DNA from: a virus
DNA: 64,000 nt
Reading direction: 5' to 3' (one strand)
Virus record (IMG/VR): IMGVR_UViG_3300019458_000021
Span: 1-64,000 of that record
Under the pieces are notes generated by a model that saw nothing but the letters and a program-made list of their open reading frames with translations, had not been told where the DNA came from and did no database searches. Position 1 is the stretch's first letter. Every line of letters starts with the position of its first letter. Positions 1 through 64,000 of the stretch are shown here, piece by piece. The position numbers and the translations under genes are program-made.

Positions 1-399
1 AAGGTTGCTTAATCTGTGATTTTCCTTGTTTCCGTCCACGTGGTCAAGCTCCAGTACCAATCTTTTACCATTCCAAGTTTCGATCTTACACTCCTCACAC
101 TGAGATTTCTTCAGTCCTTCCCTAAACAATCGTTCTTTAAGAGAGCGTGTTGGATAAGTTGGGTGTTTACCAGTTAAAATCTCTTGTAGCGGTGTCGTGA
201 TACGGTCCAGGTATTCTTTTCGAGCGTTGCTCAGTCCCTCTATTCGTGTGGGATTTGGCCTTGGTCTGTACACACGAAGTTGTGTTGCACGATACCGAAA
301 CGTTTGATACGGTAAATCAAGCTGTCTAGCAGCCTCCTGCATGGAAGCAGAAGTCCTTACGGCTTCGATAATCTGTTCTTTCGTTATAGTTCGATGCAT
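1..399 (-). CDS. HNH endonuclease, truncated by window edge
   Basis: Reads from ATG at 399 to the left edge (133 codons), so the C-terminus is not visible. Residues 10-45 look like a helix-turn-helix. CEEC at 101-104 and LELDHVDGN at 116-124 are the first zinc pair and first His of an HNH fold; the second pair lies outside. It resembles the HNH protein at 12052-12639. An AATAAATA box sits just upstream (405-412). Probably a free-standing homing endonuclease in the tRNA region. Confidence 0.75.
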   Translation of the reverse strand, partial: MHRTITKEQIIEAVRTSASMQEAARQLDLPYQTFRYRATQLRVYRPRPNPTRIEGLSNARKEYLDRITTPLQEILTGKHPTYPTRSLKERLFREGLKKSQCEECKIETWNGKRLVLELDHVDGNKENHRLSNL

Positions 400-544
400 T
401 TTGGTATTTATTTAAAATCGACTTTGAGTGATCTTTCTTTGGCTTATCCAACTCTTTTTCGATTTGCTTCTTGAGAGCAGTGATTTTCCCTCAAAAATGT
501 TAAGAAAATTCGGAATTGGTTTAGTCACAAAATCCCCATATGGT

Positions 545-619
545 TGGTAGGAGCTGTAGGGATTGAAACCTACGACCTTCTCGGTGAAACGAGTTGCTCT
601 ACCGCTGAGCTAAGCTCCC
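545..619 (-). tRNA. tRNA-Glu-like (TTC), aberrant
   Basis: Acceptor GGGAGCT/AGCTCCT, A73 and CCA are intact and the D-arm is good. The anticodon loop closes as 6 or 8 bases around TTC, and the T-loop has 8 bases (TTTCAATC), so folding is doubtful. An extra tRNA 5' half precedes it at 619-641. Confidence 0.5.
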
Positions 620-641
620 TCTACCGCTGAGCTAACCACCC
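619..641 (-). pseudogene. Orphan tRNA 5' half
   Basis: GGGTGGTTAGCTCAGCGGTA plus GAG is an acceptor 5' strand and D-arm without anticodon or T-arm. It abuts the complete 5' end of the next tRNA, whose D-arm is nearly identical. Recombination between two tRNA D-arms would produce this. Confidence 0.6.
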
Positions 642-736
642 ATAATCTTTTGTATTTCCTTCACCAACTTCTTGCGAAACTGTTCATATTTCTTTTCCGA
701 CAGCTCGCCAAACTCGTATCCAAGCTTCTCGACAGA
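632..736 (-). pseudogene. C-terminal remnant of a small gene
   Basis: An open frame of 34 codons without a start codon ends at a TAG lying inside the orphan tRNA 5' half. The translation is charged and helical (ends KKLVKEIQKIMGG), like a real protein tail. Its upstream end collides with another tRNA fragment at 755-779, suggesting that tRNA insertion or deletion removed the gene's 5' part. Family unknown. Confidence 0.4.
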
Positions 737-754
737 TCACCAGGCTCGCGCATC

Positions 755-779
755 TACCGATTACACCATACTCCCGTCT
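755..779 (-). pseudogene. tRNA 5'-half relic
   Basis: GGGAGTA-TG-GTGTAATCGGTA resembles an acceptor 5' strand plus D-arm. No matching anticodon arm, T-arm or acceptor 3' strand follows. It starts at the stop codon of the 74-residue gene upstream. Confidence 0.45.
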
Positions 780-1003
780 CAAATCTCCCTCCCACAATGC
801 GGGCAGAGTTTTGTTTGTTGCTTCCTCACTTTGTGCACAGCATGTTTCAATGTCTTTGCATTGTTCAACATGTCTTTCAGTTGAGCACGATGCCGCTCGC
901 GTTTTGGCTTCGCAAGTTCGGTCTTGATCTGTTTCTTCAAACGTTCCAGTTTGTGTTCAAACACACTGAGAAAGTTTGGTATCAATTCTTGATCTTTGCT
1001 CAT
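779..1003 (-). CDS. Small basic helical protein with C-terminal CPHC
   Basis: 74 residues, ATG at 1003. It is strongly charged and helical from residue 15 to 60 and ends CPHCGREI, a single CxxC that could form half a zinc site in a dimer. It lies 3' of tRNA-Val. Family not recognised; coding is supported by composition and placement. Confidence 0.6.
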   Translation of the reverse strand: MSKDQELIPNFLSVFEHKLERLKKQIKTELAKPKRERHRAQLKDMLNNAKTLKHAVHKVRKQQTKLCPHCGREI

Positions 1004-1007
1004 CTTT

Positions 1008-1433
1008 TCAATCCATGGTAGGAGCTGTAGGGATCGAACCTACGACCTCGATCTTGTAAGGATCTTGCGCTACCGCTGCGCCAAACTCCCTCGATATTTT
1101 CGTATATACTTGATGCGGTCTTATATCTACGATAAATTCTTTTTCCTTTGTGACACCGGTTATTTCTAACAAATTATCCAAACGGTAAAAATCATCCCAC
1201 ACTTCACCTTCGTAAGAAGGGCATGACAGTACCACAGCACCTTGTCCTTTTAATTTATCAAGAAATATATATCCACCAACAGCTGTATGCCATACAACGC
1301 CTTTTCTTGGATACTTGACAATCAAATAACAGTCATCGGCGTCTTCGGCATAGCCTATCAAGCGAGCAAGCTCAAAGCTCAGGAGTACTGGCTCGTTAAA
1401 GTGATCAAGACACATTTGTTGAATATCGTTCAT
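1008..1433 (-). CDS. Hypothetical protein running into tRNA-Val
   Basis: ATG at 1433 overlaps the previous gene's stop (ATGA), so the pair is translationally coupled. The first ~115 residues (through QVYTKI) look like a normal globular protein. The last ~25 codons are the antisense-free reading of the tRNA-Val gene itself, so the original C-terminus was probably replaced when the tRNA arrived. Function unknown. Confidence 0.6.
   Translation of the reverse strand: MNDIQQMCLDHFNEPVLLSFELARLIGYAEDADDCYLIVKYPRKGVVWHTAVGGYIFLDKLKGQGAVVLSCPSYEGEVWDDFYRLDNLLEITGVTKEKEFIVDIRPHQVYTKISREFGAAVAQDPYKIEVVGSIPTAPTMD
1016..1090 (-). tRNA. tRNA-Val(TAC)
   Basis: Acceptor GGGAGTT/AGCTCCT, D-arm GCGC/GCGC, anticodon loop CTTACAA, T-arm GTAGG-TTCGATC-CCTAC, A73 and encoded CCA. 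It overlaps the 3' end of the coding frame at 1008-1433. Confidence 0.9.
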
Positions 1434-1654
1434 ATTGTCTTCACCATAATAAAGGGTTCTTCCTTTGGTGCTTCTTCATAGTCCTTACCGAGAACAAACG
1501 CTTCCTCTCTTGGCGAGAGCCTTGTTATCTTATATCCGACGAAGTGGCGAGATCCGTCAGGAAGCTCCATCACGCTCGATGATTTCAGCTGAATCTCAGG
1601 AACTTCTTCTACTGGTTTCGTTCTCCACACATTCGCGAAGAAAATGTCTACCAT
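1430..1654 (-). CDS. Small hypothetical protein
   Basis: 74 residues (MVDIFFANVW...). ATG at 1654 is preceded by AGAGGAGATAAC, a strong ribosome-binding site, so longer frames reaching into tRNA-Trp are not used. Its stop overlaps the next start by ATGA. Mixed alpha/beta composition; no family recognised. Confidence 0.75.
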   Translation of the reverse strand: MVDIFFANVWRTKPVEEVPEIQLKSSSVMELPDGSRHFVGYKITRLSPREEAFVLGKDYEEAPKEEPFIMVKTI

Positions 1655-1667
1655 GTTATCTCCTCTG

Positions 1668-1738
1668 CAGCCCCGTACGGACTCGAACCGCAACCAACGG
1701 TTTTGGAGACCGGTATGCTGCCATTACACCACGGGGCT
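1668..1738 (-). tRNA. tRNA-Trp(CCA)
   Basis: Acceptor AGCCCCG/CGGGGCT with G73, anticodon stem CCGGT/ACCGT and loop CTCCAAA. The 3' CCA is not encoded. Confidence 0.9.
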
Positions 1739-2213
1739 ATTTTCTTGTTTTGGGCACACGAGCTTCATACTCGTAGGTGCGACCAATCGTGATGTGAAAC
1801 CGCCAACCACGCGGCAACCCAAACTCTGCACGGATTTGGTTCAACATAGCGCAGTCTACATCGATCCAATAGAAAAATCCACCGTCTGGATCGTCTGCTG
1901 CACGAAGATTACCGTGTTCGTATCGGAAATTGACTTTTTTTCCCTGATATTTCTTCCAAAGTTCGGGATGCTGAGCACAGGCATGTTCGCCTCGGATAAC
2001 CGAGATGTGTGCATCCCAAGCTGGCTTGTGAAGAATAATGTGCTTTTCGCGTTGAAGCCACCAACGGTAATACCGTGTGATTTCTTTATCAACGTCAACA
2101 ACACACCACCACTTAGTGCGATTCTTCATATCGCCTCGGTACGGATCGTAAACAATCGTACCATATCCGTCGAGATAGTCGACAGACATCCCGTCACGAT
2201 TCAAGTGCTTCAT
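1737..2213 (-). CDS. 2H phosphoesterase-like protein
   Basis: 158 residues from ATG at 2213, spaced correctly behind AAGGA. Two H-x-[ST] motifs are visible: HISV near residue 70 and HITI near residue 143, the hallmark of the 2H superfamily (LigT, 2',3'-cyclic phosphodiesterases, Acb1). A WW-rich segment lies between them. Such proteins cut or ligate 2'-5' or cyclic phosphodiester bonds in RNA or nucleotides. It sits among tRNAs, so tRNA repair is possible; anti-defence is another option. Family call moderate, substrate unknown. Confidence 0.6.
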   Translation of the reverse strand: MKHLNRDGMSVDYLDGYGTIVYDPYRGDMKNRTKWWCVVDVDKEITRYYRWWLQREKHIILHKPAWDAHISVIRGEHACAQHPELWKKYQGKKVNFRYEHGNLRAADDPDGGFFYWIDVDCAMLNQIRAEFGLPRGWRFHITIGRTYEYEARVPKTRK

Positions 2214-2232
2214 GATGAAAAATCCTTCTGTG

Positions 2233-2304
2233 AGACGTGTGTAGGAATCGAACCTACCTTGACGACCTTTGCAGGGTGTCACATAGCCACTCTGTTACCA
2301 CGTC
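2233..2304 (-). tRNA. tRNA-Cys(GCA)
   Basis: GACGTGG/ACACGTC acceptor (one mismatch), D-arm ACA/TGT, loop CTGCAAA, T-arm GTAGG-TTCGATT-CCTAC, T73. First of two Cys(GCA) genes. Confidence 0.85.
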
Positions 2305-2310
2305 ATGTGT

Positions 2311-3186
2311 TTACTTTAGCCGCTTTGCTAACTCATCTAGTTTTTTACCTAAGTAACTGAATGCTGTATCAGCAACATACCAACCCTCTCCCACCATGTT
2401 CGGCATTTGCATGTACGATGCATACTTGTTGCTATTTCTTCGATACCAAACAATGTTCCCGCGCTTTGTTGGTGCCACTGCTATAAAATTTGGACGCTTT
2501 GTTAGATTTGGATTTGAAGCATAAACAACATCAAACTTCAACCCATGCTTTGCAAGCATGGATTTGAAACGATTATAGTACACAGCATCTTTTTCCCACC
2601 ACGGATACGACTCTGGATCACCAGCGTACCGTCCCTCCGTATTTTCGAAGTACGGATTAACAAATGTACCTTGCCGAGCTGTGTATCTAACTTTAGGGCC
2701 TCGAACATCTTTAACGATATAGTCAAACTGAATTCGTGTCGGAACTTGTTCCGGCGCAATTTGTGAAGCAGTTATTGGTTTCCCACGCACCTGGGCCTTT
2801 GCTTCTCGAGTCTGCTGCGAATTGAGGTTCACCTTGGCATCAATGTACGCTGCTTTTACAGCCTTCAAACGGTTTGCAATCGTCTTATACTCGGTTGTTA
2901 ATTTTTCGAGACGAGCTGCAAGATCTGGATGCGTCCGTTTATTGATGATGATCACACCATGCCTGCCTCCAAAAACCAAATCATCTGGCGTGGAGAGCGA
3001 CGTCGAGATCCAGGGGCTGATGGCCAGTCCCGGTGCCACGGTGTGCTGCGGCCCACCGACCTGGTCGCCCGCCGCGGCGAGGAAGATATCATCGATTTGA
3101 CCCTCAATGTGCTTCTTTCGATGTTCAATCACACGTTGCTGCCGTTCAATCGCCTCAAGCGATTCACGGACATGTATTAACTTCAT
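2311..3186 (-). CDS. Hypothetical protein, paralogue of 5672-6400
   Basis: 291 residues, ATG at 3186 behind AAGGA. The N-terminal half is helical and coiled-coil-like, with EAIERQQRVIEHRKKHIEGQ near residue 10. The C-terminal half shares a pattern with the plus-strand protein at 5672-6400: RYAG-P, then KSMLAKHGLKFDVVYAS, then GNIVWYRR. The pair are diverged paralogues on opposite strands. Family and function unknown; the shared C-terminal domain looks enzymatic or structural. Confidence 0.75.
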   Translation of the reverse strand: MKLIHVRESLEAIERQQRVIEHRKKHIEGQIDDIFLAAAGDQVGGPQHTVAPGLAISPWISTSLSTPDDLVFGGRHGVIIINKRTHPDLAARLEKLTTEYKTIANRLKAVKAAYIDAKVNLNSQQTREAKAQVRGKPITASQIAPEQVPTRIQFDYIVKDVRGPKVRYTARQGTFVNPYFENTEGRYAGDPESYPWWEKDAVYYNRFKSMLAKHGLKFDVVYASNPNLTKRPNFIAVAPTKRGNIVWYRRNSNKYASYMQMPNMVGEGWYVADTAFSYLGKKLDELAKRLK

Positions 3187-3219
3187 GGGGTATATTTCCT
3201 TGGCTTATTTTTAGTCCTT

Positions 3220-3294
3220 TGGAGCGGGTAGAGGGATTCGAACCCTCCTCCTCTGATTGGAAGTCAGAGATAATAGCCACTATACGACACCCGC
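3220..3294 (-). tRNA. tRNA-Gly(TCC)
   Basis: GCGGGTG/TACCCGC acceptor, TCTGA/TCAGA anticodon stem with loop CTTCCAA, T-arm AGGG-TTCGAAT-CCCT, encoded CCA. Confidence 0.9.
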
Positions 3295-3297
3295 AGG

Positions 3298-3498
3298 TTA
3301 AACTTTAACCTTGTAAGGATCCCAAGCTTCATTCAAAGTAAGTGCATGCCGTGCCTTGAACTCTGCTGTTGGGATGCACCAACAGGTCCCGTCTTCTGCT
3401 AACACAAACAACCGATCAATCTCTTCACTAAACGGCCTCGTATCGGTTTTACGAGCGTTCGAACCGGACGTCTTTAAATTCATTGCAAGTCTCATCAT
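3298..3498 (-). CDS. Possible C-terminal fragment of a homing nuclease
   Basis: 66 residues; the frame stays open upstream to about 3570 without an ATG, so it may be the tail of a longer gene. EIDRLFVLAEDGTCWCIPTA resembles the C-terminal strand region of intron-associated PD-(D/E)XK endonucleases (I-DYF-V-x-D-x-YLIP pattern). The catalytic part is absent. It ends 4 bases before tRNA-Gly. The call is tentative. Confidence 0.45.
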   Translation of the reverse strand: MMRLAMNLKTSGSNARKTDTRPFSEEIDRLFVLAEDGTCWCIPTAEFKARHALTLNEAWDPYKVKV

Positions 3499-3600
3499 TT
3501 CCGTTAGTGCTTTTGCCCAAGATTTAACACAACCGTTAGTATTGACTGCTAAACCAGAACTTGGTGAAGGCTAGAACCCAGCCAATGGGCCAATCCCGCA

Positions 3601-3948
3601 TCATACTTCTTCAACATTGAACGTCAAAGGATGATTGTGATCCCTTGAGTAATCAGTTGCTTGCTTTGCTTTCGTTTCAGCGATATCCTTTGGATATACA
3701 CCGCAAATTACTTTCCCAGTCGTGTGAGCACTCATCATGACATTGAATGCTTTCTGGCTATCCATATTGAAGAACTTGATCAAGACTTCGACGACGAAGT
3801 TGAACGGTGTGTAATCATCGTTCAACAACACAACCTGATACATCGGTGGTTCTTTCGTGCGAACTTCTTCACGTTCAAGAATCGCCGTACCCGAATCGCC
3901 CTGCTTCTGTTCCTGATCTTTATCTATGTCAAATGGATTTTCAGCCAC
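3601..3948 (-). CDS. clpS: ClpS N-degron adaptor
   Basis: 115 residues, close to bacterial ClpS (about 106). The core is readable throughout: YQVVLLNDDYTPFNFVVEVL (residues ~37-56), then HTTGKVICGVYPKDIAETKA and NHPLTFNVEE at the end. The N-terminal ~30 residues are flexible and acidic, as in ClpS. ClpS delivers N-degron substrates to ClpAP and changes which substrates, including SsrA-tagged ones, the protease takes. A phage copy could redirect host proteolysis. This phage also encodes a ClpP-like protein (41287-41982) and a tmRNA. Confidence 0.92.
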   Translation of the reverse strand: MAENPFDIDKDQEQKQGDSGTAILEREEVRTKEPPMYQVVLLNDDYTPFNFVVEVLIKFFNMDSQKAFNVMMSAHTTGKVICGVYPKDIAETKAKQATDYSRDHNHPLTFNVEEV

Positions 3949-3972
3949 AGTGACCTCTCATCTGTTTATGAA

Positions 3973-4000
3973 GCACACGGAGGGATTCGAACCCTACATT
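3973..4000 (-). pseudogene. tRNA 3'-half relic
   Basis: AGGG-TTCGAAT-CCCT is a clean T-arm followed by CCGTGTGCT, but no anticodon or D-arm is found upstream before the next tRNA gene. Confidence 0.5.
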
Positions 4001-4003
4001 AGG

Positions 4004-4075
4004 AGCACTAGACTGGACTTGAACCAGCACAATTTCGCTTTGCAGGCGAATGCATTATCTTTCTGCCACTAGTGC
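4004..4075 (-). tRNA. tRNA-Cys(GCA), second copy
   Basis: Perfect acceptor GCACTAG/CTAGTGC, anticodon stem TTCGC/GCGAA with loop CTGCAAA, T-arm GCTGG-TTCAAGT-CCAGT, T73 then CC. Confidence 0.9.
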
Positions 4076-4267
4076 ATTTCTCACATTTTCCAACCCATAC
4101 TTGTGTATTTTACGATGACAATTAGCACAAACTGGAATACACTTTTCTGCTTCTCGTAATATTGCAAAATCTGAAATACGCTTTGCAGGCAGCTCCATTA
4201 GCCTCTCTGGCACGTGTGCGTTCGAAACAAACACCTTACTTCTTATTGCGTGGTTTGACAACCCCAT
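4055..4267 (-). pseudogene. C-terminal remnant of an HNH endonuclease
   Basis: The frame contains EAEKCIPVCANCHRKIH, the second CxxC and terminal His of a common phage HNH class. The N-terminal half, with the first zinc pair and catalytic His, is missing, so the enzyme is dead. The 3' end overlaps tRNA-Cys. Confidence 0.55.
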
Positions 4268-4557
4268 TTTCTATACGACGAGCTCGCAATTCTGCCATTG
4301 TCTCGATTCTCGTCCTTTGAACAGGTGGCGGTGGTAGTGGATCTCGGAGCAGGGAGAGAATTGCGTTTAGAAGGGTCTTCACTGGTCATCTCCTTACACT
4401 CCGTTGCAATGATCACCACGCGTTCATCATCCACATCAATTGTTTTCTTCGACATGTTGTTCCGTACGAAATGACATGTGAAGTAATCAAACGGCCCTAC
4501 TACAGCCAAGTGTTGGTCACCACCCCAAAATAATGTAATCATCAACACCCATTTCAT
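4243..4557 (-). CDS. Small hypothetical protein with hydrophobic start
   Basis: ATG at 4557 (MKWVLMITLFWGG) directly follows the CCA end of tRNA-Gln. A short hydrophobic N-terminus is followed by a soluble region through ~residue 55. The remaining residues are low-complexity and may be out of the ancestral frame. Architecture is similar to the 56-residue gene at 10942-11112. Function unknown. Confidence 0.45.
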   Translation of the reverse strand: MKWVLMITLFWGGDQHLAVVGPFDYFTCHFVRNNMSKKTIDVDDERVVIIATECKEMTSEDPSKRNSLPAPRSTTTATCSKDENRDNGRIASSSYRKWGCQTTQ

Positions 4558-4632
4558 TGGCAACCCCGCACAGAGTCGAACTGTGATCTACTGGTTCAGA
4601 GCCAGTCATACTAGCCGTTATACGACAGGGCA
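4558..4632 (-). tRNA. tRNA-Gln(CTG)
   Basis: Anticodon stem ACTGG/CCAGT with loop CTCTGAA, T-arm CACAG-TTCGACT-CTGTG, G73 and CCA. T1-T72 is unpaired, compatible with the weak 1-72 pair of Gln tRNAs. Confidence 0.88.
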
Positions 4633-4641
4633 ATTGTCCGC

Positions 4642-5547
4642 TTACAGGCGGGCAAAATCTGCAAACCCCGCCTCGATTAGCTCTTCCTGGCAAGTGTGAA
4701 TGTCACGCTCACCAGCAAGATGCTTGTTGATAATCTCTTCTACCTTCTTATTATCCATACGCACTGCTGGAAGTTTCTTGATTAACAATAGTCCCAACAC
4801 GTGCGACTTCAATGGTGTATCGGTCACGTCAAGAATACCACCGACCGATTTGATGTTTTTGTGAATATCCTGCAACGATGTAATTTCAGGCAACATCTGC
4901 ATGTACATCTTTCCACCAATGTGCTGTGAGCAATGCTCAAGCGATCGCAATTCGATATTACCTGCAATCGAACAGTGTGTGCCAACAACAGCTGGCATTC
5001 CAAATAGAGAGGTTAGATGGTTGTGGTTAATAAACAACTCACCATCTACTTGCGTTGGACAGCCTTCCGCGGTCTTCAATTCACCACCCGCGCAAATGAA
5101 GTTTCCTGTAACGTGTCCGAATTGCACTGGAAACTTCTCTTCCTTAACTGCACCAGCGTCAAAGTGAACGTCACCGTTTACGTCGTACGCTCCGGCTTTA
5201 TTCAAGGAAGCATTGGCAACTTTGTGTTGTTTAAGCCATCCTTCGCCGCTTGTTGGTGACGCTGCGGCAGGCACTGCTGTTTTTGCTACTGCTGTTTTTG
5301 CTACAACAGATACCGGAGCTGCAGGGGTTGCACTACCAGCTACTGCTCCTTTTCCGTGTGCGGATTTTGCGTTCTGATAGTATGTACCAGCACCCGCAGG
5401 CGTCATGTTAAATGGTGGTTGTTGCAATAGCTTAAGAAAGTCTTGGCGAGACATGCCACCCTGAACAACATGTTGAAGGTAGGCCGCTTCCACATCTTGC
5501 TTCTTTGCCATCTCGGTGAGAGGCTTCTTGAGATCTTTGATTCGCAT
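4642..5547 (-). CDS. Hypothetical late protein
   Basis: 301 residues from ATG at 5547 (MRIKDLKKPLTEMAKK), chosen because AGGGGAAAAG precedes it and the duplicated late promoter lies just upstream; longer frames start inside that repeat. The N-terminal ~70 residues are helical and residues 70-115 are Ala/Thr/Pro-rich linker. The rest has repeated short beta units ('VQFGHVTGNFICAGG', 'VDGELFINHNHLTSL'), giving a leucine-rich or beta-helical look. Possibly a virion or host-interaction protein. Function unknown. Confidence 0.75.
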   Translation of the reverse strand: MRIKDLKKPLTEMAKKQDVEAAYLQHVVQGGMSRQDFLKLLQQPPFNMTPAGAGTYYQNAKSAHGKGAVAGSATPAAPVSVVAKTAVAKTAVPAAASPTSGEGWLKQHKVANASLNKAGAYDVNGDVHFDAGAVKEEKFPVQFGHVTGNFICAGGELKTAEGCPTQVDGELFINHNHLTSLFGMPAVVGTHCSIAGNIELRSLEHCSQHIGGKMYMQMLPEITSLQDIHKNIKSVGGILDVTDTPLKSHVLGLLLIKKLPAVRMDNKKVEEIINKHLAGERDIHTCQEELIEAGFADFARL

Positions 5548-5570
5548 GGTGTCTTTTCCCCTGGATTTAG

Positions 5571-5674
5571 GGATATTTATAAATATCCACCAATCATCGT
5601 CAAAAGAAAACATTCAATGATTGGTGGATATTTATAAATATCCACCAATCATCGTCAAAAGAAAACATTCAATG
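5571..5674. repeat. 49-bp direct repeat with divergent late promoters
   Basis: Two identical 49-bp copies (5571-5619 and 5626-5674) are separated by 6 bases. Each starts GGATATTTATAAATATCC, a palindrome with TATAAATA on both strands. The array separates the divergent genes at 5547 (minus) and 5672 (plus), so each direction has two late-promoter-like boxes. Confidence 0.9.
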
Positions 5675-6400
5675 GAAAACGGTCCTGAACAGCAGCTTAA
5701 GCGTCTCGCCCATGCACATAAAGCATTGGTTCATCGAGAGCGTCATTACCGCAACGAGTTGCAGGATCTTAACTCGAAGCTGGTTGGAACTCGGCAAAAA
5801 ACCGCTGGATACTTAGAGGTTGTTGACGCAACAGGAAAACCAGTATTTTGGATCGAAAACATTCCGCAAAACATCGAATTTCGTCGATTGTACCAGATTG
5901 CAATACTTGGTCTTAGTCGGGTAGAGCGGGAAATCAAGAAGAACGAGACAGCACAACGCAACGTAAAGAGAGAAGACGTCAAACCAGTAACAACACCAGT
6001 ATCACAGATTCCTCAAAATCGAATTCCTGCAAAGATCTCATTGTCTATGTTTAATTCAATTGACAATCCATACTACGAATTCACCTCTGATCGCTATGCT
6101 GGTCCTCCTGAAGGTTATCAGTGGGATGCATCAGCTGGACTCGAATACTTCGAACTGAAGAGATTACTTGCTCGCTACAACATGAAAATCGACACTGTTT
6201 ACGCCAGCTCAGATAGTGTGACAAGACGATTTGCTGCTGTTGGCGAACGTGGTTCAATCGTGTGGTATCGTCGGCCTGGTAAGGAACGAAGCACACGACT
6301 TTCGATTCTTGGTATGGTGTTCAAGGGCGATCACCTGATAACCCGCAAAACAGCAGGAATGCGAAACGCACTCAAGACGTTGAAAGATAGGGCTAAATGA
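5672..6400 (+). CDS. Hypothetical protein, paralogue of 2311-3186
   Basis: 242 residues; ATG at 5672 is the last codon overlapping the second 49-bp repeat copy. A coiled-coil N-terminus (HAHKALVHRERHYRNELQDL) precedes a C-terminal domain with RYAG-P, MKIDTVYAS and GSIVWYRR, matching the minus-strand gene at 2311-3186. No SD stronger than AAAAGAAAA is visible. It is the only plus-strand gene in the tRNA region. Function unknown. Confidence 0.78.
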   Translation: MENGPEQQLKRLAHAHKALVHRERHYRNELQDLNSKLVGTRQKTAGYLEVVDATGKPVFWIENIPQNIEFRRLYQIAILGLSRVEREIKKNETAQRNVKREDVKPVTTPVSQIPQNRIPAKISLSMFNSIDNPYYEFTSDRYAGPPEGYQWDASAGLEYFELKRLLARYNMKIDTVYASSDSVTRRFAAVGERGSIVWYRRPGKERSTRLSILGMVFKGDHLITRKTAGMRNALKTLKDRAK

Positions 6401-6465
6401 TAGGGCTAAATGAAAATTGCCGACTTAAAACGGGTAATTTTTGTAGTCATAAACACCTGTTACGG

Positions 6466-6473
6466 TATTTATG
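6466..6473 (-). promoter_or_regulatory. Late-promoter-like box CATAAATA
   Basis: Minus-strand CATAAATA downstream of the tRNA block. It would transcribe antisense to 5672-6400, so it may be fortuitous. Confidence 0.3.
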
Positions 6474-6503
6474 TCTTTAAAACGAAACGAGACCTTCAAA
6501 GAT

Positions 6504-6575
6504 TGGCAAGGGCGTAGGGAATCGAACCCTATCCTATTTGCTTCAAAGGCAAAAGTAGCTCCAAGCCTCGCCCCA
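6504..6575 (-). tRNA. tRNA-Gln(TTG), short D-arm
   Basis: Anticodon stem TTTGC/GCAAA, loop CTTTGAA, T-arm TAGGG-TTCGATT-CCCTA, CCA encoded. The D region is only about 13 bases. Confidence 0.75.
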
Positions 6576-6589
6576 ATTACAACAGAGTT

Positions 6590-6708
6590 GATTGTCGGAA
6601 TAACTGTCTTACGACCGTTGTGTCTACCATTCCACCATAGAACTTACGTGCTAGAAGGACTCGAACCTTCACGTCTTTAGACGAAGTATGTCATTCCTAC
6701 GCAACTGT
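6590..6708 (-). pseudogene. Rearranged tRNA-Leu pieces (3' half before 5' half)
   Basis: Along the minus strand come first the shared GTTGCG-type element, a CGTC-TAAA-GACG hairpin like a variable arm, T-arm GAAGG-TTCGAGT-CCTTC and TAGCACG. Then comes a Leu-type 5' half (TATGGTGGAATGGTAGACAC). The two acceptor strands match at only 5 of 7 positions, so this is more likely two relics than one working gene. Confidence 0.45.
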
Positions 6709-6777
6709 TGGTCTCCCTACCAAGACTCGAACTTGGTCCGCAACGTCCCGAACGTTGTACGCTCACGCTCTAGGGAG
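6709..6777 (-). tRNA. tRNA-Pro(CGG) with deleted D-loop
   Basis: Acceptor CTCCCTA/TAGGGAG, CAACG/CGTTG with loop TTCGGGA, CCA. Compared with the Pro tRNA at 12772, six D-loop bases including the GG are missing, so it may not function. Confidence 0.65.
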
Positions 6778-6782
6778 ATTTA

Positions 6783-7019
6783 CTACTGATGCATTTGTTG
6801 CTGTTCCTGCCGAGCCTTTTCGATTGACTCGAGATGCTTGCGGATATATCGCATGAATAGCAGTGCTTTGTCCTCCGCAAGGAAGATAGCATTGCCGATA
6901 TCGTCAATAGGCACAGGAAACTGAAATCCAGTCTCCGTCTCGTACCACAATTCTCTTTCACGATAAAAAATGAACTTAACCTTTTTGTTGTCAACAACCA
7001 TTTCTTTCAATGTACTCAT
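6783..7019 (-). CDS. Conserved phage hypothetical protein
   Basis: 78 residues, ATG at 7019 after CTAAGGAGAAGCAC. N-terminal beta strands (KVKFIFYRERELWYETE), then FPVPIDDIGNAIFLAEDKA and a helical end. I recognise this pattern as a common small phage protein of unknown function, but no activity can be assigned. Confidence 0.8.
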   Translation of the reverse strand: MSTLKEMVVDNKKVKFIFYRERELWYETETGFQFPVPIDDIGNAIFLAEDKALLFMRYIRKHLESIEKARQEQQQMHQ

Positions 7020-7033
7020 GTGCTTCTCCTTAG

Positions 7034-7131
7034 AGCGGACCGGGGAATTGAACCTAGCACTATAGATCTAGAATTTAAGTGCCCCATCTCCCGATTCACT
7101 GTCGGGCGTACTAACGTTGTACGAGGACCGC
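7034..7131 (-). tRNA. Class-II-length tRNA-like, anticodon position GTG
   Basis: Good acceptor (GCGGTCC/GGTCCGC), D-arm, and stem CCCGA/TCGGG with loop CAGTGAA, so base 33 is A instead of T. A long variable region contains GCACT...AGTGC, and the T-stem is mismatched. It may be a decayed Tyr-type tRNA or a fusion; decoding cannot be assigned. Confidence 0.4.
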
Positions 7132-7137
7132 ATTGTT

Positions 7138-7220
7138 TGGTTGCGGAGGTCAGGAGTCGAACCTGCTATCAGGTGGTTATGAGCCACCTATGGTCAATGA
7201 TATCCGTTCCACTTCTCCGC
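7138..7220 (-). tRNA. tRNA with CAT anticodon, enlarged D-loop
   Basis: GCGGAGA/CCTCCGC acceptor, GGTGG/CCACC with loop CTCATAA, T-arm with CAGG/CCTG, CCA one base further than usual. Elongator Met, or Ile2 if C34 is lysidinylated. Confidence 0.7.
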
Positions 7221-7226
7221 CATTGA

Positions 7227-8510
7227 TTACTTGTGAAATTGCTCTTCTTCTGTTGAACCTTTCAAAGCCGTTGTCGAAGATTTACCTGATTGAATTACTT
7301 GAGTAACTTCATCGAAGTAACTTGTACCAACTTCACGTTGGTGTTTCACCGCCGTAAATCCTTTCTCAGCTGCTGCAAACTCCTTCTGTTGAAGTTCAAC
7401 AAAAGCAGTCATGTGATTCCTTGCATATCCATACGCTAGTTCAAACATCGAATAGTTCAGCGAATGAAAGCCAGCAAGAGTGATAAACTGAAACTTGTAT
7501 CCCATTGCGCCAAGCTCTCGTTGGAACATCGCGATTGTAGCATCGTCGAGATTTTTCTTCCAGTTGAACGATGGTGAACAGTTGTACGCTAATATCTTAT
7601 CGGGATATTTGCTATGAATCGCTTCCGCAAATCGTTTTGCAAACGTCAAATCTGGTTTGCCTGTTTCACACCAGATCAAGTCTGCATACGGTGCATATGC
7701 AAGCCCACGCGAAATAGCCTGATCGAGACCGTTGCGAACACAAAAAAATCCCTCTGAAGTTCTCTCGCCAGTCAAGAACGGTTTATCGTTTTCATCAATG
7801 TCACTGGTCAGTAAGTTTGCTGCTTCGGCGTCCGTTCGTGCAAATAGCACTGTTGGCACACCCATAATGTCAGCTGCTAATCTCGCAGCGACTAATTTCT
7901 CTACTGCTTCTTTTGTCGAGACAAGAACTTTACCACCCATGTGGCCACATTTTTTCACTGATGCGAGCTGATCTTCAAAATGAACACCAGCCGCACCTGC
8001 TTTAATCATTGCTTTCATTAGCTCATGTGCATTTAGCACACCACCAAATCCTGCTTCTGCATCTGCAACAATTGGAGCAAAATAATCGACTATGCGACAT
8101 CGGGGATCACCGTTGCTTTCCATGTGTTGGATTTGGTCTGCTCGTTGCAACGCATTGTTGATCCGTGTAACAACGGTTGGAACACTTGTGGCAGCATACA
8201 ACGATTGATCCGGATACATACTCAAACTGTCATTCGCATCAGCCGCAACCTGCCAACCCGACAGGTAAATCGCAGGCACGCCTGCTTTAACTTGCTGAAC
8301 TGCTTGATTGCCTGTTAGTGCACCAAGAGCATTGACGAATGGCCGCGTATGGAGAAGGCTCCACAACTTGTTTGCGCCTTGTCGCGCAAGAGTATGTTCA
8401 ACTTGGATAGACCCACTTAAACGATTAACGTCTTCAGCAGTATATGGTCGCGTTATCCCTTTCCATCTTGCATCTGTTTCCCACTCACGGTGCAATCGGT
8501 TGTCCATCAT
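7227..8510 (-). CDS. aceA: Isocitrate lyase
   Basis: 427 residues, the full length of bacterial AceA (434 in E. coli). It splits isocitrate into glyoxylate and succinate, the first step of the glyoxylate shunt. The catalytic loop KKCGHMGGK (residues ~189-197), [43 protein letters not shown] and the C-terminal GSTEEEQF lid are all intact. ATG at 8510 or 8507 follows AATAGGGAAC. A sigma70-like promoter (TTAACA-N16-TATAAT) at 8538-8565 suggests expression by host polymerase. No malate synthase is in the window. Flanking tRNAs and GC content give no sign of a recent bacterial contig join. Confidence 0.95.
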
Positions 8511-8537
8511 TGTTCCCTATTGTGAAATGCAGGAGAC

Positions 8538-8565
8538 ATTATACACTGAAACTAGTCAATGTTAA
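8538..8565 (-). promoter_or_regulatory. sigma70-like promoter for isocitrate lyase
   Basis: TTAACA, 16 bp, TATAAT on the minus strand, 28 bp before the start codon. A second TTGACT lies inside the spacer. Confidence 0.55.
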
Positions 8566-8573
8566 CACAAACT

Positions 8574-8647
8574 TGGAGCAGCTAGTGAGATTCGAACTCA
8601 CGCCCTAACGCTGGCAACGTCAGATACTACCGTTATACTATAGCTGC
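8574..8647 (-). tRNA. tRNA-Gly(GCC)
   Basis: GCAGCTA/TAGCTGC acceptor, TGACG/CGTTA stem with loop TTGCCAG, GTGAG-TTCGAAT-CTCAC, T73, CCA. Confidence 0.9.
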
Positions 8648-8652
8648 AATTG

Positions 8653-8804
8653 GATAATTCCTGCATGCACTTTTCGATGACAATTGCTGCACAAGCACAC
8701 GCATTTTTCAACTCTGTTTGATAAATGCCCAGTTGCTTGTTTAGGAAGCGAAACTCGGACGTGGGTTTATTGTCGAGGCAGTTCGAACATTGTTTCATGT
8801 TCAT
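8653..8804 (-). pseudogene. Frameshifted HNH endonuclease remnant
   Basis: From ATG at 8804 the frame reads MNMKQCSNCLDNKPTSEFRF, the first zinc pair of a small HNH protein. After about residue 33 the homologous sequence moves to another frame and reads CSNCHRKVHAG, the second pair and terminal His. One indel therefore separates the two halves. Confidence 0.6.
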
Positions 8805-8837
8805 ATTTATGTTTCGAAAAACAACCTATTTTCGAAT

Positions 8838-8912
8838 TGGCGCCCTGTATCCGAATCGGACGGCTCTTCAACGTTCGAAGCGTTGCGTGCATTCCATTAC
8901 ACCTTACAGGGC
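8838..8912 (-). tRNA. tRNA-Arg(TCG)
   Basis: GCCCTGT/ACAGGGC acceptor, CAACG/CGTTG with loop CTTCGAA, G73, CCA. The T-loop is TCCGATT, lacking the usual TTC. Confidence 0.8.
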
Positions 8913-8959
8913 AGTGTACTATCTTTATATCTTCGTTCCACCTTAGGGAACTACCTTTG

Positions 8960-9043
8960 TGGGCAAGGTGGGACTCGAACCCACACGATCACAGATCACA
9001 AGATTCTGAATCTTGCACGGCTACCAAATTACGTCACAAGCCC
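8960..9043 (-). tRNA. tRNA-Leu(CAG)
   Basis: Class II. CAAGA/TCTTG with loop TTCAGAA, variable arm, T-arm GTGGG-TTCGAGT-CCCAC. The acceptor has two T-T mismatches and CCA is not encoded. Confidence 0.8.
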
Positions 9044-9062
9044 GTTTCGTTTCTTTATGAGC

Positions 9063-9088
9063 GTGTATACCGATTCCACCACAAGGCC
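9063..9088 (-). pseudogene. tRNA-Leu 5'-half relic
   Basis: GGCCTTGTGGTGGAATCGGT continues as a Leu-type D-arm, but no anticodon or T-arm follows. Confidence 0.5.
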
Positions 9089-9092
9089 AAAG

Positions 9093-9407
9093 TTAGTTAA
9101 TGCTGAGTAGTTGTTTTAGTCGATTTTCGTTAAACCCGTACACAATAGTGTTTCCAACAACAATCAGTGGAACACCATGCCCACCCAGTCGTTTGAATCT
9201 AGCTGCTGCATCGAAATCTTTTTCGATATCGTAGTCAAAGTAAACTATGTTATTTCGTCCGAAGAACACTCGCGCTTGACGGCAATACGGACACCGCGAT
9301 GTACCATACATCGTCACAGTTGGTTGACTGGATCCAATGCTAGGTACAATCAACGCCAACAATAATCCAAGAACGTCTCTTCGTTTCATACAGTCTCCTC
9401 GTTTCAT
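9093..9407 (-). CDS. Exported glutaredoxin-like protein
   Basis: 104 residues (98 from the second start). N-terminal MKRRDVLGLLLALIVPSIGSS is a signal or anchor sequence, followed by a thioredoxin fold: VTMYGTSRCPYCRQAR with active-site CPYC, GVPLIVVG with the cis-Pro, and a C-terminal helix. It is probably a periplasmic dithiol oxidoreductase. An 18-bp tandem duplication repeats the SD and start (AGGAGACTGTATGAAACG twice), giving two in-frame starts at 9407 and 9389. Confidence 0.82.
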   Translation of the reverse strand: MKRGDCMKRRDVLGLLLALIVPSIGSSQPTVTMYGTSRCPYCRQARVFFGRNNIVYFDYDIEKDFDAAARFKRLGGHGVPLIVVGNTIVYGFNENRLKQLLSIN

Positions 9408-9416
9408 ACAGTCTCC

Positions 9417-9508
9417 TGGCGGAAGACCGAGCACTCGAAGCCCAAACCGCTCTCACGGTTCAATCTGATTTCGAATCAGCTCTGGCGCGCCTGTCCAGTT
9501 GATCTTCC
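9417..9508 (-). tRNA. tRNA-Ser(CGA)
   Basis: Class II. GGAAGAT/GTCTTCC, GCTGA/TCAGA around loop TTCGAAA, variable arm AACCGTGAGAGCGGTT, T-arm GGGC-TTCGAGT-GCTC, G73, CCA. Confidence 0.88.
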
Positions 9509-9531
9509 CAGTGTATCTTTGCGTGACCAAT

Positions 9532-10080
9532 TTAGTCCCACAATGCTCGTAAGTATTTACCAAACAATTTCATTCCGTTGTCGATGCGTTGTTCTCGTTG
9601 TTCTCGTTTGTACTCATCTCGCTCATTGTACTCATCTCGCTCATTGCTAGGATGGATTTGTTCAAAAGCCCAAATCATCTCACTAAGAATGTAATCCCAT
9701 CGTTGGTGAAACAATTCGTCCGTGTCCCATGCATGTTCCACAGGAGGAGCCGCAGTCGACCGAAGATGTTCTGGTACATCCGCGTCATCCGTGAATGGTG
9801 ATCCATGTTTCACTTCTTGAAGCTTCTTCAACATTGGAAGAACAATATACGCCAATGTTGAATCCATTGACCACACGTCGTAGTTGTCAATGCGAACTTT
9901 GATGGTTCGTTTCTTTTTGCTCTCCAACCAGTCACACAAAGAACGGACCCAAGTGTTAGTGTTAGCCAACCAGTCACCAAGTTGATGACAACGATCTTCT
10001 GAAACGCCAACGTGTTGCAACAGATGTGCGAGCTGGTAAGGACCAACCCAACTACGATATTTCCCGATGTACACTTTCAC
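9532..10080 (-). CDS. Conserved T4-like phage protein
   Basis: 182 residues from a GTG at 10080, chosen because ATAGGAGAAATAGAC precedes it; an upstream frame runs through tRNA-Leu. Recognisable conserved blocks are VYIGKYRSWVGPYQ, VRIDNYDVWSMDSTLAYIVL and RWDYILSEMIWAFE, a pattern common in T4-like and other large phages with no known activity. Near the C-terminus a short duplication yields NERDEYNERDEY. Confidence 0.85.
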   Translation of the reverse strand: MKVYIGKYRSWVGPYQLAHLLQHVGVSEDRCHQLGDWLANTNTWVRSLCDWLESKKKRTIKVRIDNYDVWSMDSTLAYIVLPMLKKLQEVKHGSPFTDDADVPEHLRSTAAPPVEHAWDTDELFHQRWDYILSEMIWAFEQIHPSNERDEYNERDEYKREQREQRIDNGMKLFGKYLRALWD

Positions 10081-10098
10081 GTCTATTTCTCCTATGTT

Positions 10099-10184
10099 TG
10101 GTGGTCTCGGAGAGACTCGAACTCTCACACCTATCGGCACCACCCCCTCAAGATGGCGTGTCTACCAAATTTCACCACGAGACC
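10099..10184 (-). tRNA. tRNA-Leu(GAG)
   Basis: Class II. GGTCTCG/CGAGACC, CCATC/GGTGG with loop TTGAGGG, variable arm, GAGAG-TTCGAGT-CTCTC, A73, CCA. Confidence 0.9.
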
Positions 10185-10268
10185 ATTCAATTCATTCCGA
10201 TCGTTCATGAACAACATACGCAATGCCCGACTCGACATATCCAGCCGGTTCATTTGTGTAATGTTAAA

Positions 10269-10400
10269 TCATGTATTAACAATGTACTTGTAATCCATCT
10301 CGCTTTGAAGCATTCTTTCGTACAAAACGAGGCCCACCCCGTTCCGGCCGGTGTGAATCTCCAGGAAAGAGATTCGAGTACTGGCTCTATCTTCGAACAT
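10269..10400 (-). CDS. Possible 43-residue protein
   Basis: ATG at 10400 overlaps the end of the gene at 10387-10653 by 14 bases. The translation (ISFLEIHTGRNGVGLVLYER...) has a natural composition, but the SD is weak. Translational coupling would be needed. Confidence 0.4.
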   Translation of the reverse strand: MFEDRASTRISFLEIHTGRNGVGLVLYERMLQSEMDYKYIVNT

Positions 10401-10653
10401 TTGTCTCGGTGTCCAGCCAACCAACTGCCGTGGGCCCTACTTTCACGTATTGGGGTACTAAGTGTTGTTTCAGGTCTTCGTACAGGGTGAAAGCTCCCGC
10501 TGATGAAGTGTACAGCTTCTCCCAACCGTCTTCTCCGTAGACCCAAAGGTCGGCCCCACCGTAATAGCTCGTGATGAGCGCGGGCATCCCTTTGTAGGTC
10601 CCACACCAACCAGTGGTGCCGAACATCTTCACTTCTTTAGCCTCTGCCAGCAT
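10387..10653 (-). CDS. Small hypothetical protein
   Basis: 88 residues from ATG at 10653; an alternative ATG at 10629 gives MFGTTGWCGTYKG and follows GTGAAG. Rich in Gly, Trp and Tyr with an SH3-like beta pattern (GMPALITSYYGGADLWVYGE). Family not recognised. Confidence 0.6.
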   Translation of the reverse strand: MLAEAKEVKMFGTTGWCGTYKGMPALITSYYGGADLWVYGEDGWEKLYTSSAGAFTLYEDLKQHLVPQYVKVGPTAVGWLDTETNVRR

Positions 10654-10735
10654 CTTTAACCCGATGTTCTGCTTCGCCTAGTTTAGTTTTCATGAACTAT
10701 TTAGTAGTCTGAAAACTATGAACACCATTCGATAC

Positions 10736-10810
10736 TGGTGCCGGCTGTTGGTATCGAGCCAACCCCTCCACGTCTTCAGCGTGGCGCTAATCCATCTCAG
10801 CTAAACCGGC
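10736..10810 (-). tRNA. tRNA-Phe(GAA)
   Basis: GCCGGTT/AGCCGGC, CCACG/CGTGG with loop CTGAAGA, T-arm GTTGG/CCAAC with loop CTCGATA, A73, CCA. Confidence 0.9.
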
Positions 10811-10941
10811 TTTAATCAACGCTAATAGTTCCTTAGAACTTACCACAACCATTTTCCACTCACTCTTCAGCTATTCTCTTCTTGGGAATGTCATAATGAG
10901 CGAATCGACTTCTGTGAAACCAACAACGTTTAATGCCAAGA

Positions 10942-11112
10942 TTAGTCTGCTTGTTCACACTTCAATGTTGCGTTAGGATCATCTTCAAGAAGATCCTTAT
11001 GCTGCGCAATCGCAAGTGTGCATTCCTGTTGCGTTTCAAAGCGTAGTTGTGACGGTATTTCAATCGGACCACTGCATCCGTGAAACGTCATAATAACGAT
11101 TATCCAATACAT
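10942..11112 (-). CDS. 56-residue hypothetical protein
   Basis: ATG at 11112 follows CAGGAGGAATACA, one of the best ribosome-binding sites here, with an AATAAATA box about 25 bp further up. MYWIIVIMTFHGCSG gives a short hydrophobic start with a Cys that could be a lipobox-like site. The remainder is a soluble helix. Similar architecture to 4243-4557. Confidence 0.7.
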   Translation of the reverse strand: MYWIIVIMTFHGCSGPIEIPSQLRFETQQECTLAIAQHKDLLEDDPNATLKCEQAD

Positions 11113-11146
11113 TGTATTCCTCCTGTTGGATAACCCTATTTATTTC

Positions 11147-11617
11147 TCATCTCAGTACCATCAATACATAATCATAAGGATTGTGTCCTTGATAATCAAG
11201 TGCCTTGTGATGGTAGTCTAAAACGTCGAGCATTTCGGGTGTTATTTCATCAAGCGGAATTTCCTGAAAACCAACACTTCGATAGATCGATTCATGACCG
11301 GGCCGAGCATTAACATATACAGGCCGTTCCTTGTAACCATCAAACACGTGGTCCATTAACGTTTTTATATATCCTTGACCTTGATATCGAGGCCACGTAC
11401 GAACGTTGTCCATAAACACATATCCTCTTCCTCGCCCACGAAGTTTGAACAAACTTATTCGCGACACAATTGAATTGCCGTTGTACAAGTAGTATGTGTC
11501 CTGATCTTTCGTGATGCGAAACGAACCAGGCAACTTACGAAGCACTTGTTTGCCAGGCCGATTGCTGTGAAACATTCGGGCTGTGCCAGGCGTCCATGAG
11601 ATTTCGTTGAGTTTCAT
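11147..11617 (-). CDS. GNAT-type N-acetyltransferase
   Basis: 156 residues from ATG at 11617; the longer frame runs backward through a pseudo-tRNA. Beta strands lead to GRGYVFMDNVRTWPRYQGQG, where the Q-x-x-G-x-G segment is the acetyl-CoA pyrophosphate loop (motif A), then helix YIKTLMDHVF. VYVNARPGHESIYRSVGF is motif B. The substrate is unknown; phage GNATs modify host proteins or small molecules. Confidence 0.72.
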   Translation of the reverse strand: MKLNEISWTPGTARMFHSNRPGKQVLRKLPGSFRITKDQDTYYLYNGNSIVSRISLFKLRGRGRGYVFMDNVRTWPRYQGQGYIKTLMDHVFDGYKERPVYVNARPGHESIYRSVGFQEIPLDEITPEMLDVLDYHHKALDYQGHNPYDYVLMVLR

Positions 11618-11641
11618 AGTTAAGTATTTACGTGGTTTGTG

Positions 11642-11703
11642 TGTACAGGGGTGGAATTGAACCACCGACACGCACGCTGCTCTACCAACTGAGCTACCTG
11701 TAC
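11642..11703 (-). pseudogene. tRNA lacking its anticodon arm
   Basis: Acceptor GTACAGG/CCTGTAC, D-arm AGCTCAGTTGGTAGAGC and T-arm GGTGG-TTCAATT-CCACC are intact. Only 12 bases (AGCGTGCGTGTC) replace the anticodon arm and variable loop. Confidence 0.7.
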
Positions 11704-11727
11704 AAAGAGCTTGAGTTATTGTGTACA

Positions 11728-11812
11728 CGGAAGACGCTGGATTTGAACCAGCTATGTCTGATTTGTAGTCAGATTTTCAACCAATGAAGTAACCGTTGTA
11801 CTACGCAACAAG
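11728..11812 (-). tRNA. tRNA-like, anticodon position ACA
   Basis: TCTGA/TCAGA closes a 7-base loop CTACAAA (ACA at 34-36), followed by T-arm GCTGG-TTCAAAT-CCAGC and GTCTTCC. The 5' part is replaced by the recurrent GTTGCGTAGTA element with no matching acceptor strand. A degenerate or hybrid gene. Confidence 0.35.
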
Positions 11813-11818
11813 CTTCAG

Positions 11819-11907
11819 CGGAAGGTAGAGGTGTCGATCCCCCAGCAGTTCTTCACCGCTGTTCACTTGTTTTCAAGGCAAGCCTGTTCGCCGGAACAAT
11901 ACCTTCC
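11819..11907 (-). tRNA. tRNA-Ser(TGA)
   Basis: Class II. GGAAGGT/ACCTTCC, CTTG/CAAG with loop CTTGAAA, long variable arm. The T-loop reads ATCGACA, so it may be weakened. CCA not encoded. Confidence 0.72.
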
Positions 11908-11980
11908 GTGGCGTTCCCAACCGGATTCGAATCCGGTGTTTCAACCTTCCGTAATGGCGAGCTATTTCACCAAAACAGCT
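11908..11980 (-). tRNA. Degenerate tRNA-like with intact T-arm and CCA
   Basis: ACCGG/CCGGT T-stem around ATTCGAAT (8 bases), TGGGAAC-G-CCA at the 3' end and a D-like GGTGAAATAGCTCGCC. No orthodox anticodon arm can be drawn. Confidence 0.35.
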
Positions 11981-11981
11981 G

Positions 11982-12053
11982 TGAACGGTACGGGAATCGA
12001 ACCCGTCTCTTCGGCTTGAAGGGCCGAGGATCTCTCCAGAAATCCAACCGTTC
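11982..12053 (-). tRNA. tRNA-Glu(TTC)
   Basis: GAACGGT/ACCGTTC, TCGGC/GCCGA with loop CCTTCAA (C at position 33), T-arm ACGGG-TTCGATT-CCCGT, A73. Its 5' end overlaps the stop codon of the HNH gene by 2 bases. Confidence 0.82.
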
Positions 12054-12639
12054 AATGTTTTTTGCTGTTTCGTCCAGCATATGTTGCTGTCTGTGAATGA
12101 CAGTTTGGACAAAGAAATTCCAAATTTTGCAGACGATTGTCATTATTCACACCATTTTTGTGTTCAAGCTGCAAAGTTAACGTTTCTCCCTGCCATATAC
12201 CACCATTTTCGCACTTTGCACACTTATAATCAAGTCTACATTCTTCAACGAGACGCTTTTTCAGATCTTTTCGATCATACGTTGAGTTTTTGGTAAGAAT
12301 ATCCTTCAACGCTATTTTTCGCAAGCGTTTGCTCAATCGTTTCCTTTCATAACCAGCACTGTACGGATCAAAATGATCAGTCGAAATGTTATGTTTAAAT
12401 AATCGTGCTTGAAGAATTTTGTATGATGCTCCTGAAACGCTCATACCCATTCGCCGAACAACTTCTGCGCGCGACTTTGATCGTTGAACAGCTTGTTTCA
12501 ACAACTCGGTGTTATCAAACACGCTTGTCTGTTGTCGCTTATGTGGTGCAAAGTGTTCGGTTGAAATTTTGTGTTGTTTGATTGCAGTTAACAATCTTTC
12601 CCGCGTCATTCCACCATTTTTATAGCCAAGATTTGCCAA
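12052..12639 (-). CDS. HNH endonuclease with tandem DNA-binding repeats
   Basis: 195 residues from a TTG at 12639. The frame is open 18 codons further upstream, and that segment completes the first of two ~45-residue helix-turn-helix-like repeats (LLTAIKQHKISTEHFAP and ILQARLFKHNISTDHFDP). The start is therefore uncertain, or the gene has lost its first codons. C-terminal CAKC, LQLEHKNGVNNDNRLQNL and CPNCHSQT form a complete zinc-linked HNH site. A late-type box lies at 12723. Probably mobile. Confidence 0.82.
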   Translation of the reverse strand: MANLGYKNGGMTRERLLTAIKQHKISTEHFAPHKRQQTSVFDNTELLKQAVQRSKSRAEVVRRMGMSVSGASYKILQARLFKHNISTDHFDPYSAGYERKRLSKRLRKIALKDILTKNSTYDRKDLKKRLVEECRLDYKCAKCENGGIWQGETLTLQLEHKNGVNNDNRLQNLEFLCPNCHSQTATYAGRNSKKH

Positions 12640-12722
12640 CGCCTGTTTTAGATTTGTTGCTGTAGATATCGCTCGTTCTAATATTTCTTTCAGGAGGACT
12701 TATATGGATTGGGACAATATAG

Positions 12723-12730
12723 TATTTATA
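12723..12730 (-). promoter_or_regulatory. Late-promoter-like box TATAAATA
   Basis: Minus-strand TATAAATA about 85 bp before the HNH gene at 12639. Confidence 0.55.
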
Positions 12731-12771
12731 GGACACCATCAGGGGCATACCAATAGACGAACACTACATAA

Positions 12772-12846
12772 TGGTCTCCGTACAAGAACTTGAATCTTGT
12801 CCACAACGCCCCAAACGTTGTACGCTAACCCTCACGCTCTACGGAG
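12772..12846 (-). tRNA. tRNA-Pro(TGG), copy 1
   Basis: CTCCGTA/TACGGAG, D-stem GCGT/GCGT, CAACG/CGTTG with loop TTTGGGG, A73, CCA. Closest relative of the D-loop-deleted Pro(CGG) at 6709. Confidence 0.88.
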
Positions 12847-12974
12847 AAATTTGTAGCACGACAAAACCACCTCTGTGTGCGTGGCTGTGGGACGCTACTT
12901 TGTCTTATAAACGCTTGGCGGATGACTGTTAGGAACATCAATCGAGATTAAACGTGCAGAGAACATGCGGTTTC

Positions 12975-13052
12975 CCGCTCGGGTTATGAGCCCGCTTGGC
13001 CCCACGGCCGATTCGCCACAAAAAACACCTCGATGCTCTTTGTGGCGAATTT
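12975..13052 (-). tRNA. Possible permuted tRNA (CAT)
   Basis: Along the minus strand a T-arm (TTTAG-TTCGACT-CTAAA) and acceptor 3' strand ATTCGCC-ACA (13044-13050) come first. A 23-base spacer follows, then acceptor 5' strand GGCGAAT (13011-13017), a GGCC/GGCC D-arm and stem GCGGG/CCCGA with loop CTCATAA. The two acceptor strands are perfectly complementary, so the halves may belong together in permuted order, broken in the variable loop. Two unrelated relics are the alternative. Confidence 0.4.
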
Positions 13053-13095
13053 TAGAGTCGAACTAAATGAAGTAACTCTACTACTGCGCAACGAT

Positions 13096-13172
13096 TGGTC
13101 TTGGTGACAGGAGTCGAACCTGCGTGGTCTCCGCCCCAAACGGAGTGACTAACCAGACTAGCCTACACCAAG
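13096..13172 (-). tRNA. tRNA-Pro(TGG), copy 2
   Basis: CTTGGTG/CACCAAG, CTCCG/CGGAG with loop TTTGGGG, T-arm CAGG-TTCGACT-CCTG, A73, CCA. Overlaps the 3' end of the epimerase gene. Confidence 0.9.
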
Positions 13173-13928
13173 AATGTCTTTTGCATAGCCTACACGACGC
13201 AATTGCGTGAGGTCAGCTTGTGTATATGTTTGGTATTTTCCTTTGATGTGTTCTGGCATCGGAAAATACTCAATTGCATTGCTCGAATCTTGCGTGATGA
13301 TTCGCGCTAATTCGTTAAATGATATTGCCACACCTGTTCCAACATCGTAGATTCCGCCAATAGGATTGGCGAGAAAGGACATGATAACATTCACGACATC
13401 TTCGACATGAATGAAATCTCGTTGTTGTTCACCGCTCTCAAACAGTCTGACTTTACCAGTTGTTTTGTATTGCTCACACAGTTGATGTATCATCGACGCC
13501 ATACGTCCTTTGCAATGCTCACCAGGACCGTACACGTTGAAATATCGTAGTCCAACGACGTGTGGCAGTTTAGTCGCTCGAACAAGGTCGTCGAACATCA
13601 GCTTTGACCATCCGTAAAGATTCAACGGATGTTCCTGTCCTGGTGTGTTACCGTACACAGCGGCCGACGATGCATAGATCAAAGGAATGTTCTGACAGTA
13701 CTCTAACACACGCTTAGAGTAGTCATAGTTTAACTCCATCATGCGCGATACGTCTGTTTCGGTTGTGTCTGCACACGCGCCTTGATGAATGACAGCCTCA
13801 ACATCAGTAAGTTCAAACAACGTGTTTCGGTTGTCGATATCGATCGATACTACTTGACGTCCTCGCGTCTGCAGTGTTTTTACAACATGACTTCCAATAA
13901 AACCATGAGCACCTGTCACAACAATCAT
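13158..13928 (-). CDS. hldD: ADP-heptose epimerase-like protein, C-terminally shortened
   Basis: 256 residues from ATG at 13928 (MIVVTGAHGFIGSHV), a Rossmann NAD(P)-binding extended SDR. HQGACADTTETD, YASSAAVYG, YGWSK (catalytic Tyr-x3-Lys), RYFNVYGPGEHCKGRMAS and KGKYQTYTQADLTQLR match HldD/RfaD, which inverts C6'' of ADP-D-glycero-manno-heptose for LPS core. The last ~50 residues of the family are absent: the frame stops inside the adjoining tRNA-Pro. Activity after truncation is uncertain. It may alter the host LPS inner core. Confidence 0.8.
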   Translation of the reverse strand: MIVVTGAHGFIGSHVVKTLQTRGRQVVSIDIDNRNTLFELTDVEAVIHQGACADTTETDVSRMMELNYDYSKRVLEYCQNIPLIYASSAAVYGNTPGQEHPLNLYGWSKLMFDDLVRATKLPHVVGLRYFNVYGPGEHCKGRMASMIHQLCEQYKTTGKVRLFESGEQQRDFIHVEDVVNVIMSFLANPIGGIYDVGTGVAISFNELARIITQDSSNAIEYFPMPEHIKGKYQTYTQADLTQLRRVGYAKDILGVG

Positions 13929-13936
13929 TTCCATCT

Positions 13937-13962
13937 CTTATAAGTGATACATTACTTATAAG
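13937..13962. repeat. Inverted repeat upstream of the epimerase gene
   Basis: CTTATAAGT at 13937 and ACTTATAAG at 13954 are perfect 9-bp arms with an 8-base loop, immediately before the start codon. It could be an operator or an mRNA hairpin. Confidence 0.6.
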
Positions 13963-13973
13963 ATGAAACAGGG

Positions 13974-14091
13974 TGCGGATGAACAGGATTTGAACCTGCA
14001 TAAGATATACAGACACCTTTCTTTCGGAACTCTTGTCGAAGGGCCTCTCGAGCGGTTATCCCTCAACTCACCGACTTAGTCGCATATCCAC
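13974..14091 (-). tRNA. Long tRNA-like sequence, identity unclear
   Basis: T-arm GCAGG-TTCAAAT-CCTGT and acceptor GTGGATA/CATCCGC (6 of 7 pairs) enclose 118 bases. No conventional anticodon arm can be drawn; it could contain an insertion or be fused remnants. Confidence 0.3.
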
Positions 14092-14142
14092 CTCTCTCCC
14101 GCTAGTGGGAAGCCGTCTTCATTTGCGCCACATCCGATAATA

Positions 14143-14219
14143 TGGTCAGGGTGAGAAGACTCGAACTTCCAACCTCCTGTCTCCAAAACAGGCCGTCTAC
14201 CAATTGACATTACACCCTG
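14143..14219 (-). tRNA. tRNA-Pro(TGG), copy 3
   Basis: CAGGGTG/CACCCTG, CCTGT/ACAGG with loop TTTGGAG, T-loop TTCGAGT, A73, CCA. Confidence 0.9.
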
Positions 14220-14226
14220 ATATTAG

Positions 14227-14291
14227 CGGCGAAGGAGGGATTCCAACCCCCGTTAGCCCCGCGGGGCTGTTCTCCATTAAACTACCTCGCC
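14227..14291 (-). tRNA. Degenerate tRNA-like with palindromic anticodon arm
   Basis: GGCGAGG/CTTCGCC acceptor and D-arm are good. The anticodon arm is the perfect palindrome AGCCCCG|CGGGGCT, so no 7-base loop forms. T-loop TTGGAAT lacks TTC. Probably non-functional. Confidence 0.35.
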
Positions 14292-14381
14292 AATCAAGCT
14301 GAGTTAAGATCGCAGACAGCAACAAAGTTCCACCAGGATTCTAGGGCGAAAGTGAAGTAACTGTCTTACTGCGCAACAACT

Positions 14382-14468
14382 TGGTGCCCTTGACAGGAGT
14401 CGAACCTGCACCCACTTATGTGGCCGATGCTCTCAACGTCGTGCGTTTACCAATTACACCACAAGGGC
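14382..14468 (-). tRNA. tRNA-Leu(GAG), copy 2
   Basis: Class II. GCCCTTG/CAAGGGC, CGACG/CATCG (one mismatch) with loop TTGAGAG, variable arm GCCAC-ATAA-GTGGG, A73, CCA. Confidence 0.82.
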
Positions 14469-14492
14469 ATTATTTCTGTTTGATCATAGCGA

Positions 14493-14708
14493 TCAATTCA
14501 ATTCACCATTTACGGTATTGGATTCGCTCATTCTGTACAAGATGTTCACAGCTTCATGAAGTCCGTCCACAAAAGCGATTTGTTCTCCGATTAAACGAAT
14601 CTTTTCTTCTGGAGAAGAGTCTTCATTAAAGATTCGTTCGTCACGACGATTGTTAAAATAACACTTCTCCCTTGCATTCCCATCTGCTTGTTCGTCCCAC
14701 TTATTCAT
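14493..14708 (-). CDS. Small acidic hypothetical protein
   Basis: 71 residues, ATG at 14708 after CCAGGAGATGAC. Charged N-terminus, then a helical IGEQIAFVDGLHEAVNILYR. Located between tRNA-Met and tRNA-Leu. Family not recognised. Confidence 0.75.
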   Translation of the reverse strand: MNKWDEQADGNAREKCYFNNRRDERIFNEDSSPEEKIRLIGEQIAFVDGLHEAVNILYRMSESNTVNGELN

Positions 14709-14717
14709 GTCATCTCC

Positions 14718-14792
14718 TGGTAGTGGATGGCGGTTACGATCCGCCTACTCAACCTTATGAGGGTCACGTGATAGCCAGTTCACCAATCCACC
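14718..14792 (-). tRNA. tRNA-Met or tRNA-Ile2 (CAT), elongator type
   Basis: GGTGGAT/ATCCACT, TGACC/GGTTG with loop CTCATAA, T-arm GGCGG-ATCGTAA-CCGCC, A73, CCA. D-stem pair 11-24 is T-A, unlike the initiator-like gene at 22662. Confidence 0.82.
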
Positions 14793-14826
14793 GTAGAAAG
14801 TTTGCCCAGTCGCTACATTGAATTCG

Positions 14827-14910
14827 TGGTGGATGACCTAGGATTCGAACCTAGCGTCCAGAGGACACGGGGTTACAGCCCGCTGCAGTCGCCAATGCTA
14901 CTCGTCATCC
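14827..14910 (-). tRNA. tRNA-Tyr(GTA)
   Basis: Class II. GGATGAC/GTCATCC, GCGGG/CCCGT with loop CTGTAAC, variable arm GTCC-TCT-GGAC, CTAGG-TTCGAAT-CCTAG, A73, CCA. Confidence 0.92.
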
Positions 14911-15077
14911 ATTCCCCATTCTGCAACCGAATAAAGGCATCCGTAGATGTTGTTCCCTACTCTTCGCTCCGCCGGTGGGGTTCGGCCAAATTGGCCCGTG
15001 CATTTGTTAGACTTCCCGAGTTGTGGAAGTCACCAGCTCCTTGTTGGCTGGAAGATCACGGTATCTCTTACTTAATA

Positions 15078-15152
15078 TGGCGGAACGTACGGGAGTCGAA
15101 CCCGTCTCTCCTGATAGACAGTCAGGAATAATCGCCGATATACCAACGCTCC
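15078..15152 (-). tRNA. tRNA-Asp(GTC)
   Basis: GGAGCGT/ACGTTCC, CCTGA/TCAGG with loop CTGTCTA, ACGGG-TTCGACT-CCCGT, G73, CCA. The codons just 3' (to 15007) read as a protein tail (SKRYRDLPANKELVTSTTRE) without a start, another gene remnant. Confidence 0.92.
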
Positions 15153-15168
15153 ATATTTCTTTGGCACC

Positions 15169-15199
15169 GGCGGGGCTGTCCACCACAAACAGCCCCGCC
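15169..15199. repeat. 11-bp GC-rich hairpin
   Basis: GGCGGGGCTGT and ACAGCCCCGCC flank a 9-base loop between tRNA-Asp and tRNA-Arg. No T-run follows on either side, so it is more likely a processing or structural hairpin than a terminator. Confidence 0.6.
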
Positions 15200-15208
15200 C
15201 CAATCTTC

Positions 15209-15284
15209 TGGTATCCCGAAAAAGAATCGAACCTTCTTTTTCCAACCTTCGCAGGGTTAGTTCTGTATCCATCAGCCGAGACAT
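15209..15284 (-). tRNA. tRNA-Arg(GCG), poor acceptor
   Basis: TAACC/GGTTG with loop CTGCGAA, T-loop TTCGATT, CCA encoded. The 5' acceptor strand does not pair well with TCGGGAT and directly abuts the CCA of the next tRNA, so its true 5' end may be lost. Confidence 0.5.
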
Positions 15285-15377
15285 TGGAGGAAGATGTGGG
15301 ATTCGAACCCACGGAGCATCTTGACGACGCTCAACACCTTAGGAGGGTGCCGACATAATCCACTCATCCAATCTTCC
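15285..15377 (-). tRNA. Class II tRNA with CCT anticodon
   Basis: Acceptor GGAAGAT/ATCTTCC, stem GCACC/GGTGT with loop CTCCTAA, variable arm with GAGC/GCTC, T-arm GTGGG-TTCGAAT-CCCAC, T73, CCA. CCT reads AGG (Arg), but the long variable arm is a Ser/Leu/Tyr feature. The loop differs from the usual Ser(GCT) loop CTGCTAA by one base. Confidence 0.75.
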
Positions 15378-15514
15378 ATAAAAATCTTCAACCCATCGAG
15401 CTTTGTGGCTCTCTCGAATCTTTCCGTTGCGATTTGTTCGAAACGTTACACTCCCAACAGTTTCCAGTTTCTCGATTTGGAACAAACAGAATGTCATGTG
15501 TTGATGCGTTCTTA

Positions 15515-15592
15515 GGGGTGATCGACGAGATTCGAACTCGCCCTACGACTTTCACAGAGTCGGATGCTAACCGCTACATTACAATCACCCCT
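15515..15592 (-). tRNA. tRNA-His(GTG)
   Basis: GTGATTG/CGATCAC acceptor, CGACT/AGTCG with loop CTGTGAA, GCGAG-TTCGAAT-CTCGT. An encoded G opposite C73 supplies the His-specific G-1. Pairing continues beyond the mature ends (CTTAGGG/CCCTAAG), giving an unusually long precursor stem. Confidence 0.88.
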
Positions 15593-15627
15593 AAGAACAC
15601 TACAAGGATTTCTCCTGTAGTGTTCTT
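15593..15627. repeat. 12-bp hairpin upstream of tRNA-His
   Basis: AAGAACACTACA and TGTAGTGTTCTT with an 11-base loop. Its first arm overlaps the extended stem of tRNA-His, so the two structures compete. Confidence 0.6.
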
Positions 15628-15646
15628 CTAGAATACTTTCGTACTC

Positions 15647-15669
15647 CACCGTAGGCATTCCCTACGGTG
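15647..15669. repeat. 9-bp hairpin
   Basis: CACCGTAGG-CATTC-CCTACGGTG, a compact perfect hairpin. No T-run on either strand. Confidence 0.55.
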
Positions 15670-15810
15670 ATGATTCTTACTCATGCGTTTTCGCCGCACT
15701 TTCATCCTCACCGCCGACCATTCCTGTATGTTTATCGTCCACAGTCGGATCTCGTTTCCAATCTGGACGTTACGTCTAATCCTGCATGCCGCCTTAAAAT
15801 TGAACTTACC

Positions 15811-15847
15811 AAAAAGGAAGGGCTCTGGATTTCTCGCAGAGCCCTTC
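15811..15847 (-). terminator. Rho-independent terminator (minus)
   Basis: GAAGGGCTCTG/CAGAGCCCTTC, 11-bp stem with 9-base loop, followed on the minus strand by CTTTTT. Confidence 0.8.
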
Positions 15848-16060
15848 GTGTTTGTTCTGCTTAGATCCGTTTTAGTCCCAGGTCGGATCTCCACGAAGGG
15901 CGCTGTTAGGCTGCTCAGGACGTTCGAATCGATACGAACGCATGGAGCCCTGCCCGAGTGACGTATCACTCAGATGCCAGCTATGTAGTGATTGACAGCG
16001 TTGCATTTCGTTACCCTTCATATTCCATGTTCAAAGTTAGTTCCAAAGAAATCAAACTGT
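15811..16060 (-). ncRNA. Candidate late non-coding RNA
   Basis: A TATAAATA box (16066-16073, minus) and a strong terminator (15811-15847) bracket ~250 bases with no convincing reading frame. Inside are a CGTTCG/CGAACG hairpin and an AGATCC/GGATCT pairing. The stretch 15600-16158 otherwise contains only hairpins. Transcript inferred from signals, not observed. Confidence 0.45.
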
Positions 16061-16065
16061 ACCTC

Positions 16066-16073
16066 TATTTATA
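16066..16073 (-). promoter_or_regulatory. Late-promoter-like box TATAAATA
   Basis: No gene follows for ~570 bp on the minus strand; it would start the candidate ncRNA. Confidence 0.6.
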
Positions 16074-16158
16074 GTAGAAGGTCAACAGTTTTGAAAACAC
16101 GTGACCAGAACACACTGGCTACACGTGTTGTGCAGTATATATGATTCGTTTCGAAAAA

Positions 16159-16506
16159 TCAACCACCGGACCATTGAAACGTAACTCTACGTGCTTTTGC
16201 ACGTTTGGTTGTCTTCTGCTTTCCTTTGTTCGCAGATTTTGCCACCGCAGATGTTGCACGTGGTGCAACATCTTCTGGAAGGACCATTTCGAGTTTGTCG
16301 TAATAACGTGGATTCTCTTTAAGATGGTCAAGCACAATTTCACGAGCAGCGGCGCGTGATTTTGTGTGCTCGAGTTCGTGTTGAATTCCTTTGTACAGTT
16401 GTGCATTGATCACCGACAACGGAACATTGTGACGCAACGCTAATTGCTGTGGCGACATCGTTGGGACGCTCAAAACACCTCTATGGAACAACTCTATTAG
16501 TCGCAT
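16159..16506 (-). CDS. DUF5661-like phage protein
   Basis: 115 residues from ATG at 16506, five bases after the stop of the previous gene, with AAGGACTAG as SD. LRHNVPLSVINAQLYKGIQHELEHT, then AREIVLDHLKENPRYYDKLE, fits the DUF5661 pattern (E-x-EHT, DHL-E-P-YY-KL), frequent in large-phage virion proteins. The C-terminal 30 residues are Lys/Arg-rich. Confidence 0.72.
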   Translation of the reverse strand: MRLIELFHRGVLSVPTMSPQQLALRHNVPLSVINAQLYKGIQHELEHTKSRAAAREIVLDHLKENPRYYDKLEMVLPEDVAPRATSAVAKSANKGKQKTTKRAKARRVTFQWSGG

Positions 16507-16510
16507 TCGA

Positions 16511-17941
16511 CTAGTCCTTGTAACCGAAGCCCTTTGATGCACGCTTCAACAGTGCTTGACCACGCTTGAAGTCAAACATATCCTTCAACGTTGGCTGACG
16601 ACCACCATTGACAACAAACAATCGAACAACCTCAGGAATGTTTGTTGTGATTGGATTCATCCAAGAAGACATTTTGATCTGAGCTTGCTTCATACCTGCA
16701 ACAGTGCCCTGTGAAAGATGATCATGCAACTCTTCCATAGCACCAGCAACTGTCATGCAGAATGACGCCTGTGCATCATCACGCGTGTTGTTGTAGTCAG
16801 CTGCCTTGCGGAACGTGTCGATACTTGCCTTGAGTGCTGACATAACGTTGCCAGGAATCTTGACTTTCTCATCATGATTCATAGCTGTTGCATATGTCAG
16901 ATCTGTTTCTGGCCTGTTTTCCTCACCAACTGGGTCGTCGAAATCAACCTCACTAACCTTTGGTTCTGTTAGGTTTGGAATTGTGTCATCATTCTCACTT
17001 GGAGGAGCTGGATCATTGCCAGGACGCTTAGGCATGTGAGAATCTTCAGTAACCAACTTGGCTAATTTCTGTTCGTCTGGAGTCAGTTTACGAATGAATT
17101 GAACGGCAGCTGGTGCATTGTTTTCGAAATCGTACTTGCGACCGTTATAGATTACGTAAACGCGCTTCGGACGATCACTCCATGCATGTTCTCCAGCGCG
17201 TGCTTGACCTGCTCGTTCGCCTGCACCCAATCCAGCGCGATCCCATGCAGCGGCACGAGCAGCATATGCCATTTGCGGATTAACACCTTCAATAGATTCT
17301 GAACGAACCTTCTGAACATCCTTATATGGAACCTTTTTGTCAAGTCCATCAACACGAATTACAACGAAATCAGCTTGTGCGTTTGGTACGATAACTGTTG
17401 CGTTGTGTCCGTTCCACATCACCGGCTCGTCAGCGTGAAACAGGTTGCCTGTATTAACGGCTGAACGCTCTTCATCCTGCGCAACAAAAGCCATTTCACA
17501 ATCTTCTTTGTGTTGTCCTGCTTTGCCGCATTTCGGACAAGTTTCCTTCTCGGTTTCAGTTTCGCTGGAATCAGCATCTGCATCCACGTCGGATGGTAAA
17601 TCATCGGAATCTGCATCCATGTCGGAATCTGCATCGTCAGTAGGGATGTCTGAATCCGGCGACACTGCTGAATCGACATCGTCGTGATGTGGTTCGATTG
17701 GGGTCTTCTCTTCGGTTTCAGGGTCAATCTTAAACGCTTCGAGTTCAGCTAACGGTGTTAGTTTGGCACTGTAGGAGCCTCGCACCCACAGCTTTTTCAC
17801 AGCATCAGAACCAGATGCGTCGCTATGATAAATCGCTGCTTCTTCGAGGTTGTCCGTCCAGACAGGACGGTTGTAGGAGCTGCGTGAGCTGAAGAACAGT
17901 TTGCTGGTTCTGTTCTTGGAAATGATGAACCCTTGTTTCAT
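16511..17941 (-). CDS. Large late hypothetical protein with acidic linker
   Basis: 476 residues. ATG at 17941 was chosen because AGGAGATCCTC and a TATAAATA box (17964-17971) precede it. The N-terminus (MKQGFIISKNRTSKLFF) is a small beta domain, residues ~90-145 a Ser/Asp repeat linker, then a CPKC-x6-C zinc-like knuckle, and the C-terminal ~120 residues are helical. Probably virion-associated or a late regulator. Function unknown. Confidence 0.75.
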   Translation of the reverse strand: MKQGFIISKNRTSKLFFSSRSSYNRPVWTDNLEEAAIYHSDASGSDAVKKLWVRGSYSAKLTPLAELEAFKIDPETEEKTPIEPHHDDVDSAVSPDSDIPTDDADSDMDADSDDLPSDVDADADSSETETEKETCPKCGKAGQHKEDCEMAFVAQDEERSAVNTGNLFHADEPVMWNGHNATVIVPNAQADFVVIRVDGLDKKVPYKDVQKVRSESIEGVNPQMAYAARAAAWDRAGLGAGERAGQARAGEHAWSDRPKRVYVIYNGRKYDFENNAPAAVQFIRKLTPDEQKLAKLVTEDSHMPKRPGNDPAPPSENDDTIPNLTEPKVSEVDFDDPVGEENRPETDLTYATAMNHDEKVKIPGNVMSALKASIDTFRKAADYNNTRDDAQASFCMTVAGAMEELHDHLSQGTVAGMKQAQIKMSSWMNPITTNIPEVVRLFVVNGGRQPTLKDMFDFKRGQALLKRASKGFGYKD

Positions 17942-17963
17942 TGAGGATCTCCTGTGTTTAGGA

Positions 17964-17971
17964 TATTTATA
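17964..17971 (-). promoter_or_regulatory. Late promoter TATAAATA
   Basis: 23 bp before the start at 17941 and just after the terminator of the preceding gene. Confidence 0.75.
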
Positions 17972-18013
17972 GGAGACAAGGGGCAAGTGAACGTTTTCTA
18001 TCCCTCTGAACCG

Positions 18014-18045
18014 AAAAAAGAAAACGCCGCTCGAAGGCGGCGTTT
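18014..18045 (-). terminator. Rho-independent terminator
   Basis: AAACGCCGC/GCGGCGTTT with a 6-base loop, followed on the minus strand by TTCTTTTTT. It ends the vWA gene. Confidence 0.88.
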
Positions 18046-18063
18046 GTCCTAGAACGTAGGGCC

Positions 18064-19401
18064 TTACTTTACTGCCATTGGCTTCTTCGCCTTTCCATCG
18101 GCGAAACCATGTGAATACCCAGCAACGTTGCCAGAATACTGACCAGCATTAGCAAGATTCTTCTTCTTGCCACGGCCGTCTTTGTAGCCGATCTTGTAGC
18201 CGACATTATAGTCGACACTATTTGCCAAAGCTGTTGGTTGAGTGAAACCAGCCGCAATTTGTTTTTTGCGAATCAATTGAGCTGGATCACCAGCTTTGCG
18301 GACCTTTGTAATCTTCGCATGCACAGGAGCAGCTTTTGCTGAGCTTTTGCCATCGATATAACCAACGCCAACATTCGGCCAGTACATCAGAGTTGTGCCG
18401 ACTGGCAACTTACGGTTTACAGATGTTGACTGGATGAATACGTCGTACGCAGCATGATCACCTGGACGCAGTTGAATCGTTCCAGTTGTCGGAAGACCAA
18501 GAAGCTGACGAGCACCATGACCAGCGTAGACAGCACGCGTTGCACGATCACGAATCATGATCAGCTTGTACTCTTGAACTTCGTCTTCTTTCTTAACGAG
18601 TTCATAGAACGCTGCACCACGAAGCATTGGCTTGCCGGTCATGCGTTCACAGAAGTCACGAATCTCAAAGCAATGGGATGCGGTGACCTTCCACTCATTC
18701 ACTTGGGCGGAGATGTCCGTCATCGTCGATTGAATCGCTTTGACGTCAACACCACTTAGGTCAGTCGTGTAGAATGCCTTAGTCGAACCAACACCTGTTG
18801 CACGTGCGCTGAAATACGACGCTGTGGCCGCACGAGTTGCAGTTTCAGCAACGCGGAGACCTTGTTCCGTTTGTTCCCATTCCATGATATTGTTCGCAGG
18901 AATCCCCATGTTTACAAGCGAACGTTTGTATCCATGAGGGACGCGGAACGTGAACGTCCAGCGATCGGTTGCGTGGAGCTTGAAGATCTCACCACCGAGA
19001 CGGCTGCCGAGCCACTCGTATGAAGCATTCTCTTCACCGTCGGTGATTGCCAGGATCAGGAACGATACGTTCGGATCGTTCGCATCCGGCATACGTGAGA
19101 ACTGATTGATCAGGTAACCAACCGCATCGTAAAGACGAGTCTGACCGAGAGTTGCTTTGAACAGGTGTTCAGATTGAGGTTGAACAGACATCACGGGCAG
19201 CACAGTGACGAAAGGTTCGATGGAGCTGCCGAAATCGACGACGCTGATGATACTGTCGAGTTGATGCTGTTGAGTGTTGTGTTGAATTTCTTGCAGCTGT
19301 GAGTTGTAATCTCTTGCGCATGGACGCTCGAGTCCGTAGCTGCGAATGGAACCGCTTCGATCGCGGGCAATGCCGATGTAAGTCTTGTACGCTTTTGTCA
19401 T
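18064..19401 (-). CDS. von Willebrand factor A-domain protein
   Basis: 445 residues from ATG at 19401 (SD GGGAGTATTATC); longer frames read backward through tRNA-Arg. The MIDAS motif is visible: DRSGSIRS at ~14-21, a downstream Thr, and ITDGEENAS near residue 135. The C-terminal half is unrelated, with a basic repeat (YNVGYKIGYKDGRGKKK and AGYSHGFADGKAKK). vWA proteins bind partners through Mg2+. Possibly a virion adhesion or chelatase-like cofactor. Single-gene unit with late promoter and terminator. Confidence 0.8.
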   Translation of the reverse strand: MTKAYKTYIGIARDRSGSIRSYGLERPCARDYNSQLQEIQHNTQQHQLDSIISVVDFGSSIEPFVTVLPVMSVQPQSEHLFKATLGQTRLYDAVGYLINQFSRMPDANDPNVSFLILAITDGEENASYEWLGSRLGGEIFKLHATDRWTFTFRVPHGYKRSLVNMGIPANNIMEWEQTEQGLRVAETATRAATASYFSARATGVGSTKAFYTTDLSGVDVKAIQSTMTDISAQVNEWKVTASHCFEIRDFCERMTGKPMLRGAAFYELVKKEDEVQEYKLIMIRDRATRAVYAGHGARQLLGLPTTGTIQLRPGDHAAYDVFIQSTSVNRKLPVGTTLMYWPNVGVGYIDGKSSAKAAPVHAKITKVRKAGDPAQLIRKKQIAAGFTQPTALANSVDYNVGYKIGYKDGRGKKKNLANAGQYSGNVAGYSHGFADGKAKKPMAVK

Positions 19402-19461
19402 GATAATACTCCCGTCTAGTAAAAAGTGAAAGGTCTGTTTCAAGTCTTGAGCGCTTAGTGT

Positions 19462-19541
19462 TGGTGCTCGAGGGGGGATTCGAACCCCCGACCGATTCGG
19501 TTTTAGAGACCGCCGCTCTGAAACCACTGAGCTACTCGAGC
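19462..19541 (-). tRNA. tRNA-Arg(TCT)
   Basis: GCTCGAG/CTCGAGC, GCGGT/ACCGA with loop CTCTAAA, GGGGG-TTCGAAT-CCCCC, A73, CCA. Cotranscribed ahead of the vWA gene. Confidence 0.9.
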
Positions 19542-19542
19542 G

Positions 19543-19550
19543 TATTTATG
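19543..19550 (-). promoter_or_regulatory. Late-promoter-like box CATAAATA
   Basis: One base upstream of tRNA-Arg(TCT) on the minus strand; an initiation point inside the tRNA would clip it, so processing or use of a variant start is implied. Confidence 0.5.
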
Positions 19551-19628
19551 GCTTAAGAAAACAAATCCCCATTACCCTTGTCAGAACAAGTCGAATGTGA
19601 CTTTCCAAGATTCGACAGAAAGTGTCAA

Positions 19629-19636
19629 CATAAATA
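19629..19636 (+). promoter_or_regulatory. Late-promoter-like box CATAAATA
   Basis: 24 bp before the protease start at 19660. Confidence 0.65.
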
Positions 19637-19659
19637 GGGTTATCGGACGGAGGAAACAC

Positions 19660-20334
19660 ATGAAGAAAGTACTAGTGTTCGTTGCAATGTTGTTGTGTTT
19701 CACCAATACCAATGCCCAAGATTATTCGGTTGTACGCCAAACGGTGTATGGGGTATCAATTGGTGGTGCACACGGATCGGCAGTGGTGATTGCTAACGGA
19801 TATTTGCTTACGTCTGCACACGTTGTCGAAGCTGTTCCCAAAGCACAGATCTATATAGGTCCAAATAATGCCACAGCAAAAATCGTCAAGATTGATCAAG
19901 CAGCCGACATCGCACTTTTACACGCGCCTGACATACACTGTCCATGCGGTTCACTTTCAGAAAGACTTCCGATGATCGACGAACCTCTCGTCGCTGTAGG
20001 ATTTCCGTTGCCAGAATTAACACAAGTTCAATTTGCAACCGACGGACGGTTTCAAGGATTAAACACAGCGGGACAATTGGTAATGACCGTTAACATTTCT
20101 TTCGGCAACTCAGGCGGTGGAGTGTTCATCGTGAACACTAATGAGCTCGTTGGACTTGTTGATTCGATCATCGCGATCCCACAAGGACCGAGACAATATG
20201 GCATTCAAGCTTTCCACCATTACATGTCAATAGCTGTGTCGATTGTCAAGATTCGAGCATTCTTACGATTGGCCACAGGACAGCCAACACCAGAGCATCT
20301 TGGTGGTCTGGTGCCAAAAGTGTTCAACAATTAA
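19660..20334 (+). CDS. Secreted trypsin-like serine protease
   Basis: 224 residues from ATG at 19660 behind GGACGGAGGAAACAC. Residues 1-20 (MKKVLVFVAMLLCFTNTNAQ) are a signal peptide. The catalytic triad fits the DegP/S1C layout: LTSAHVV (His), AADIALL (Asp), ISFGNSGGGVF (Ser). No PDZ domain. It would act in the periplasm. Uncommon for a phage; it could mature virion parts or degrade envelope proteins. Overlaps the convergent gene at 20331 by 4 bases. Confidence 0.88.
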   Translation: MKKVLVFVAMLLCFTNTNAQDYSVVRQTVYGVSIGGAHGSAVVIANGYLLTSAHVVEAVPKAQIYIGPNNATAKIVKIDQAADIALLHAPDIHCPCGSLSERLPMIDEPLVAVGFPLPELTQVQFATDGRFQGLNTAGQLVMTVNISFGNSGGGVFIVNTNELVGLVDSIIAIPQGPRQYGIQAFHHYMSIAVSIVKIRAFLRLATGQPTPEHLGGLVPKVFNN

Positions 20335-20711
20335 CGAACCGGTTTACCAACTTCAAGGTTACGAAGTGTAAGTTCAGCTTCCCGCAGAGCAGCTGACGCT
20401 GCTCGCAACTGATCTTCATAGCGAAGGATCAAAGCACGCTGAGCCTGAGTTGGTCGTTCGATCTGACGGAGTTCGAATAGTTTGTCTTCGAGTTGTTGAA
20501 CACGAAGTTGAGCCGTGTTCATGTCCTGACGAACAACAATCTTTTGGCTGAGTTGTTCTTGACGTGCTTGATAGTTCTCGAAGTCTGCTGTCTTAACGTA
20601 TCGGCCATCAAAAGCCTGGGCTGCTGTTGCAAGCGTCGCAATTGCAGCAACTGCGGCCGCGATCTTAGTTAGTGTTTTGTTGGCAGCGACAAAGTCGGAC
20701 AAAGATGACAT
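20331..20711 (-). CDS. Small membrane protein with coiled coil
   Basis: 126 residues from ATG at 20711 (SD TGGAGGGG). One transmembrane or signal segment (LTKIAAAVAAIATLATAAQA) is followed by a long coiled coil to the C-terminus. This topology fits a spanin-like or envelope-anchored protein, but no family is recognised. The late promoter is at 20734. Confidence 0.75.
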   Translation of the reverse strand: MSSLSDFVAANKTLTKIAAAVAAIATLATAAQAFDGRYVKTADFENYQARQEQLSQKIVVRQDMNTAQLRVQQLEDKLFELRQIERPTQAQRALILRYEDQLRAASAALREAELTLRNLEVGKPVR

Positions 20712-20733
20712 TATACCCCTCCAGTTAGTGGGG

Positions 20734-20741
20734 TATTTATA
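20734..20741 (-). promoter_or_regulatory. Late promoter TATAAATA
   Basis: 23 bp before the start at 20711. Confidence 0.75.
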
Positions 20742-20750
20742 TTCATCCGG

Positions 20751-20778
20751 AAAAGTCGGGGCGTTTTCCCGCCCCGAC
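20751..20778 (-). terminator. Rho-independent terminator
   Basis: GTCGGGGCG/CGCCCCGAC with 6-base loop and TTTT after it on the minus strand, 13 bp after the stop of the gene at 20791. Confidence 0.85.
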
Positions 20779-20790
20779 ATGTTCCCAAAA

Positions 20791-21711
20791 TCAAATCAAT
20801 TCTAATGAAGTACCACACGCGGCACAGAACTTAGCGCTAGCCTTGTTTACGTGTCCGCAACTGGTGCATTTTTGCTTCTTCTTCACAGTAATAGCTTCAA
20901 CAACTGCCTTACCGGTCTCGACTTTGCCAAGCAAACGAAGAACAAGTGTGTAGCTATCTGCTTCGGTAGGAAACCAAGCAACAGTGTGAAACTGTTGATC
21001 AGAAACACCACCTGCTACCGTAATTCCGTTCTCGTTGATTGCGTTCATCGGGATCTGTGCTGAATCCATCACTGAATGACTCATTGCGCTTGCGGGCGCG
21101 CTGCAAGAAATTTGTTGAGCACCATCGTTTGCACTAAATGTTACACCCTGAGCATTCTGAGCCATCAAATTATTGACGGTCACCGTGTCAGCATTATTCA
21201 TTAAACGGTTGCCACCTAACGTATTGGAACACCAAATAATCGGCGGATTATATGGAAAAGGCCAATCAGGCGAACGACGCCGTGGTGTGTGAACCCACTT
21301 ATCGTGATATTCGCGTTCAATGATCTCTTTCTTGATCACGAATTCAGTTTTTGGCGGTCGCTGCTCGAATTTGTACTCGATGACAACGATACCATCTTCA
21401 GAACCAATCCCACGATGATTCTCAATACGTGCAGTTCGTTCAATGAACTTGAAACGATTGCCTTGGTTGAAGTTGCCATTTTTGACAAAACGCTCAATTT
21501 CAATCGAGCCACGAGCCGGCACAACAAACTCTGTGCCATCGCCAATGTCCGTGCCATCGATCGAAATTTTGACCAATGCACGGACAGTGTCCATGTTCTT
21601 GATATAGATTGAGTATTCTGCACCGAAAGGCAGATAGATGATGTCCTTGAATTCGCGAAGGACTTTGCCGTTATGTTTAATAGCTACGGCGAGCTTATTG
21701 CCATACATCAT
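20791..21711 (-). CDS. Hypothetical protein with C-terminal zinc ribbon
   Basis: 306 residues, ATGATG at 21711 behind GAAGAGGAGTCAC. The N-terminal ~110 residues are beta-rich, a Pro/Arg-rich stretch follows, and the end is a double-CxxC ribbon (CTSCGHVNKASAKFCAACG). The N-terminal domain resembles small beta-sandwich virion modules, but I cannot name it. Monocistronic: promoter at 21812, terminator at 20751. Confidence 0.75.
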   Translation of the reverse strand: MMYGNKLAVAIKHNGKVLREFKDIIYLPFGAEYSIYIKNMDTVRALVKISIDGTDIGDGTEFVVPARGSIEIERFVKNGNFNQGNRFKFIERTARIENHRGIGSEDGIVVIEYKFEQRPPKTEFVIKKEIIEREYHDKWVHTPRRRSPDWPFPYNPPIIWCSNTLGGNRLMNNADTVTVNNLMAQNAQGVTFSANDGAQQISCSAPASAMSHSVMDSAQIPMNAINENGITVAGGVSDQQFHTVAWFPTEADSYTLVLRLLGKVETGKAVVEAITVKKKQKCTSCGHVNKASAKFCAACGTSLELI

Positions 21712-21811
21712 TGTGACTCCTCTTCAACGGCGTACCGACTAAACGCCCAAAATTAAAGTCGGTGAAGTTGGATTCGGTACTATTACCCAATCCAGAAGTC
21801 ATGTGGTCGAC

Positions 21812-21819
21812 TATTTATA
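21812..21819 (-). promoter_or_regulatory. Late promoter TATAAATA
   Basis: 100 bp before the start at 21711, leaving a long leader. Confidence 0.6.
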
Positions 21820-21897
21820 CCTCCTTTGCTCAACTAAGACAAGCCAAGATTTTGCAATACGTTCTAGTTCTTCTAAGGAAGCGTTCTGCTTTATTGT

Positions 21898-22206
21898 TCA
21901 TTTCTTGTTTCGTTCCGCTTGCTTGCGAGCCCATTCTCTTTGATCGTCAAGAGCTTGACCATAGCGACCACGGCGGCCAGGACGTTCAACTTGATACATT
22001 GTTGCAACATCCAAACGATCGTTAAGATGTTCTGCTTTCAAGTCTTTAAGAGTGTCCCGTTCACCAGGAGAAAGGTTTTCAACAAGCTCTCCAGGTTTGT
22101 GAAAGTGCGTGTTGTTGATTTTCCGGCTACCTACGTGTAAAGGATGGTGCCATTGGAAGAACCACGCGCGGTCAATTAAGCCTCGAATTACGCTGCTAAG
22201 CCTCAT
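21898..22206 (-). CDS. Hypothetical protein coupled to S21
   Basis: 102 residues. The ATG at 22206 overlaps the S21 stop (TAATG), so its translation depends on S21. Rich in Arg/Lys at the end (ERPGRRGRYGQALDDQREWA). Family unknown. Confidence 0.75.
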   Translation of the reverse strand: MRLSSVIRGLIDRAWFFQWHHPLHVGSRKINNTHFHKPGELVENLSPGERDTLKDLKAEHLNDRLDVATMYQVERPGRRGRYGQALDDQREWARKQAERNKK

Positions 22207-22430
22207 TAGTATAATTTCGGAGGAAGTTTGTTTTTCTGCTGATCGCGTTTCCAACGCATGATGGCCGCAGACTTTTTGCGATTGCGTTTCACGCCTGGAC
22301 GTTCATAAGCTTCCAGCTCATGAAGTTTTCGAAGAACGCCACCAGCTTCAACTTTCTTCTTCAGCTTTCGCAATGCGTTATCGATGTCCTTTGAGGACTG
22401 TCGCTCAAGGGTCAGTTCAACTTTTGGCAT
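22206..22430 (-). CDS. rpsU: Ribosomal protein bS21 homologue
   Basis: 74 residues, the size of bacterial S21 (71). The family pattern is intact: a helix with D-ALRKLKKKVE, GVL-KLHELEAYE-P, then a basic tail (RNRKKSAAIMRWK) ending KLY as in E. coli (RLY). S21 sits by the anti-Shine-Dalgarno helix of 16S rRNA and influences mRNA choice. A phage copy could bias initiation towards phage messages. First gene of a two-gene unit. Confidence 0.85.
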   Translation of the reverse strand: MPKVELTLERQSSKDIDNALRKLKKKVEAGGVLRKLHELEAYERPGVKRNRKKSAAIMRWKRDQQKNKLPPKLY

Positions 22431-22474
22431 ATGTAGATGGTCCTAACACTAATCAGCGCAACGATCATTTAAGG

Positions 22475-22612
22475 TCATGAAATTGTCAACAAGCCTGCAT
22501 GAACTTTTCGATGGCAATTTGCACACAACCGTCGACACTTGGCAATTTCTTTAAGAACACGAGCCAATCTACCACCCATTTGGCTCGAAATCGTAAAATC
22601 TTTTCCATGGCA
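22475..22612 (-). pseudogene. C-terminal remnant of an HNH endonuclease
   Basis: The frame reads KDFTISSQMGGRLARVLKEI followed by AKCRRLCANCHRKVHAG and a stop, an unmistakable HNH tail. No N-terminal zinc pair precedes it and an upstream hairpin interrupts the locus. Third such tail in the tRNA-bearing part. Confidence 0.6.
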
Positions 22613-22613
22613 A

Positions 22614-22653
22614 CCTCTCAGTTCGATCTAAATATCAGGATCGAACTGAGAGG
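22614..22653. repeat. 14-bp hairpin
   Basis: CCTCTCAGTTCGAT and ATCGAACTGAGAGG with a 12-base loop, 3' of the initiator-like tRNA on the minus strand. It may end or process the tRNA transcript. Confidence 0.6.
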
Positions 22654-22661
22654 TCCGAAAG

Positions 22662-22734
22662 TAGCGGGAGAGGGAATCGAACGCCCCGGCCTTTAGGTTA
22701 TGAGCCTAACGAGCTGCCACTGCTCTATCCCGCA
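22662..22734 (-). tRNA. Initiator-like tRNA (CAT)
   Basis: TGCGGGA/TCCCGCT with T1-T72 unpaired, D-stem GAGC/GCTC giving the A11-T24 pair typical of fMet, TTAGG/CCTAA with loop CTCATAA. Only two of the three initiator G-C pairs are present in the anticodon stem. CCA not encoded. Confidence 0.75.
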
Positions 22735-22749
22735 ATAGAAACAATATGT

Positions 22750-22757
22750 TATTTATG
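22750..22757 (-). promoter_or_regulatory. Late-promoter-like box CATAAATA
   Basis: 16 bp upstream of the initiator-like tRNA on the minus strand. Confidence 0.55.
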
Positions 22758-22770
22758 TTTGAGGGTCATG

Positions 22771-23325
22771 TCAACGATGTCCTGTGTGAAGCATCTCAAT
22801 GTACTTTAGAATTTTGTCCTCTACACCATCTTCAGACAGAAAGGAAAAGTATGGAATAGCATGCTTATGCAAAAGGGTCTTCAACTCAACGTCTTTATGT
22901 TTTGCCTGTTCTTCTGTTTGATTACGTCCAGCCTGGACATAAGGGATTGCTGGATTGCGTTCTAAGAAGATATTGATGTTGTTGTACGAATGGAACACAT
23001 CAAGAAGGAACGGCTCAAACGATTTCGGAAACCATTCTGGCATGTACAACAATCCCAACAGAATTGAGCTGTCGACCACCGCATAATCGATGTCATGTCG
23101 AATCAGGCGACGAATCATCCGATGTTGTTGGCCAAAAATGTAGTCTTGCTCGGTGAAGATGTGCGTCATACTTTCCCACACACAATCTTTTGCGAATTCG
23201 TGTACGAATTCGACTTTCATTCCCTTCTTCTTCATTTTGACGTATAGCGCAGGTGCAATCGTTGATTTGCCTACGGAAGGACCAGCAAAGAAGTTGATTA
23301 CAGTCAGTTTTTTGTTATCGTACAT
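22771..23325 (-). CDS. P-loop kinase/ATPase (NadR-kinase-like)
   Basis: 184 residues, ATG at 23325. INFFAGPSVGKSTIAPALY is a Walker A loop. YAVVDSSILLGLLY supplies a Walker B-like Asp, and a lid region GRNQTEEQAKHKD contains the expected Arg. The fold matches small nucleoside/nucleotide kinases of the AAA_28 type. Adjacent to the NMN adenylyltransferase gene, which makes nicotinamide riboside a plausible substrate, though this is inference. Confidence 0.7.
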   Translation of the reverse strand: MYDNKKLTVINFFAGPSVGKSTIAPALYVKMKKKGMKVEFVHEFAKDCVWESMTHIFTEQDYIFGQQHRMIRRLIRHDIDYAVVDSSILLGLLYMPEWFPKSFEPFLLDVFHSYNNINIFLERNPAIPYVQAGRNQTEEQAKHKDVELKTLLHKHAIPYFSFLSEDGVEDKILKYIEMLHTGHR

Positions 23326-23448
23326 GGAGAGCCCCTAAGAGCGTCTATTGTACTTCTTACTCTTGGGTTACTCAACTAAACGGTTGCTCGGTTTCCTTCT
23401 TGTGAACCTAAACGTCAATGAAACGTATTCGGCAAAGCCTTGTATTCC

Positions 23449-24471
23449 TCACAAGAAATAGTGAATGATGTCGTAGTGATCTTCAAAGCATTCGTCGCTT
23501 CGAACCTCGCTTACAGGCACCCAGTACGCATCTTTCGCATCATCGCTGCCTTTCACTTCTGGTAATGGTCCAGGCGGCAATTCGATCAGAAATGCGTGTG
23601 TAATCGTTCGACCACGAAGCGATCGTTTCGGTGCATCGAAAACGTGTTGTGCTTTGATCGAGCCTTTAAGAACTGGTGCCGGAACCTTGAGACGAGTCTC
23701 CTCGCGAAGTTCGCGAATCATAGCTTCTATCAATGTTTCACCTTGTTCGATAAATCCGCCAGGTAACGCTTTCAGGCCCATCCCAGGAGCAGCACCACGC
23801 GTGACCATCAGAAGGTGTCCCGATTGGACAACAACTGCGTCGACAGTAACGAACACAGCCGGAAACGGAGCACCCTCCCAGCTCTTCTTGTATCGCTTGA
23901 TGATCTCGTGTTCCTTAGCGAGCGTTCGATAATCTTCCGTCATCTTGAACACTTCGAGACAGCGATATACAGGTTGTGGAAGAAGCGTCTGCAAGAACTT
24001 CAGATTCTTTCCTTCGAAGAACAGTTCGCGGATATCCGTTGCATTGACGATTTCGTTCATCTCATGTTCAACAATTGTCCACTGCGGAAACATCTTGAGA
24101 TAGTAGCTGCTGTGGTCCTTCGTATGGCCGATGATTGCGATTTTTGCTGGTTTGTCACGCCACCCGCCGGCCCGAACAGTTCGTTCAACTTCTTCTTGAA
24201 TGCTCGCTGCCCAAAGTTGATCATTGTACAGCTGATCGCGGATAAGCGAGACTTTGATTCGATCAATCGCATGCGGCATGGAGTCGTAAATCATTGCAAT
24301 ACGTTCATCAGCCACAAACGGATTCTTTGGAGTACGAGGCGCAAATGAGCTACCAATGCACAGGATAACTTTGTCGGAGATCGACAAGGCGGTCTCGACC
24401 ACTTGTCTGTGACCAATATGGAACGGCTGAAACCGTCCAATGAAAACAACATAGTCGTAGATGTATGACAT
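23449..24471 (-). CDS. Bifunctional NMN adenylyltransferase / Nudix hydrolase
   Basis: 340 residues. Domain 1 (1-170): [19 protein letters not shown] with the H-x-G-H adenylyl-transfer motif and [10 protein letters not shown]. Domain 2 (190-340): Nudix box [20 protein letters not shown] ending EETRL. This is the arrangement of NadM-Nudix (Synechocystis slr0787) and KVP40 NatV, making NAD from NMN and hydrolysing ADP-ribose. With PRPP synthetase at 26441 it points to NAD+ salvage, which some phages use to refill NAD+ drained by host defences. No nicotinamide phosphoribosyltransferase is visible here. Confidence 0.92.
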
Positions 24472-24554
24472 ATCGAACTCCTCGATATCGAAGACAAATC
24501 GGTCTATTCCGATTTGCTGTTACTTTAAGTTACTTAGTGGTTAAGGTCAACCAC

Positions 24555-24809
24555 TCATTTGTAACTTGCAAGATGCTTCCTCAAAAGAGCTACGTGCTCT
24601 TTTGTGCACTTACAAAGTTCTGTGTACTGCTTTTTGTGCTCGTCCGAGAGATCCTTCTGTTGAAGGCGTGCTTCACACATTGCAATAATCTTGTCGCAAT
24701 GACCGATACACGTTTCGAATAGAGCCTTTTCACTCTTGATATGCTCCGGTGAAGCATCACTCTCTACAAGAGGAAGACCAGCAGCTTTGCGGTAGTAGTT
24801 AAGATCCAT
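24555..24809 (-). CDS. Small helical Cys-rich protein
   Basis: 84 residues from ATG at 24809, placed behind ATGGAGAAACAC, whose own ATG is an upstream alternative. It is a helical hairpin with five Cys, including CKCTKEH. The late-type box is at 24832. Family unknown. Confidence 0.65.
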   Translation of the reverse strand: MDLNYYRKAAGLPLVESDASPEHIKSEKALFETCIGHCDKIIAMCEARLQQKDLSDEHKKQYTELCKCTKEHVALLRKHLASYK

Positions 24810-24831
24810 GTGTTTCTCCATAACCTATTGC

Positions 24832-24839
24832 TATTTATG
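24832..24839 (-). promoter_or_regulatory. Late-promoter-like box CATAAATA
   Basis: 23 bp before the start at 24809. Confidence 0.65.
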
Positions 24840-24840
24840 G

Positions 24841-24874
24841 AAGAAAAGAGAAAAGGGTGAGAAAACTCACCCTT
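24841..24874 (-). terminator. Rho-independent terminator
   Basis: AAGGGTGAG/CTCACCCTT with a 4-base loop, followed on the minus strand by TTCTCTTTTC. Ends the phosphoesterase gene. Confidence 0.8.
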
Positions 24875-24877
24875 CTC

Positions 24878-25690
24878 TTACAACTCTACAACCAACGCTT
24901 CATCCCAATCAAAGTGTTCATTAGGGTAAGCGCGCGGATTAACAATCACTTGTGTGTTGCCGATCTTGTAGTTGAACACATTGTGCACATGACCATGCAC
25001 CAGTATGTCTGGTTGGGCATCGATAATCTCTGCGTCTAACTCAGAGACGAATGCTGGATTCATGTGATTCCCTTTGAAGCGGCGATGAACTGATTGTTCA
25101 CTTACACCATGATGAACAACCAACACCACCTTTCTTCCAAGTTGTTTCTGTTCCTTTACGGCCGAAAACACGTAATCCTTTGCATCAGCATGATCACGGT
25201 ACACATCTTGCGGGCGCAACCCACGCCAATCGGGAGCGACTGGCCATCCTTGTGATGGCGGGCCATCAAAATATGTTTGGCTGTAATCCGCCATGTATAC
25301 CTTCGACATCGCCATCACACCCGGATTACCGCGCTTGAAATCAGTCCAGAGAGTTGCTCCAACGAAAGCAACGTCGTCGATCACCATGGTTTCTTTCTCG
25401 AGGAGATAGACATTGGTAATCCCAGCTTTCATTAGAGCATCCTTGAACTTTTGCCGCGAATACAGGAATGAGCCACCACTGTAGAACTCGTGATTTCCAA
25501 ACACATAGATCACGTGTTTGAACTGGCTTGCCACCATCTTGAAAAATGGTTCCCCGATGCGATCCCACAACGAGACGGCACACACATCGCCCGCCAGCAC
25601 AAGGACAGTGTCCTTGTCTGTCTCGAGTTCAATCATACGAAGAATCGGAGCGAACTCCAAATGGAGATCACTGTGAGGTCTTATAAGCAT
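24878..25690 (-). CDS. Calcineurin-like metallophosphoesterase
   Basis: 270 residues. All metal-binding motifs are present in order: SDLHLE (DxH), VLAGDV (GD), VFGNHEFYSGG (GNHE), VVHHGV (H) and VHGHVH (GHxH). The substrate could be a cyclic nucleotide, a nucleotide or nucleic acid; bacterial relatives range widely. Monocistronic with a terminator. A second, different phosphoesterase is at 45587. Confidence 0.88.
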   Translation of the reverse strand: MLIRPHSDLHLEFAPILRMIELETDKDTVLVLAGDVCAVSLWDRIGEPFFKMVASQFKHVIYVFGNHEFYSGGSFLYSRQKFKDALMKAGITNVYLLEKETMVIDDVAFVGATLWTDFKRGNPGVMAMSKVYMADYSQTYFDGPPSQGWPVAPDWRGLRPQDVYRDHADAKDYVFSAVKEQKQLGRKVVLVVHHGVSEQSVHRRFKGNHMNPAFVSELDAEIIDAQPDILVHGHVHNVFNYKIGNTQVIVNPRAYPNEHFDWDEALVVEL

Positions 25691-25777
25691 AAATAAACCA
25701 ACGATTATATGATCGACGTCTTTTATTCTCTACATGAGAATACAAACGATCGACTATCCCTCAACAGGCTGAAACAA

Positions 25778-26347
25778 TCAACCTAGTTGATTAGCTTTTC
25801 CCAAGTCGTAAGCTCGACGTTGCCATCCTTTTGCAAACACCTTCAACTTGGAATTGTTCGCAATCAGACGTTGATAGAACGCCCAAATTTCATCACAATA
25901 TGTCCGCAAAAGAATTTGTTCCTCATCGCCATCATGAACTGCATTGATAGAACGATATGATGCTGGACCAAGTGCCCCATCAACAGTTAGCTTCAATCCA
26001 AACGCTTTATTCATAGCTGTTTGAAGAAGGATGTGCGCGCGCTTTGCTCCCATGTTAACAGCGTGGTCAAATACTTTCGTTGCAATCGTTTGGTCAGCGA
26101 ATTGATCGTACCTGTACATGTCCCACCAGAACTGACGGTAAATGTCAGAAGCTTGTTCGATAGTCATGCCAGCAATGTCTTCCGCATCAACATCTCCGTC
26201 CATATCAAAGTCACCAGCTTCAGGATGATCGACTAGGAAACGAAGAGAGATACCGAAATTTGTAGCACCACCTGGATCGTTCGGATTGTTAACCCATCCG
26301 CCCTCGTGTTTAAGGATTAGCCCTATTGCTTGATCGAAACTTGCCAT
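25778..26347 (-). CDS. GH108 peptidoglycan hydrolase (endolysin)
   Basis: 189 residues, ATG at 26347 after CAAGGAGAAGATA. LILKHEGGWVNNPNDPGGAT is the GH108 catalytic signature with Glu in HEGG. The C-terminal part matches the peptidoglycan-binding domain that usually follows. Residues ~45-57 (GDFDMDGDVDAEDI) are an EF-hand/dockerin-like Ca2+ loop inserted between them, not usual in this family. No signal peptide, so a holin would be needed. Lysis role. Confidence 0.9.
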   Translation of the reverse strand: MASFDQAIGLILKHEGGWVNNPNDPGGATNFGISLRFLVDHPEAGDFDMDGDVDAEDIAGMTIEQASDIYRQFWWDMYRYDQFADQTIATKVFDHAVNMGAKRAHILLQTAMNKAFGLKLTVDGALGPASYRSINAVHDGDEEQILLRTYCDEIWAFYQRLIANNSKLKVFAKGWQRRAYDLGKANQLG

Positions 26348-26440
26348 TATCTTCTCCTTGTTGGTTTACCACATATTTAGTTGATCTGCCCCTAAACCAT
26401 GTGGAGAATCAACCGTTTCCCTCGAAAGAAAAGGACAGTC

Positions 26441-27403
26441 ATGACGAACTCGATTCTCTTCACTGGTACATCCAATCCGTTCCTCGCAAAGGCGGTTGCA
26501 AAGGACCTCAACGCACGAGTTACAGGTAGTCCAATTCAAATCGGACGGTGTGAAGTATCCAAGTTTAGCGATGGTGAACTAAAGGTTGAGGTTCAAAACA
26601 ACGTTCGAGGAAAGAAGGCCTTTATCCTTCAGTCGACTTGCTTTCCAACAAATGATACTTTGATGGAGATCATGTTGATGGCGGATGCTCTTCGTCGGTC
26701 CGCTGTCAAACGAATCATTGCCGTCATTCCTTACTTTGGGTATTCACGACAAGACCGACGCCCGGGATACTCACGAGTTCCAATCTCTGCAAACGTTGTT
26801 GCAGGTATGCTGCAGAGCGTCGACATCCGTCACATTTTGACTGTTGATCTTCACGCAACACAGATTCAGGGCTTCTTCACAATCCCTGTCGACAACATTT
26901 CCGCCACTCCTCTTTTTGTTGCCGACATTTATAAACATTGGATGAATGAGAATCCAATTGTCGTTTCACCGGATGTTGGTGGTGTGGCTCGTGCTAGAGC
27001 AATTGCAAAACAACTCGATAACATGGACCTGGCAATTGTCGACAAACGGCGCCCCAGGGCAAACGTAAGCGAAGTGATGAACATCATCGGCGACGTGAAA
27101 GACAAAACTTGTATCATGATAGACGATATGGTCGATACAGCCGGAACGCTTGCTAAAGCGGCAAACGCGCTGATCGACGTGGGCCAAGCTCGTCGTGTCG
27201 TCGCATATTCGACACACGGAGTGTTGTCAGGAAAAGCCGCAGACAATATTGCAGGATCCAAGCTGCACGAGCTCGTAATAACAGACACGATTCCTATGGT
27301 GTCAAATATGGTCAAGGTTCGTCAAATTTCGATCGCTGGCCTGCTCGCGGAAACGATCGTGCGAATTGACGACAAACAATCAATCAGTCAAATTTTGGAG
27401 TAG
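26441..27403 (+). CDS. prs: Ribose-phosphate pyrophosphokinase
   Basis: 320 residues from ATG at 26441 (SD AAAGGA), full length for class I Prs. [28 protein letters not shown] (flexible loop), [23 protein letters not shown] and the PRPP-binding VIDD-type loop [12 protein letters not shown] are intact. It makes PRPP from ribose-5-phosphate and ATP, feeding nucleotide and NAD synthesis, and probably acts with 23449-24471. Confidence 0.95.
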
Positions 27404-27405
27404 TT

Positions 27406-27584
27406 ATGAATGAAATAGAAAAACTTCGTGTGGAACTCAATGTCCTCCAAGAAGCAAACAGGAGTTTGTATTCACGTCTCACAAATGAGATGAATCAAAC
27501 CGTGCCGTTACAGCGACAAGTCATGGAATAGAGGCCGTTGTTCGTACTCTTGGTCGAAGAATCGTCGAACTCGAATCACATTGA
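27406..27584 (+). pseudogene. Small coiled-coil gene with a frameshift
   Basis: ATG at 27406 follows TTGGAG and gives 41 helical residues ending VME at a TAG (27529-27531). Past the stop another frame reads IEAVVRTLGRRIVELESH then stop, which looks like the natural C-terminus. A single indel near 27527 would join them. Confidence 0.5.
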
Positions 27585-27647
27585 GTTGACCATAATGTCG
27601 AATGCATATATAGTAGTGTTTCGTTGTTCTTAACTTTGGAGAAACAA

Positions 27648-27770
27648 ATGAAGCGTGTCAAGAAAGCATAGGTAGCTGGTTTCACGTAGGTTCGCGCTCG
27701 CGATCCTCCGCAATCTCTTTGTCGTTTCGGTTCCACATCTTTAACCATGACATTAGGAGATTGCAAATGA
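27648..27770 (+). pseudogene. Short frame with two in-frame TAG codons
   Basis: ATG at 27648 has a good SD (TTGGAGAAACAA) but meets TAG after 7 codons (MKRVKKA) and again at codon 14. Ignoring both, the frame continues to a TGA that overlaps the next ATG, as phage operon genes do. Decayed gene, or amber-containing like its neighbour at 28117. Confidence 0.3.
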
Positions 27771-28120
27771 AGTTCATTTTTCAAGACAAACAGAAGTTTC
27801 ACACGTACCAAGAAGCGTACAAACAGATCGCTCGACAGAAACAGTTGACGGCGAAGGACCATATTCTCTACAACCTTCTCCGCGCCAAGGATCTGAAACA
27901 CGGCTTTTCGCCGTTCAAAAACGAGCGTAAAATCGACCCATACTACAAAAACGCATGGCAAGGCTACACGCGAGCCATGAGTGATCTGAAATGGATCGCC
28001 CAACAACGAGCGTCAAATTCGAAAAGCTCGTTCGTTCAAGCGTTCTGTAATCGTTACGGCGATGCAATTCCAGACGATATGTGGTCAGCCATCAAAATCG
28101 GTCTGGAGGTGTCAAAATGA
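27767..28120 (+). CDS. Hypothetical protein
   Basis: 117 residues, ATG at 27767 behind TTAGGAGATTGCAA. Basic and helical (YQEAYKQIARQKQ... MSDLKWIAQQR). Its stop overlaps the start of the peptidyl-tRNA hydrolase (ATGA). Unknown family. Confidence 0.75.
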   Translation: MKFIFQDKQKFHTYQEAYKQIARQKQLTAKDHILYNLLRAKDLKHGFSPFKNERKIDPYYKNAWQGYTRAMSDLKWIAQQRASNSKSSFVQAFCNRYGDAIPDDMWSAIKIGLEVSK

Positions 28121-28449
28121 CCTAGGCGAAACCTTACACGTACATCTTCGTGCGGCAGGACTTGTCCACACCGCAACAGATTGTGCAAGCCTCTCATGCA
28201 GCTTTGGAAGCTGGTTTTCGCTTTCAAAAGCCAGCTGAGACATCATTCATCGTGTTGATCGGCGCGAAGAGTGAACACGATCTGTTGAAGATTGCTGACT
28301 ATCTTAACCGTCACCAAATCGACCATGAAATGTTCTTTGAGCCCGACTACAATACTGGGCATACTGCAATTGCAACACGACCGTTGTACGGTGATGAACG
28401 TAAACCAATGCGTAAGTTTCAGTTACTGCAGGAGGAAAAACATGGTTGA
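28117..28449 (+). CDS. Type-2 peptidyl-tRNA hydrolase-like, amber at codon 3
   Basis: ATG at 28117 has a perfect SD (GGAGGTGTCAAA) and overlaps the preceding stop, but codon 3 is TAG. The reading frame then continues without a break to 28449. KPYTYIFVRQDLSTPQQIVQ, ASHAALEAG and NTGHTAIATRP fit the PTH2 fold, which recycles peptidyl-tRNA. Without readthrough the only start is a GTG at 28150 with no SD, which removes the first strand. Either a nonsense mutation, amber suppression, or poor internal initiation. Confidence 0.65.
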
Positions 28450-28474
28450 CTTTTGGGGTAGCTTTAAGTATTAT
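28446..28474 (+). promoter_or_regulatory. sigma70-like promoter
   Basis: TTGACT, 17 bp, TATTAT, about 50 bp before the HNH gene at 28527. Confidence 0.65.
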
Positions 28475-28526
28475 GCACACGTCCGAACGCTAAATAATAG
28501 CATAGGGATATCAATAGGAGGGAATC

Positions 28527-29123
28527 ATGACTGAACACCCACAAATTCTGCAACTCGACAAAGCTGGCGAACCAATGCGCTGGATCACGTACGAAGACGC
28601 TGCGTATTACTACGCAAAAGGACTAGTTGCGTGGACAATCGGCGATGACGGTTTCACGATTTACGGCGGCAAGTCGCGTCAGACAGGGGATCGTTCGTTC
28701 ATGGACCTCAACACGATCATCGCTGTCGACGGTGACACGAAGGCAAACCATCTCCATCGTGTCCCAACGCTGACGAACGCTGCGCTGTTCCGTCGTGACC
28801 ATAACGTGTGCGCGTACTGTGGCGGTTTGTTCCGCAAACAGGACCTTACACGTGATCACGTCCACCCACGGTCGAAGGGCGGTCCAGACAAGTGGACAAA
28901 CGCTGTTACGTCTTGTGGTGGTTGCAACAAGGCGAAGGACAACCGTACACCTGAAGATTCAGGTATGAAACTCCTGTACGTGCCGTACGCACCGAACCGA
29001 GCTGAACACCTGATTCTGATGAACCGCGAGATTCTCGCACATCAGATGGAGTTCTTGCTGGCTCGTGTACCACAGACGTCTCGTCTACACAACCCTCCAA
29101 CAGGCTTGAAGGGCAAACACTAA
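28527..29123 (+). CDS. HNH nuclease (McrA-type)
   Basis: 198 residues, SD AGGAGGGAATC. Classic site: CAYC, LTRDHVHPRSKGGPDKW, TNAVTSCGGCNKAKDNRTP. The N-terminal 90 residues form an extra beta domain. Unlike the HNH relics around the tRNAs, this gene is intact and in an early operon, as in many jumbo phages, so a role in DNA processing or host DNA degradation is as likely as homing. Confidence 0.88.
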   Translation: MTEHPQILQLDKAGEPMRWITYEDAAYYYAKGLVAWTIGDDGFTIYGGKSRQTGDRSFMDLNTIIAVDGDTKANHLHRVPTLTNAALFRRDHNVCAYCGGLFRKQDLTRDHVHPRSKGGPDKWTNAVTSCGGCNKAKDNRTPEDSGMKLLYVPYAPNRAEHLILMNREILAHQMEFLLARVPQTSRLHNPPTGLKGKH

Positions 29124-29150
29124 AGAAGAAGAATCCAGTATTTGCCCTGG

Positions 29151-29179
29151 TTGACATTATCCGTGAGTTTGATTAATGT
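29151..29179 (+). promoter_or_regulatory. sigma70-like promoter
   Basis: TTGACA, 17 bp, TAATGT before the gene at 29202. Confidence 0.5.
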
Positions 29180-29201
29180 TTGAAGACAATGAGGAGATCA
29201 A

Positions 29202-29576
29202 GTGTTACTATACGATGGCGTTTTGACTGATCAAACTTTGAGATACGTGCATGATATGCTGCAAAAGTATGCACAGATCGTTGAAGTCAACGGAATCGAC
29301 GAACGATTCTGGAATACATGGAACGCTTGGAGGGATGATGTTGCAGGCAATCTTGTCGTTCGGGACGTTTCGATTGAAAGCGGATCCTCTGGTGAAACGT
29401 ATATTTCTCGACGAGTCCTTTATGGAATTGTTGATGTGAATGAGGAAGGAGATCACAAGTTCTTCTTTTTCGTTGACAAGAAAGAAAAGGAGCTGTTCAT
29501 TCAGCATTTTAGTCCACTTGTGGAAGTGATTGTGAAACCATTTCAACAAGTTATAAATACGCAGATGCGGGTATGA
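29202..29576 (+). CDS. Hypothetical protein ending in tRNA-Gly
   Basis: 124 residues from GTG at 29202, supported by GAGGAGATCAA. Mixed alpha/beta (WNTWNAWRDDVAGNL). The last codons and the TGA stop lie inside tRNA-Gly(GCC). Family unknown. Confidence 0.68.
   Translation: MLLYDGVLTDQTLRYVHDMLQKYAQIVEVNGIDERFWNTWNAWRDDVAGNLVVRDVSIESGSSGETYISRRVLYGIVDVNEEGDHKFFFFVDKKEKELFIQHFSPLVEVIVKPFQQVINTQMRV
29552..29559 (+). promoter_or_regulatory. Late promoter TATAAATA in front of tRNA-Gly
   Basis: Ends 7 bp before the first tRNA base, the usual distance to a T4-type late start site. Confidence 0.65.
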
Positions 29577-29640
29577 TGTAATGGCAGCCTGACACCTTGC
29601 CATGGTGTATGCGGGAGTTCGATTCTCCCTACCCGCTCCA
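29567..29640 (+). tRNA. tRNA-Gly(GCC), plus strand
   Basis: GCGGGTA/TACCCGC, ACACC/GGTGT with loop TTGCCAT, GGGAG-TTCGATT-CTCCC, T73, CCA. The only plus-strand tRNA and a second Gly(GCC). Confidence 0.93.
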
Positions 29641-29650
29641 TTAGGAGAAT

Positions 29651-29745
29651 ATGATGGGCCCAGTAACACCTCCCTTCCTCCAAACGCCTGAACAGTTCTA
29701 CATGAACAGTTCTACATGAATTGTGTTCGGTCCAACGCCGACTAA
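29651..29745 (+). pseudogene. Short gene broken by a 14-bp tandem duplication
   Basis: ATG at 29651 (SD TTAGGAG) gives 22 codons. GAACAGTTCTACAT occurs twice in tandem (29690-29703, 29704-29717); removing one copy restores a 26-residue frame ending ...NCVRSNAD at 29745. Confidence 0.5.
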
Positions 29746-29784
29746 TCTTCAATGCCAAGTGGCAACTTGGTCAGGATCTCTACA

Positions 29785-29976
29785 ATGCGTGGTGTGATGC
29801 GTTCTTTGCGCCCCCAAAGTAAGCCACACTGGTATCGTCGGTACATCGGCGAGTGCCCTGTGTGCGGCCATGACAAAAGTTACAAGGAACGAGTATACGG
29901 TCCCCCTCCAGTTAATCCTACTGACCGCAGAGTTTACATTCCTGATTCGCAAACCTACGACCATTGCCTAGGTTGA
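29785..29976 (+). CDS. Small zinc-finger phage protein
   Basis: 63 residues from ATG at 29785 (SD AGGA), preferred over 29752, which has none. KPHWYRRYIGECPVCGHDKS and SQTYDHC supply a probable zinc site. I recognise this as a common small phage protein of unknown role. Confidence 0.75.
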   Translation: MRGVMRSLRPQSKPHWYRRYIGECPVCGHDKSYKERVYGPPPVNPTDRRVYIPDSQTYDHCLG

Positions 29977-29977
29977 G

Positions 29978-30022
29978 TTGACAAACCCCAACAGAGTACA
30001 GACAATCTGTACTCTGTTGGAG
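29978..30022 (+). promoter_or_regulatory. sigma70-like promoter and 15-bp leader hairpin
   Basis: TTGACA, 17 bp, GACAAT. A perfect inverted repeat (29988-30002 and 30006-30020) with a 3-base loop covers the -10 region and reaches the GG of the SD (GGAG) of the gene at 30030. Confidence 0.6.
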
Positions 30023-30029
30023 AATAATA

Positions 30030-30605
30030 ATGAAACTACAAGAATACGTCCAGGGAGCGATCCGTACAGAAAGTCGCATCCAATACGCACAAGTCAACGA
30101 CATCTTCGCATTCATTTCTGTACTTGAAGCATTCGCCGCTGTTGGACGGTTGCTCGATTTGTACAAGAAGAACATCTTCTACAAGAAACCAATCAACGAA
30201 GAAAAGTGGTTTGCAGCAAAACGCAGTCTCGAACAAGCTCTAAGCCAGCTAGGCCGCGGCACATATCTTCCACTGACGGCTACGCCTCGCGACATTGTTG
30301 CCTCAGACCCACGAATTCTTCACTCAATTGTCGGAATTGCTACGGAGAGTGGTGAGTTGATTGAGGCCCTTCTGCAACACGTGAAAGGTGAGGGGAAACT
30401 CGACGTTGTAAATGTACAAGAAGAGTTCGGCGATCTTGCATGGTATCAGGCGATTGGTGTTGACGCCACAAATGCAGACTGGGAACAAATTCTCGAAACA
30501 AATATCGCAAAACTCCGCGCGCGTTATCCAGAAAAATTCACTAGTGAAAATGCCATCAATCGAGATCTCAGGAAAGAGAGAAGTATCCTTGAAGGCGGTT
30601 GGTGA
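30030..30605 (+). CDS. MazG-like nucleotide pyrophosphohydrolase
   Basis: 191 residues. An all-alpha fold with the metal signature E-S-G-E-L-I-E at ~109-115 (GIATESGELIEALLQHV) and E-E-F-G-D-L at ~133-138, then the phage-specific end NIAKLRARYPEKF...AINRDLRKERSILE. MazG proteins hydrolyse NTPs or (p)ppGpp-related nucleotides and could shift host nucleotide pools or alarmone levels. Confidence 0.85.
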   Translation: MKLQEYVQGAIRTESRIQYAQVNDIFAFISVLEAFAAVGRLLDLYKKNIFYKKPINEEKWFAAKRSLEQALSQLGRGTYLPLTATPRDIVASDPRILHSIVGIATESGELIEALLQHVKGEGKLDVVNVQEEFGDLAWYQAIGVDATNADWEQILETNIAKLRARYPEKFTSENAINRDLRKERSILEGGW

Positions 30606-30788
30606 CTTCGTATGCGCACAAGTTGGTTGTGATGCACGACGTTATGCTGATGCTATGGAATTTGGCGGAGGTGATTTCTGATGAAAGGATGGATCTAACC
30701 CTCACGATCACGCTATGATTAGAGAGTGTTGTCCAGTTTGGGTCAACAGTTTCGAGGAAGGGATCGAAATTCTTCCAAGGAGAAAGAA

Positions 30789-31082
30789 ATGATGTTCGGT
30801 CAGAAGATTAACGGTAAACGCGCTCAGAAACTCCTGGAGAACGGCGCCAAACTGTATGACGTTCGTGATGCAGTTGCATTTCGGGATGGGACCTTGCCAG
30901 GTGCGGTGAACCTACCTCTTCGTCAGGTGTCAACGCTGATGAAGCTTCCAAAAGACACTAAATTGATCTTGTTCGGCGCTTCAAACGATGACGAAAATTT
31001 GAAGCACATTCTCAACTACATCAGTCAGTTCGGCTTCACGGAAGTGTATTCGTTGGGGGCAAAGGAAAACTGGGATAAATGA
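30789..31082 (+). CDS. Rhodanese-fold protein without catalytic Cys
   Basis: 97 residues from ATG at 30789 (SD AAGGAGAAAGAA). LYDVRDAVAFRDGTLPGAVN is the rhodanese CH2A region. The active-site loop reads LFGASNDDEN, where a Cys is expected, so it is probably an inactive binding module. Stop overlaps the next ATG. Confidence 0.75.
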   Translation: MMFGQKINGKRAQKLLENGAKLYDVRDAVAFRDGTLPGAVNLPLRQVSTLMKLPKDTKLILFGASNDDENLKHILNYISQFGFTEVYSLGAKENWDK

Positions 31083-31426
31083 CCCCACAAGAATGGATTC
31101 AGTTGGCGTACACAGTTGACTCCGAAACAGTCAACCGTCAGCTCATGCGACGAGTAATGTATGACATTGGGGATTTACTTGTTGATGCATGGCAGTATCG
31201 ACACGCAAAGAACTCGATCTTTGAACGAGAAGTACTTGACATCGTCAACATCTACCTTACGGCCGATCCTGTTCGGCTAACCATCCTGCACATGATCAGC
31301 ATTCTTCGAGTTACGTTTCAAGTTCGTGATGTTCTTCAAGACTGGGTCTCGTTTCGTGATCAATGTGCAGACGAGATTCGTCGACGAAACGAGGATCCGC
31401 AAAAGCTTCTAGTCGGTTTGTTTTGA
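31079..31426 (+). CDS. Hypothetical helical protein
   Basis: 115 residues, coupled by ATGA to the rhodanese-like gene. All-alpha, no motifs recognised. Confidence 0.7.
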   Translation: MTPQEWIQLAYTVDSETVNRQLMRRVMYDIGDLLVDAWQYRHAKNSIFEREVLDIVNIYLTADPVRLTILHMISILRVTFQVRDVLQDWVSFRDQCADEIRRRNEDPQKLLVGLF

Positions 31427-31455
31427 CACGAATTCTTGTTTTTCTCCGAGCAGAA

Positions 31456-31463
31456 TATAAATA
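31456..31463 (+). promoter_or_regulatory. Late promoter TATAAATA
   Basis: 168 bp before the phoH start; the leader contains the 14-bp repeats. Confidence 0.6.
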
Positions 31464-31468
31464 CCGAT

Positions 31469-31524
31469 GCCGTTAACAACAGGCCGTTAACAACAGGCCG
31501 TTAACAACAGGCCGTTAACAACAG
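31469..31524 (+). repeat. Four tandem 14-bp repeats
   Basis: GCCGTTAACAACAG occurs four times without variation directly downstream of the late promoter. Each unit contains GTTAAC, a hexamer palindrome. Confidence 0.9.
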
Positions 31525-31630
31525 GCATAGGATATAAGATTGAACGTCTTTAATGACAAGACAATAGCACACCTCGCAGTTCCCTGCCATCCGTAACTTT
31601 GTACTACCTTTTCGCTAAGGAGGGCGCATT

Positions 31631-33487
31631 ATGTCCAAGAGAAGGAAAGCTTCGAAGCGCAATGAACTTTATGACATTACTGAGGCACTTGTCCTCAATG
31701 GAAAAGCAATGGAGGAAGGACCGCGCCGTAAAACATGGACAATGCACGACTTGAGACAAATTAAACCACTTACCCCCGCACAAGAAGAGATGTTTCATGA
31801 CTTCATCATGGGTAAAAACATCTGTGCACACGGCTCTGCCGGAACAGGAAAAGCACAACCTCTTCATAGTAAAATTCTCACACCAAAAGGGTGGAAATTT
31901 ATGGGCGATATCGTTGTTGGGGATAAGGTGCTCACACCTAAAAATACCTCTGCGACCGTTATTGGTGTTTTCTCACAAGGTAAAAAGGATATTTTTACCA
32001 TTACTTTTAGTGATGGTGCCACAGCCCAAGCTTGTGCGGAACATTTGTGGAAATGTCACGTTCCAAGTGATTTTTGGAATACAAAGGATAGCACTGAAAA
32101 AATTGTTAATACAGAGTTTCTTTCGGTGTGGTTGGATGAAAAAACTACACGAAATAGTCCTGCTAACATTTCTATTGATCTTGTTAATGCCATTGAACAG
32201 CCAACACAATATTTACTTATTGATCCGTATTTGTTAGGTGTGTTGTTGGGGGATGGACACATTTCACAGAGCACGCCCAAACTATCATCTGCTGACCGAC
32301 ACATTGTTGAAACAATTCAAACAATTCTTCAAAAAGAAGAATATAGTCTAAAACAATCAACAGGAACTTACGATTACAATATCGTAAATCTTACTCATTA
32401 CCGTGATGGAATATATCAACGTGGAGGGAGGAAGAAGACCAACAATTACACCGATAAGTTGAAAGAGCTTGCTTTATATGGAAAACGCTCGCACGAAAAA
32501 TTTATTCCTAAGTCTTATAAAGAAGGAAGTATAGAGCAACGTTTGGAACTCCTACGTGGTCTTATGGATACTGACGGAACCGTTAGTAAGCGAAACGGAG
32601 GGGTTTCATTTACTACAACCAGTCCACACCTTGCTTGTGACGTTCAAGAAATTCTTTGGTCGCTTGGTGCAAAATGTTCAATAAAAACACGACAGCCTAC
32701 ATACACTTACAAAGATGAAAGAAAAATTGGGCGAGTCGCATATACGTTGTTTATCTCTTATCCCAAACCCAAAGAACTTTTTTCTCTACCACGAAAACGT
32801 GACCTGTGTCACGACACATATCAACAAAAACAACTATGTCGCCAAGTTATTAGTGTTGAACTAACAAGTCAGGAGGAAGCACAATGCATTATGATAGATG
32901 ATCAGGATCATCTATATATTACCGATGATTACGTCATTACCCACAACACATTCGTCGGATTATGGCTCGCTCTTAACGAACTGCTTCGTAAAGATAGCGG
33001 AATCGATCGTATTATCATCGTACGTTCTGCTGTACCTAGTCGCGAACAAGGCTTCCTACCAGGCACTTTGGAAGAGAAATCCGGAGTGTATGAGACACCA
33101 TATCGTGATATGTTCCACAACTTCTTTGGAAAGTACTCAACATATGATGATATGAAAGCGGCAGGACTAGTTGAGTTCTGCACAACATCATATTTGCGCG
33201 GCTTAACATGGGACAATGCCGTTGTTGTGGTCGACGAAGGACAAAACATGCGATGGGATGAAATCAACACAATCATGACGAGGGTTGGCAAATACACTCG
33301 AGTGATTTTTGTTGGTGACGTGCCGCAGACAGATCTACGATCTTCACACGACAAATCGGGTATGGGGGACTTCTTACGAGTTCTACCCCACCTTCCTTCT
33401 TTCAACACAATCCGCTTTACACATCACGATATCGTTCGAAGCGAGTTCGTCAAACAGTGGATCATCGCATCTGAATCGTTGAGGTAA
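31631..33487 (+). CDS. phoH: PhoH-family ATPase interrupted by an intein
   Basis: 618 residues: exteins of 74 and 179 flank a 365-residue intein. After splicing, GSAGTGK|T-F restores the Walker A of PhoH. IIVRSAVPSREQGFLPG, VVVVDEGQNMRWDEINTIM (Walker B) and FVGDVPQTDL follow, so the enzyme would be a complete ~253-residue PhoH. SD TAAGGAGGGCGC. PhoH ATPases/RNA helicases are common in phages; their role is unsettled. Confidence 0.92.
   Translation: MSKRRKASKRNELYDITEALVLNGKAMEEGPRRKTWTMHDLRQIKPLTPAQEEMFHDFIMGKNICAHGSAGTGKAQPLHSKILTPKGWKFMGDIVVGDKVLTPKNTSATVIGVFSQGKKDIFTITFSDGATAQACAEHLWKCHVPSDFWNTKDSTEKIVNTEFLSVWLDEKTTRNSPANISIDLVNAIEQPTQYLLIDPYLLGVLLGDGHISQSTPKLSSADRHIVETIQTILQKEEYSLKQSTGTYDYNIVNLTHYRDGIYQRGGRKKTNNYTDKLKELALYGKRSHEKFIPKSYKEGSIEQRLELLRGLMDTDGTVSKRNGGVSFTTTSPHLACDVQEILWSLGAKCSIKTRQPTYTYKDERKIGRVAYTLFISYPKPKELFSLPRKRDLCHDTYQQKQLCRQVISVELTSQEEAQCIMIDDQDHLYITDDYVITHNTFVGLWLALNELLRKDSGIDRIIIVRSAVPSREQGFLPGTLEEKSGVYETPYRDMFHNFFGKYSTYDDMKAAGLVEFCTTSYLRGLTWDNAVVVVDEGQNMRWDEINTIMTRVGKYTRVIFVGDVPQTDLRSSHDKSGMGDFLRVLPHLPSFNTIRFTHHDIVRSEFVKQWIIASESLR
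31853..32947 (+). mobile_element. PhoH intein with LAGLIDADG endonuclease
   Basis: Residues 75-439. It starts with Ala instead of Cys/Ser (AQPLHSKILTPKGWKFMGDI, block A), ends YVITHN with Thr as +1 residue, and carries two dodecapeptide motifs (LLGVLLGDGHIS, LRGLMDTDGTVS). Inserted at the invariant Lys-Thr of Walker A. Ala1 inteins splice by an altered first step, so activity is plausible but should be tested. Confidence 0.9.
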
Positions 33488-33506
33488 GTCGATTTTGATG
33501 TTAAGG

Positions 33507-33529
33507 TGGTGGATTCAAGGAATCCACCA
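33507..33529 (+). promoter_or_regulatory. Start-codon hairpin of the Thg1-like gene
   Basis: TGGTGGATTC-AAG-GAATCCACCA ends on the A of the ATG. The SD (AAGGA) is loop and stem, so folding would hide it. Confidence 0.55.
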
Positions 33530-34455
33530 TGACAGACAAAACAACCCTCGGCGATCGCATGAAGGAGTACGAAGCAACGTCTCAATCAACATTGCTCCGA
33601 CGCACCCCGATTATTGTTCGTGTTGATGGACGAGCATTCCACACATTCACAAAACGATTTGTTGCTCCACAACCAATTCCTCCTGATAGTTTCGATGAAG
33701 CTCGCTTGACATCGAACAAAATTGAGGACCCGTCGTTGCGCTTAGGTCCATTTAGTGAAATGCTTCACCAGACGATGACCTACACAGCTGCAACATTGTT
33801 CAACCAACTACAAACAGCAGTATTTGTTTACACGCAAAGTGATGAGATCTCCATTTTGTTACGTGACTGGGACCGATTGGAAACACAGCAATGGTTCGGA
33901 GGGAACTTACAGAAGATCGTCTCCCTGTCGTCATCAATTGCCGCAACAGCATTCAATTACCTCCTAAATCACGTTGCGAAGTTCGTTCCTTGTTCAACTC
34001 AAGAACTTGCACAGTTTGACGCTCGTGCGTACAATCTTCCTAAAGAAGAAGTCACCAACTATTTCTTGTGGCGACAACAAGACGCTTCACGTAACAGCGT
34101 GAACATGCTTGGTCGATTCTACTTCTCGCAGAAAGAAATGCACGGTAAGAGCATCAGCGAGGTTCAGGAAATGTTGTGGTCTAAGCATCAAGTTAATTGG
34201 GACGCGCTCACGACATGGAAGAAACGCGGAGCGTGTGTTTATCAGCGCGCTGACTGGAGTCCATTTATGTCATTCCCGCGGGGAATGATTGACGACGATC
34301 CACCAATATTCTCCCAAGATCGTCCATTTGTTGAACGACACTTGTCGCCTATTTCGAATGGTCCTGACGGACCACAGGAAGGTGCGAGATTTGTCGACGT
34401 GGTAACAGGTCTGACCATAGAATGGGATGGCCTACAATGGAGACCTGTTGAATGA
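33529..34455 (+). CDS. Thg1-like 3'-5' tRNA polymerase
   Basis: 308 residues. GDRMKEYE, IIVRVDGRAFHTFTK (first metal Asp), TQSDEISILL (second metal site), DARAYNLPKEEVTNYFLWRQ, NSVNMLGRFYFS, MHGKS and KRGACVY are the Thg1 blocks in order. Thg1 adds G-1 to tRNA-His; Thg1-like proteins in bacteria and phages repair 5'-truncated tRNAs by templated 3'-5' synthesis. Here tRNA-His already encodes G-1, which favours repair. Many phage tRNAs in this window have defective 5' ends. Confidence 0.9.
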   Translation: MTDKTTLGDRMKEYEATSQSTLLRRTPIIVRVDGRAFHTFTKRFVAPQPIPPDSFDEARLTSNKIEDPSLRLGPFSEMLHQTMTYTAATLFNQLQTAVFVYTQSDEISILLRDWDRLETQQWFGGNLQKIVSLSSSIAATAFNYLLNHVAKFVPCSTQELAQFDARAYNLPKEEVTNYFLWRQQDASRNSVNMLGRFYFSQKEMHGKSISEVQEMLWSKHQVNWDALTTWKKRGACVYQRADWSPFMSFPRGMIDDDPPIFSQDRPFVERHLSPISNGPDGPQEGARFVDVVTGLTIEWDGLQWRPVE

Positions 34456-34646
34456 AATCATACGTTTACGAACACATTGAAGTCAAAAAGACTGGTCGAC
34501 AAGCAACACGTACCTTATCTTCAAAGAAAGATGAAGTTCTTGTTGAAATCACTCCTGTGCATGACCGCGATGGAACTTGGCACAAGTGGATTCCAGAGCG
34601 AGTCTTGTTTACTGTCGAAGACACAAAAGGAGACGACAATGACTAA
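34452..34646 (+). CDS. Small hypothetical protein
   Basis: 64 residues, ATGA overlap with the Thg1-like gene and overlap with the next start. Beta-rich (VLVEITPVHDRDGTWHKWIP). Unknown. Confidence 0.7.
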   Translation: MKSYVYEHIEVKKTGRQATRTLSSKKDEVLVEITPVHDRDGTWHKWIPERVLFTVEDTKGDDND

Positions 34647-34965
34647 AAGAGAAGCGTCAGTAGTTAGCAAGGAAACAATCGAAGAACTACTCAAAGAAGC
34701 AGCTCACAACTTCATCTATCCACATGCACGATTCTGCATGTACGACAACGGTGAAGACATGACAGAAGCAGATATGTGGGCAGAAACATGGGAATGGCTT
34801 AATGGCAAGCTCCCAAAGAAAGACAGATATCCAAACCTGGTCGAATATATCAAGGGGTATCTGGCAGATGAAATTCAGAAAGCGAAAGACGATGCAGTCG
34901 AGCCCTACGAAGATGAGTGGCGACCGATGGTCGCGCAATTCCTTGACGAGAAATCATCATGGTAA
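34639..34965 (+). CDS. Small acidic helical protein
   Basis: 108 residues from ATG at 34639 with SD AAAGGAGACGAC inside the upstream gene. Acidic, Trp-rich (DMWAETWEWLNGKLPKKDR). Unknown family. Overlaps the thymidylate synthase start by 7 bases. Confidence 0.72.
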   Translation: MTKREASVVSKETIEELLKEAAHNFIYPHARFCMYDNGEDMTEADMWAETWEWLNGKLPKKDRYPNLVEYIKGYLADEIQKAKDDAVEPYEDEWRPMVAQFLDEKSSW

Positions 34966-36725
34966 CACACGACGAACAATACATTGCGTGCGTTAAGCAC
35001 ATTCTCGAGCACGGCGTTCAAAAACCAAACCGCACAGGGATCGACACGATCGGTGTGTTCGGCTATCAAATGCGTTTCGATCTGCGCGACTATTCGATTC
35101 CATTACTGACGACCAAGAAGGTGCACACAAAGTCGATAATTCATGAACTATTGTGGATGATGTCAGGTCGCGAAGATGTGAAATATCTTGAACAACACCA
35201 AATCACGATATGGGATGAATGGAAGAATAACAAAAGTCAACTAGGTCCAGTTTACGGCGCCATGTGGAGAGCTTATCCGCCCCCTCCAACGTTTTCACCA
35301 ACGCCCATTCGAAACGTTATAGACAATACGAAGATGCGCTCTTGGCAAGATGTTGTACCAACAATGATCTTATCGGAAGGAAAATATTCAAACAAACGAT
35401 TTACAAACATACAGGGAAGGTGCTATGTTGTTCTTGGTGTAGATGGTTTTCAAAATAATGGGGCTAAAGGACGAACGACAACTTATGCTGTTCGGTTTGA
35501 ACAAAGTGGCTGGATAAAACATGGTGTTAGCACAAGATTGGTTCGTTCAGGTCGATTTGTGGATCAGTCGGTGCCGTCTATCTATGGGATTGGAGCACTT
35601 GGTAACTATCGAAACAAAAAAGAAACGGAACAAAACAAACACTTACGACGAACGTGGGAACTGATGCTGTCTCGATGTTATAATCCTAATGATATAGCTT
35701 TTGAAACACACGGCAAGCAAGGCGTAAAAGTGTGCGAACGCTGGAAAGTTTTGAGCGATTTTCTTGAAGACGTCAAACTGCTGCCCAACTGGTTTGTCAA
35801 GCAACAAAAACAGAACTATGTCCTTGACAAAGACTATTACGGTTCTTCAAAACTTTACCATCCTGAAACGTGTGTGTGGCTTCCAAGATCACACAACAAT
35901 CTTTACCGCAAGGATGCTGTGCCTATTGTTTTATCTTCACCATCTAGCACACTGTTCTTTCCATGTGAAAACACCGCGGCAAAGTTTGTGGGGACAACAG
36001 CAGTAGTAATCAAAGCGAGACGTCTTGGAAAAGTAAAAACACTTATAAACGGTTTTGAGGTTGAACCATTTGTCAATAAAAACTTCGTTGTTCGATATCC
36101 AAACACGATTGATCAAGTCGCTACTATCGTTTGGAAACTGAAGAACACACCAAACGACCGCCGTCTCATTGTGTCGGGTTGGCATCCAGGGCTCTTGCCC
36201 TTCGATGGCATTTCTCCTTCTGAAAACGCTTCTCTTGGTCGTCAAGCATTGCCTCCATGTCACTATACGTTTCAACTATATGCAAAACCACTAACTGTTC
36301 AAGAGAGGTTGTATTCAATGACACGTCTTTATCACATTCCGGATGATGGATCAATGGATAACATAGAACAAATCCTCGATGAAAACAAAGTCCCAAAATA
36401 CGAATTGTCGCTGTTACTGAATCAACGGTCATGTGATGTTGGACTTGGTGTTCCATTTAATATCGTTCAATACAGTCTAATGCTTCGAATGTTTTGCGAG
36501 GTTGCAAATATGTCACCAGGCGATTTCATTTGGAGTGGTGCTGATGTACACATCTATGTTAACCACGTTGAATCTTTGCAAGAACAGATCACAAGAGAAC
36601 CGTATCAGTCGCCAAAATTTCGATTCAACAAAAGGGTTGACTCAATTGATTGTTTCAAGTACGATGACTTCGTTGTTGAAGGGTACATATCTCATCCACC
36701 GGTCAAAATGGACGTAGCTGTATGA
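34959..36725 (+). CDS. thyA: Thymidylate synthase with in-frame HNH insertion
   Basis: 588 residues: a ThyA of ~314 plus 274 inserted codons. ThyA blocks: RTGIDTIGVFGYQMRFDLRD, QLGPVYGAMWRAYP, then after the insertion NTIDQVATIVWKLKNTPNDR, PCHYTFQLY (catalytic Cys), LLNQRSCDVGLGVPFNI and SGADVHIYVNH. The insertion separates YP from NTIDQ next to the folate/dUMP region. It makes dTMP from dUMP with methylene-THF; DHFR follows at 38796. Whether the unspliced protein works is unknown. Confidence 0.92.
   Translation: MVTHDEQYIACVKHILEHGVQKPNRTGIDTIGVFGYQMRFDLRDYSIPLLTTKKVHTKSIIHELLWMMSGREDVKYLEQHQITIWDEWKNNKSQLGPVYGAMWRAYPPPPTFSPTPIRNVIDNTKMRSWQDVVPTMILSEGKYSNKRFTNIQGRCYVVLGVDGFQNNGAKGRTTTYAVRFEQSGWIKHGVSTRLVRSGRFVDQSVPSIYGIGALGNYRNKKETEQNKHLRRTWELMLSRCYNPNDIAFETHGKQGVKVCERWKVLSDFLEDVKLLPNWFVKQQKQNYVLDKDYYGSSKLYHPETCVWLPRSHNNLYRKDAVPIVLSSPSSTLFFPCENTAAKFVGTTAVVIKARRLGKVKTLINGFEVEPFVNKNFVVRYPNTIDQVATIVWKLKNTPNDRRLIVSGWHPGLLPFDGISPSENASLGRQALPPCHYTFQLYAKPLTVQERLYSMTRLYHIPDDGSMDNIEQILDENKVPKYELSLLLNQRSCDVGLGVPFNIVQYSLMLRMFCEVANMSPGDFIWSGADVHIYVNHVESLQEQITREPYQSPKFRFNKRVDSIDCFKYDDFVVEGYISHPPVKMDVAV
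35280..36101 (+). mobile_element. In-frame HNH/GIY-like insertion in thyA
   Basis: 274 codons open throughout and flanked by YP codons on both sides (TATCC repeat). The core HLRRTWELMLSRCYNPND, HGKQGVKVCERW, LDKDYYGSSKLYHPETCVW resembles phage HNH endonucleases of the 'W-ML-RCY / GV-VC-RW / LD+D / NCRW' type. No intein block A, no terminal His-Asn, no +1 Cys/Ser/Thr: it is not a recognisable intein. Confidence 0.7.
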
Positions 36726-36841
36726 TCATCTATCGTATTCGCAGCAACAAAACGGGCAAAATCTTACTTCAGTCCGAAACCGTTGGTGATGCGATCCGTG
36801 AGTGCATCGCTCGTGGATACAATGTACGAGGCAAAAAATGA
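36722..36841 (+). CDS. 39-residue protein
   Basis: ATGA overlaps at both ends (with thyA and with the ligase), typical phage packing. MIIYRIRSNKTGKILLQSET reads like a small beta protein. Function unknown. Confidence 0.65.
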   Translation: MIIYRIRSNKTGKILLQSETVGDAIRECIARGYNVRGKK

Positions 36842-38799
36842 CTAAGACTCGCACGTCACTTCAAATCGCCCAAGATTATCTCGTCTTCGGTATTGATTAT
36901 ATTCCCTTCGACGAAGTCATTCAAATGCTTCGAGCAGCGGATGAACTCTATCACGGTGTCGAAGAGAGCTTCCTATCCGATTCCGAATATGACGAAGCCT
37001 ATCGATTCGCGCAGAGAAAAGAACCGACTCACACATACTTCCTCGGAACGGGCAGCAAGGTGCGTGGAAGTAAGATTAAGCTTCCGTATCCGATGGGATC
37101 GCTCACGCAAGTTTACGAGGGCGAAACCGCCAAATGGATTACACAATCGGGAGCTGACAGTACATCAGTCATCATTACGGACAAACTAGATGGGCTAAGT
37201 GCATTGCTTGTCTATGATCATCAGGGCAAGCTTCAAATCGCCTATTCACGAGGAGATGGTATCGAGGGAGCTGATATCACTCGGCACATCTCGTTGATTC
37301 CGTCTGTTCCTCAACAAGTTCGTAACGCGAATTTAGTTGTGCGTGGGGAAGTGATCATGAAGAAGCTAAACTTCCCGACGGCGCAATCAACGATGAAAAC
37401 TCGAAGTGGTCAGCTGTACAAGAACTCACGGAATATGACCGCCGGTCTGATGAACAGCAGTTCCAATCCAGCTGCAATCTACCAACTGCTCGATTTCGTT
37501 GCTTACGAAATCGTGGCAGGAGGTGACCACACTATGAAATCGCTGATGCTTGATGAACTGGTTATCAAACATGGCTTCCTCGTGCCTGGTTGGCAGTCGT
37601 ACAACGCACACGAACTAAACGACACGATTCTAATCGATCGTCTCAACCAACGACGAACCGAATCGGTATATGAACTTGATGGGCTTGTTCTCGATTTCAA
37701 CAATTCTGACTATCGTCAGGGATACGATACTAGTTCGCTCAATCCAAAATACGCTCGCAAGTTCAAAATTGCGGAGGCATCAAATCTTGCCGAGGCGACT
37801 GTTGTTGAAGTCGAGTTGAACCTATCGAAGGACGGTTACTTCAAACCGCGCGTTAAGATTGAGCCCGTTGAATTGGTCGGTGTAACAGTTCAATATGCAA
37901 CAGGATTCAATGCCAAGTTCATCTATGACAATCAAATCGGGCCAGGCGCTGTGATCAAAATCACGCGCAGCGGCGATGTGATTCCATTCATCACTGGTGT
38001 GGTTTCACCTGCGATCGTCAGTGATTTCAACACGTGGTTCGAGATGCAATTCGAGGCATATGGCGACTGGAAATGGACCGAAACTGGTGTTGATGTAATC
38101 CTTGTTGATGCGGCTAGCAATGAGAAAGTACAGTTTGAACGTTTGCTCGACTTCTTCAATACAATCGACATTCCAGCAATGAAGGAAGGCAATTTGCAAG
38201 AGATTTTTCGTGCTGGTTTCACAACACCAGAAGATGTCCTCAATCTCACTGGTGCTGAGCTGCAATCGTTACTCGGCCGGTCAATCGGCGCAAAAATTCA
38301 ACAAGGGCTTCGCGAAAAGTTCACAAACATCCCTCTGTATTTGTTGATGGGTGCTCACCCATCCTTCGGGCGAGGCGTTGGTGTTCGCAAGATGAAGAAG
38401 CTGTACGACAAGTTCGAAGGCAAGCTCGAAATGTTCCGCTTCCCGTCTAACATTGTTCTGATTGAAGGATTTGAAGCGAAGACGGCACAAAAGATTGCTA
38501 ACGGATATCAAACATTCATGCAGTTTCTTGACGACGTGAAACGCGTCGTTACGATTGCGCCTTATCAAGCGCCCGCTCAAGGCCAACTGTCCGGCTTGAC
38601 AGTCGTGTTCACTGGTTTCCGTGACGAAGATCTCGAAAAAGCGATCGAGTCGGCTGGTGGAAAGATCGGGTCGACCGTCAGCAAAAATACATCATTGCTC
38701 GTTGCAGCAGATCCGGATAGCACGTCTGGAAAAGCAGCAAAGGCTCGTGAGCTGGGTGTGAAAGTGATCTCTCCGGATGAAATGAGGACAATGGTATGA
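36838..38799 (+). CDS. ligA: NAD+-dependent DNA ligase
   Basis: 653 residues from ATG at 36838. Domain Ia, adenylation domain with DKLDGLSALL (AMP-lysine) and RGDGIEG, OB fold (TRSGDVIPFITGV), helix-hairpin-helix region and a C-terminal BRCT domain (LSGLTVVFTGFRDEDLEKAI). The Cys4 zinc finger normally found between OB and HhH is absent: no CxxC occurs there. It consumes NAD+, the product of the salvage genes in this phage. Confidence 0.92.
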   Translation: MTKTRTSLQIAQDYLVFGIDYIPFDEVIQMLRAADELYHGVEESFLSDSEYDEAYRFAQRKEPTHTYFLGTGSKVRGSKIKLPYPMGSLTQVYEGETAKWITQSGADSTSVIITDKLDGLSALLVYDHQGKLQIAYSRGDGIEGADITRHISLIPSVPQQVRNANLVVRGEVIMKKLNFPTAQSTMKTRSGQLYKNSRNMTAGLMNSSSNPAAIYQLLDFVAYEIVAGGDHTMKSLMLDELVIKHGFLVPGWQSYNAHELNDTILIDRLNQRRTESVYELDGLVLDFNNSDYRQGYDTSSLNPKYARKFKIAEASNLAEATVVEVELNLSKDGYFKPRVKIEPVELVGVTVQYATGFNAKFIYDNQIGPGAVIKITRSGDVIPFITGVVSPAIVSDFNTWFEMQFEAYGDWKWTETGVDVILVDAASNEKVQFERLLDFFNTIDIPAMKEGNLQEIFRAGFTTPEDVLNLTGAELQSLLGRSIGAKIQQGLREKFTNIPLYLLMGAHPSFGRGVGVRKMKKLYDKFEGKLEMFRFPSNIVLIEGFEAKTAQKIANGYQTFMQFLDDVKRVVTIAPYQAPAQGQLSGLTVVFTGFRDEDLEKAIESAGGKIGSTVSKNTSLLVAADPDSTSGKAAKARELGVKVISPDEMRTMV

Positions 38800-39455
38800 G
38801 ACAGCAACGTCCGATGACAGAAGAAGAATGTGCTTACTTTCAAAAGTTGCTCGATGAACACTTTGACACAAAACGAAAGCTTCAAGAAGCCCGTCGTAAA
38901 GCGATTCAAACGCAGAAGGACATTGACAGAGCGCCTTCTCGTTATTGTGACTTTGTTGTGATTGTGGCAGTTGATCAATACGGCGGAATCGCTAAGGACA
39001 AAACGATTCCGTGGCGGTTTCCAGAAGACATGAAGTGGTTCCAAAATCATACAAAGGGGCACAAATGTGTGATGGGTTGCCACACTTACGAAGAGATTAA
39101 CACGATTCTCGATGAGAAGGCCAAGGACAGCGTGCTGCCTGATCGTGAATGCTTCGTTGTATCTTCAACGCTCGCAGATCTTCCGAACGCAAAGGTGATC
39201 AAGTCGCTGACAGAAATCGAAAAACATCTAGTTGCTGATGAACGTGAAACGGTGTTTGTCATTGGAGGCGAAAGGCTATTCCGTGAAGCATTGGCACTCG
39301 CCAACACGGTGTACATGACAATCATCAACGACGGTTACAATTGCGATCAACACTTTCCTGTCACATTTGTCACGGAACACTTCACTGAGGAACATACATA
39401 CAAAGTCAACACGAACGACAAGTTGCGTTTCACAACTTGGAAGCGAAACGACTAA
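38796..39455 (+). CDS. folA: Dihydrofolate reductase with N-terminal extension
   Basis: 219 residues; the DHFR fold starts near residue 50 (VVIVAVDQYGGIAKDKTIPW), then PEDMKWFQNHTKGHKCVMG and VFVIGGERLFREAL. The first ~48 residues form an extra helical segment. It regenerates THF for ThyA. ATGA overlap with ligA. Confidence 0.9.
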   Translation: MRQQRPMTEEECAYFQKLLDEHFDTKRKLQEARRKAIQTQKDIDRAPSRYCDFVVIVAVDQYGGIAKDKTIPWRFPEDMKWFQNHTKGHKCVMGCHTYEEINTILDEKAKDSVLPDRECFVVSSTLADLPNAKVIKSLTEIEKHLVADERETVFVIGGERLFREALALANTVYMTIINDGYNCDQHFPVTFVTEHFTEEHTYKVNTNDKLRFTTWKRND

Positions 39456-39472
39456 TATCACTCGATTCAGCG

Positions 39473-39501
39473 TTGCCTAGTTGACCCTTTTGTCGTATAA
39501 T
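39473..39501 (+). promoter_or_regulatory. sigma70-like promoter
   Basis: TTGCCT, 17 bp, TATAAT before the small genes leading to acb1. Confidence 0.6.
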
Positions 39502-39526
39502 TCTCTGGTTTCAATGGAGAAAAGAC

Positions 39527-39685
39527 ATGGCACAGTTAACTCGAGAGCAGTTCCGCGAGTTTCGGATGAAAGTTGGTAAATACGTTCGTAAGGGGCACAT
39601 CCAGACCACCAAACATTGGATGTATGGACAACCAGTCGAGCCGAATGAGCTCAAGCCTGGACTAACAGGCTTTGAGAAACTATAA
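39527..39685 (+). CDS. 52-residue basic protein
   Basis: ATG at 39527, SD GGAGAAAAGAC, one-base overlap with the next start. Basic, with Trp and Tyr (KVGKYVRKGHIQTTKHWMYG). Unknown. Confidence 0.7.
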   Translation: MAQLTREQFREFRMKVGKYVRKGHIQTTKHWMYGQPVEPNELKPGLTGFEKL

Positions 39686-39840
39686 TGAAACCGCAGAATC
39701 GAAAAGAAGCACACTTCCAACGAAGGTTCAAAGAGGAAGACGATCTTCCTTATGAGATCGAGCGAAGTGTTCGTGAAGGTAAGCGAGTATGGAAGAGACA
39801 GACTCAGAAGTTGAACCGCCGTCTCGGAAAAAACAACTAA
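39685..39840 (+). CDS. 51-residue highly charged protein
   Basis: TAATG overlap with the previous gene. Arg/Lys-rich helix (KRVWKRQTQKLNRRLGKNN), possibly nucleic-acid binding. Unknown. Confidence 0.65.
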   Translation: MKPQNRKEAHFQRRFKEEDDLPYEIERSVREGKRVWKRQTQKLNRRLGKNN

Positions 39841-39861
39841 AACGGGAGCTGGAGACGAGTG

Positions 39862-40395
39862 ATGTTACTATGGGAAGTGACTGACAAAGAGAAGAAGGGT
39901 TCGTACGCAGGAGTGAGATTTGACACGGCGACGAACAAAGCGATACACAAGTATATCCACGATAACAAAATCCCAACCTCGGTACGTCCGGATCGGCTAC
40001 ACAGTACGCTCTTGTATAGCAGGAAATACCTTCCTAACTACAAGCCAGCTGGTAAGCTTGACAAACCATTGATTGGCACCCCAAAAAGCTTTGAGGTGTG
40101 GAAGACTCGTCCACCGGCCGGCTCTGATGGTAAACCAACAAACTGCCTTGTGTTGAAATATTCGTGCCCCGAACTTGAAACGCGCCACAAAGAGCTGATG
40201 AAGGAGCATAGCGCTCAGTATGACTACGACGAATACTATCCACACATCACTCTTTCGTACGACATTGGCGATATGAACATCAAAGATCTGCCGGACATCA
40301 AAGACACGGTGAAGGAGATCAAAATTGTCGAGGAATATGGTGAGGATCTTGACCTTGATTGGGCACGAAACAAAGGTGTCCGCAAAGGCAGTTAA
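39862..40395 (+). CDS. acb1: Acb1-family anti-CBASS 2H phosphodiesterase
   Basis: 177 residues from ATG at 39862 (a GTG lies one codon earlier). Two catalytic motifs: RLHSTLLYS with His47/Thr49 and YPHITLSYD with His128/Thr130. The surrounding text (IPTSVRPDRLHSTLLYSRKY, KEHSAQYDYDEYYPHITLSY, DLDLDWARNKG) is what I recognise from T4 gp57B/Acb1, which cleaves 3'3'-cGAMP and related CBASS messengers. Homology is recalled, not computed. Confidence 0.82.
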   Translation: MLLWEVTDKEKKGSYAGVRFDTATNKAIHKYIHDNKIPTSVRPDRLHSTLLYSRKYLPNYKPAGKLDKPLIGTPKSFEVWKTRPPAGSDGKPTNCLVLKYSCPELETRHKELMKEHSAQYDYDEYYPHITLSYDIGDMNIKDLPDIKDTVKEIKIVEEYGEDLDLDWARNKGVRKGS

Positions 40396-40396
40396 A

Positions 40397-40541
40397 ATGG
40401 ATTTTTACATCTACCAGCTTGGAACAAAGGCATTCCACTACAAAAAGACCAAATAACAAAAAGAACGGCCACAAGATTGCAGCGACGGTTAGCAACTGGC
40501 AAGTTGACTCCCCGTTTCTTTTGAGGTATAAATACACCTAA
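40397..40541 (+). pseudogene. Frameshifted small gene before the tmRNA
   Basis: MDFYIYQLGTKAFHYKKTK stops after 19 codons, but a shifted frame continues NKKNGHKIAATVSNWQVDSP to 40541, which looks like the rest of the same protein. The tail overlaps the tmRNA promoter. Confidence 0.45.
40527..40534 (+). promoter_or_regulatory. Late promoter TATAAATA of the tmRNA
   Basis: Predicted start near 40541, just before the acceptor piece. Confidence 0.75.
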
Positions 40542-40920
40542 CACTGTGTGAAGCAGCTGCAAGGCGGACAAGACCCGAGTTCGAATCTCGGCATCTCCAC
40601 CAACACGGTTCGAATGATAAGTTGAGTCTAGGGCAGAGGTACAACAGTTGTGAGACACTGCCATTGTGAGAAATGCTAGCAAAGCTCACACACGAACCAC
40701 CTATGGGGGTGAATGGAATTGATTGACGTGCGAGTGGCCAGTGGACAGTGCGAGAGACGACTGACGTAATCAGCGTAAAACGTTAAACGCAAACGACTCT
40801 GCGTACAATGTTGAGGAACTCTACGGAGTAGCTGCTTAACAGCAGCCTTGCCTCGACCGAGCGTGACTGCTTGGGAACAGGAAACGTCAGAAAGAGGAGC
40901 CTCGTGCTCCTCTTTCTTTA
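40541..40920 (+). ncRNA. ssrA: Circularly permuted tmRNA (ssrA)
   Basis: Order on the strand: acceptor piece with T-arm CCGAG-TTCGAAT-CTCGG, CATCTCC-A and CCA (40560s-40602); a 102-base spacer; then 5' acceptor GGGGGTG (40705-40711), which pairs 7/7 with CATCTCC; the D-like AATGGAATTGATTGACG; and the tag frame starting at the resume codon GCA (40789), ANDSAYNVEELYGVAA, TAA at 40837. Hairpin GCTGC-TTAACA-GCAGC spans the tag stop like P5. This is the layout of two-piece tmRNAs of alpha- and some beta-proteobacteria. tmRNA frees stalled ribosomes and marks the nascent chain for ClpXP; the tag ends VAA. Confidence 0.92.
40891..40920 (+). terminator. Rho-independent terminator of the tmRNA
   Basis: AAAGAGGAGC-CTCGT-GCTCCTCTTT followed by CTTTA. 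Confidence 0.85.
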
Positions 40921-40929
40921 GGACACATC

Positions 40930-41235
40930 ATGGACCGAATATTACAACTAGATGAAAAGCGGGCTAAGTACTGGCGCACACGTGCTCAAGATCTCTTCGA
41001 AGAAATGAAGGAGGAAGTTCAAACAGTGTTGGGCGTTCCGTTCGTTACGGCGGTTGCGTCACATACTGATTCGTTCTACCAAGTCGGACCACGTTACGTA
41101 TTCAATCAGTTCTCTAAACAGGATGAGTTTGTACACGTACTTGGCGAATATGACCAATCAATGATCCGCATTAAAACCGCGAAATCTCAATCGCTTACCC
41201 CTTATCCTGACGATATACTTACGGCGTTGTTCTGA
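40930..41235 (+). CDS. Hypothetical protein
   Basis: 101 residues, SD AGGACACATC, ten bases after the tmRNA terminator. N-terminal helix (KRAKYWRTRAQDLFEEMKEE), then a beta region. Its last codons form one arm of the hairpin 41221-41260. Unknown family. Confidence 0.72.
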   Translation: MDRILQLDEKRAKYWRTRAQDLFEEMKEEVQTVLGVPFVTAVASHTDSFYQVGPRYVFNQFSKQDEFVHVLGEYDQSMIRIKTAKSQSLTPYPDDILTALF

Positions 41236-41260
41236 ATAGTACACATCGGAACAACGCCGT
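41221..41260 (+). repeat. 12-bp inverted repeat
   Basis: ACGGCGTTGTTC and GAACAACGCCGT with a 16-base loop, spanning the stop codon at 41235. No T-run; possible mRNA end stabiliser. Confidence 0.6.
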
Positions 41261-41286
41261 AAATACATCGTCATCAGGAGGCGAGT

Positions 41287-41982
41287 GTGTTTACATATAC
41301 CTACAAGAATTCTCGGGCTGAGGAAGAAGAACAGCCGAAAAAAGATCCGAAGAAGAAGCCATACAACGCGTATGAGACTACCTTCACAGCGGCTCAGGTC
41401 CACTTTTACCTTAGCGAAGAAATTGGCGAACCAAACGAATACACCGACATGATTCATCGGATCCTCGTCGCTGGTCCGAATGACATCATCTTTATCCACC
41501 TGAACACACCTGGAGGTCGGCTCGATACTGGTGTTCAAATTGTCAACGCCATGCAAAATTCTCAGGGCAAGATCATCACAGTTCTCGAAGGAATGGCATT
41601 CTCACTTGGTACATTGATCTTCTTGGCAGGCGACGAAATGATCGTCAACGATCATTGTATGTTGATGTTCCACAACTTCAAGAGTGGTATCTTAGGCAAG
41701 GGTCAGGAACTTGCAGCCCAACTTGAGGCAACAATGAAATGGTTCACCGCTCTTGCAAAGAACCTTTACATTCCCTTCTTGACAGAGGAAGAGTTTAATC
41801 GTATTCTGCGAGGCGAAGACATCTACATTCATTCCCCTGAAATTCGACGACGTCTTGATGTAATGATCAAGCAGATGTCAGAGTCGAAGAAACCCAATAA
41901 AGCTACAAGAATCACAAAGCCAACACCACCACCTGGTAAATTGCGCTACGAGGGTGATGACAAGGGTCGTCCTGCAAAGTGA
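41287..41982 (+). CDS. ClpP-like serine protease
   Basis: 231 residues from GTG at 41287, preceded by AGGAGGCGA. DIIFIHLNTPGGRLDTGVQI, then EGMAFSLGTLIFLAGDE (catalytic Ser in FSLG) and DHCMLMFHNFKSG (His) are the ClpP/SppA core. N- and C-terminal charged tails are phage-specific. It could be a head protease or associate with host ClpA/X. Together with ClpS it suggests control of proteolysis. Confidence 0.85.
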   Translation: MFTYTYKNSRAEEEEQPKKDPKKKPYNAYETTFTAAQVHFYLSEEIGEPNEYTDMIHRILVAGPNDIIFIHLNTPGGRLDTGVQIVNAMQNSQGKIITVLEGMAFSLGTLIFLAGDEMIVNDHCMLMFHNFKSGILGKGQELAAQLEATMKWFTALAKNLYIPFLTEEEFNRILRGEDIYIHSPEIRRRLDVMIKQMSESKKPNKATRITKPTPPPGKLRYEGDDKGRPAK

Positions 41983-41983
41983 G

Positions 41984-42012
41984 TTGACGACCCTTGGGGG
42001 ATATCGTATGTT
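41984..42012 (+). promoter_or_regulatory. sigma70-like promoter
   Basis: TTGACG, 17 bp, TATGTT before the primase gene. Confidence 0.5.
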
Positions 42013-42026
42013 GAGAACAAAAACAA

Positions 42027-43025
42027 ATGACATCACTCGAACAAATCATCCGACAGTACGTCCCACTCTCCCGACGAGCAAGTAATGGGTGGTACTCAGT
42101 TCTGTGCAAAGTCTGTAACGATCATGGCCGTAAAGGACAACGTGCTGGATTCAATTTCGACGGTCCAAAAGTAGGCTATAATTGCTTCAACTGTGGTCAC
42201 GCTGCTGTTTACGATCCGACGGTCAACGGATTCTTGTCGCGCGATATGAAAACAGTCCTCGACGCTTTTGGTGTTTCGAAGGATGATTGGCAGCGTGTTG
42301 TTTTTGAAGCTCTAGCCAATCAAGATATTTCACACCGATTTGTCCATCCTTTGGCTGATATCGAGCCAACCGTGTTGCAACTCCCCCCTACATTCTATCC
42401 ATTAACAGACGATCCCGACGATGAGTGGGCAGTTGCTGCAAACAATCACCTAATGGAAAAACGTAGGATGACTTGGGAAGATTACCCATTCTACTTGTCC
42501 AAAAAGACTGATGAGCCAGAGCTCAAGAAATGGTTTGGGCGGCTCATTGTCCCTGTTTACAAAGGGAAAACTGTCGTTTTCTGGCAGGGCCGCGATTTAT
42601 CTGGCACACGATCGCGTAAATACTTAAGTCCTGACGTTCCACGCGAGAACGTGCTCTACGGATATGAACGACTAGAGGAGGAGACTGACACACCATTGTA
42701 CGTGGTAGAAGGATTCTTTGATGCGTATGCACTGAAGGGTGTAGCAATCTTCGGCAGCAAACTTACTCCTAATCAGCTGCGATGGATTAACCAGTCCAGA
42801 CGCCCCAAAGTAGTAGTTCCTGACAGATACGGCAATGGTATTGCTCTCGCCGAGCAAGCGTTAGATCTCGGTTGGTCGATTTCTACTCCAGACGTTGGCT
42901 CTTGCAAAGACGTTAGTGATGCGGTGGTAAAGTATGGATTGTTGTACACTTTGCGAACAATTAAAGACAGCACTTCAAGTGGCTATGAAGGAGCTGTCAA
43001 GGCAAAACTCTACTGTAATAAATGA
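42027..43025 (+). CDS. TOPRIM DNA primase
   Basis: 332 residues. N-terminal zinc site CKVCNDHGRKGQRAGFNF...YNCFNCGHAA, then a TOPRIM domain (TPLYVVEGFFDAYALKG with the Glu, VVVPDRYGNG with the Asp). Gene order before topoisomerase and ahead of the helicase at 59146 is T4-like. It makes RNA primers with the gp41-type helicase. Confidence 0.88.
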   Translation: MTSLEQIIRQYVPLSRRASNGWYSVLCKVCNDHGRKGQRAGFNFDGPKVGYNCFNCGHAAVYDPTVNGFLSRDMKTVLDAFGVSKDDWQRVVFEALANQDISHRFVHPLADIEPTVLQLPPTFYPLTDDPDDEWAVAANNHLMEKRRMTWEDYPFYLSKKTDEPELKKWFGRLIVPVYKGKTVVFWQGRDLSGTRSRKYLSPDVPRENVLYGYERLEEETDTPLYVVEGFFDAYALKGVAIFGSKLTPNQLRWINQSRRPKVVVPDRYGNGIALAEQALDLGWSISTPDVGSCKDVSDAVVKYGLLYTLRTIKDSTSSGYEGAVKAKLYCNK

Positions 43026-43441
43026 CACATGACGAAGCTCGTGAATACGTGAAGGGCCACCTTCAGCGTGTCGGGCATCGAAAAGCAGAAGTTACCGAGC
43101 GAATGATGGCTCGGTGGTTCAATGTTTTGAACACTGCTGTTTTTTATGGTCGACTGGACAAGCCGAAGAAATTCGAGGCTCGACGGCTGCGTGGAGTCTG
43201 GGGGCGTTGTATTCACCGACTGAACGGCGAACGAAGAGTTTTGTGCTTGGAACTTAACGATGAATTCACAAACCGAAGAATGTTCCTTGACGTTCTTGTT
43301 CATGAAATGGTTCATGCCTGGGAGCATCAACATCACACCGTTTCGGGACATGGTAAGCGATTTATGTCTTGGAAATCACGGATTAAACGAACTGTTGGAC
43401 TTGACTTATTGATTGAGGCATGTGAAAGTGACTATGAATGA
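43022..43441 (+). CDS. SprT-like zinc metallopeptidase
   Basis: 139 residues. LVHEMVHAWEHQHHTVSGHG contains HExxH and the third ligand context; GKRFMSWKSRIKR follows. No C-terminal zinc ribbon. SprT proteases degrade DNA-protein crosslinks in eukaryotes; the phage role is unknown. ATGA overlap with primase. Confidence 0.85.
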   Translation: MTHDEAREYVKGHLQRVGHRKAEVTERMMARWFNVLNTAVFYGRLDKPKKFEARRLRGVWGRCIHRLNGERRVLCLELNDEFTNRRMFLDVLVHEMVHAWEHQHHTVSGHGKRFMSWKSRIKRTVGLDLLIEACESDYE

Positions 43442-43640
43442 AGATACTGAGTTACGTGCTGATCAGTGGCATACGATGACTCTTCAGCAACTCAATCACG
43501 AACGTGACAAGGTGATCAACAAACTCAACCTGTTACATGGAATGGTTGCAGGTAACGTAACATCACAGGGATTGTATCTTGCACTTGATCATGCTTTGAA
43601 CTATCTCAACGGTCTCATTGACAACCGCACACAACAGTAA
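43434..43640 (+). CDS. Small helical protein
   Basis: 68 residues from ATG at 43434 inside the sprT end. Helical hairpin (LQQLNHERDKVINKLNLLHG). Unknown. Confidence 0.68.
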   Translation: MNEDTELRADQWHTMTLQQLNHERDKVINKLNLLHGMVAGNVTSQGLYLALDHALNYLNGLIDNRTQQ

Positions 43641-43642
43641 AC

Positions 43643-45544
43643 ATGGCTAAAGAGAAAACATACACCGCCAAGGACATTCAAGACCTGGGCGATCGGGACT
43701 ATGTTCGTCTTCGAACACAGATCTATTTCGGCAACATGCATCCGACGGCGTATCGCGTTCCAATTCTGTCGGCCACAAAGCTCGTTGTTAAAGAGATTGA
43801 ATTCATTCCAGCCGTCTACAAAGCGGTAAACGAGGTCATTGACAACAGTCTTGATGAGTTTGCGCAGATCAAATCGAAAATCAAGCTGCTAAAAATCAAC
43901 ACAAATCTCAAAGAAGGATACTACTGCGTTGAAGATAACGGTCGTGGTATTCCAATTGAGAAGAAGAAAGATCGTGAAGGTGAACTCGTATGGGTTCCTG
44001 AGTTGGTATTAGGACGTCTTCGTTCCGGTCGAAACTTCAAGACCGAAAAAGACATTGGTGTCATCGGTCAAAACGGTGTTGGAGCCGCATGTACCAACTT
44101 TTGCAGTAGTGTATTTGAAGTCGATGTGTATCGAGATAACAAACACTACTCACAACGTTTTGAAGATGGTGCTGCAACTGTTGAACCAGCAAAGATGAAG
44201 AGTGTTGTTGCACAAAGCACAGGAACAACCGTTGCATTCACACTCGATCCGAAAGTGTTCAAGGATATTCAGCTACCAGAGCGATTGATTACCAACCGTA
44301 TTCACGAAATTGCTCTTACCAATCCCGATGTGACGATCGAATACAAAGGCGAGCGCATTCGTTACAAACGAGGGTTCGCGGAATACGTTGAGAAGCTAAA
44401 CGGATCGCATTCTGTATTCACAATTGACACACCCAACGTTCAAGGTGAAGTCTACCTGCTTTTCGATGTCAATAAAGATGAATCCGAAGAGATGTTCACA
44501 TGGGTTAACAGTTCTTTGCTATTCGACGGCGGCAAGTGCAATACACAGTTCCTTAACGCGTTTTTTGAGAAAGCGATTGTAGCACTTGGGTCTGAGGCAA
44601 AGAAACGCAAGTGTGAAGTCACTCGCAATGATGTCCGAGAAGGGTTGTTGATTTTATGCAACCTAAAAATGAAGAACCCTGAATACGACAGCCAGGCCAA
44701 AACTCGACTGACCGCTCCTGATCTTCGGAAAGACTTCGTTGAAGCTATCGAAAAACAGTGGAAAGCGTTTGCCAAGAAGAATGACACTTGGTTGAATGCA
44801 CTGCTGGCGCGCGCCGAACGTCGGCATAAATTTCAAGAAGACTCAAAAGCGATTGAAGAACACGAACTGAACAAAAAACGCAAACGTGTAGCTGGTCTCC
44901 TCGATGCAACAGGTCGCATTCGTTCAAACTGTCAGATTCTCATCACGGAAGGTGAGAGCGCACAGGGACAGATTAGCGAAGCGCGTGATCCAACAACGAC
45001 AGCTGCGTTTGCACTGACAGGCAAGATCAACAATGTATATGGCAACACGGCCGCCCAAGTATTGAAGATGGGCAAATTGACTGATCTGTTAGCTGCAATT
45101 GGTCTTACTCCGGGGAAGAAAGCAATTCGAAGTCACCTCAACTATGGTAAGATCGTCATTGCAACAGATGCCGACTACGATGGTGATGATATCTTCACAC
45201 TGCTTGTAAACTTGTTCTATCAGTTCTGGCCAGAACTGTTCGACAAGCACTATACGCCGTTTGTTTACAGACTCGTGGCTCCCAACGTAGTCGTGTCAAA
45301 AAGCGGAAAACGGATTCATTTCACCCGGCGCTCTGAGTTTGAGAAGGTTAAGGATAAGTATAAGGGATGGACAGTTGAGTATATGAAGGGATTAGGTTCG
45401 ATGTGGAAGGAAGACTGGGAGATGGTTCTCACAGGCGAAACCGATACATTGGTGCCCATCATCGATGATGGGAATATCAGCAGCACTCTCACTTTGTTGT
45501 TTGGCGAAAATGCCGATGCGCGAAAAGAATGGTTGTCAAAGTAA
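43643..45544 (+). CDS. 39: DNA topoisomerase II large subunit
   Basis: 633 residues; T4 gp39/gp60-like and related to GyrB/ParE. GHKL ATPase: NEVIDNSLDEF, VEDNGRGIP, GVIGQNGVGA. Transducer domain, then TOPRIM: ITEGESAQG and DADYDGDD. A single polypeptide, not split as in T4. Works with the subunit at 46653. Confidence 0.92.
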   Translation: MAKEKTYTAKDIQDLGDRDYVRLRTQIYFGNMHPTAYRVPILSATKLVVKEIEFIPAVYKAVNEVIDNSLDEFAQIKSKIKLLKINTNLKEGYYCVEDNGRGIPIEKKKDREGELVWVPELVLGRLRSGRNFKTEKDIGVIGQNGVGAACTNFCSSVFEVDVYRDNKHYSQRFEDGAATVEPAKMKSVVAQSTGTTVAFTLDPKVFKDIQLPERLITNRIHEIALTNPDVTIEYKGERIRYKRGFAEYVEKLNGSHSVFTIDTPNVQGEVYLLFDVNKDESEEMFTWVNSSLLFDGGKCNTQFLNAFFEKAIVALGSEAKKRKCEVTRNDVREGLLILCNLKMKNPEYDSQAKTRLTAPDLRKDFVEAIEKQWKAFAKKNDTWLNALLARAERRHKFQEDSKAIEEHELNKKRKRVAGLLDATGRIRSNCQILITEGESAQGQISEARDPTTTAAFALTGKINNVYGNTAAQVLKMGKLTDLLAAIGLTPGKKAIRSHLNYGKIVIATDADYDGDDIFTLLVNLFYQFWPELFDKHYTPFVYRLVAPNVVVSKSGKRIHFTRRSEFEKVKDKYKGWTVEYMKGLGSMWKEDWEMVLTGETDTLVPIIDDGNISSTLTLLFGENADARKEWLSK

Positions 45545-45561
45545 CCATTCTAGGGTAAACT
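45533..45561 (+). promoter_or_regulatory. sigma70-like promoter
   Basis: TTGTCA, 17 bp, TAAACT at the end of the topoisomerase gene, before 45587. Confidence 0.5.
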
Positions 45562-45586
45562 CCTGCCCAATCAAAGGAGAAATGAA

Positions 45587-46285
45587 ATGATAAAGCTTAC
45601 GCAGGACGATCTGCGACAACTCTATCTGAAAGATCTGGAAATGCCAGACGTCTTTCACGGACGCACCACGCCGAAAGTTCGACGAATCGATCAGTGGAAG
45701 AAAATCCAGACAGAGCTTCTGTCAGGCCAGGACAAGCCTCGTCACGTCGATCCGCTTGGTACAACGGATGTTTGGCTGTGGAGCGATATTCACTGGGGAC
45801 ACGGTAACATTATCAAGTACTGCAACCGTCCATTTCCGGATCGAAGCCTGATGGACGCTTGTTTGATTGGCAACTATAAGAACGTTGTCAAACCACAAGA
45901 TGTCGTGATTTTTGGTGGTGATATTGGATTCCACTGTGAAAACGACATCAATCACATCCTAGCACAATTGCCAGGATACAAGATTCAGATCGTCGGCAAC
46001 CACGACGTCCATCGCGACGGTAAGGTGATGCAGTTAGCTTTCAACGAACGACACCTGTGTCTCGTGCTTGATGTTGTTGATGCAGATGTTGAGTACCAGT
46101 TGCTTTTTACCCACTATCCGATGGACAGTGTGCCAGCAGGCTGTGTCAACATTCACGGACACATCCACGACAAACTTGCAAATGCTTGGAACATTAACAT
46201 ATGCGTCGAACATACAAACTACAAGCCGAAGCACATCAAGGAAGTACTTGCTCAGGCTCGCAAGTACATCGAAGCTCACGCATAG
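45587..46285 (+). CDS. Calcineurin-like phosphoesterase
   Basis: 232 residues, SD AAAGGAGAAATGAA. LWSDIHWGHGNIIKYCNRPF, IFGGDIG, IVGNHDVHR, LFTHYP and NIHGHIHDK give a full metal site; NICVEHTNYKP is typical of the phage/bacterial small-phosphoesterase branch. Sits between the two topoisomerase genes. Confidence 0.88.
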   Translation: MIKLTQDDLRQLYLKDLEMPDVFHGRTTPKVRRIDQWKKIQTELLSGQDKPRHVDPLGTTDVWLWSDIHWGHGNIIKYCNRPFPDRSLMDACLIGNYKNVVKPQDVVIFGGDIGFHCENDINHILAQLPGYKIQIVGNHDVHRDGKVMQLAFNERHLCLVLDVVDADVEYQLLFTHYPMDSVPAGCVNIHGHIHDKLANAWNINICVEHTNYKPKHIKEVLAQARKYIEAHA

Positions 46286-46306
46286 TGTCGAGATAGTAGA
46301 TAAACT

Positions 46307-46660
46307 ATGACTATGACTCTTCGTGGCAATCACCGGTCGGCCCGCCATAGTGTGTCGTATAAACGTCTGATGTCTTTGTTCTATCACGTCGCCGCAGATA
46401 GAGGACAACACGTTCTATGCACGTTAGATAAGACGATTTTCACAATCAATGCCTTTACTTACAACGGGGTCCAAGTTGAACACCACGAACTCGGAGGCGC
46501 AATTCATATCAAATATCGAGATGATCGTGTGTGGTACGATCCAGAAGGTGAGAACACAATCAATATTTGCCGTCATTGGGATCCAGTAAATCGTCAGTAC
46601 TATAACACAGACCTTCGTGTCTTCCTCGACAACACAATTTTTGATCTTCTGAATGCCTAA
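46307..46660 (+). CDS. Hypothetical protein
   Basis: 117 residues, beta-rich (VLCTLDKTIFTINAFTYNGV), overlapping the next gene by 8 bases. Unknown. Confidence 0.7.
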   Translation: MTMTLRGNHRSARHSVSYKRLMSLFYHVAADRGQHVLCTLDKTIFTINAFTYNGVQVEHHELGGAIHIKYRDDRVWYDPEGENTINICRHWDPVNRQYYNTDLRVFLDNTIFDLLNA

Positions 46661-48011
46661 GTCATCTACCTATATTGACGAACAACGTCGTCAATATTCA
46701 CTGTATGTAATGCAAATGCGGGCAATCCCCGCAGCCACCGATGGGTTGAAATCGGCTGGGCGACGTGTGTTGTGGATGGCACATGATGGTGCAAAGTATA
46801 AGAGTGCTGTGTTGGCTGGTGCTACAATGCCAATTCATCCCCACGCAAGTCCAGAAGGCGCAGTCAACACACTTGCTGCAAGATACGGGAACAACATTCC
46901 CCTGCTCACACCATACGGTATGTTTGGTACATTGTTGAAGCCAACAGACTTTGGTGCAAGTCGCTACACGTCCGTACAACTATCTAAGTTCGCAAAGGAT
47001 GTTGTGTTTCGAGACATCGAAATCGTTCCTATGCAGGAAAACTACGACGGCACACTTCATGAACCAGTCCATTTTCTACCATTAGTACCACTTGCTCTTC
47101 TAAACCCATCGGAAGGGATTGCAGTCGGATTTGCAACCAACATTCTTCCTCGAGATCTTGAGGAATTGATCGTCCAACAACTTGTGCATCTTAACGGCGG
47201 AAAGAACGCAAGAGAGCCTTTACCGAAACATATGCCGACAGCAGCTCCAAAGCCATTTCTTTCGGCGGCTGTTCGACGTGAAGAAACCGAACGCGGCATT
47301 GCCTACTATTTCAACGGCGAATACGATACTATCGATGCAACAACAATTCGCATAACAAAGCTTCCTTTTGGACTTCTTCACGAAAAGTTCCTAAACAAGC
47401 TCGACGAACTGTGTGACAGAGGAATTGCCCTTAACTATACCGACAACAGCAAGGATCAGTATGATATCGTTGTTAAGTTCAAGAAGGGTGAGATAAGTTC
47501 ACGACAAGAAGACGAAATCCTCGCTTTGCTTGGATTGACAATTCGCCATATTGAAAACCTCAATCTGGTCGACTTCAGCGGTAAGGCAATCTTGAACACC
47601 AATCCAACAGATTTTATCCGTGTTTTTACCAATTGGAGACTTGGTTGGTACGTTCAACGCTATGAACGTTTGCGAGACTTATTACAAATTGAATTACAGC
47701 GGTATTTGGACATCCGCACAGCAATCAAACATAAGGGAAACGAAACGGCCCGGAAATGCGAGAATCGAGCCGAATTCAAAGAATGGCTCGATGCGATTAG
47801 CATCGTTCACTTAGATTACATTGCCGATCTTCCTGTCTATCGCTTCACGGAAGAAGAACGACTCAAAAATGAACAACGAATTGTCGACGCAGAAGCACAG
47901 ATGAAAGAGTATCAGAGCTTGTTGTCCAGTGAACCCAAACGCCGTAAGGTTTACGTTTCGGAATTAGAAGAGGTTCTTAGAAACTATTCCAAAGGGTCCT
48001 ATAAAACATGA
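46653..48011 (+). CDS. 52: DNA topoisomerase II medium subunit
   Basis: 452 residues, T4 gp52/GyrA-like. AGRRVLWMAHDG, AVNTLAARYGNNIPLLTPYG, GASRYTSVQLS with the DNA-cleaving Tyr, and GIAVGFATNILPRDL. Like gp52 it lacks GyrA's C-terminal beta-pinwheel. Confidence 0.93.
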   Translation: MPKSSTYIDEQRRQYSLYVMQMRAIPAATDGLKSAGRRVLWMAHDGAKYKSAVLAGATMPIHPHASPEGAVNTLAARYGNNIPLLTPYGMFGTLLKPTDFGASRYTSVQLSKFAKDVVFRDIEIVPMQENYDGTLHEPVHFLPLVPLALLNPSEGIAVGFATNILPRDLEELIVQQLVHLNGGKNAREPLPKHMPTAAPKPFLSAAVRREETERGIAYYFNGEYDTIDATTIRITKLPFGLLHEKFLNKLDELCDRGIALNYTDNSKDQYDIVVKFKKGEISSRQEDEILALLGLTIRHIENLNLVDFSGKAILNTNPTDFIRVFTNWRLGWYVQRYERLRDLLQIELQRYLDIRTAIKHKGNETARKCENRAEFKEWLDAISIVHLDYIADLPVYRFTEEERLKNEQRIVDAEAQMKEYQSLLSSEPKRRKVYVSELEEVLRNYSKGSYKT

Positions 48012-49015
48012 GCAATGATGTTGCTACCGACATTGCCGAATTTGCGGCTGAAGTCGGAAAAAGCGTTTCGCGCAAACGTCCTCGGGCGGAAGAGCTCACC
48101 TCAACACCACCATCTGCTGGTGTTGAGGTGAGCTCTTCTGCCAAAGAGATGTGGGCGATCTATGGCGGTCACATGTACTCTGCTTGCGAAGCAGCAGTCG
48201 GATCCTTGCCGCCTGGTCAATACACAATTGAGCACAACAACCAAATCGGTATCTACTTCAACCTCCATCACGTCAATCTAGATGATCTTGTCCACTTACC
48301 CGATTCAGTTTCGGATGCTGTGATTAGAGAGATCCGTACATTCTGGACGAAGGAAGAACATTTCCGCAAGTTTGGATTTCTGTGGAAGCGAGGTGTTCTG
48401 TTGTTTGGTCCTCCAGGCAGCGGAAAAACCTCTACACTTCAGGTCGTCGCGAAAGAAGTGATCGACTCTGGTGGTGTTGCTGTATACGTCAGCAATCCAC
48501 GACTTGCCTCACTAGGATTGAAAATCATGCGAGAGGTTGAGCCATCACGCCCAATCGTTGTGATGCTCGAAGATGTTGACGCAATCGTTGAAGAATATGG
48601 AGAGGCAGAATTACTCGCGGTAATGGACGGTGAATTACAGATTGACAATGTCGTGTTCATCGCTACAACAAACTATCTCAGCCGTCTTGATCCTCGTTTC
48701 GTGTGCCGGCCAAGCCGGTTTGATATCGTTCGTAAGATCGACTATCCAAATGAAAGCGCAAGACGAGTTTATCTTACAAGTAAGAATAAACGTCTTGCAA
48801 CAGAAGAACGCGCTGAGGAACTAAAACAGTGGGTTGGAGCAACAAAAGGGTTCTCTGTTGCACACCTCAAAGAATTGATCGTGTCTATCGAAGTGTTTGA
48901 GGTTCCATTTAAGGATGCTGTTGAGCGCCTAAGGGAACTCACGAAGGTTCCGACCGACACAGACAACTTCAAGAAGAAGGTTGGTTTTACCAACACTGAT
49001 AATGATGGAGATTAG
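48008..49015 (+). CDS. AAA+ ATPase
   Basis: 335 residues. GVLLFGPPGSGKTSTLQVV (Walker A), VVMLEDVDAIVEEYGE (Walker B), FIATTNYLSRLDPRF (sensor 1) and RPSRFD (Arg finger) as in BCS1/Cdc48-type unfoldases. The first ~45 residues are disordered and their DNA contains a 21-bp perfect inverted repeat (48089-48138). Possible partner of the ClpP-like protease, by inference only. Confidence 0.88.
   Translation: MSNDVATDIAEFAAEVGKSVSRKRPRAEELTSTPPSAGVEVSSSAKEMWAIYGGHMYSACEAAVGSLPPGQYTIEHNNQIGIYFNLHHVNLDDLVHLPDSVSDAVIREIRTFWTKEEHFRKFGFLWKRGVLLFGPPGSGKTSTLQVVAKEVIDSGGVAVYVSNPRLASLGLKIMREVEPSRPIVVMLEDVDAIVEEYGEAELLAVMDGELQIDNVVFIATTNYLSRLDPRFVCRPSRFDIVRKIDYPNESARRVYLTSKNKRLATEERAEELKQWVGATKGFSVAHLKELIVSIEVFEVPFKDAVERLRELTKVPTDTDNFKKKVGFTNTDNDGD
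48089..48138 (+). repeat. 21-bp perfect inverted repeat inside the AAA gene
   Basis: Arms 48089-48109 and 48118-48138 are exactly complementary around an 8-base loop, within the codons for EELTSTPPSAGVEVSSS. Confidence 0.95.
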
Positions 49016-49021
49016 TTGGAC

Positions 49022-49273
49022 ATGAGTAAGCATCACGTCTCAGACACTCACTCTCGAGTGTTGAATGACGTTCGTCGCTTATCGCACGAACAGCTCGTAG
49101 AGTTGTATGGTATCGACATTGATAATGATGGTTCTGTATTTGATCCGACAGAGAACCAACAATTCGATACACTTGAGGATTGGGCCAGGTTCATTTCTGA
49201 ACGAGATAGTGATGACAACTACGGCTCATTCGTCAAGCGCGGCGGTAAACATCGCTACGACGACGAATACTAA
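49022..49273 (+). CDS. Small acidic protein
   Basis: 83 residues from ATG at 49022. DIDNDGSVFDPTEN is Asp-rich, Ca2+-loop-like; the C-terminus is basic. Overlaps the convergent gene at 49270 by 4 bases. Unknown. Confidence 0.65.
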   Translation: MSKHHVSDTHSRVLNDVRRLSHEQLVELYGIDIDNDGSVFDPTENQQFDTLEDWARFISERDSDDNYGSFVKRGGKHRYDDEY

Positions 49274-49662
49274 GAGAAGAATTTCAACGGAGCGGTAAAC
49301 TTGTAAGGCTCGACGTGCGTCCAGCCTTTCATGATCAAATCATTTGACATCACCGGTTTCTTCCCTTTGGAACGATCTAAAGACCAAGTGATGTGGTATG
49401 TCTTGCCATCTTCACGACGTTTGGAACCATTTACAGAGACAACTAACGCTTCTAAACCGTCTTCCTCAGCATAACCAACAACGTTGATCATTGCATGTGG
49501 GATCATCAAGTCACCAGGATTTTCAACACCGAACTGTTGCGTGATATGATGACCAATGAAGTCCGGATACTTTGGTGGAAAACGTCGAGCAAGTTCGCAG
49601 CGAACTTGCTCGGGTACTTCATAGGCCATGTATCCAGTTCGTTGCATTTGGGTTAGCTTCAT
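49270..49662 (-). CDS. 2H phosphoesterase-like protein
   Basis: 130 residues. IGHHITQQFGV (~37-47) and KTYHITWSLDRSKGKKPVMS (~87-106) give two H-x-T motifs as in the 2H family. Distinct from the Acb1-type protein at 39862 and from 1737-2213, so the window holds three. Substrate unknown: RNA ends, cyclic dinucleotides or ADP-ribose phosphates are options. Coupled to the nucleotidase upstream. Confidence 0.62.
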   Translation of the reverse strand: MKLTQMQRTGYMAYEVPEQVRCELARRFPPKYPDFIGHHITQQFGVENPGDLMIPHAMINVVGYAEEDGLEALVVSVNGSKRREDGKTYHITWSLDRSKGKKPVMSNDLIMKGWTHVEPYKFTAPLKFFS

Positions 49663-50195
49663 AAGCCAAGCTCCTTCAACTGCCGGATTGTGTTAGCGGT
49701 GGATGTATGGAGAATAGGAATACCGCCTTGTTGCTTCCAAGGATCCAACGCTTTCATTTTGTCGTCGATCAAGATTCGGTTCGGACCAGCCATCTGTGAC
49801 TTGTCAGCCGCACGACGAACAAGATTAACAACAACGTTCGCACCGAGATGTCGTTTGACCCACTCACGCTTTTCTGGTTCAGGTGCACCAACGACGCCAG
49901 TTGCTGAAAGAATCTGCGGATTGTACTTCTGCAAGTAGGACCACAATTCATGTGCATCGGGCATCGGTTCCATTGTACCCCAAAACGGAATACCAAGCTT
50001 CGCGCGACCACCAACACGACCCCACAATTCACGATCCAGTTTCTTGTTGCGCATTGGATGAGCATCGTCCTCCCATCCAGGAACCCACTCTTTTGCTTTC
50101 TTTACGAAGTCGACAAGAACACCGTCCAAGTCGACAAAAATCTCTACCGGTCGACCGGCCTGCTGACCATCCATTATGACCTCATCTAGTCTCAT
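49659..50195 (-). CDS. HAD-family 5'-nucleotidase-like
   Basis: 178 residues from ATG at 50195, one base after the upstream stop (SD GGTGGA). IFVDLDGVLVDF is HAD motif I, LSATG motif II, and ILIDDKM motif IV. It resembles 5'(3')-deoxyribonucleotidases. It fits with dNTP supply by the reductase upstream. Confidence 0.8.
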   Translation of the reverse strand: MRLDEVIMDGQQAGRPVEIFVDLDGVLVDFVKKAKEWVPGWEDDAHPMRNKKLDRELWGRVGGRAKLGIPFWGTMEPMPDAHELWSYLQKYNPQILSATGVVGAPEPEKREWVKRHLGANVVVNLVRRAADKSQMAGPNRILIDDKMKALDPWKQQGGIPILHTSTANTIRQLKELGL

Positions 50196-50196
50196 T

Positions 50197-50421
50197 TCAT
50201 CCACCATCAAACCATTCTGATCCATGCACGGTGTTTTTGAAGCCTTCATGCCATGCACGATATTGTTCTGAGTGCTCCTCATATTCACATGTTGGCATTG
50301 CTTTGCCTTTATGTTGACCGTGCGTGTCAAGGAACAGCTGGGCAGCAGTGCAGCCTTTTTCATATGCTGCAGTGTGGGTAACGCCGCTGTTCTTTTCGTT
50401 TAGAAGTTCGTCAATTTTCAT
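50197..50421 (-). CDS. RMF-like small protein
   Basis: 74 residues. AYEKGCTAAQLFLDTHG... CEYEEHSEQYRAWHEGF follows the ribosome modulation factor pattern (A-x3-G-x2-A; R-x-W-x2-GF), though shorter conserved text makes the match tentative. RMF dimerises and silences ribosomes. Translationally linked to the nucleotidase. Confidence 0.5.
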   Translation of the reverse strand: MKIDELLNEKNSGVTHTAAYEKGCTAAQLFLDTHGQHKGKAMPTCEYEEHSEQYRAWHEGFKNTVHGSEWFDGG

Positions 50422-50457
50422 GATTTGTATTTATCTTACCCTGTTTTCAAACAACTA

Positions 50458-53400
50458 TCAACCGCACTTGCTCGATCCACAGTTTGTGCACTTGTGGCAC
50501 CCTTCGCTGTAGACAACCAACGTCGATCCACAATCACCACACGTTACACCTTCCGCAGCTTCGCCGTCCTTGATGAACGATGACAGGTACTTCTTGATCT
50601 GGAACAAGAACGTTCCTACAAATACATCTTGGACTCGGTCGAGGGCAGCAACAATGTTTTTGATCAACACTCCATGACGAAGATTCAGACTGATCATACG
50701 AGCAACCTTTGTTGTGTTGTTGTCGACCGCAATCTTCTCGAGCGTCTCGTCGATGTGCTTCTTAGGAATCCCCTTGCTGCAGGCGAGCGCTGTCAGCACT
50801 TCAACAGCATCGTTTGACGTTACGGTTTTCTCATAGCTGTTCGTATGCACGAAGAATCCAAACGGTCGCAGCTTCTGATCATCCCACCAAAGAACGGTCA
50901 GGTACCACTTACGTCCTTCAGCCTTCAACGTCTTCATTGTCGCCGGAGCTGAATCAGGAAGCTTAACGTCTTCAAGGATGATCTCTTCATCGGCATCGGT
51001 TGCTGTTTTCTCGTCTTTGGCGCCAAGAACCGTCGTCATCGTACCGGCGCGATAGGTTGTAACACCTTTAACATATCCTGATGCAAACGCATCTGTGTAA
51101 ATCGACTTGAATTGCTCGAACGGATATTCGTTTGGAACATTGACCGTGTTATGGGAAACAATACCGTTGATGAGATAGCTATGTGTATCTTCCACTTCAA
51201 TATCGTACACATTTTTCAAACCTGCGCTCCGGATATCCGTAACCACAACGCTCGTGAGATGTCGATCAAATTTGAGGCCTGTTTTTTCTATAAACGACAT
51301 TCTAACAAAATTGCCTCTTTGTTGACACTTTCGCAATCTCGCTCTAACCATGCTGCCATATGTATTGCTTGGTTGTTGGGCAATCAATTGTTCAAACACA
51401 TCGTTTGAAATATAAGTTTGTTTCTGTGTTTTGCCCTGCACTGTATATATCATCTTGTGGTCTTCAATAGGTACAATCGTATCCATGTCTTCTAACCAAG
51501 CCGTAACACCATATGTTGTTTTTCCTTCTCCAACATTTCTTGTACAGAGGGAATACTGAACACCCATTGAAGATAACATGTGTGTCACTTTTTCTGCAAC
51601 ATCTTTGGCATACCCATCAAACACAACCAACGAGGCACCATACTCGTTTGTTTTCAAATAGCCATCAAGAGTTAGCCCTTCAATGAAAGCCTTCCAGATT
51701 GAAACCGGGGAATCCAACAGCCATTGAGGGAGATGTTTATTGGCAGCACCGTGTCCAAACTCTTGCTTAAACCAGCGAGCAATCGAATTCGAATGCACAT
51801 AGTGCGTATTGACGCCCCACCTGTCGTCAGTCTGAACATGATGGGTATTAAACAATTGCAGCATCAAACGTTCGCACAGAGCGGATACTTTTTCATTCTT
51901 TTCACAAATTGCAATAGAATGATCGGTCAAGCTTCCATCCGCCACCCACATTCCAAGTAGTAAAGCAAAATCTTCATCGACAACTTGCGGGAACTTCCTA
52001 TGCTTTGCGTTGGCTGCAAATGTTGGTTGAGGAGGGGATACGTAACCTCTCTCGACGACAAATGCGTTTGTGCGATAAAACACCTTGTCTCCAACTTCAA
52101 TATCGTCGAGTGATTTCCATCCCGTAGCACATTTTAGCTTATGGGTATAAGCGGCGGTTATCTCAAATCCGTTGTCAAAACGGACAGTAGCGCAAGGTTT
52201 GACGCCGCCAAAATAATGACGTGTTATTGCCTTTTCCTGACCATTTTCATCAAGAACAGTGAAAGAATCACACGGCACAACAAATCCTTCTTGCGATGGG
52301 TTGTGAATACCCAATGCTTCAACAGGTTTTAATCCCTTGTTTGTCGAAATTAGTGTACCCTCTGCCACACATTTCGACATTGCACTGTCAACCCACCTGG
52401 CGAATCCCTTTAGATCGTTCACATGATCTTTCACATTCAAACTTAGTGCTGTGGCGGCCCAGGAAGCGTTCGAATTCCACTGCTTCTTGCGTTTCATAAC
52501 ACGAACACCGTAATCTTCGCACAAAACTTCCTTTGTTAAACCACGATTCTTATCTATCTTGTAAACGAGTCCATCAGGAGCAACACCACGAAGAATCTCT
52601 TCATCGCCTTCTTTAGTGAACTTAAACATCGACGTTTCGTGCCACGCTCCTTCAAACCATTTAGGTGTGACATCCGCAATGTATTCGGGCATTGTACCAA
52701 CAATCACCGTACGAACGTACTCGTGCAAGAACACCGGTTCAAGTCCACCCGAAACAACATTGGCAAAGATCGACGTGTTACCTGTTGGTTGAATTGAGAG
52801 AAGAGAACTGTTCCGAATACCGTAATTGTTAAGTTTCTCCCAGTATTCCTGTGGAAGATCGAGACTACGAATAAACACGCCTTGCATGTGCTTGTCTGGA
52901 TCACACAAAGAGAACATTCCTTTCTCTTGTGCAAGATCAATTGAAGCCATGTATGCTGACTGTGCAACCGTCCTCATGACTTCATCGCGATACCGATCGG
53001 CGTTCTTGCTTGCGAATTTTGTTTTCAGCATGTAAAGGGCTGATCCCCAGCCAAGAATACCAACACCGATCCGACGTTTGTTCTGAATACTCCACTCATA
53101 TTCTGAAAGAGGAGCCTTCGTGAGATCGTTGATGTTATCGAGGAATCGAACCATGTAGCCTGTGTACTGCGCAATTTTTGCAAGATCAAACCCATCCTCG
53201 ATCACGAACTGTGTAAGGTTAAGCGATCCAAGATTACACACACCGCCAGGAGCAAGTGTTTGTTCACCACATTGTAAATTGTTGATATATGTCCATTTTT
53301 TCTTTCCATTTCTTGTTTGAGTCTCTTGAATACAAACAAAGAAGTTATGGAAGTTATCTACAGTTCCGTTATAAACATTCTGTTTCCCAACATACCTGAC

Positions 53401-56265
53401 TTCAACAACACGGTGGTTTTGATTTGAAGCATATTCCTTGAGATCCGCAAATGAACGATGTGGAGAATGAGGACCAATCAAACAAGCGACGTTCTGTTGT
53501 TTACATTCCTGTTGCCATTCTGTTTTTAATGGCTCACGCTTCAGTGTAGACTTCATGTTGTTATATATTATTGCCTGTTTCTCACGCTTATCTTGTGTGA
53601 TCTTATCAATTGCAGCTTTTGACAAGTCGCTGTATTTTTGCTTGTTCGAGTGGTTTCTGTGTGCCGTATAAGCACGACTACATTCAATCGAACAGAGACC
53701 AACTTCACGATAATGAGCATGAACCTCAAATTTGTCACCACACTGACAACATTCCTTGCGAATAAATAGATTTTGGTTATTGATAATCACATCATACTTC
53801 TGATCTTTGAGGCTAATGTATGTTTTTTGTTGCTTCGGCGACAACGTAGTAAACTCTGAATCCAACCCAACCCGGTCAGCACACTTGATTGAAAGTTCAT
53901 GAACTGATCCAATAGCATCAACTCTCCAAGAACTGAATTGCGTTGGGAGGTTGTGCTCTTTGGCATATTGCTCCCATTCGTTAACAGAGAAGCGTCTACC
54001 GAGTTGTTGTGTCAACGCCGTGGCATGATCTTCAATATCATCATGAGTACATCCCAAGTATCTTGAGTTGTTTTCTCCATTAGTCAAAACCGATGGAGAA
54101 GACACACCACGATATTGCTGCCACTGTTCTTCCGTCCAGTTGGCTTTTGCCCTACGCATTGGATTGTTATCACCACGTATCATCGAGCCATGATATTCAT
54201 CATGGGCTTGTTTGGACATAATTTCCAGGTTGGCTGGATCATTATTCAAGCTATTAAAATCTCTATGGTGAACAACATGCCCCACAGGAACCTTTTGTCC
54301 TGTTGCATACTCAGCAATCAATCTATGTTCTGCTTTGGTTACTCGTCCTAAATTAACCCACATATAATCTTGTGAAGAAAAATTGCTGTTAGGATAGATA
54401 TCTTCCCATGCAGCATGAAACTTATGCATCGTCTTGATGCTATCGCCTGCCATCAAGTCTTTTGTTTGTTTGTATTCTCCGGAAGTCAGTCGCCACTTAT
54501 GGTTGTTCGTGCAGCGAGCAAATGATCCATCTTCAAACACAACTTCATACACGTCCTGATCATATCCGGTAATACGAGGATGACGCATAAGACGGATATC
54601 AACCTCACTCTGGTCGTTGTAACAGAATACGGGGACATCCTTTCCTTCCTCAGCAAGTTGTTGAATTGTCACATTATGGCGTCCATCGGCCACCGCCACC
54701 AGAGTATCGCCCGTAAGGCAAGGGTTGGTTGCGTACACTGTCTCAGCATAGCTGAGAGGAAGAAAATGATTTGCACGATCGAGGAACAGTACGCCTGGCT
54801 CGGCACGATTGTATGTGCTTTGCATGATCAAGTCCCACAACTGCATTGTCGATACTGTCGCGTAGACAACGACACCATATCCCTTCGCTCGCCAATCTTT
54901 CAAATCGCCGTGCCATTCACCTTTATAATGCGGATCTTTTGTATTGGGAAACATAAGTTGCCATGTATCCATCTGTGCTCGATCAGTAGTTAGCTCAGCT
55001 ACCAGCTTCTCGTTTGGATGGTCAAAGGTCATTTCATCCGCAAGAAGTCGATCAATCTCCATTACTCGAAGAACACGAAACATGAAATCGTCCGTACAGT
55101 TAACAGATACGTTGAATTTCGTTAGACGTCCCGGTTGTTGTTTCGCTGTGATGAATTCGATTATGTCTGGATGCCAACAGTTGTGAATAAAGACACCATT
55201 CGCCACGAAGTTATGATATTCAGGCATTGCTATATCAAAAACTTCTTGCTCAATACTCTCCTCTACGCGCACCACTTTGTGGTTTGTGATTAAACGCTTG
55301 TTTAAAGCGGCAAGACTATCACTTGCGATTAAATCTTTTGCTTTTTTATACAACCCATCGCTTAATAAAAATTCGTGGTCGGGTGTGCACTCAATATAAT
55401 CGTCGTTGTTAAATACAACCTTAACAGTTGCTCGTATGCCTTTTGACCATACCATCAATGCCTGACGAACATACACATTACCCTGACCATCAGTGCAATA
55501 CAAGTAGGGTGTTTGACCTACTAACTCTTTGATGGGAACTTTTCCAAACAACGTGTTTATTGGTGTGTTCCCGCCAAGGCAATCCAAGACACCCATCATT
55601 GCGCCCTTACGGATCTTGCCTTTTGCCTTCGTATTCACACTCTTGCGACCAGAACCAGCAGTGATTACGTCAGACACCTTATCAAAGATCTCCATGTACT
55701 TGACAGCACCGGGCGTCTCGACGCCAATACCATCAATGAAGGCACCACGCGGACGAAGGTAAGAGAAGTTTTCACCCCAACCACCTTCTGACTTAAGTGT
55801 ATGTGCCTGAGCTCGAACATGTTCGAAGATGCCGTCGAGACTGTCTGGATCGTATTTCACTCGTGGGCCAGTGAAACAATTCATCAGAGTTGTGCCGCCC
55901 CACTGAGTGCCAGCGTTTGCATAGATCCGACCACCGCACGTTCCCTTGAAGTTTGATAGCAGATTGTAGAACTTCTCGGTCCACTCGAGCCGAAGATCCA
56001 TCGTTTTTTCCATCGAAGCCGCTGCAGCCGCAACACGGAAGATTGTGTCGTTGATGGTTTCATCATTATGATCCTTATACGTACTTGCCCAAACCTCTTC
56101 AGAGAATGCATCCTCAAAAACTGTCGGGTTTTCGTTGATCAGTCGACATTTGAGGAGATAGAGGTAATCGTCTTCGGTTAGGTTATCGCGTGGAGGGGGG
56201 GTCAGGTGATGTGATTGAAAAATGCTAGCGCGTGTCGCTGTATTCTCTTGAACAGAGCTCGACAT
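50458..56265 (-). CDS. nrdJ: Class II-like ribonucleotide reductase with three inteins
   Basis: 1,935 residues; about 910 remain after splicing. Extein blocks: LMNCFTGP, SEGGWGENFSYLRPRG, GSGRKSVNTKAKGKIRKGAM, NP|CGEQTLAPGGVCNLGSLNL, SIQPTGNTSIFANVVSGG, SK|TVNVPNEYPFE, and a C-terminal CGDCGS...CTNCGSSKCG zinc/thiol tail. The tail and the single-chain design suggest the B12-dependent class II enzyme; no class I beta subunit is in the window. SD AAGGAGCACAATAA for ATG at 56265, overlapping dCMP deaminase by 64 bases. It makes dNDPs/dNTPs for phage DNA. Confidence 0.88.
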   Translation of the reverse strand: MSSSVQENTATRASIFQSHHLTPPPRDNLTEDDYLYLLKCRLINENPTVFEDAFSEEVWASTYKDHNDETINDTIFRVAAAAASMEKTMDLRLEWTEKFYNLLSNFKGTCGGRIYANAGTQWGGTTLMNCFTGPRVKYDPDSLDGIFEHVRAQAHTLKSEGGWGENFSYLRPRGAFIDGIGVETPGAVKYMEIFDKVSDVITAGSGRKSVNTKAKGKIRKGAMMGVLDCLGGNTPINTLFGKVPIKELVGQTPYLYCTDGQGNVYVRQALMVWSKGIRATVKVVFNNDDYIECTPDHEFLLSDGLYKKAKDLIASDSLAALNKRLITNHKVVRVEESIEQEVFDIAMPEYHNFVANGVFIHNCWHPDIIEFITAKQQPGRLTKFNVSVNCTDDFMFRVLRVMEIDRLLADEMTFDHPNEKLVAELTTDRAQMDTWQLMFPNTKDPHYKGEWHGDLKDWRAKGYGVVVYATVSTMQLWDLIMQSTYNRAEPGVLFLDRANHFLPLSYAETVYATNPCLTGDTLVAVADGRHNVTIQQLAEEGKDVPVFCYNDQSEVDIRLMRHPRITGYDQDVYEVVFEDGSFARCTNNHKWRLTSGEYKQTKDLMAGDSIKTMHKFHAAWEDIYPNSNFSSQDYMWVNLGRVTKAEHRLIAEYATGQKVPVGHVVHHRDFNSLNNDPANLEIMSKQAHDEYHGSMIRGDNNPMRRAKANWTEEQWQQYRGVSSPSVLTNGENNSRYLGCTHDDIEDHATALTQQLGRRFSVNEWEQYAKEHNLPTQFSSWRVDAIGSVHELSIKCADRVGLDSEFTTLSPKQQKTYISLKDQKYDVIINNQNLFIRKECCQCGDKFEVHAHYREVGLCSIECSRAYTAHRNHSNKQKYSDLSKAAIDKITQDKREKQAIIYNNMKSTLKREPLKTEWQQECKQQNVACLIGPHSPHRSFADLKEYASNQNHRVVEVRYVGKQNVYNGTVDNFHNFFVCIQETQTRNGKKKWTYINNLQCGEQTLAPGGVCNLGSLNLTQFVIEDGFDLAKIAQYTGYMVRFLDNINDLTKAPLSEYEWSIQNKRRIGVGILGWGSALYMLKTKFASKNADRYRDEVMRTVAQSAYMASIDLAQEKGMFSLCDPDKHMQGVFIRSLDLPQEYWEKLNNYGIRNSSLLSIQPTGNTSIFANVVSGGLEPVFLHEYVRTVIVGTMPEYIADVTPKWFEGAWHETSMFKFTKEGDEEILRGVAPDGLVYKIDKNRGLTKEVLCEDYGVRVMKRKKQWNSNASWAATALSLNVKDHVNDLKGFARWVDSAMSKCVAEGTLISTNKGLKPVEALGIHNPSQEGFVVPCDSFTVLDENGQEKAITRHYFGGVKPCATVRFDNGFEITAAYTHKLKCATGWKSLDDIEVGDKVFYRTNAFVVERGYVSPPQPTFAANAKHRKFPQVVDEDFALLLGMWVADGSLTDHSIAICEKNEKVSALCERLMLQLFNTHHVQTDDRWGVNTHYVHSNSIARWFKQEFGHGAANKHLPQWLLDSPVSIWKAFIEGLTLDGYLKTNEYGASLVVFDGYAKDVAEKVTHMLSSMGVQYSLCTRNVGEGKTTYGVTAWLEDMDTIVPIEDHKMIYTVQGKTQKQTYISNDVFEQLIAQQPSNTYGSMVRARLRKCQQRGNFVRMSFIEKTGLKFDRHLTSVVVTDIRSAGLKNVYDIEVEDTHSYLINGIVSHNTVNVPNEYPFEQFKSIYTDAFASGYVKGVTTYRAGTMTTVLGAKDEKTATDADEEIILEDVKLPDSAPATMKTLKAEGRKWYLTVLWWDDQKLRPFGFFVHTNSYEKTVTSNDAVEVLTALACSKGIPKKHIDETLEKIAVDNNTTKVARMISLNLRHGVLIKNIVAALDRVQDVFVGTFLFQIKKYLSSFIKDGEAAEGVTCGDCGSTLVVYSEGCHKCTNCGSSKCG
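51148..52371 (-). mobile_element. RNR intein 3 (LAGLIDADG)
   Basis: Residues 1299-1706: starts CVAEGTLISTNKGLKPVEAL, ends GIVSHN with +1 Thr. Endonuclease motifs LLLGMWVADGSL and FIEGLTLDGYL. Inserted in SK|TVNVP. Confidence 0.9.
53272..54720 (-). mobile_element. RNR intein 2 (HNH, C-terminal Gln)
   Basis: Residues 516-998: starts CLTGDTLVAVADGRHNVT, contains an HNH core (VGHVVHHRDFNSLNNDPANL) and a CQCGDKF...CSIEC zinc site, and ends TYINNLQ before Cys+1. The last residue is Gln instead of Asn. Inserted in NP|CGEQ. Confidence 0.88.
55180..55581 (-). mobile_element. RNR intein 1 (134-residue mini-intein)
   Basis: Residues 229-362: starts CLGGNTPINTLFGKVPIKEL, block B at CTPDHEFLLSDG, ends VFIHN before Cys+1. 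No endonuclease domain. Inserted in GVLD|CWHPD. Confidence 0.9.
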
Positions 56266-56717
56266 TTATTGTGCTCCTTGTTGTTCTTGTTAATGATGTT
56301 GTGGTCAACCGACATTTGATGCACAGGTATCTCACATCGGTTAAGGAAATCTAGTCCTACGAAACTCTTTGGATGGTCTTCGATATAATATACGTCTTTA
56401 ATCCCTGCCTGGTAGAGGAGTTTTGCACATGAAAGACACGGAGCTAGAGTACAGAACAGCGTAGCGCCTTCACCGCTTTCTGTGCTTCTAGCTAGCTTCG
56501 CAATGGCATTCGCTTCCGCGTGGGAAAGCTCCGCATGCGTCTTGCCAGTTTCATCTTCGCAACAGTTCTCCCACCCCGGAGGCATACCATTGAAGCCGAT
56601 AGAAATGATTCGATCGTTCTTGACGATCAAACAACCCACCTGTTTGTCCTTGCAGTATGATAGCTTCGCATACTCCAAAGCCGCTCTCATGTGGGCGTGA
56701 GCGTATCGTTCTTTCAT
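56202..56717 (-). CDS. cd: dCMP deaminase
   Basis: 171 residues. LSHAEANAIAKL (His-Ala-Glu) and APCLSCAKLLYQAGI (PCxxC) bind the catalytic zinc; QVGCLIVKNDRIISIGFNG and the zinc-ligand insert ENCCEDETGKTH match T4 gpCD/ComEB. It makes dUMP for ThyA. The C-terminal 21 codons overlap the RNR start. Confidence 0.92.
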   Translation of the reverse strand: MKERYAHAHMRAALEYAKLSYCKDKQVGCLIVKNDRIISIGFNGMPPGWENCCEDETGKTHAELSHAEANAIAKLARSTESGEGATLFCTLAPCLSCAKLLYQAGIKDVYYIEDHPKSFVGLDFLNRCEIPVHQMSVDHNIINKNNKEHNKCRALFKRIQRHALAFFNHIT

Positions 56718-56816
56718 AGGTTCGTCTTATTTACAGTCCGCTTATCAAGGTTTGGTTTTATGTGCGGAAATCACATTGTTTGCTATGATAGTTGAACATA
56801 GTTCGGGTTTCAACGG

Positions 56817-56846
56817 TTGACATTACCTGATTAGTCATTGTACTGT
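56817..56846 (+). promoter_or_regulatory. sigma70-like promoter
   Basis: TTGACA, 18 bp, TACTGT before the gene at 56906, followed by a small CACCC-GTTC-GGGTG hairpin. Confidence 0.45.
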
Positions 56847-56905
56847 TTACCTCGTAAAGGGTGCACCCGTTCGGGTGTTTCGATCAATTCTCTGAGTCCT
56901 TAATC

Positions 56906-57196
56906 ATGGCCGAATTGAACAAAGAAGCAAAAGACAAAGATATTCAACAGATCGTGCGATACCTGGTCACGACTTTCAACTCCGCAACATCGAAGATGGA
57001 ACGCCCGTTCCGAACCAGTAAAGGCATTGCAAATCAACTGTACAAGTGGCAGACTGAGTTTGCATATCGATTGAATGATGTGATGCAAAGTCCACGGGCT
57101 CTACAACAAGCAAACATCGGCCGGTGTAACGAGTTCATCGACGAGGCCGTTCAAATTTTGAACCAACTCGAAGAGTCAAAAGAAGCGAAAAAGTAA
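56906..57196 (+). CDS. Small helical protein
   Basis: 96 residues from ATG at 56906; the SD is weak. Two helices (QQIVRYLVTTFNSATSKMER; FIDEAVQILNQLEESKEAKK). First gene of the plus-strand block. Unknown family. Confidence 0.7.
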   Translation: MAELNKEAKDKDIQQIVRYLVTTFNSATSKMERPFRTSKGIANQLYKWQTEFAYRLNDVMQSPRALQQANIGRCNEFIDEAVQILNQLEESKEAKK

Positions 57197-57209
57197 CCAA
57201 AAACACCCG

Positions 57210-57217
57210 CATAAATA
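57210..57217 (+). promoter_or_regulatory. Late-promoter-like box CATAAATA
   Basis: 21 bp before the start at 57238. CCCTC-TCTC-GAGGG just after it can hide the SD GAGGG. Confidence 0.65.
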
Positions 57218-57237
57218 CCCTCTCTCGAGGGCGATTT

Positions 57238-57789
57238 ATGCGTATTGAAGATGTGCTTGGTTATGATGAGGATATTCGCCGAGCGGCGAAGATACTCACG
57301 CAACAATGCTCACAGTTTCTGAAGGAAACTTGTGGTGTTCCTCTTCTGAAGTCACTGCCACCGTATCCGGACCTGCTCCAGAAGATCAAGGTTCGTCATA
57401 AACGCGAAGACACCGTTGCTGAGGCTTTCAACAAAGCGTTCAGCACAAACATTCGTCAACGAGCGATCTTCACTTACACCAAATCACCAGTAGTTGAAGG
57501 GTGTGAACCGTCGTACATATTCCCAATCAACGGGTATAAGTACCTTTACAGCCATGAGGTTCGTAATTCTTCTGTCGACTATCAAGATGTTTTGAACACG
57601 TTATTCGAGAACCTTAATGGAGACAAGGCTGTTGAGATTGTCACCGATCTTGTCAAATACACGTATGTAAGGGAAAATCTCATCGAGGGCATTCTATCAG
57701 AGAGTGAGATCATTTTCTACGGCATTCCGTACTTCTACGCGGTTCGAGTGCGCGGCTGTCCCGATTATCGCAAACTGCTAAATACTTAA
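57238..57789 (+). CDS. Late hypothetical protein
   Basis: 183 residues, alpha/beta (LQKIKVRHKREDTVAEAFNK; NLIEGILSESEIIFYGIPYF). Late promoter and neighbours suggest a virion or assembly role. Unknown family. Confidence 0.75.
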   Translation: MRIEDVLGYDEDIRRAAKILTQQCSQFLKETCGVPLLKSLPPYPDLLQKIKVRHKREDTVAEAFNKAFSTNIRQRAIFTYTKSPVVEGCEPSYIFPINGYKYLYSHEVRNSSVDYQDVLNTLFENLNGDKAVEIVTDLVKYTYVRENLIEGILSESEIIFYGIPYFYAVRVRGCPDYRKLLNT

Positions 57790-57805
57790 CGCTAAAGGAA
57801 AATCA

Positions 57806-58114
57806 ATGACAGCTGTCAACTTATTCAAACTAATCAACGGTCAAGAGGTCATCGCAAAAATCAAGTCGCAAACTGACGAGTACTTCGATGTTCAAGATGT
57901 AAGAGAAATCGCTCCTGTGCCTGTGATGGGTCCGGATGGTAAACAAGGTTTCAAATTGACCTTAGCGCCATACATCTTCGCAACGAATGCCAATGAGAAG
58001 AACATGTTCATATACAAAGGCAGCATTGCTGGACGCGTATCCGAGCTTCCTGACAATCTCGAGAAGGAATACCTTTCGTCCGTGTCAGGCATCATGCTCG
58101 CCAAGGGAATGTAA
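57806..58114 (+). CDS. Small Sm-like beta protein
   Basis: 102 residues, SD TAAAGGAAAATCA. NLFKLINGQEVIAKIKSQTD looks like an LSm/SH3-type barrel start that recurs in T4-like phages. Function unknown. Coupled by TAATG to the next gene. Confidence 0.7.
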   Translation: MTAVNLFKLINGQEVIAKIKSQTDEYFDVQDVREIAPVPVMGPDGKQGFKLTLAPYIFATNANEKNMFIYKGSIAGRVSELPDNLEKEYLSSVSGIMLAKGM

Positions 58115-59097
58115 TGAGATCAGCGCGCGGTGAAATCGTTTACCAGTGTGACACATGCAGCCGAAAAGTGCGTGTTCCACTCAACATTTACAGTTTCGAT
58201 GTTGTGCAGCGATGCATCATCACCGAGAACTGTCCCGGTAAACTTTTCCCCGTCAAAAACCTGAAAGAAATTAACGAAACCCCTGTTTTTCCTCCTGAAG
58301 TGCCAGGACTTGAAGACTGGTTTCAACGGAAGATCCTGTTCAACCACGTGCAGTCGATTGCAAATCAGGTATGGCTGATTCAACACAACCTCGGTTCGAA
58401 ACCTCTTGTTCAAGTTTTGATCGACCGTCAAATTTCCAACGACGAATTCACACAAGTTGAGCTTGCTCCAGACGAATTCGAAGTGATCACAATCGACTTA
58501 AACACAGTACAGGTCGTTCTTTTTAGAGCCGAAAGTGGTATCGCTCAGTGCATTGGTACGGCTTCATTAAACCTGATTAACCCACAAGTTATCACAACAG
58601 TTACGCTGTCTGACATACAGTTGACTGGCGATGCTGAGCTGACTATTGCAACGAGCGATCCAAGCACATTGATTTCTGTCACAATCGTCTTCAAGGGCAA
58701 CAATCCTGACACAGTTGTATCATACGTCGGTGTTGACAACGCTCCTTCGATTGACTCACCATGGGTGGGAGCGAACATAGTCCACATCGCTGGAAAGAAC
58801 TACACGGTGCGAAGCTTCAACATTCTGACCAATCTACCAGCTGCTGCATACTTCTCGAACGGATTGATCAACGATGGCTCTCAAATCTTCTTCACAGGAT
58901 TCAGTTCAGAGATCAACCAAAACTTCATTCTGTTAGGACGTCCACCGTTCAGTGCTGTTGATCGAATCACCGATCAAGTGATTGACATTGCAACAATTGA
59001 TCCAGTCGCTCCGGCCACATATTACAACCGCGGAGAGATGTTTGCTAACCCTGCTGCAATTAGGTCAATATACCCTCCTGTGATCGTCGTTGCCTAA
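58114..59097 (+). CDS. Probable virion protein
   Basis: 327 residues. The N-terminal CDTC...C zinc-like site is followed by repeated beta modules with QVWLIQHNLGSKPLVQVLID, a motif seen in tail or fibre-associated phage proteins. Followed by a promoter for the helicase gene. Confidence 0.65.
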   Translation: MRSARGEIVYQCDTCSRKVRVPLNIYSFDVVQRCIITENCPGKLFPVKNLKEINETPVFPPEVPGLEDWFQRKILFNHVQSIANQVWLIQHNLGSKPLVQVLIDRQISNDEFTQVELAPDEFEVITIDLNTVQVVLFRAESGIAQCIGTASLNLINPQVITTVTLSDIQLTGDAELTIATSDPSTLISVTIVFKGNNPDTVVSYVGVDNAPSIDSPWVGANIVHIAGKNYTVRSFNILTNLPAAAYFSNGLINDGSQIFFTGFSSEINQNFILLGRPPFSAVDRITDQVIDIATIDPVAPATYYNRGEMFANPAAIRSIYPPVIVVA

Positions 59098-59118
59098 ACA
59101 ACACAAAAGCCTTATACT
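59090..59118 (+). promoter_or_regulatory. sigma70-like promoter for the helicase
   Basis: TTGCCT, 17 bp, TATACT; overlaps the upstream stop codon. Confidence 0.6.
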
Positions 59119-59145
59119 CGGCAACAATAACAACAAGGAAGCAAC

Positions 59146-60471
59146 ATGAACGATCAAGCTGAAAAGCAACAGCTTTTGCTTGAATATTTGCTATCGTCGC
59201 CTGATGCGTATGCGATATGCAAAGCTATCATCAAGCCCGAATACTTCAATCCTGAGTTTCGCAAGACAATCCAATTCGTTGACAAGTACTATGATGAATT
59301 TAGTGGACTACCCACTCCGGCTCAAGTTTACGCGGAAACCAAACTCGGGTTGGAATGCCGTCAAGTAACTCCTCAGATGCTGAAATGGACACTCCAAGAG
59401 ACGGAAGCGTTCTGTAAACAGCGAGCAGTTATGTCAAAAGTCTATGCCGCACCCGAGCTAGCGAAACAAGGCAAGTACGAAGAGATTCTTCAAGGACTAA
59501 AAGAAGCGATTCTTCTTTCACTCACCCGCAATCTCGGTGTTGATTACTTTCACGATCCTCTCGCTCGTCTCGAGGAACTGGTTCGGCAGCCACTTCGAAC
59601 ACCAATGGGATTTACACCCCTTGACGATTTGATGAACGGAGGATTGGCCCGTAGTGAGACGATCATGTTCTGTGCTAACTCAGGCGTTGGTAAGTCAATC
59701 ACACTCGCGAATTTAGCGTACAACTTCGTTCACCGTGGCTTCAACGTTGTGTACATCTCGCTTGAATTGTCTGAGAATTTGATCTCACAACGATTCGATA
59801 TCATGTATTCCGGTATTCCAACATTCCTCGTGAACAAGGAATATCAAACGATTGCAGCAAAAATTCATGAAGTGTCAGCAGGTGTCAAACTAGGCAACTT
59901 GAAAATCAAGTACATGCCTAGTGATACCAACGCCAATGAGATTCGAGCATATTTGAAAGAGTACCAGTTACAGTACGGATTTGCCCCTGATGTGATCATC
60001 GTCGATTATCTTGACAAAATGGGTACGAATCAGAAAATGGGCTATGAAAATATCTGGCTTCGAGACAAATACGCAGCAGAACAACTTGATGATTTGGGGA
60101 AAGAATACAATGCTTTCGTCGCGACTGCTTCCCAGCTAAATAGAGGTGCGATTGAGGCAGAAGAACTCAACCAAGGGCACACGGCTGGAGGCATCAGCAA
60201 GGTGAACACGGTCGACTGGCAGTGGGCAATTGTGATGACTGGAGCAATGAAAGCCGAAGGTGTCATGATGTTCACATGTTTGAAATCTCGTAGTAGCGAC
60301 GCTGTCGGTAAAACAGTTAATATGAGATGGGATAACAAACACCTGCGGATTCTTGATCCAGAAAAAGAGGAAGAAGAGGACGTCCTGATTGCTCCGGGTA
60401 TTGCTCGGTCAACGATCAAAGGATTGCCACAGAAAAGCAAAAAGTCAATACTTGATATTATAGGAGACTAA
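59146..60471 (+). CDS. DnaB/gp41-type replicative helicase
   Basis: 441 residues. N-terminal helical domain, linker, then RecA core: MFCANSGVGKSITLANLAYN (Walker A), NVVYISLELSENLI, VIIVDYLDKMG (Walker B), TASQLNRGA. Hexameric 5'-3' helicase partner of the primase at 42027. Confidence 0.93.
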   Translation: MNDQAEKQQLLLEYLLSSPDAYAICKAIIKPEYFNPEFRKTIQFVDKYYDEFSGLPTPAQVYAETKLGLECRQVTPQMLKWTLQETEAFCKQRAVMSKVYAAPELAKQGKYEEILQGLKEAILLSLTRNLGVDYFHDPLARLEELVRQPLRTPMGFTPLDDLMNGGLARSETIMFCANSGVGKSITLANLAYNFVHRGFNVVYISLELSENLISQRFDIMYSGIPTFLVNKEYQTIAAKIHEVSAGVKLGNLKIKYMPSDTNANEIRAYLKEYQLQYGFAPDVIIVDYLDKMGTNQKMGYENIWLRDKYAAEQLDDLGKEYNAFVATASQLNRGAIEAEELNQGHTAGGISKVNTVDWQWAIVMTGAMKAEGVMMFTCLKSRSSDAVGKTVNMRWDNKHLRILDPEKEEEEDVLIAPGIARSTIKGLPQKSKKSILDIIGD

Positions 60472-60473
60472 CA

Positions 60474-60767
60474 ATGCCAAAAGTACAAACAACAGAAACA
60501 CTTAACATCGACGGCCAGCTTTACGCAGCAGCAAAGATGAGCCCGAACATTCAGCAGCTGATTGCAATGTTCGACGAATGGCGCCAAAAAGAAGTTGATG
60601 CACAATCGGAACTTCTGATGGTTCGCTCTGCTCTTCGCGACCTACAACGCGAAATGTACAACACAATTGTTGCTGAACGCGATGCTGCAATGAAGGCAGC
60701 CGCAGCATTTGCGCCGGCCCCTGTGCCTGCTCCAGCAAACGAGGACAGTGATGTCGAAGGCGAATAA
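60474..60767 (+). CDS. DUF6447-like small protein
   Basis: 97 residues. LNIDGQLYAAAKMSPNIQQL followed by a coiled coil resembles DUF6447 (residue-numbering phage/bacterial small proteins). Ala/Pro-rich acidic tail. Overlaps the next gene. Confidence 0.68.
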   Translation: MPKVQTTETLNIDGQLYAAAKMSPNIQQLIAMFDEWRQKEVDAQSELLMVRSALRDLQREMYNTIVAERDAAMKAAAAFAPAPVPAPANEDSDVEGE

Positions 60768-61068
60768 GTTCGACGAAGCGGAAATCTATGACGTTCGATA
60801 TGAAAGTTTGAAGGGGGAAGTGTCTCAACGGACGATTATTCCGATCATCGTTCCCCCTACAAACATCAAAGCTCTCGATGTGTCTGAACGCACCGCTCAA
60901 GAACAGGTTCTGCTGCGCAACTTGTGGGCTGCCTATGCAGACTACCGTGACCAATTCTCCGAACAAATGTTCGATTTTGAGACATGGTTGGATCACACCG
61001 GCCAAAGGCCTGATTTTGAGCTGAAATACCGTACATTCGTTCCTGAGAATCTGCAGACCATTGAGTAA
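60751..61068 (+). CDS. WYL-like small protein
   Basis: 105 residues from ATG at 60751 (SD GAGGACAGTG). IYDVRYESLKGEVSQRTIIP and IKALDVSE resemble the strand pattern of WYL/Sm-like modules common in T4-like phages. Unknown function. Confidence 0.65.
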   Translation: MSKANKFDEAEIYDVRYESLKGEVSQRTIIPIIVPPTNIKALDVSERTAQEQVLLRNLWAAYADYRDQFSEQMFDFETWLDHTGQRPDFELKYRTFVPENLQTIE

Positions 61069-61090
61069 ACGGCTTTTTCTCTGAGCTGGT

Positions 61091-61098
61091 CATAAATA
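61091..61098 (+). promoter_or_regulatory. Late-promoter-like box CATAAATA
   Basis: Immediately precedes ATG 61099. A start site ~7 bp downstream would exclude that codon, so translation should begin at 61129. Confidence 0.65.
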
Positions 61099-61128
61099 AT
61101 GCACACAGTTCTAAAAGGGAAGCTACCT

Positions 61129-62154
61129 ATGGATTTGCTCAAAAAACTCGAGGAAGAAGCTGCAGGGGGCGCAGTTGGAGCAGGGGCGGTTGCCGTTTAT
61201 TCCATGCCTCTTTTCGCTATGGCCATCAAGTCGAAAAAGCCGAAGAAAAAGAAGGTCAAGAAGCGCATGGGTCTTCATGAGGCGTTCCTAAGACTTAACG
61301 AGATTGAAAATGGACACGGCGATCCTAGCATGTCTCATCCTCAATTCGACCAAACAGAAGTCATTTCAAAACTCAAAGCACTTGAGAAAAAGGACAAGAT
61401 CGATAAGGGTTCCGCTACAACATTCGGACTCGAAGACGACAAGGGTAACCTTGTCCGTGTCACCGTTCAAGCTGATCAGGCAGATGAGTTCGAAAATGCG
61501 CTCAGTGCATTTCTTGCAAGTGAAGAAGAGCACGACGAACGTGTTCCAGAAGTTGCTGAAGTGTTGTTTCGTCTCCGTGACCGGTTCAACATTCTCGACG
61601 TAACGTGGCCAGAAGTTGAAGAGGATCAGGAAGAAGGACAGCAAGTTGCAGGTCAGGAAGGACAAGCAGGCCAGGAAGATCCAAATGCTCAGCCAGGCCA
61701 AGACGTTAGCGCTGACCTTGGTGCAGATGCAGGAATGGAAGCCCCAGCTGGAACTGATGACGTTCAGTCACTGCTCACTCAGGTAATTGACATGATGCGT
61801 GCAGACGCAGACGCTCGTAAAGCAGAAGCCGTTGCGCGCCAAAAGGAAGCTGAAGCAAAGGGCCACGTAGCGAGCGTTCATGGCGCCACAGCACGCGTCA
61901 AGCAAGAAGAACAGCTTCTTGACATGGAAGACTACTTCAAGAAAAAGCAAGAAGAAAAAAAAGAATCAAAGACACTGGCAAAGTTGGCACAGTGGAAGCG
62001 TGAAACAGCTGGCGAGCAAAACGCTATTCCTGATGAAGGTGCGGATCTGGGAGCAAAACAAGAAGAGGAAGAACTTGGTCGTAAGAACCTTCGCTTCCGT
62101 AGTCGAGTTCCGGCCTCTCACTTGGCAAACTTCATCCTCAAAAGGATCAAGTAA
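61129..62154 (+). CDS. Scaffold-like late protein
   Basis: 341 residues from ATG at 61129 (SD GGGAAGC). The N-terminus has a Gly/Ala stretch (GGAVGAGAVAVYSMPLF), then a basic patch, an acidic Gln/Gly-rich linker and a long charged helix. Composition fits a prohead core/scaffold protein. TAATG coupling to the next gene. Confidence 0.65.
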   Translation: MDLLKKLEEEAAGGAVGAGAVAVYSMPLFAMAIKSKKPKKKKVKKRMGLHEAFLRLNEIENGHGDPSMSHPQFDQTEVISKLKALEKKDKIDKGSATTFGLEDDKGNLVRVTVQADQADEFENALSAFLASEEEHDERVPEVAEVLFRLRDRFNILDVTWPEVEEDQEEGQQVAGQEGQAGQEDPNAQPGQDVSADLGADAGMEAPAGTDDVQSLLTQVIDMMRADADARKAEAVARQKEAEAKGHVASVHGATARVKQEEQLLDMEDYFKKKQEEKKESKTLAKLAQWKRETAGEQNAIPDEGADLGAKQEEEELGRKNLRFRSRVPASHLANFILKRIK

Positions 62155-62450
62155 TGGATTCATTCAAGCAGTATCTTGACCAACTGAATGAGTTGGCAGC
62201 ATCAGCAGCAGCCGCAAAAGCCGCTGAAATCGACACAATGATTGCTGCCATCGACAACAAGATTCAACAGTTGACCAATCCGCTTAATAAGCAGAAGATG
62301 GGCCTTCAACGTCAAAAACAAGTGCTCCTCCCTCAAATCGAGAAAGAACGACAAGAGGCAGAACAACAACAGGGCCAACCGATGAAGCCATCAAGCAATG
62401 CAACGACTACCCCTGGCAGTTCCGGAGCTCAAACTCCTGGACAGAGCTAA
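62154..62450 (+). CDS. Small coiled-coil protein
   Basis: 98 residues; Ala-rich helix and coiled coil, then a Ser/Thr/Pro tail. Possibly a small core/assembly protein with the gene before. Unknown. Confidence 0.65.
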   Translation: MDSFKQYLDQLNELAASAAAAKAAEIDTMIAAIDNKIQQLTNPLNKQKMGLQRQKQVLLPQIEKERQEAEQQQGQPMKPSSNATTTPGSSGAQTPGQS

Positions 62451-63109
62451 TGTTCATTCACAAATCCGTAACACCCACTGAAACCAAAGTTCAAAATACA
62501 CCAAAGGGTCGCTTTTACACGACGCCATCCGGCAAAATCTATCCTTCGATCACCAATCTACTTGGGGTGAAAGAAAGGCCATGGCTGATCGATTGGCGAA
62601 CTTCTCTTGGTGAAATTGCTGCTGATAAGGAAACAAAGCGAGCTGCTGATAGAGGAACTGCTGTCCATTTGATGGCGGAACGTCTGCTTAATAATCACCC
62701 AAATCCAACCGAGGGACAAACAGCAACTGACGCTGCAGAATTTAACTCACTGCGATTGTTGTTAAAAAAGGTAAACAACATCTATGCTCAAGAGCTACCA
62801 TTGTACAGTGATACGTTGAAGATCGCAGGTCGTGTTGACTGTGTTGCAGAATGGGAAGGACGTCTTGCAGTTGTTGATGTCAAAACGTCGACAAACGACA
62901 AGTACACACAAATGATTGAGGACTACTACCTTCAAACAACGGCGTATGCCTTGATGTTTGAGGAGCTATACAACATCCAAATCGACGATGTTGTCATTGT
63001 TATGTCGGTCGAAAAGGGAATTGTACCACTCGTTTTCAAAGCGCAGGTTGAGGCGTGGATTTGCCCACTGATCGAGCGTATAAATACGTACTATTCCAGC
63101 AGAAAATAG
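62450..63109 (+). CDS. PD-(D/E)XK exonuclease
   Basis: 219 residues. GRFYTTPSGKIYPSITNLLG, RGTAVHLMAERLL, IAGRVDCVAEWEGRLAVVDVKTS (catalytic D...D-x-K) and YYLQTTAYALMFEE form a RecB/MGME1-type nuclease as in many T4-like phages. Role in DNA end processing or recombination. Confidence 0.87.
   Translation: MFIHKSVTPTETKVQNTPKGRFYTTPSGKIYPSITNLLGVKERPWLIDWRTSLGEIAADKETKRAADRGTAVHLMAERLLNNHPNPTEGQTATDAAEFNSLRLLLKKVNNIYAQELPLYSDTLKIAGRVDCVAEWEGRLAVVDVKTSTNDKYTQMIEDYYLQTTAYALMFEELYNIQIDDVVIVMSVEKGIVPLVFKAQVEAWICPLIERINTYYSSRK
63079..63086 (+). promoter_or_regulatory. Late promoter TATAAATA
   Basis: 34 bp before the start at 63120, inside the exonuclease 3' end. Confidence 0.65.
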
Positions 63110-63119
63110 GGGCACACCC

Positions 63120-63830
63120 ATGAAGCACGAAGCTGACATGACAAGCGAAGAGGCAATGAATTATGCCATTGACCGCATTAAGATGGCCATTGACGATCTT
63201 GATCGTGAAACCGTATTCGCTGTCTATGTAAGAATGTTTGGTCAAGATGGTATCACCACTCAAATGATGCAAGAAAGTCATGAGGGCAACCACATTTTGG
63301 GTGATACAACAAAAGTGGTGTTCACAAATCTCGGTGGTGGTGCCACGGTTGACGCGAAAGTTGACAGCGGAGCTACAACATCTTCGCTGCACGTTGACAA
63401 GATTGATGTCCATGGCAACCAAGTTTCGTTTGTTTCAAGCGCTCTTGGTGGACGTCGTTTCACTATGGACCTTGTAGGCAACCAACAAGTACATTCCGCT
63501 GATGGTGGGGTGAGCAATCGACCTGTGATCAAGTGCGATATTGAGGTTAACGGCAAACCATTACAAGGCATCATGTTCAATCTCAACGATCGCTCAAACA
63601 TGGACACTCCCGTTTTGTGTGGGCAGAATGTTTTGAAAGCTGGTGATTTCGTTATTGACGTTCAAAAAGGTCAAACCGAATCTGTTCCGGAAAACGCAAT
63701 TATCAAGAAAGAGATCGACGACAAAGCGATTGTAGAAGCAATTGAAACGCTTGCTAACTCCGGCATGACACTTGCTGAACTTTTCACACACATGCGAACA
63801 GTAGTTGTTCGCAACTTGAAAGATGAATAA
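63120..63830 (+). CDS. Retropepsin-like aspartic protease
   Basis: 236 residues, SD AGGGGCACACC. VDAKVDSGATTSSLHVDKID holds the D-[ST]-G-A active site, and VKCDIEVNGKPLQGIMFNLN...LCGQNVL matches the RimK-associated zinc-protease/retropepsin family (PF05618-like). Helical N- and C-termini. A late gene, possibly acting on virion proteins. Confidence 0.75.
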   Translation: MKHEADMTSEEAMNYAIDRIKMAIDDLDRETVFAVYVRMFGQDGITTQMMQESHEGNHILGDTTKVVFTNLGGGATVDAKVDSGATTSSLHVDKIDVHGNQVSFVSSALGGRRFTMDLVGNQQVHSADGGVSNRPVIKCDIEVNGKPLQGIMFNLNDRSNMDTPVLCGQNVLKAGDFVIDVQKGQTESVPENAIIKKEIDDKAIVEAIETLANSGMTLAELFTHMRTVVVRNLKDE

Positions 63831-64000
63831 GTCCCCATTTTACGTCGTAGAAGAGTTCTTGTCACCACACCTTGCAGATGTTGTTCTCGACTACATAAGT
63901 TTCACTGTTCCTGATACAGACAAAGAGGGACATGAAGTTAAGACACGTAAACCATCCGAAAAGGCCGAAGGTATCGTTTACGAACGTCTTCTGACTCTTC
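63823..64000 (+). CDS. Hypothetical protein, truncated by window edge
   Basis: 59 codons visible from ATG at 63823, overlapping the previous stop. SPFYVVEEFLSPHLADVVLD looks like the start of a 2OG-oxygenase-like phage protein, but the diagnostic part lies outside the window. Confidence 0.5.
   Translation, partial: MNKSPFYVVEEFLSPHLADVVLDYISFTVPDTDKEGHEVKTRKPSEKAEGIVYERLLTL

What the first reader, a model, noticed from the sequence alone, without database searches (positions are those of the whole stretch)
40527..40920. Phage-encoded, circularly permuted (two-piece type) tmRNA
The T-arm/acceptor/CCA piece (to 40602) precedes the 5' acceptor (40705-40711) and tag frame (40789-40839, ANDSAYNVEELYGVAA). 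The two acceptor strands pair at all seven positions, a P5-like hairpin spans the tag stop, and the unit has its own late promoter and terminator. Permuted ssrA genes are known from alpha-, some beta-proteobacteria and some cyanobacteria; a tailed phage carrying one late in infection would be unusual and suggests phage-controlled ribosome rescue or tagging.
Basis: partly seen in the sequence, partly recalled or inferred. Interest (0 to 1): 0.97.

Follow-up and report, generated by a model that had tools for sequence, protein, structure and literature searches.

The report
Phage gene for two-piece tmRNA
A large T4-like phage carries a genuine gene for a split transfer-messenger RNA, the RNA that rescues stuck ribosomes and tags their unfinished proteins; it is real, but many phages are already known to carry such genes, so it is a new example rather than a new kind of thing.

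Summary
Rfam's permuted tmRNA model (RF04321) matches window 40542-40839(+) end to end at 97 bits (cut-off 47; E about 1e-17 for the window). ARAGORN misses the gene. Relatives show compensatory changes in the helices that join the two pieces. Four related phage lineages keep a permuted tmRNA in the same neighbourhood, three with the tag end VE(E/A)LYGVAA. A T4-like late box (TATAAATA) lies just upstream; it occurs 13 times in the window against 0.7 expected. The window belongs to a 237-kb virus record; no SmpB was found in it, so host SmpB is presumably used.

The claimed rarity does not hold. Two-piece tmRNAs are published in tailed phages (Melnitz; 53 two-piece among 133 phage tmRNA structures). 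Phage DLP6 also has one, unannotated. Verdict: real, a new member of a known kind. Processing, charging and tagging are inferred.

The parts
40527..40534 (+). T4-like late-promoter box TATAAATA; predicted RNA start a few bases downstream, almost at the 5' end of the acceptor piece
   Evidence: 13 copies in the window vs 0.73 expected; the same box sits just upstream of the tmRNA in L140 and L004/L005
40542..40602 (+). Acceptor piece: P2 5' strand CACUG (40542-40546), T-arm CCGAG-UUCGAAU-CUCGG, 3' acceptor strand CAUCUCC 40592-40598, A73, encoded CCA 40600-40602
   Evidence: RF04321 alignment; covariation in 5 sequences
40603..40704 (+). Intervening segment, 102 nt, presumably removed; length very variable in relatives (about 5 nt in L004, 31 in DLP6)
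   Evidence: sequence; removal inferred
40705..40711 (+). 5' acceptor strand GGGGGUG of the coding piece, predicted RNase P cut just before 40705; G3.U70 alanine identity pair
   Evidence: RF04321 alignment; compensatory changes in 3 of 7 pairs
40712..40788 (+). D-loop-like region (GGAAUUGAUUGACG, without the C of the usual UUCGA), P2 3' strand CAGUG (40746-40750), P3, and the bases before the resume codon
40789..40839 (+). Tag reading frame ANDSAYNVEELYGVAA + UAA
   Evidence: RF04321 match ends at the stop; VE(E/A)LYGVAA tag end also in L004/L005, L140, L255
40818..40829 (+). Possible hairpin inside the tag frame, ACUC-UACG-GAGU; these 12 bases are unchanged in the four VE(E/A)LYGVAA lineages
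   Evidence: sequence comparison; the stem does not vary, so there is no covariation and the structure is inferred
40831..40846 (+). P5-like hairpin GCUGCU-UAAC-AGCAGC with the stop codon in its loop
   Evidence: 100% paired in 3 sequences, 2 pairs with changes on both sides (small sample)
40889..40917 (+). 11-12 bp hairpin followed by a short U-run, likely terminator
   Evidence: fold; hairpins of different sequence at the same place in L140, L004, L006; not called by the simple scan

Best explanation
This is a functional-type, circularly permuted ssrA (tmRNA) gene of a large T4-like phage. Shown from sequence: gene order, tRNA-like domain, paired acceptor strands with G3.U70 and A73-CCA, tag frame with stop, upstream late-promoter box, and conservation in related phages. 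Inferred from known tmRNA biology: late transcription gives one precursor; host RNase P cuts before 40705 and host 3'-end enzymes mature the CCA at 40602; the intervening 102 nt is lost; the two RNAs stay together through the acceptor stem and P2; host AlaRS charges it, host SmpB and EF-Tu bring it to stalled ribosomes, and ANDSAYNVEELYGVAA is added to the unfinished protein, which is then degraded by a ClpXP-type protease. The likely benefit is keeping ribosomes free late in infection, when mRNA breakdown leaves many ribosomes stalled and the host's own tmRNA may be limiting.
For: Full-length Rfam match at 97 bits. 17 pairs of acceptor, T-stem and P2 are 98.8% paired in five divergent phage sequences, 9 pairs with changes on both sides, 0 of 500 shuffles equal, and sliding destroys it. 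Acceptor pair 5-68, left free by the search pattern, is Watson-Crick in 182 of 184 distinct loci and G.U in 2, with three pair types. A permuted tmRNA lies in the same Acb1...ClpP neighbourhood in L004/L005, L006 and L255, and right after Acb1 in L140. Late box enriched. Phage context. No SmpB in the record.
Against: Relative L140 reads CGA in place of CCA and has one acceptor mismatch, and L004 has an unusual T-loop, so not every relative is textbook. The window's own D-loop lacks a usual base. ARAGORN misses it, and the minimum-energy fold is not the tmRNA fold. No expression data. Relative L003 has no tmRNA directly upstream of its ORF-ClpP pair (its contig ends there), so the gene may not always be present.
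Confidence: 0.9

Rival explanations
1. A decaying copy of a host ssrA gene picked up by the phage, with no present function.
For: The D-loop is altered in the window; L140 has CGA for CCA plus a mismatch; L004 has an odd T-loop.
Against: Compensatory changes in all three helices, an open tag frame whose end is kept in four related phage lineages, conserved gene position and late box. Decay would break pairs and the frame.
Confidence: 0.05
2. A decoy: the phage RNA binds SmpB or stalled ribosomes to block host trans-translation instead of carrying it out, as suggested for the tag-less tmRNA-like RNA of mycobacteriophage DS6A.
For: A phage with a tRNA-domain-only tmRNA is known and such a molecule inhibits tmRNA (PMC4131195, PMC11915505); no phage SmpB found.
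Against: Here the full mRNA-like part, the bases before the resume codon, the tag and the stop are kept; a decoy would not need them.
Confidence: 0.04
3. Host DNA wrongly included in a virus record, or an attachment-site copy left by an integrated element.
For: Prophages do integrate in ssrA genes (general knowledge; PMC9004378), and virus collections can contain such contigs.
Against: The gene sits between phage-type genes (Acb1, ClpP-like, primase, T4-like topoisomerase) in a 237-kb record, in the same order in independent related contigs.
Confidence: 0.01

Closest known systems
Permuted (two-piece) tmRNA, Rfam RF04321; alpha RF01849, beta RF01850 and cyano RF01851 subtypes
   Same: Gene order acceptor piece - intervening segment - coding piece; acceptor stem with G3.U70; CCA; tag beginning AND and ending AA; stop-codon hairpin.
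   Different: Scores below the beta model's own cut-off; altered D-loop; a 16-aa tag with the lineage-specific end VEELYGVAA.
Two-piece tmRNA of methylophage Melnitz and relatives (PMC9004378)
   Same: Permuted ssrA in a T4-like myophage.
   Different: Melnitz's is linked to a glutamine riboswitch and placed under an early promoter by its authors; here a late box and no riboswitch match in the window.
tmRNAs of Stenotrophomonas phages Marzo (PMC8928761) and DLP6 (KU682439)
   Same: Beta-type tmRNA in T4-like phages; DLP6's was found here as a permuted gene at 136.8 bits and is not annotated in its record.
   Different: Both lie by tRNA clusters; DLP6 tag ANDDSFAPMAIAA and a 31-nt intervening segment.

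Membership tests
Permuted (two-piece) tmRNA | Match to the curated covariance model above its cut-off | tested here: met
   97.2 bits vs 47
Permuted (two-piece) tmRNA | 3' tRNA half with CCA encoded upstream of the 5' tRNA half | tested here: met
   CCA ends at 40602; 5' strand starts at 40705
Permuted (two-piece) tmRNA | Acceptor stem joins the two pieces, with the G3.U70 alanine identity pair | tested here: met
   7 of 7 pairs in the window; compensatory changes in relatives
Permuted (two-piece) tmRNA | Tag frame with Ala resume codon, AA end and stop | tested here: met
   ANDSAYNVEELYGVAA* at 40789-40839
Permuted (two-piece) tmRNA | Processing into two RNAs, alanine charging, tagging | not testable with these tools
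   needs infected cells or in vitro work
Permuted tmRNA, beta subtype RF01850 | Score above the subtype's cut-off of 84 bits | tested here: not met
   60.9 bits; so not filed under the beta subtype, although relatives L006 and L140 pass it
T4-type late gene | TATAAATA box just upstream | tested here: met
   40527-40534; motif enriched 13 vs 0.73
T4-type late gene | Transcription dependent on the phage late sigma factor | not tested
   gp55/gp33 homologues were not searched for

The most novel reading that the evidence does not exclude
A phage lineage runs its own tag-and-degrade line: a late-expressed two-piece tmRNA adds a lineage-specific tag (VEELYGVAA), kept unusually constant at the RNA level, that is handled by the ClpP-like protease encoded beside it rather than, or as well as, by the host's ClpXP.
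Probability: 0.07. Interest if true: 0.65.

Novelty: new member of a known kind. Interest (0 to 1): 0.3.

Why it matters
It confirms that permuted tmRNAs are a recurrent part of the translation kit of large T4-like phages and that a standard gene finder misses divergent ones. The lineage-specific tag end and the variable intervening segments give material for testing what phages gain from ribosome rescue and how little the processing enzymes need.

Tried and rejected
Minimum-energy folding of the precursor and of the two pieces does not recover the tmRNA fold and was not used as support. Looking for the host through a shared sequence motif in bacterial genomes gave two pattern hits (L141, L142) that are not tmRNAs. 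Nucleotide search for close phage isolates found none; protein relatives among isolates are distant, at most about 41% identity for ClpP and 36% for topoisomerase. ClpP as the prohead protease is unlikely, since a separate T4 gp21-type protease lies at G000:114656-115114. Phage ClpX: only a sub-threshold AAA match. A general link of phage tmRNA with ClpP was not seen: no relative of this ClpP was found in the other pattern-matched loci held, so the pairing looks lineage-specific.

Full report
What was checked. Rfam's merged permuted-tmRNA model RF04321 matches 40542-40839(+) over its whole length at 97.2 bits (cut-off 47, E=1.3e-17 for the window). The same stretch matches the older beta model at 60.9 bits, below that model's cut-off of 84. 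ARAGORN, which tRNA genes in the window, does not report it.

Is the structure real? I compared the helices in five divergent phage genes: window, L140, L004, L006 and Stenotrophomonas phage DLP6. The acceptor stem, T-stem and outer P2 helix (17 pairs) are paired in 98.8% of cells. Nine pairs change on both sides, no shuffle of 500 reaches this, and sliding the partners by 1-3 bases drops pairing to 37-51%. The segments were cut by hand from the Rfam match positions, so the alignment leans somewhat towards the structure. Independently, acceptor pair 5-68, which my search pattern left free, is Watson-Crick in 182 of 184 distinct loci and G.U in the other two, with G-C, A-U and C-G all common. 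Single-sequence folding does not recover the tmRNA fold and was not relied on.

Whose gene is it? The window is the first 64 kb of a 237,379-base virus record. The surroundings are phage: NAD-dependent ligase, DHFR, an Acb1-type anti-CBASS protein, the tmRNA, an unknown 101-aa ORF, a ClpP-like protease, a primase, T4-like topoisomerase II subunits and a DnaB-like helicase. A T4 gp21-type prohead protease lies further on. The TATAAATA late box occurs 13 times in the window against 0.73 expected; one copy ends 7 bases before the Rfam match. L140 and L004 have the same box in the same place. No SmpB gene was found in this record, nor in 11 other tmRNA-bearing viral records, while the same search finds SmpB in bacterial controls; several of these records may be fragments. 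The RNA therefore presumably uses host SmpB.

Relatives. L004 and L005 (2 differences in 10.7 kb), L255 and L006 carry a permuted tmRNA between the Acb1 and ClpP genes. L140 carries one right after Acb1 but has a different gene next, and its contig then ends. L003, the closest by ClpP, has none directly upstream of its ORF-ClpP pair, and its contig ends there. The tag ends VEELYGVAA in the window, L004 and L140, and VEALYGVAA in L255. The DNA from GTTGAG to GGAGT is almost unchanged, although the neighbouring Acb1 and ClpP proteins are only about 53-80% identical, and it can form a hairpin with a UACG loop. Low variation at silent sites suggests an RNA constraint, but the sample is four lineages. 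L006 and DLP6 have other tags (ANEGNFRLAA, read; ANDDSFAPMAIAA).

How it probably works. By analogy with well-studied two-piece tmRNAs (established knowledge; outlined in PMC9004378 and PMC11915505), one precursor is cut by host tRNA-processing enzymes into an acceptor piece and a coding piece that stay paired. Alanine charging is predicted by G3.U70 and A73. The tag ends in -VAA, a ClpXP-type signal. The late box predicts expression late in infection. None of these steps was measured.

How novel is it? Phage tmRNAs were catalogued in 2014 (PMC4131195). Melnitz's authors found 133 unique tmRNA structures in phage genomes, 53 of them two-piece (PMC9004378). Huge phages carry tmRNA and SmpB (PMC7162821). 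Marzo's tmRNA is described as similar to the beta-class tmRNA of its host species (PMC8928761). The current tmRNA database lists 79 phage sequences (PMC11915505). Of the pattern-matched contigs put through Rfam, all 12 and all 8 passed RF04321 at gathering. Some IMG/VR contigs may hold host DNA, so not all 184 need be phage genes; on the other hand the scans were cut short. The gene is a new member of a known kind.

Limits. The host is unknown. The tmRNA's donor lineage was not traced. The terminator was not called by the simple scan and rests on hairpins in the same place in relatives. The link to the neighbouring ClpP is one of position only; no ClpX was found above threshold.

Noticed in passing
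L159, L152, L186, L204, L150, L171, L169, L190 (and L004 4290-4493): Permuted tmRNA genes in viral contigs with intervening segments of only about 1-5 nt, all passing RF04321 at gathering. The precursor would be a hairpin whose loop holds the CCA end, which raises the question of how it is opened.
   Followed up: partly
L140 13868-14091: A relative of the window's tmRNA reads CGA where CCA is expected and has one acceptor mismatch (U6.U67): a variant that needs CCA repair, decay, or a sequence error.
   Followed up: no
L004/L005 4290-4493: T-loop reads GGCGGUA instead of the usual UUCGAAU, while the stems are perfectly paired; seen in two contigs.
   Followed up: no
L002 1874-2095 (KU682439.2, 102838-103059): Stenotrophomonas phage DLP6 has a permuted tmRNA (136.8 bits) that its record does not annotate and its paper does not mention.
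   Followed up: yes
window 39859-40395: Acb1 anti-CBASS protein gene (PF23474, 115 bits) directly before the tmRNA; also beside it in relatives.
   Followed up: partly
window 33529-34455: tRNA-His guanylyltransferase (Thg1) gene in a phage with some 26 tRNA genes.
   Followed up: no
window 41287-41982: ClpP-like protease separate from the gp21-type prohead protease; the Ser, His and Asp of the catalytic triad appear present by eye.
   Followed up: partly
window 34959-36725: Thymidylate synthase reading frame interrupted by an HNH endonuclease domain, intein-like.
   Followed up: no
window 19462-19541 (-): ARAGORN calls a tRNA with anticodon CUA (labelled Pyl; 64 bits as a tRNA in Rfam), a possible amber-suppressor tRNA.
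   Followed up: no
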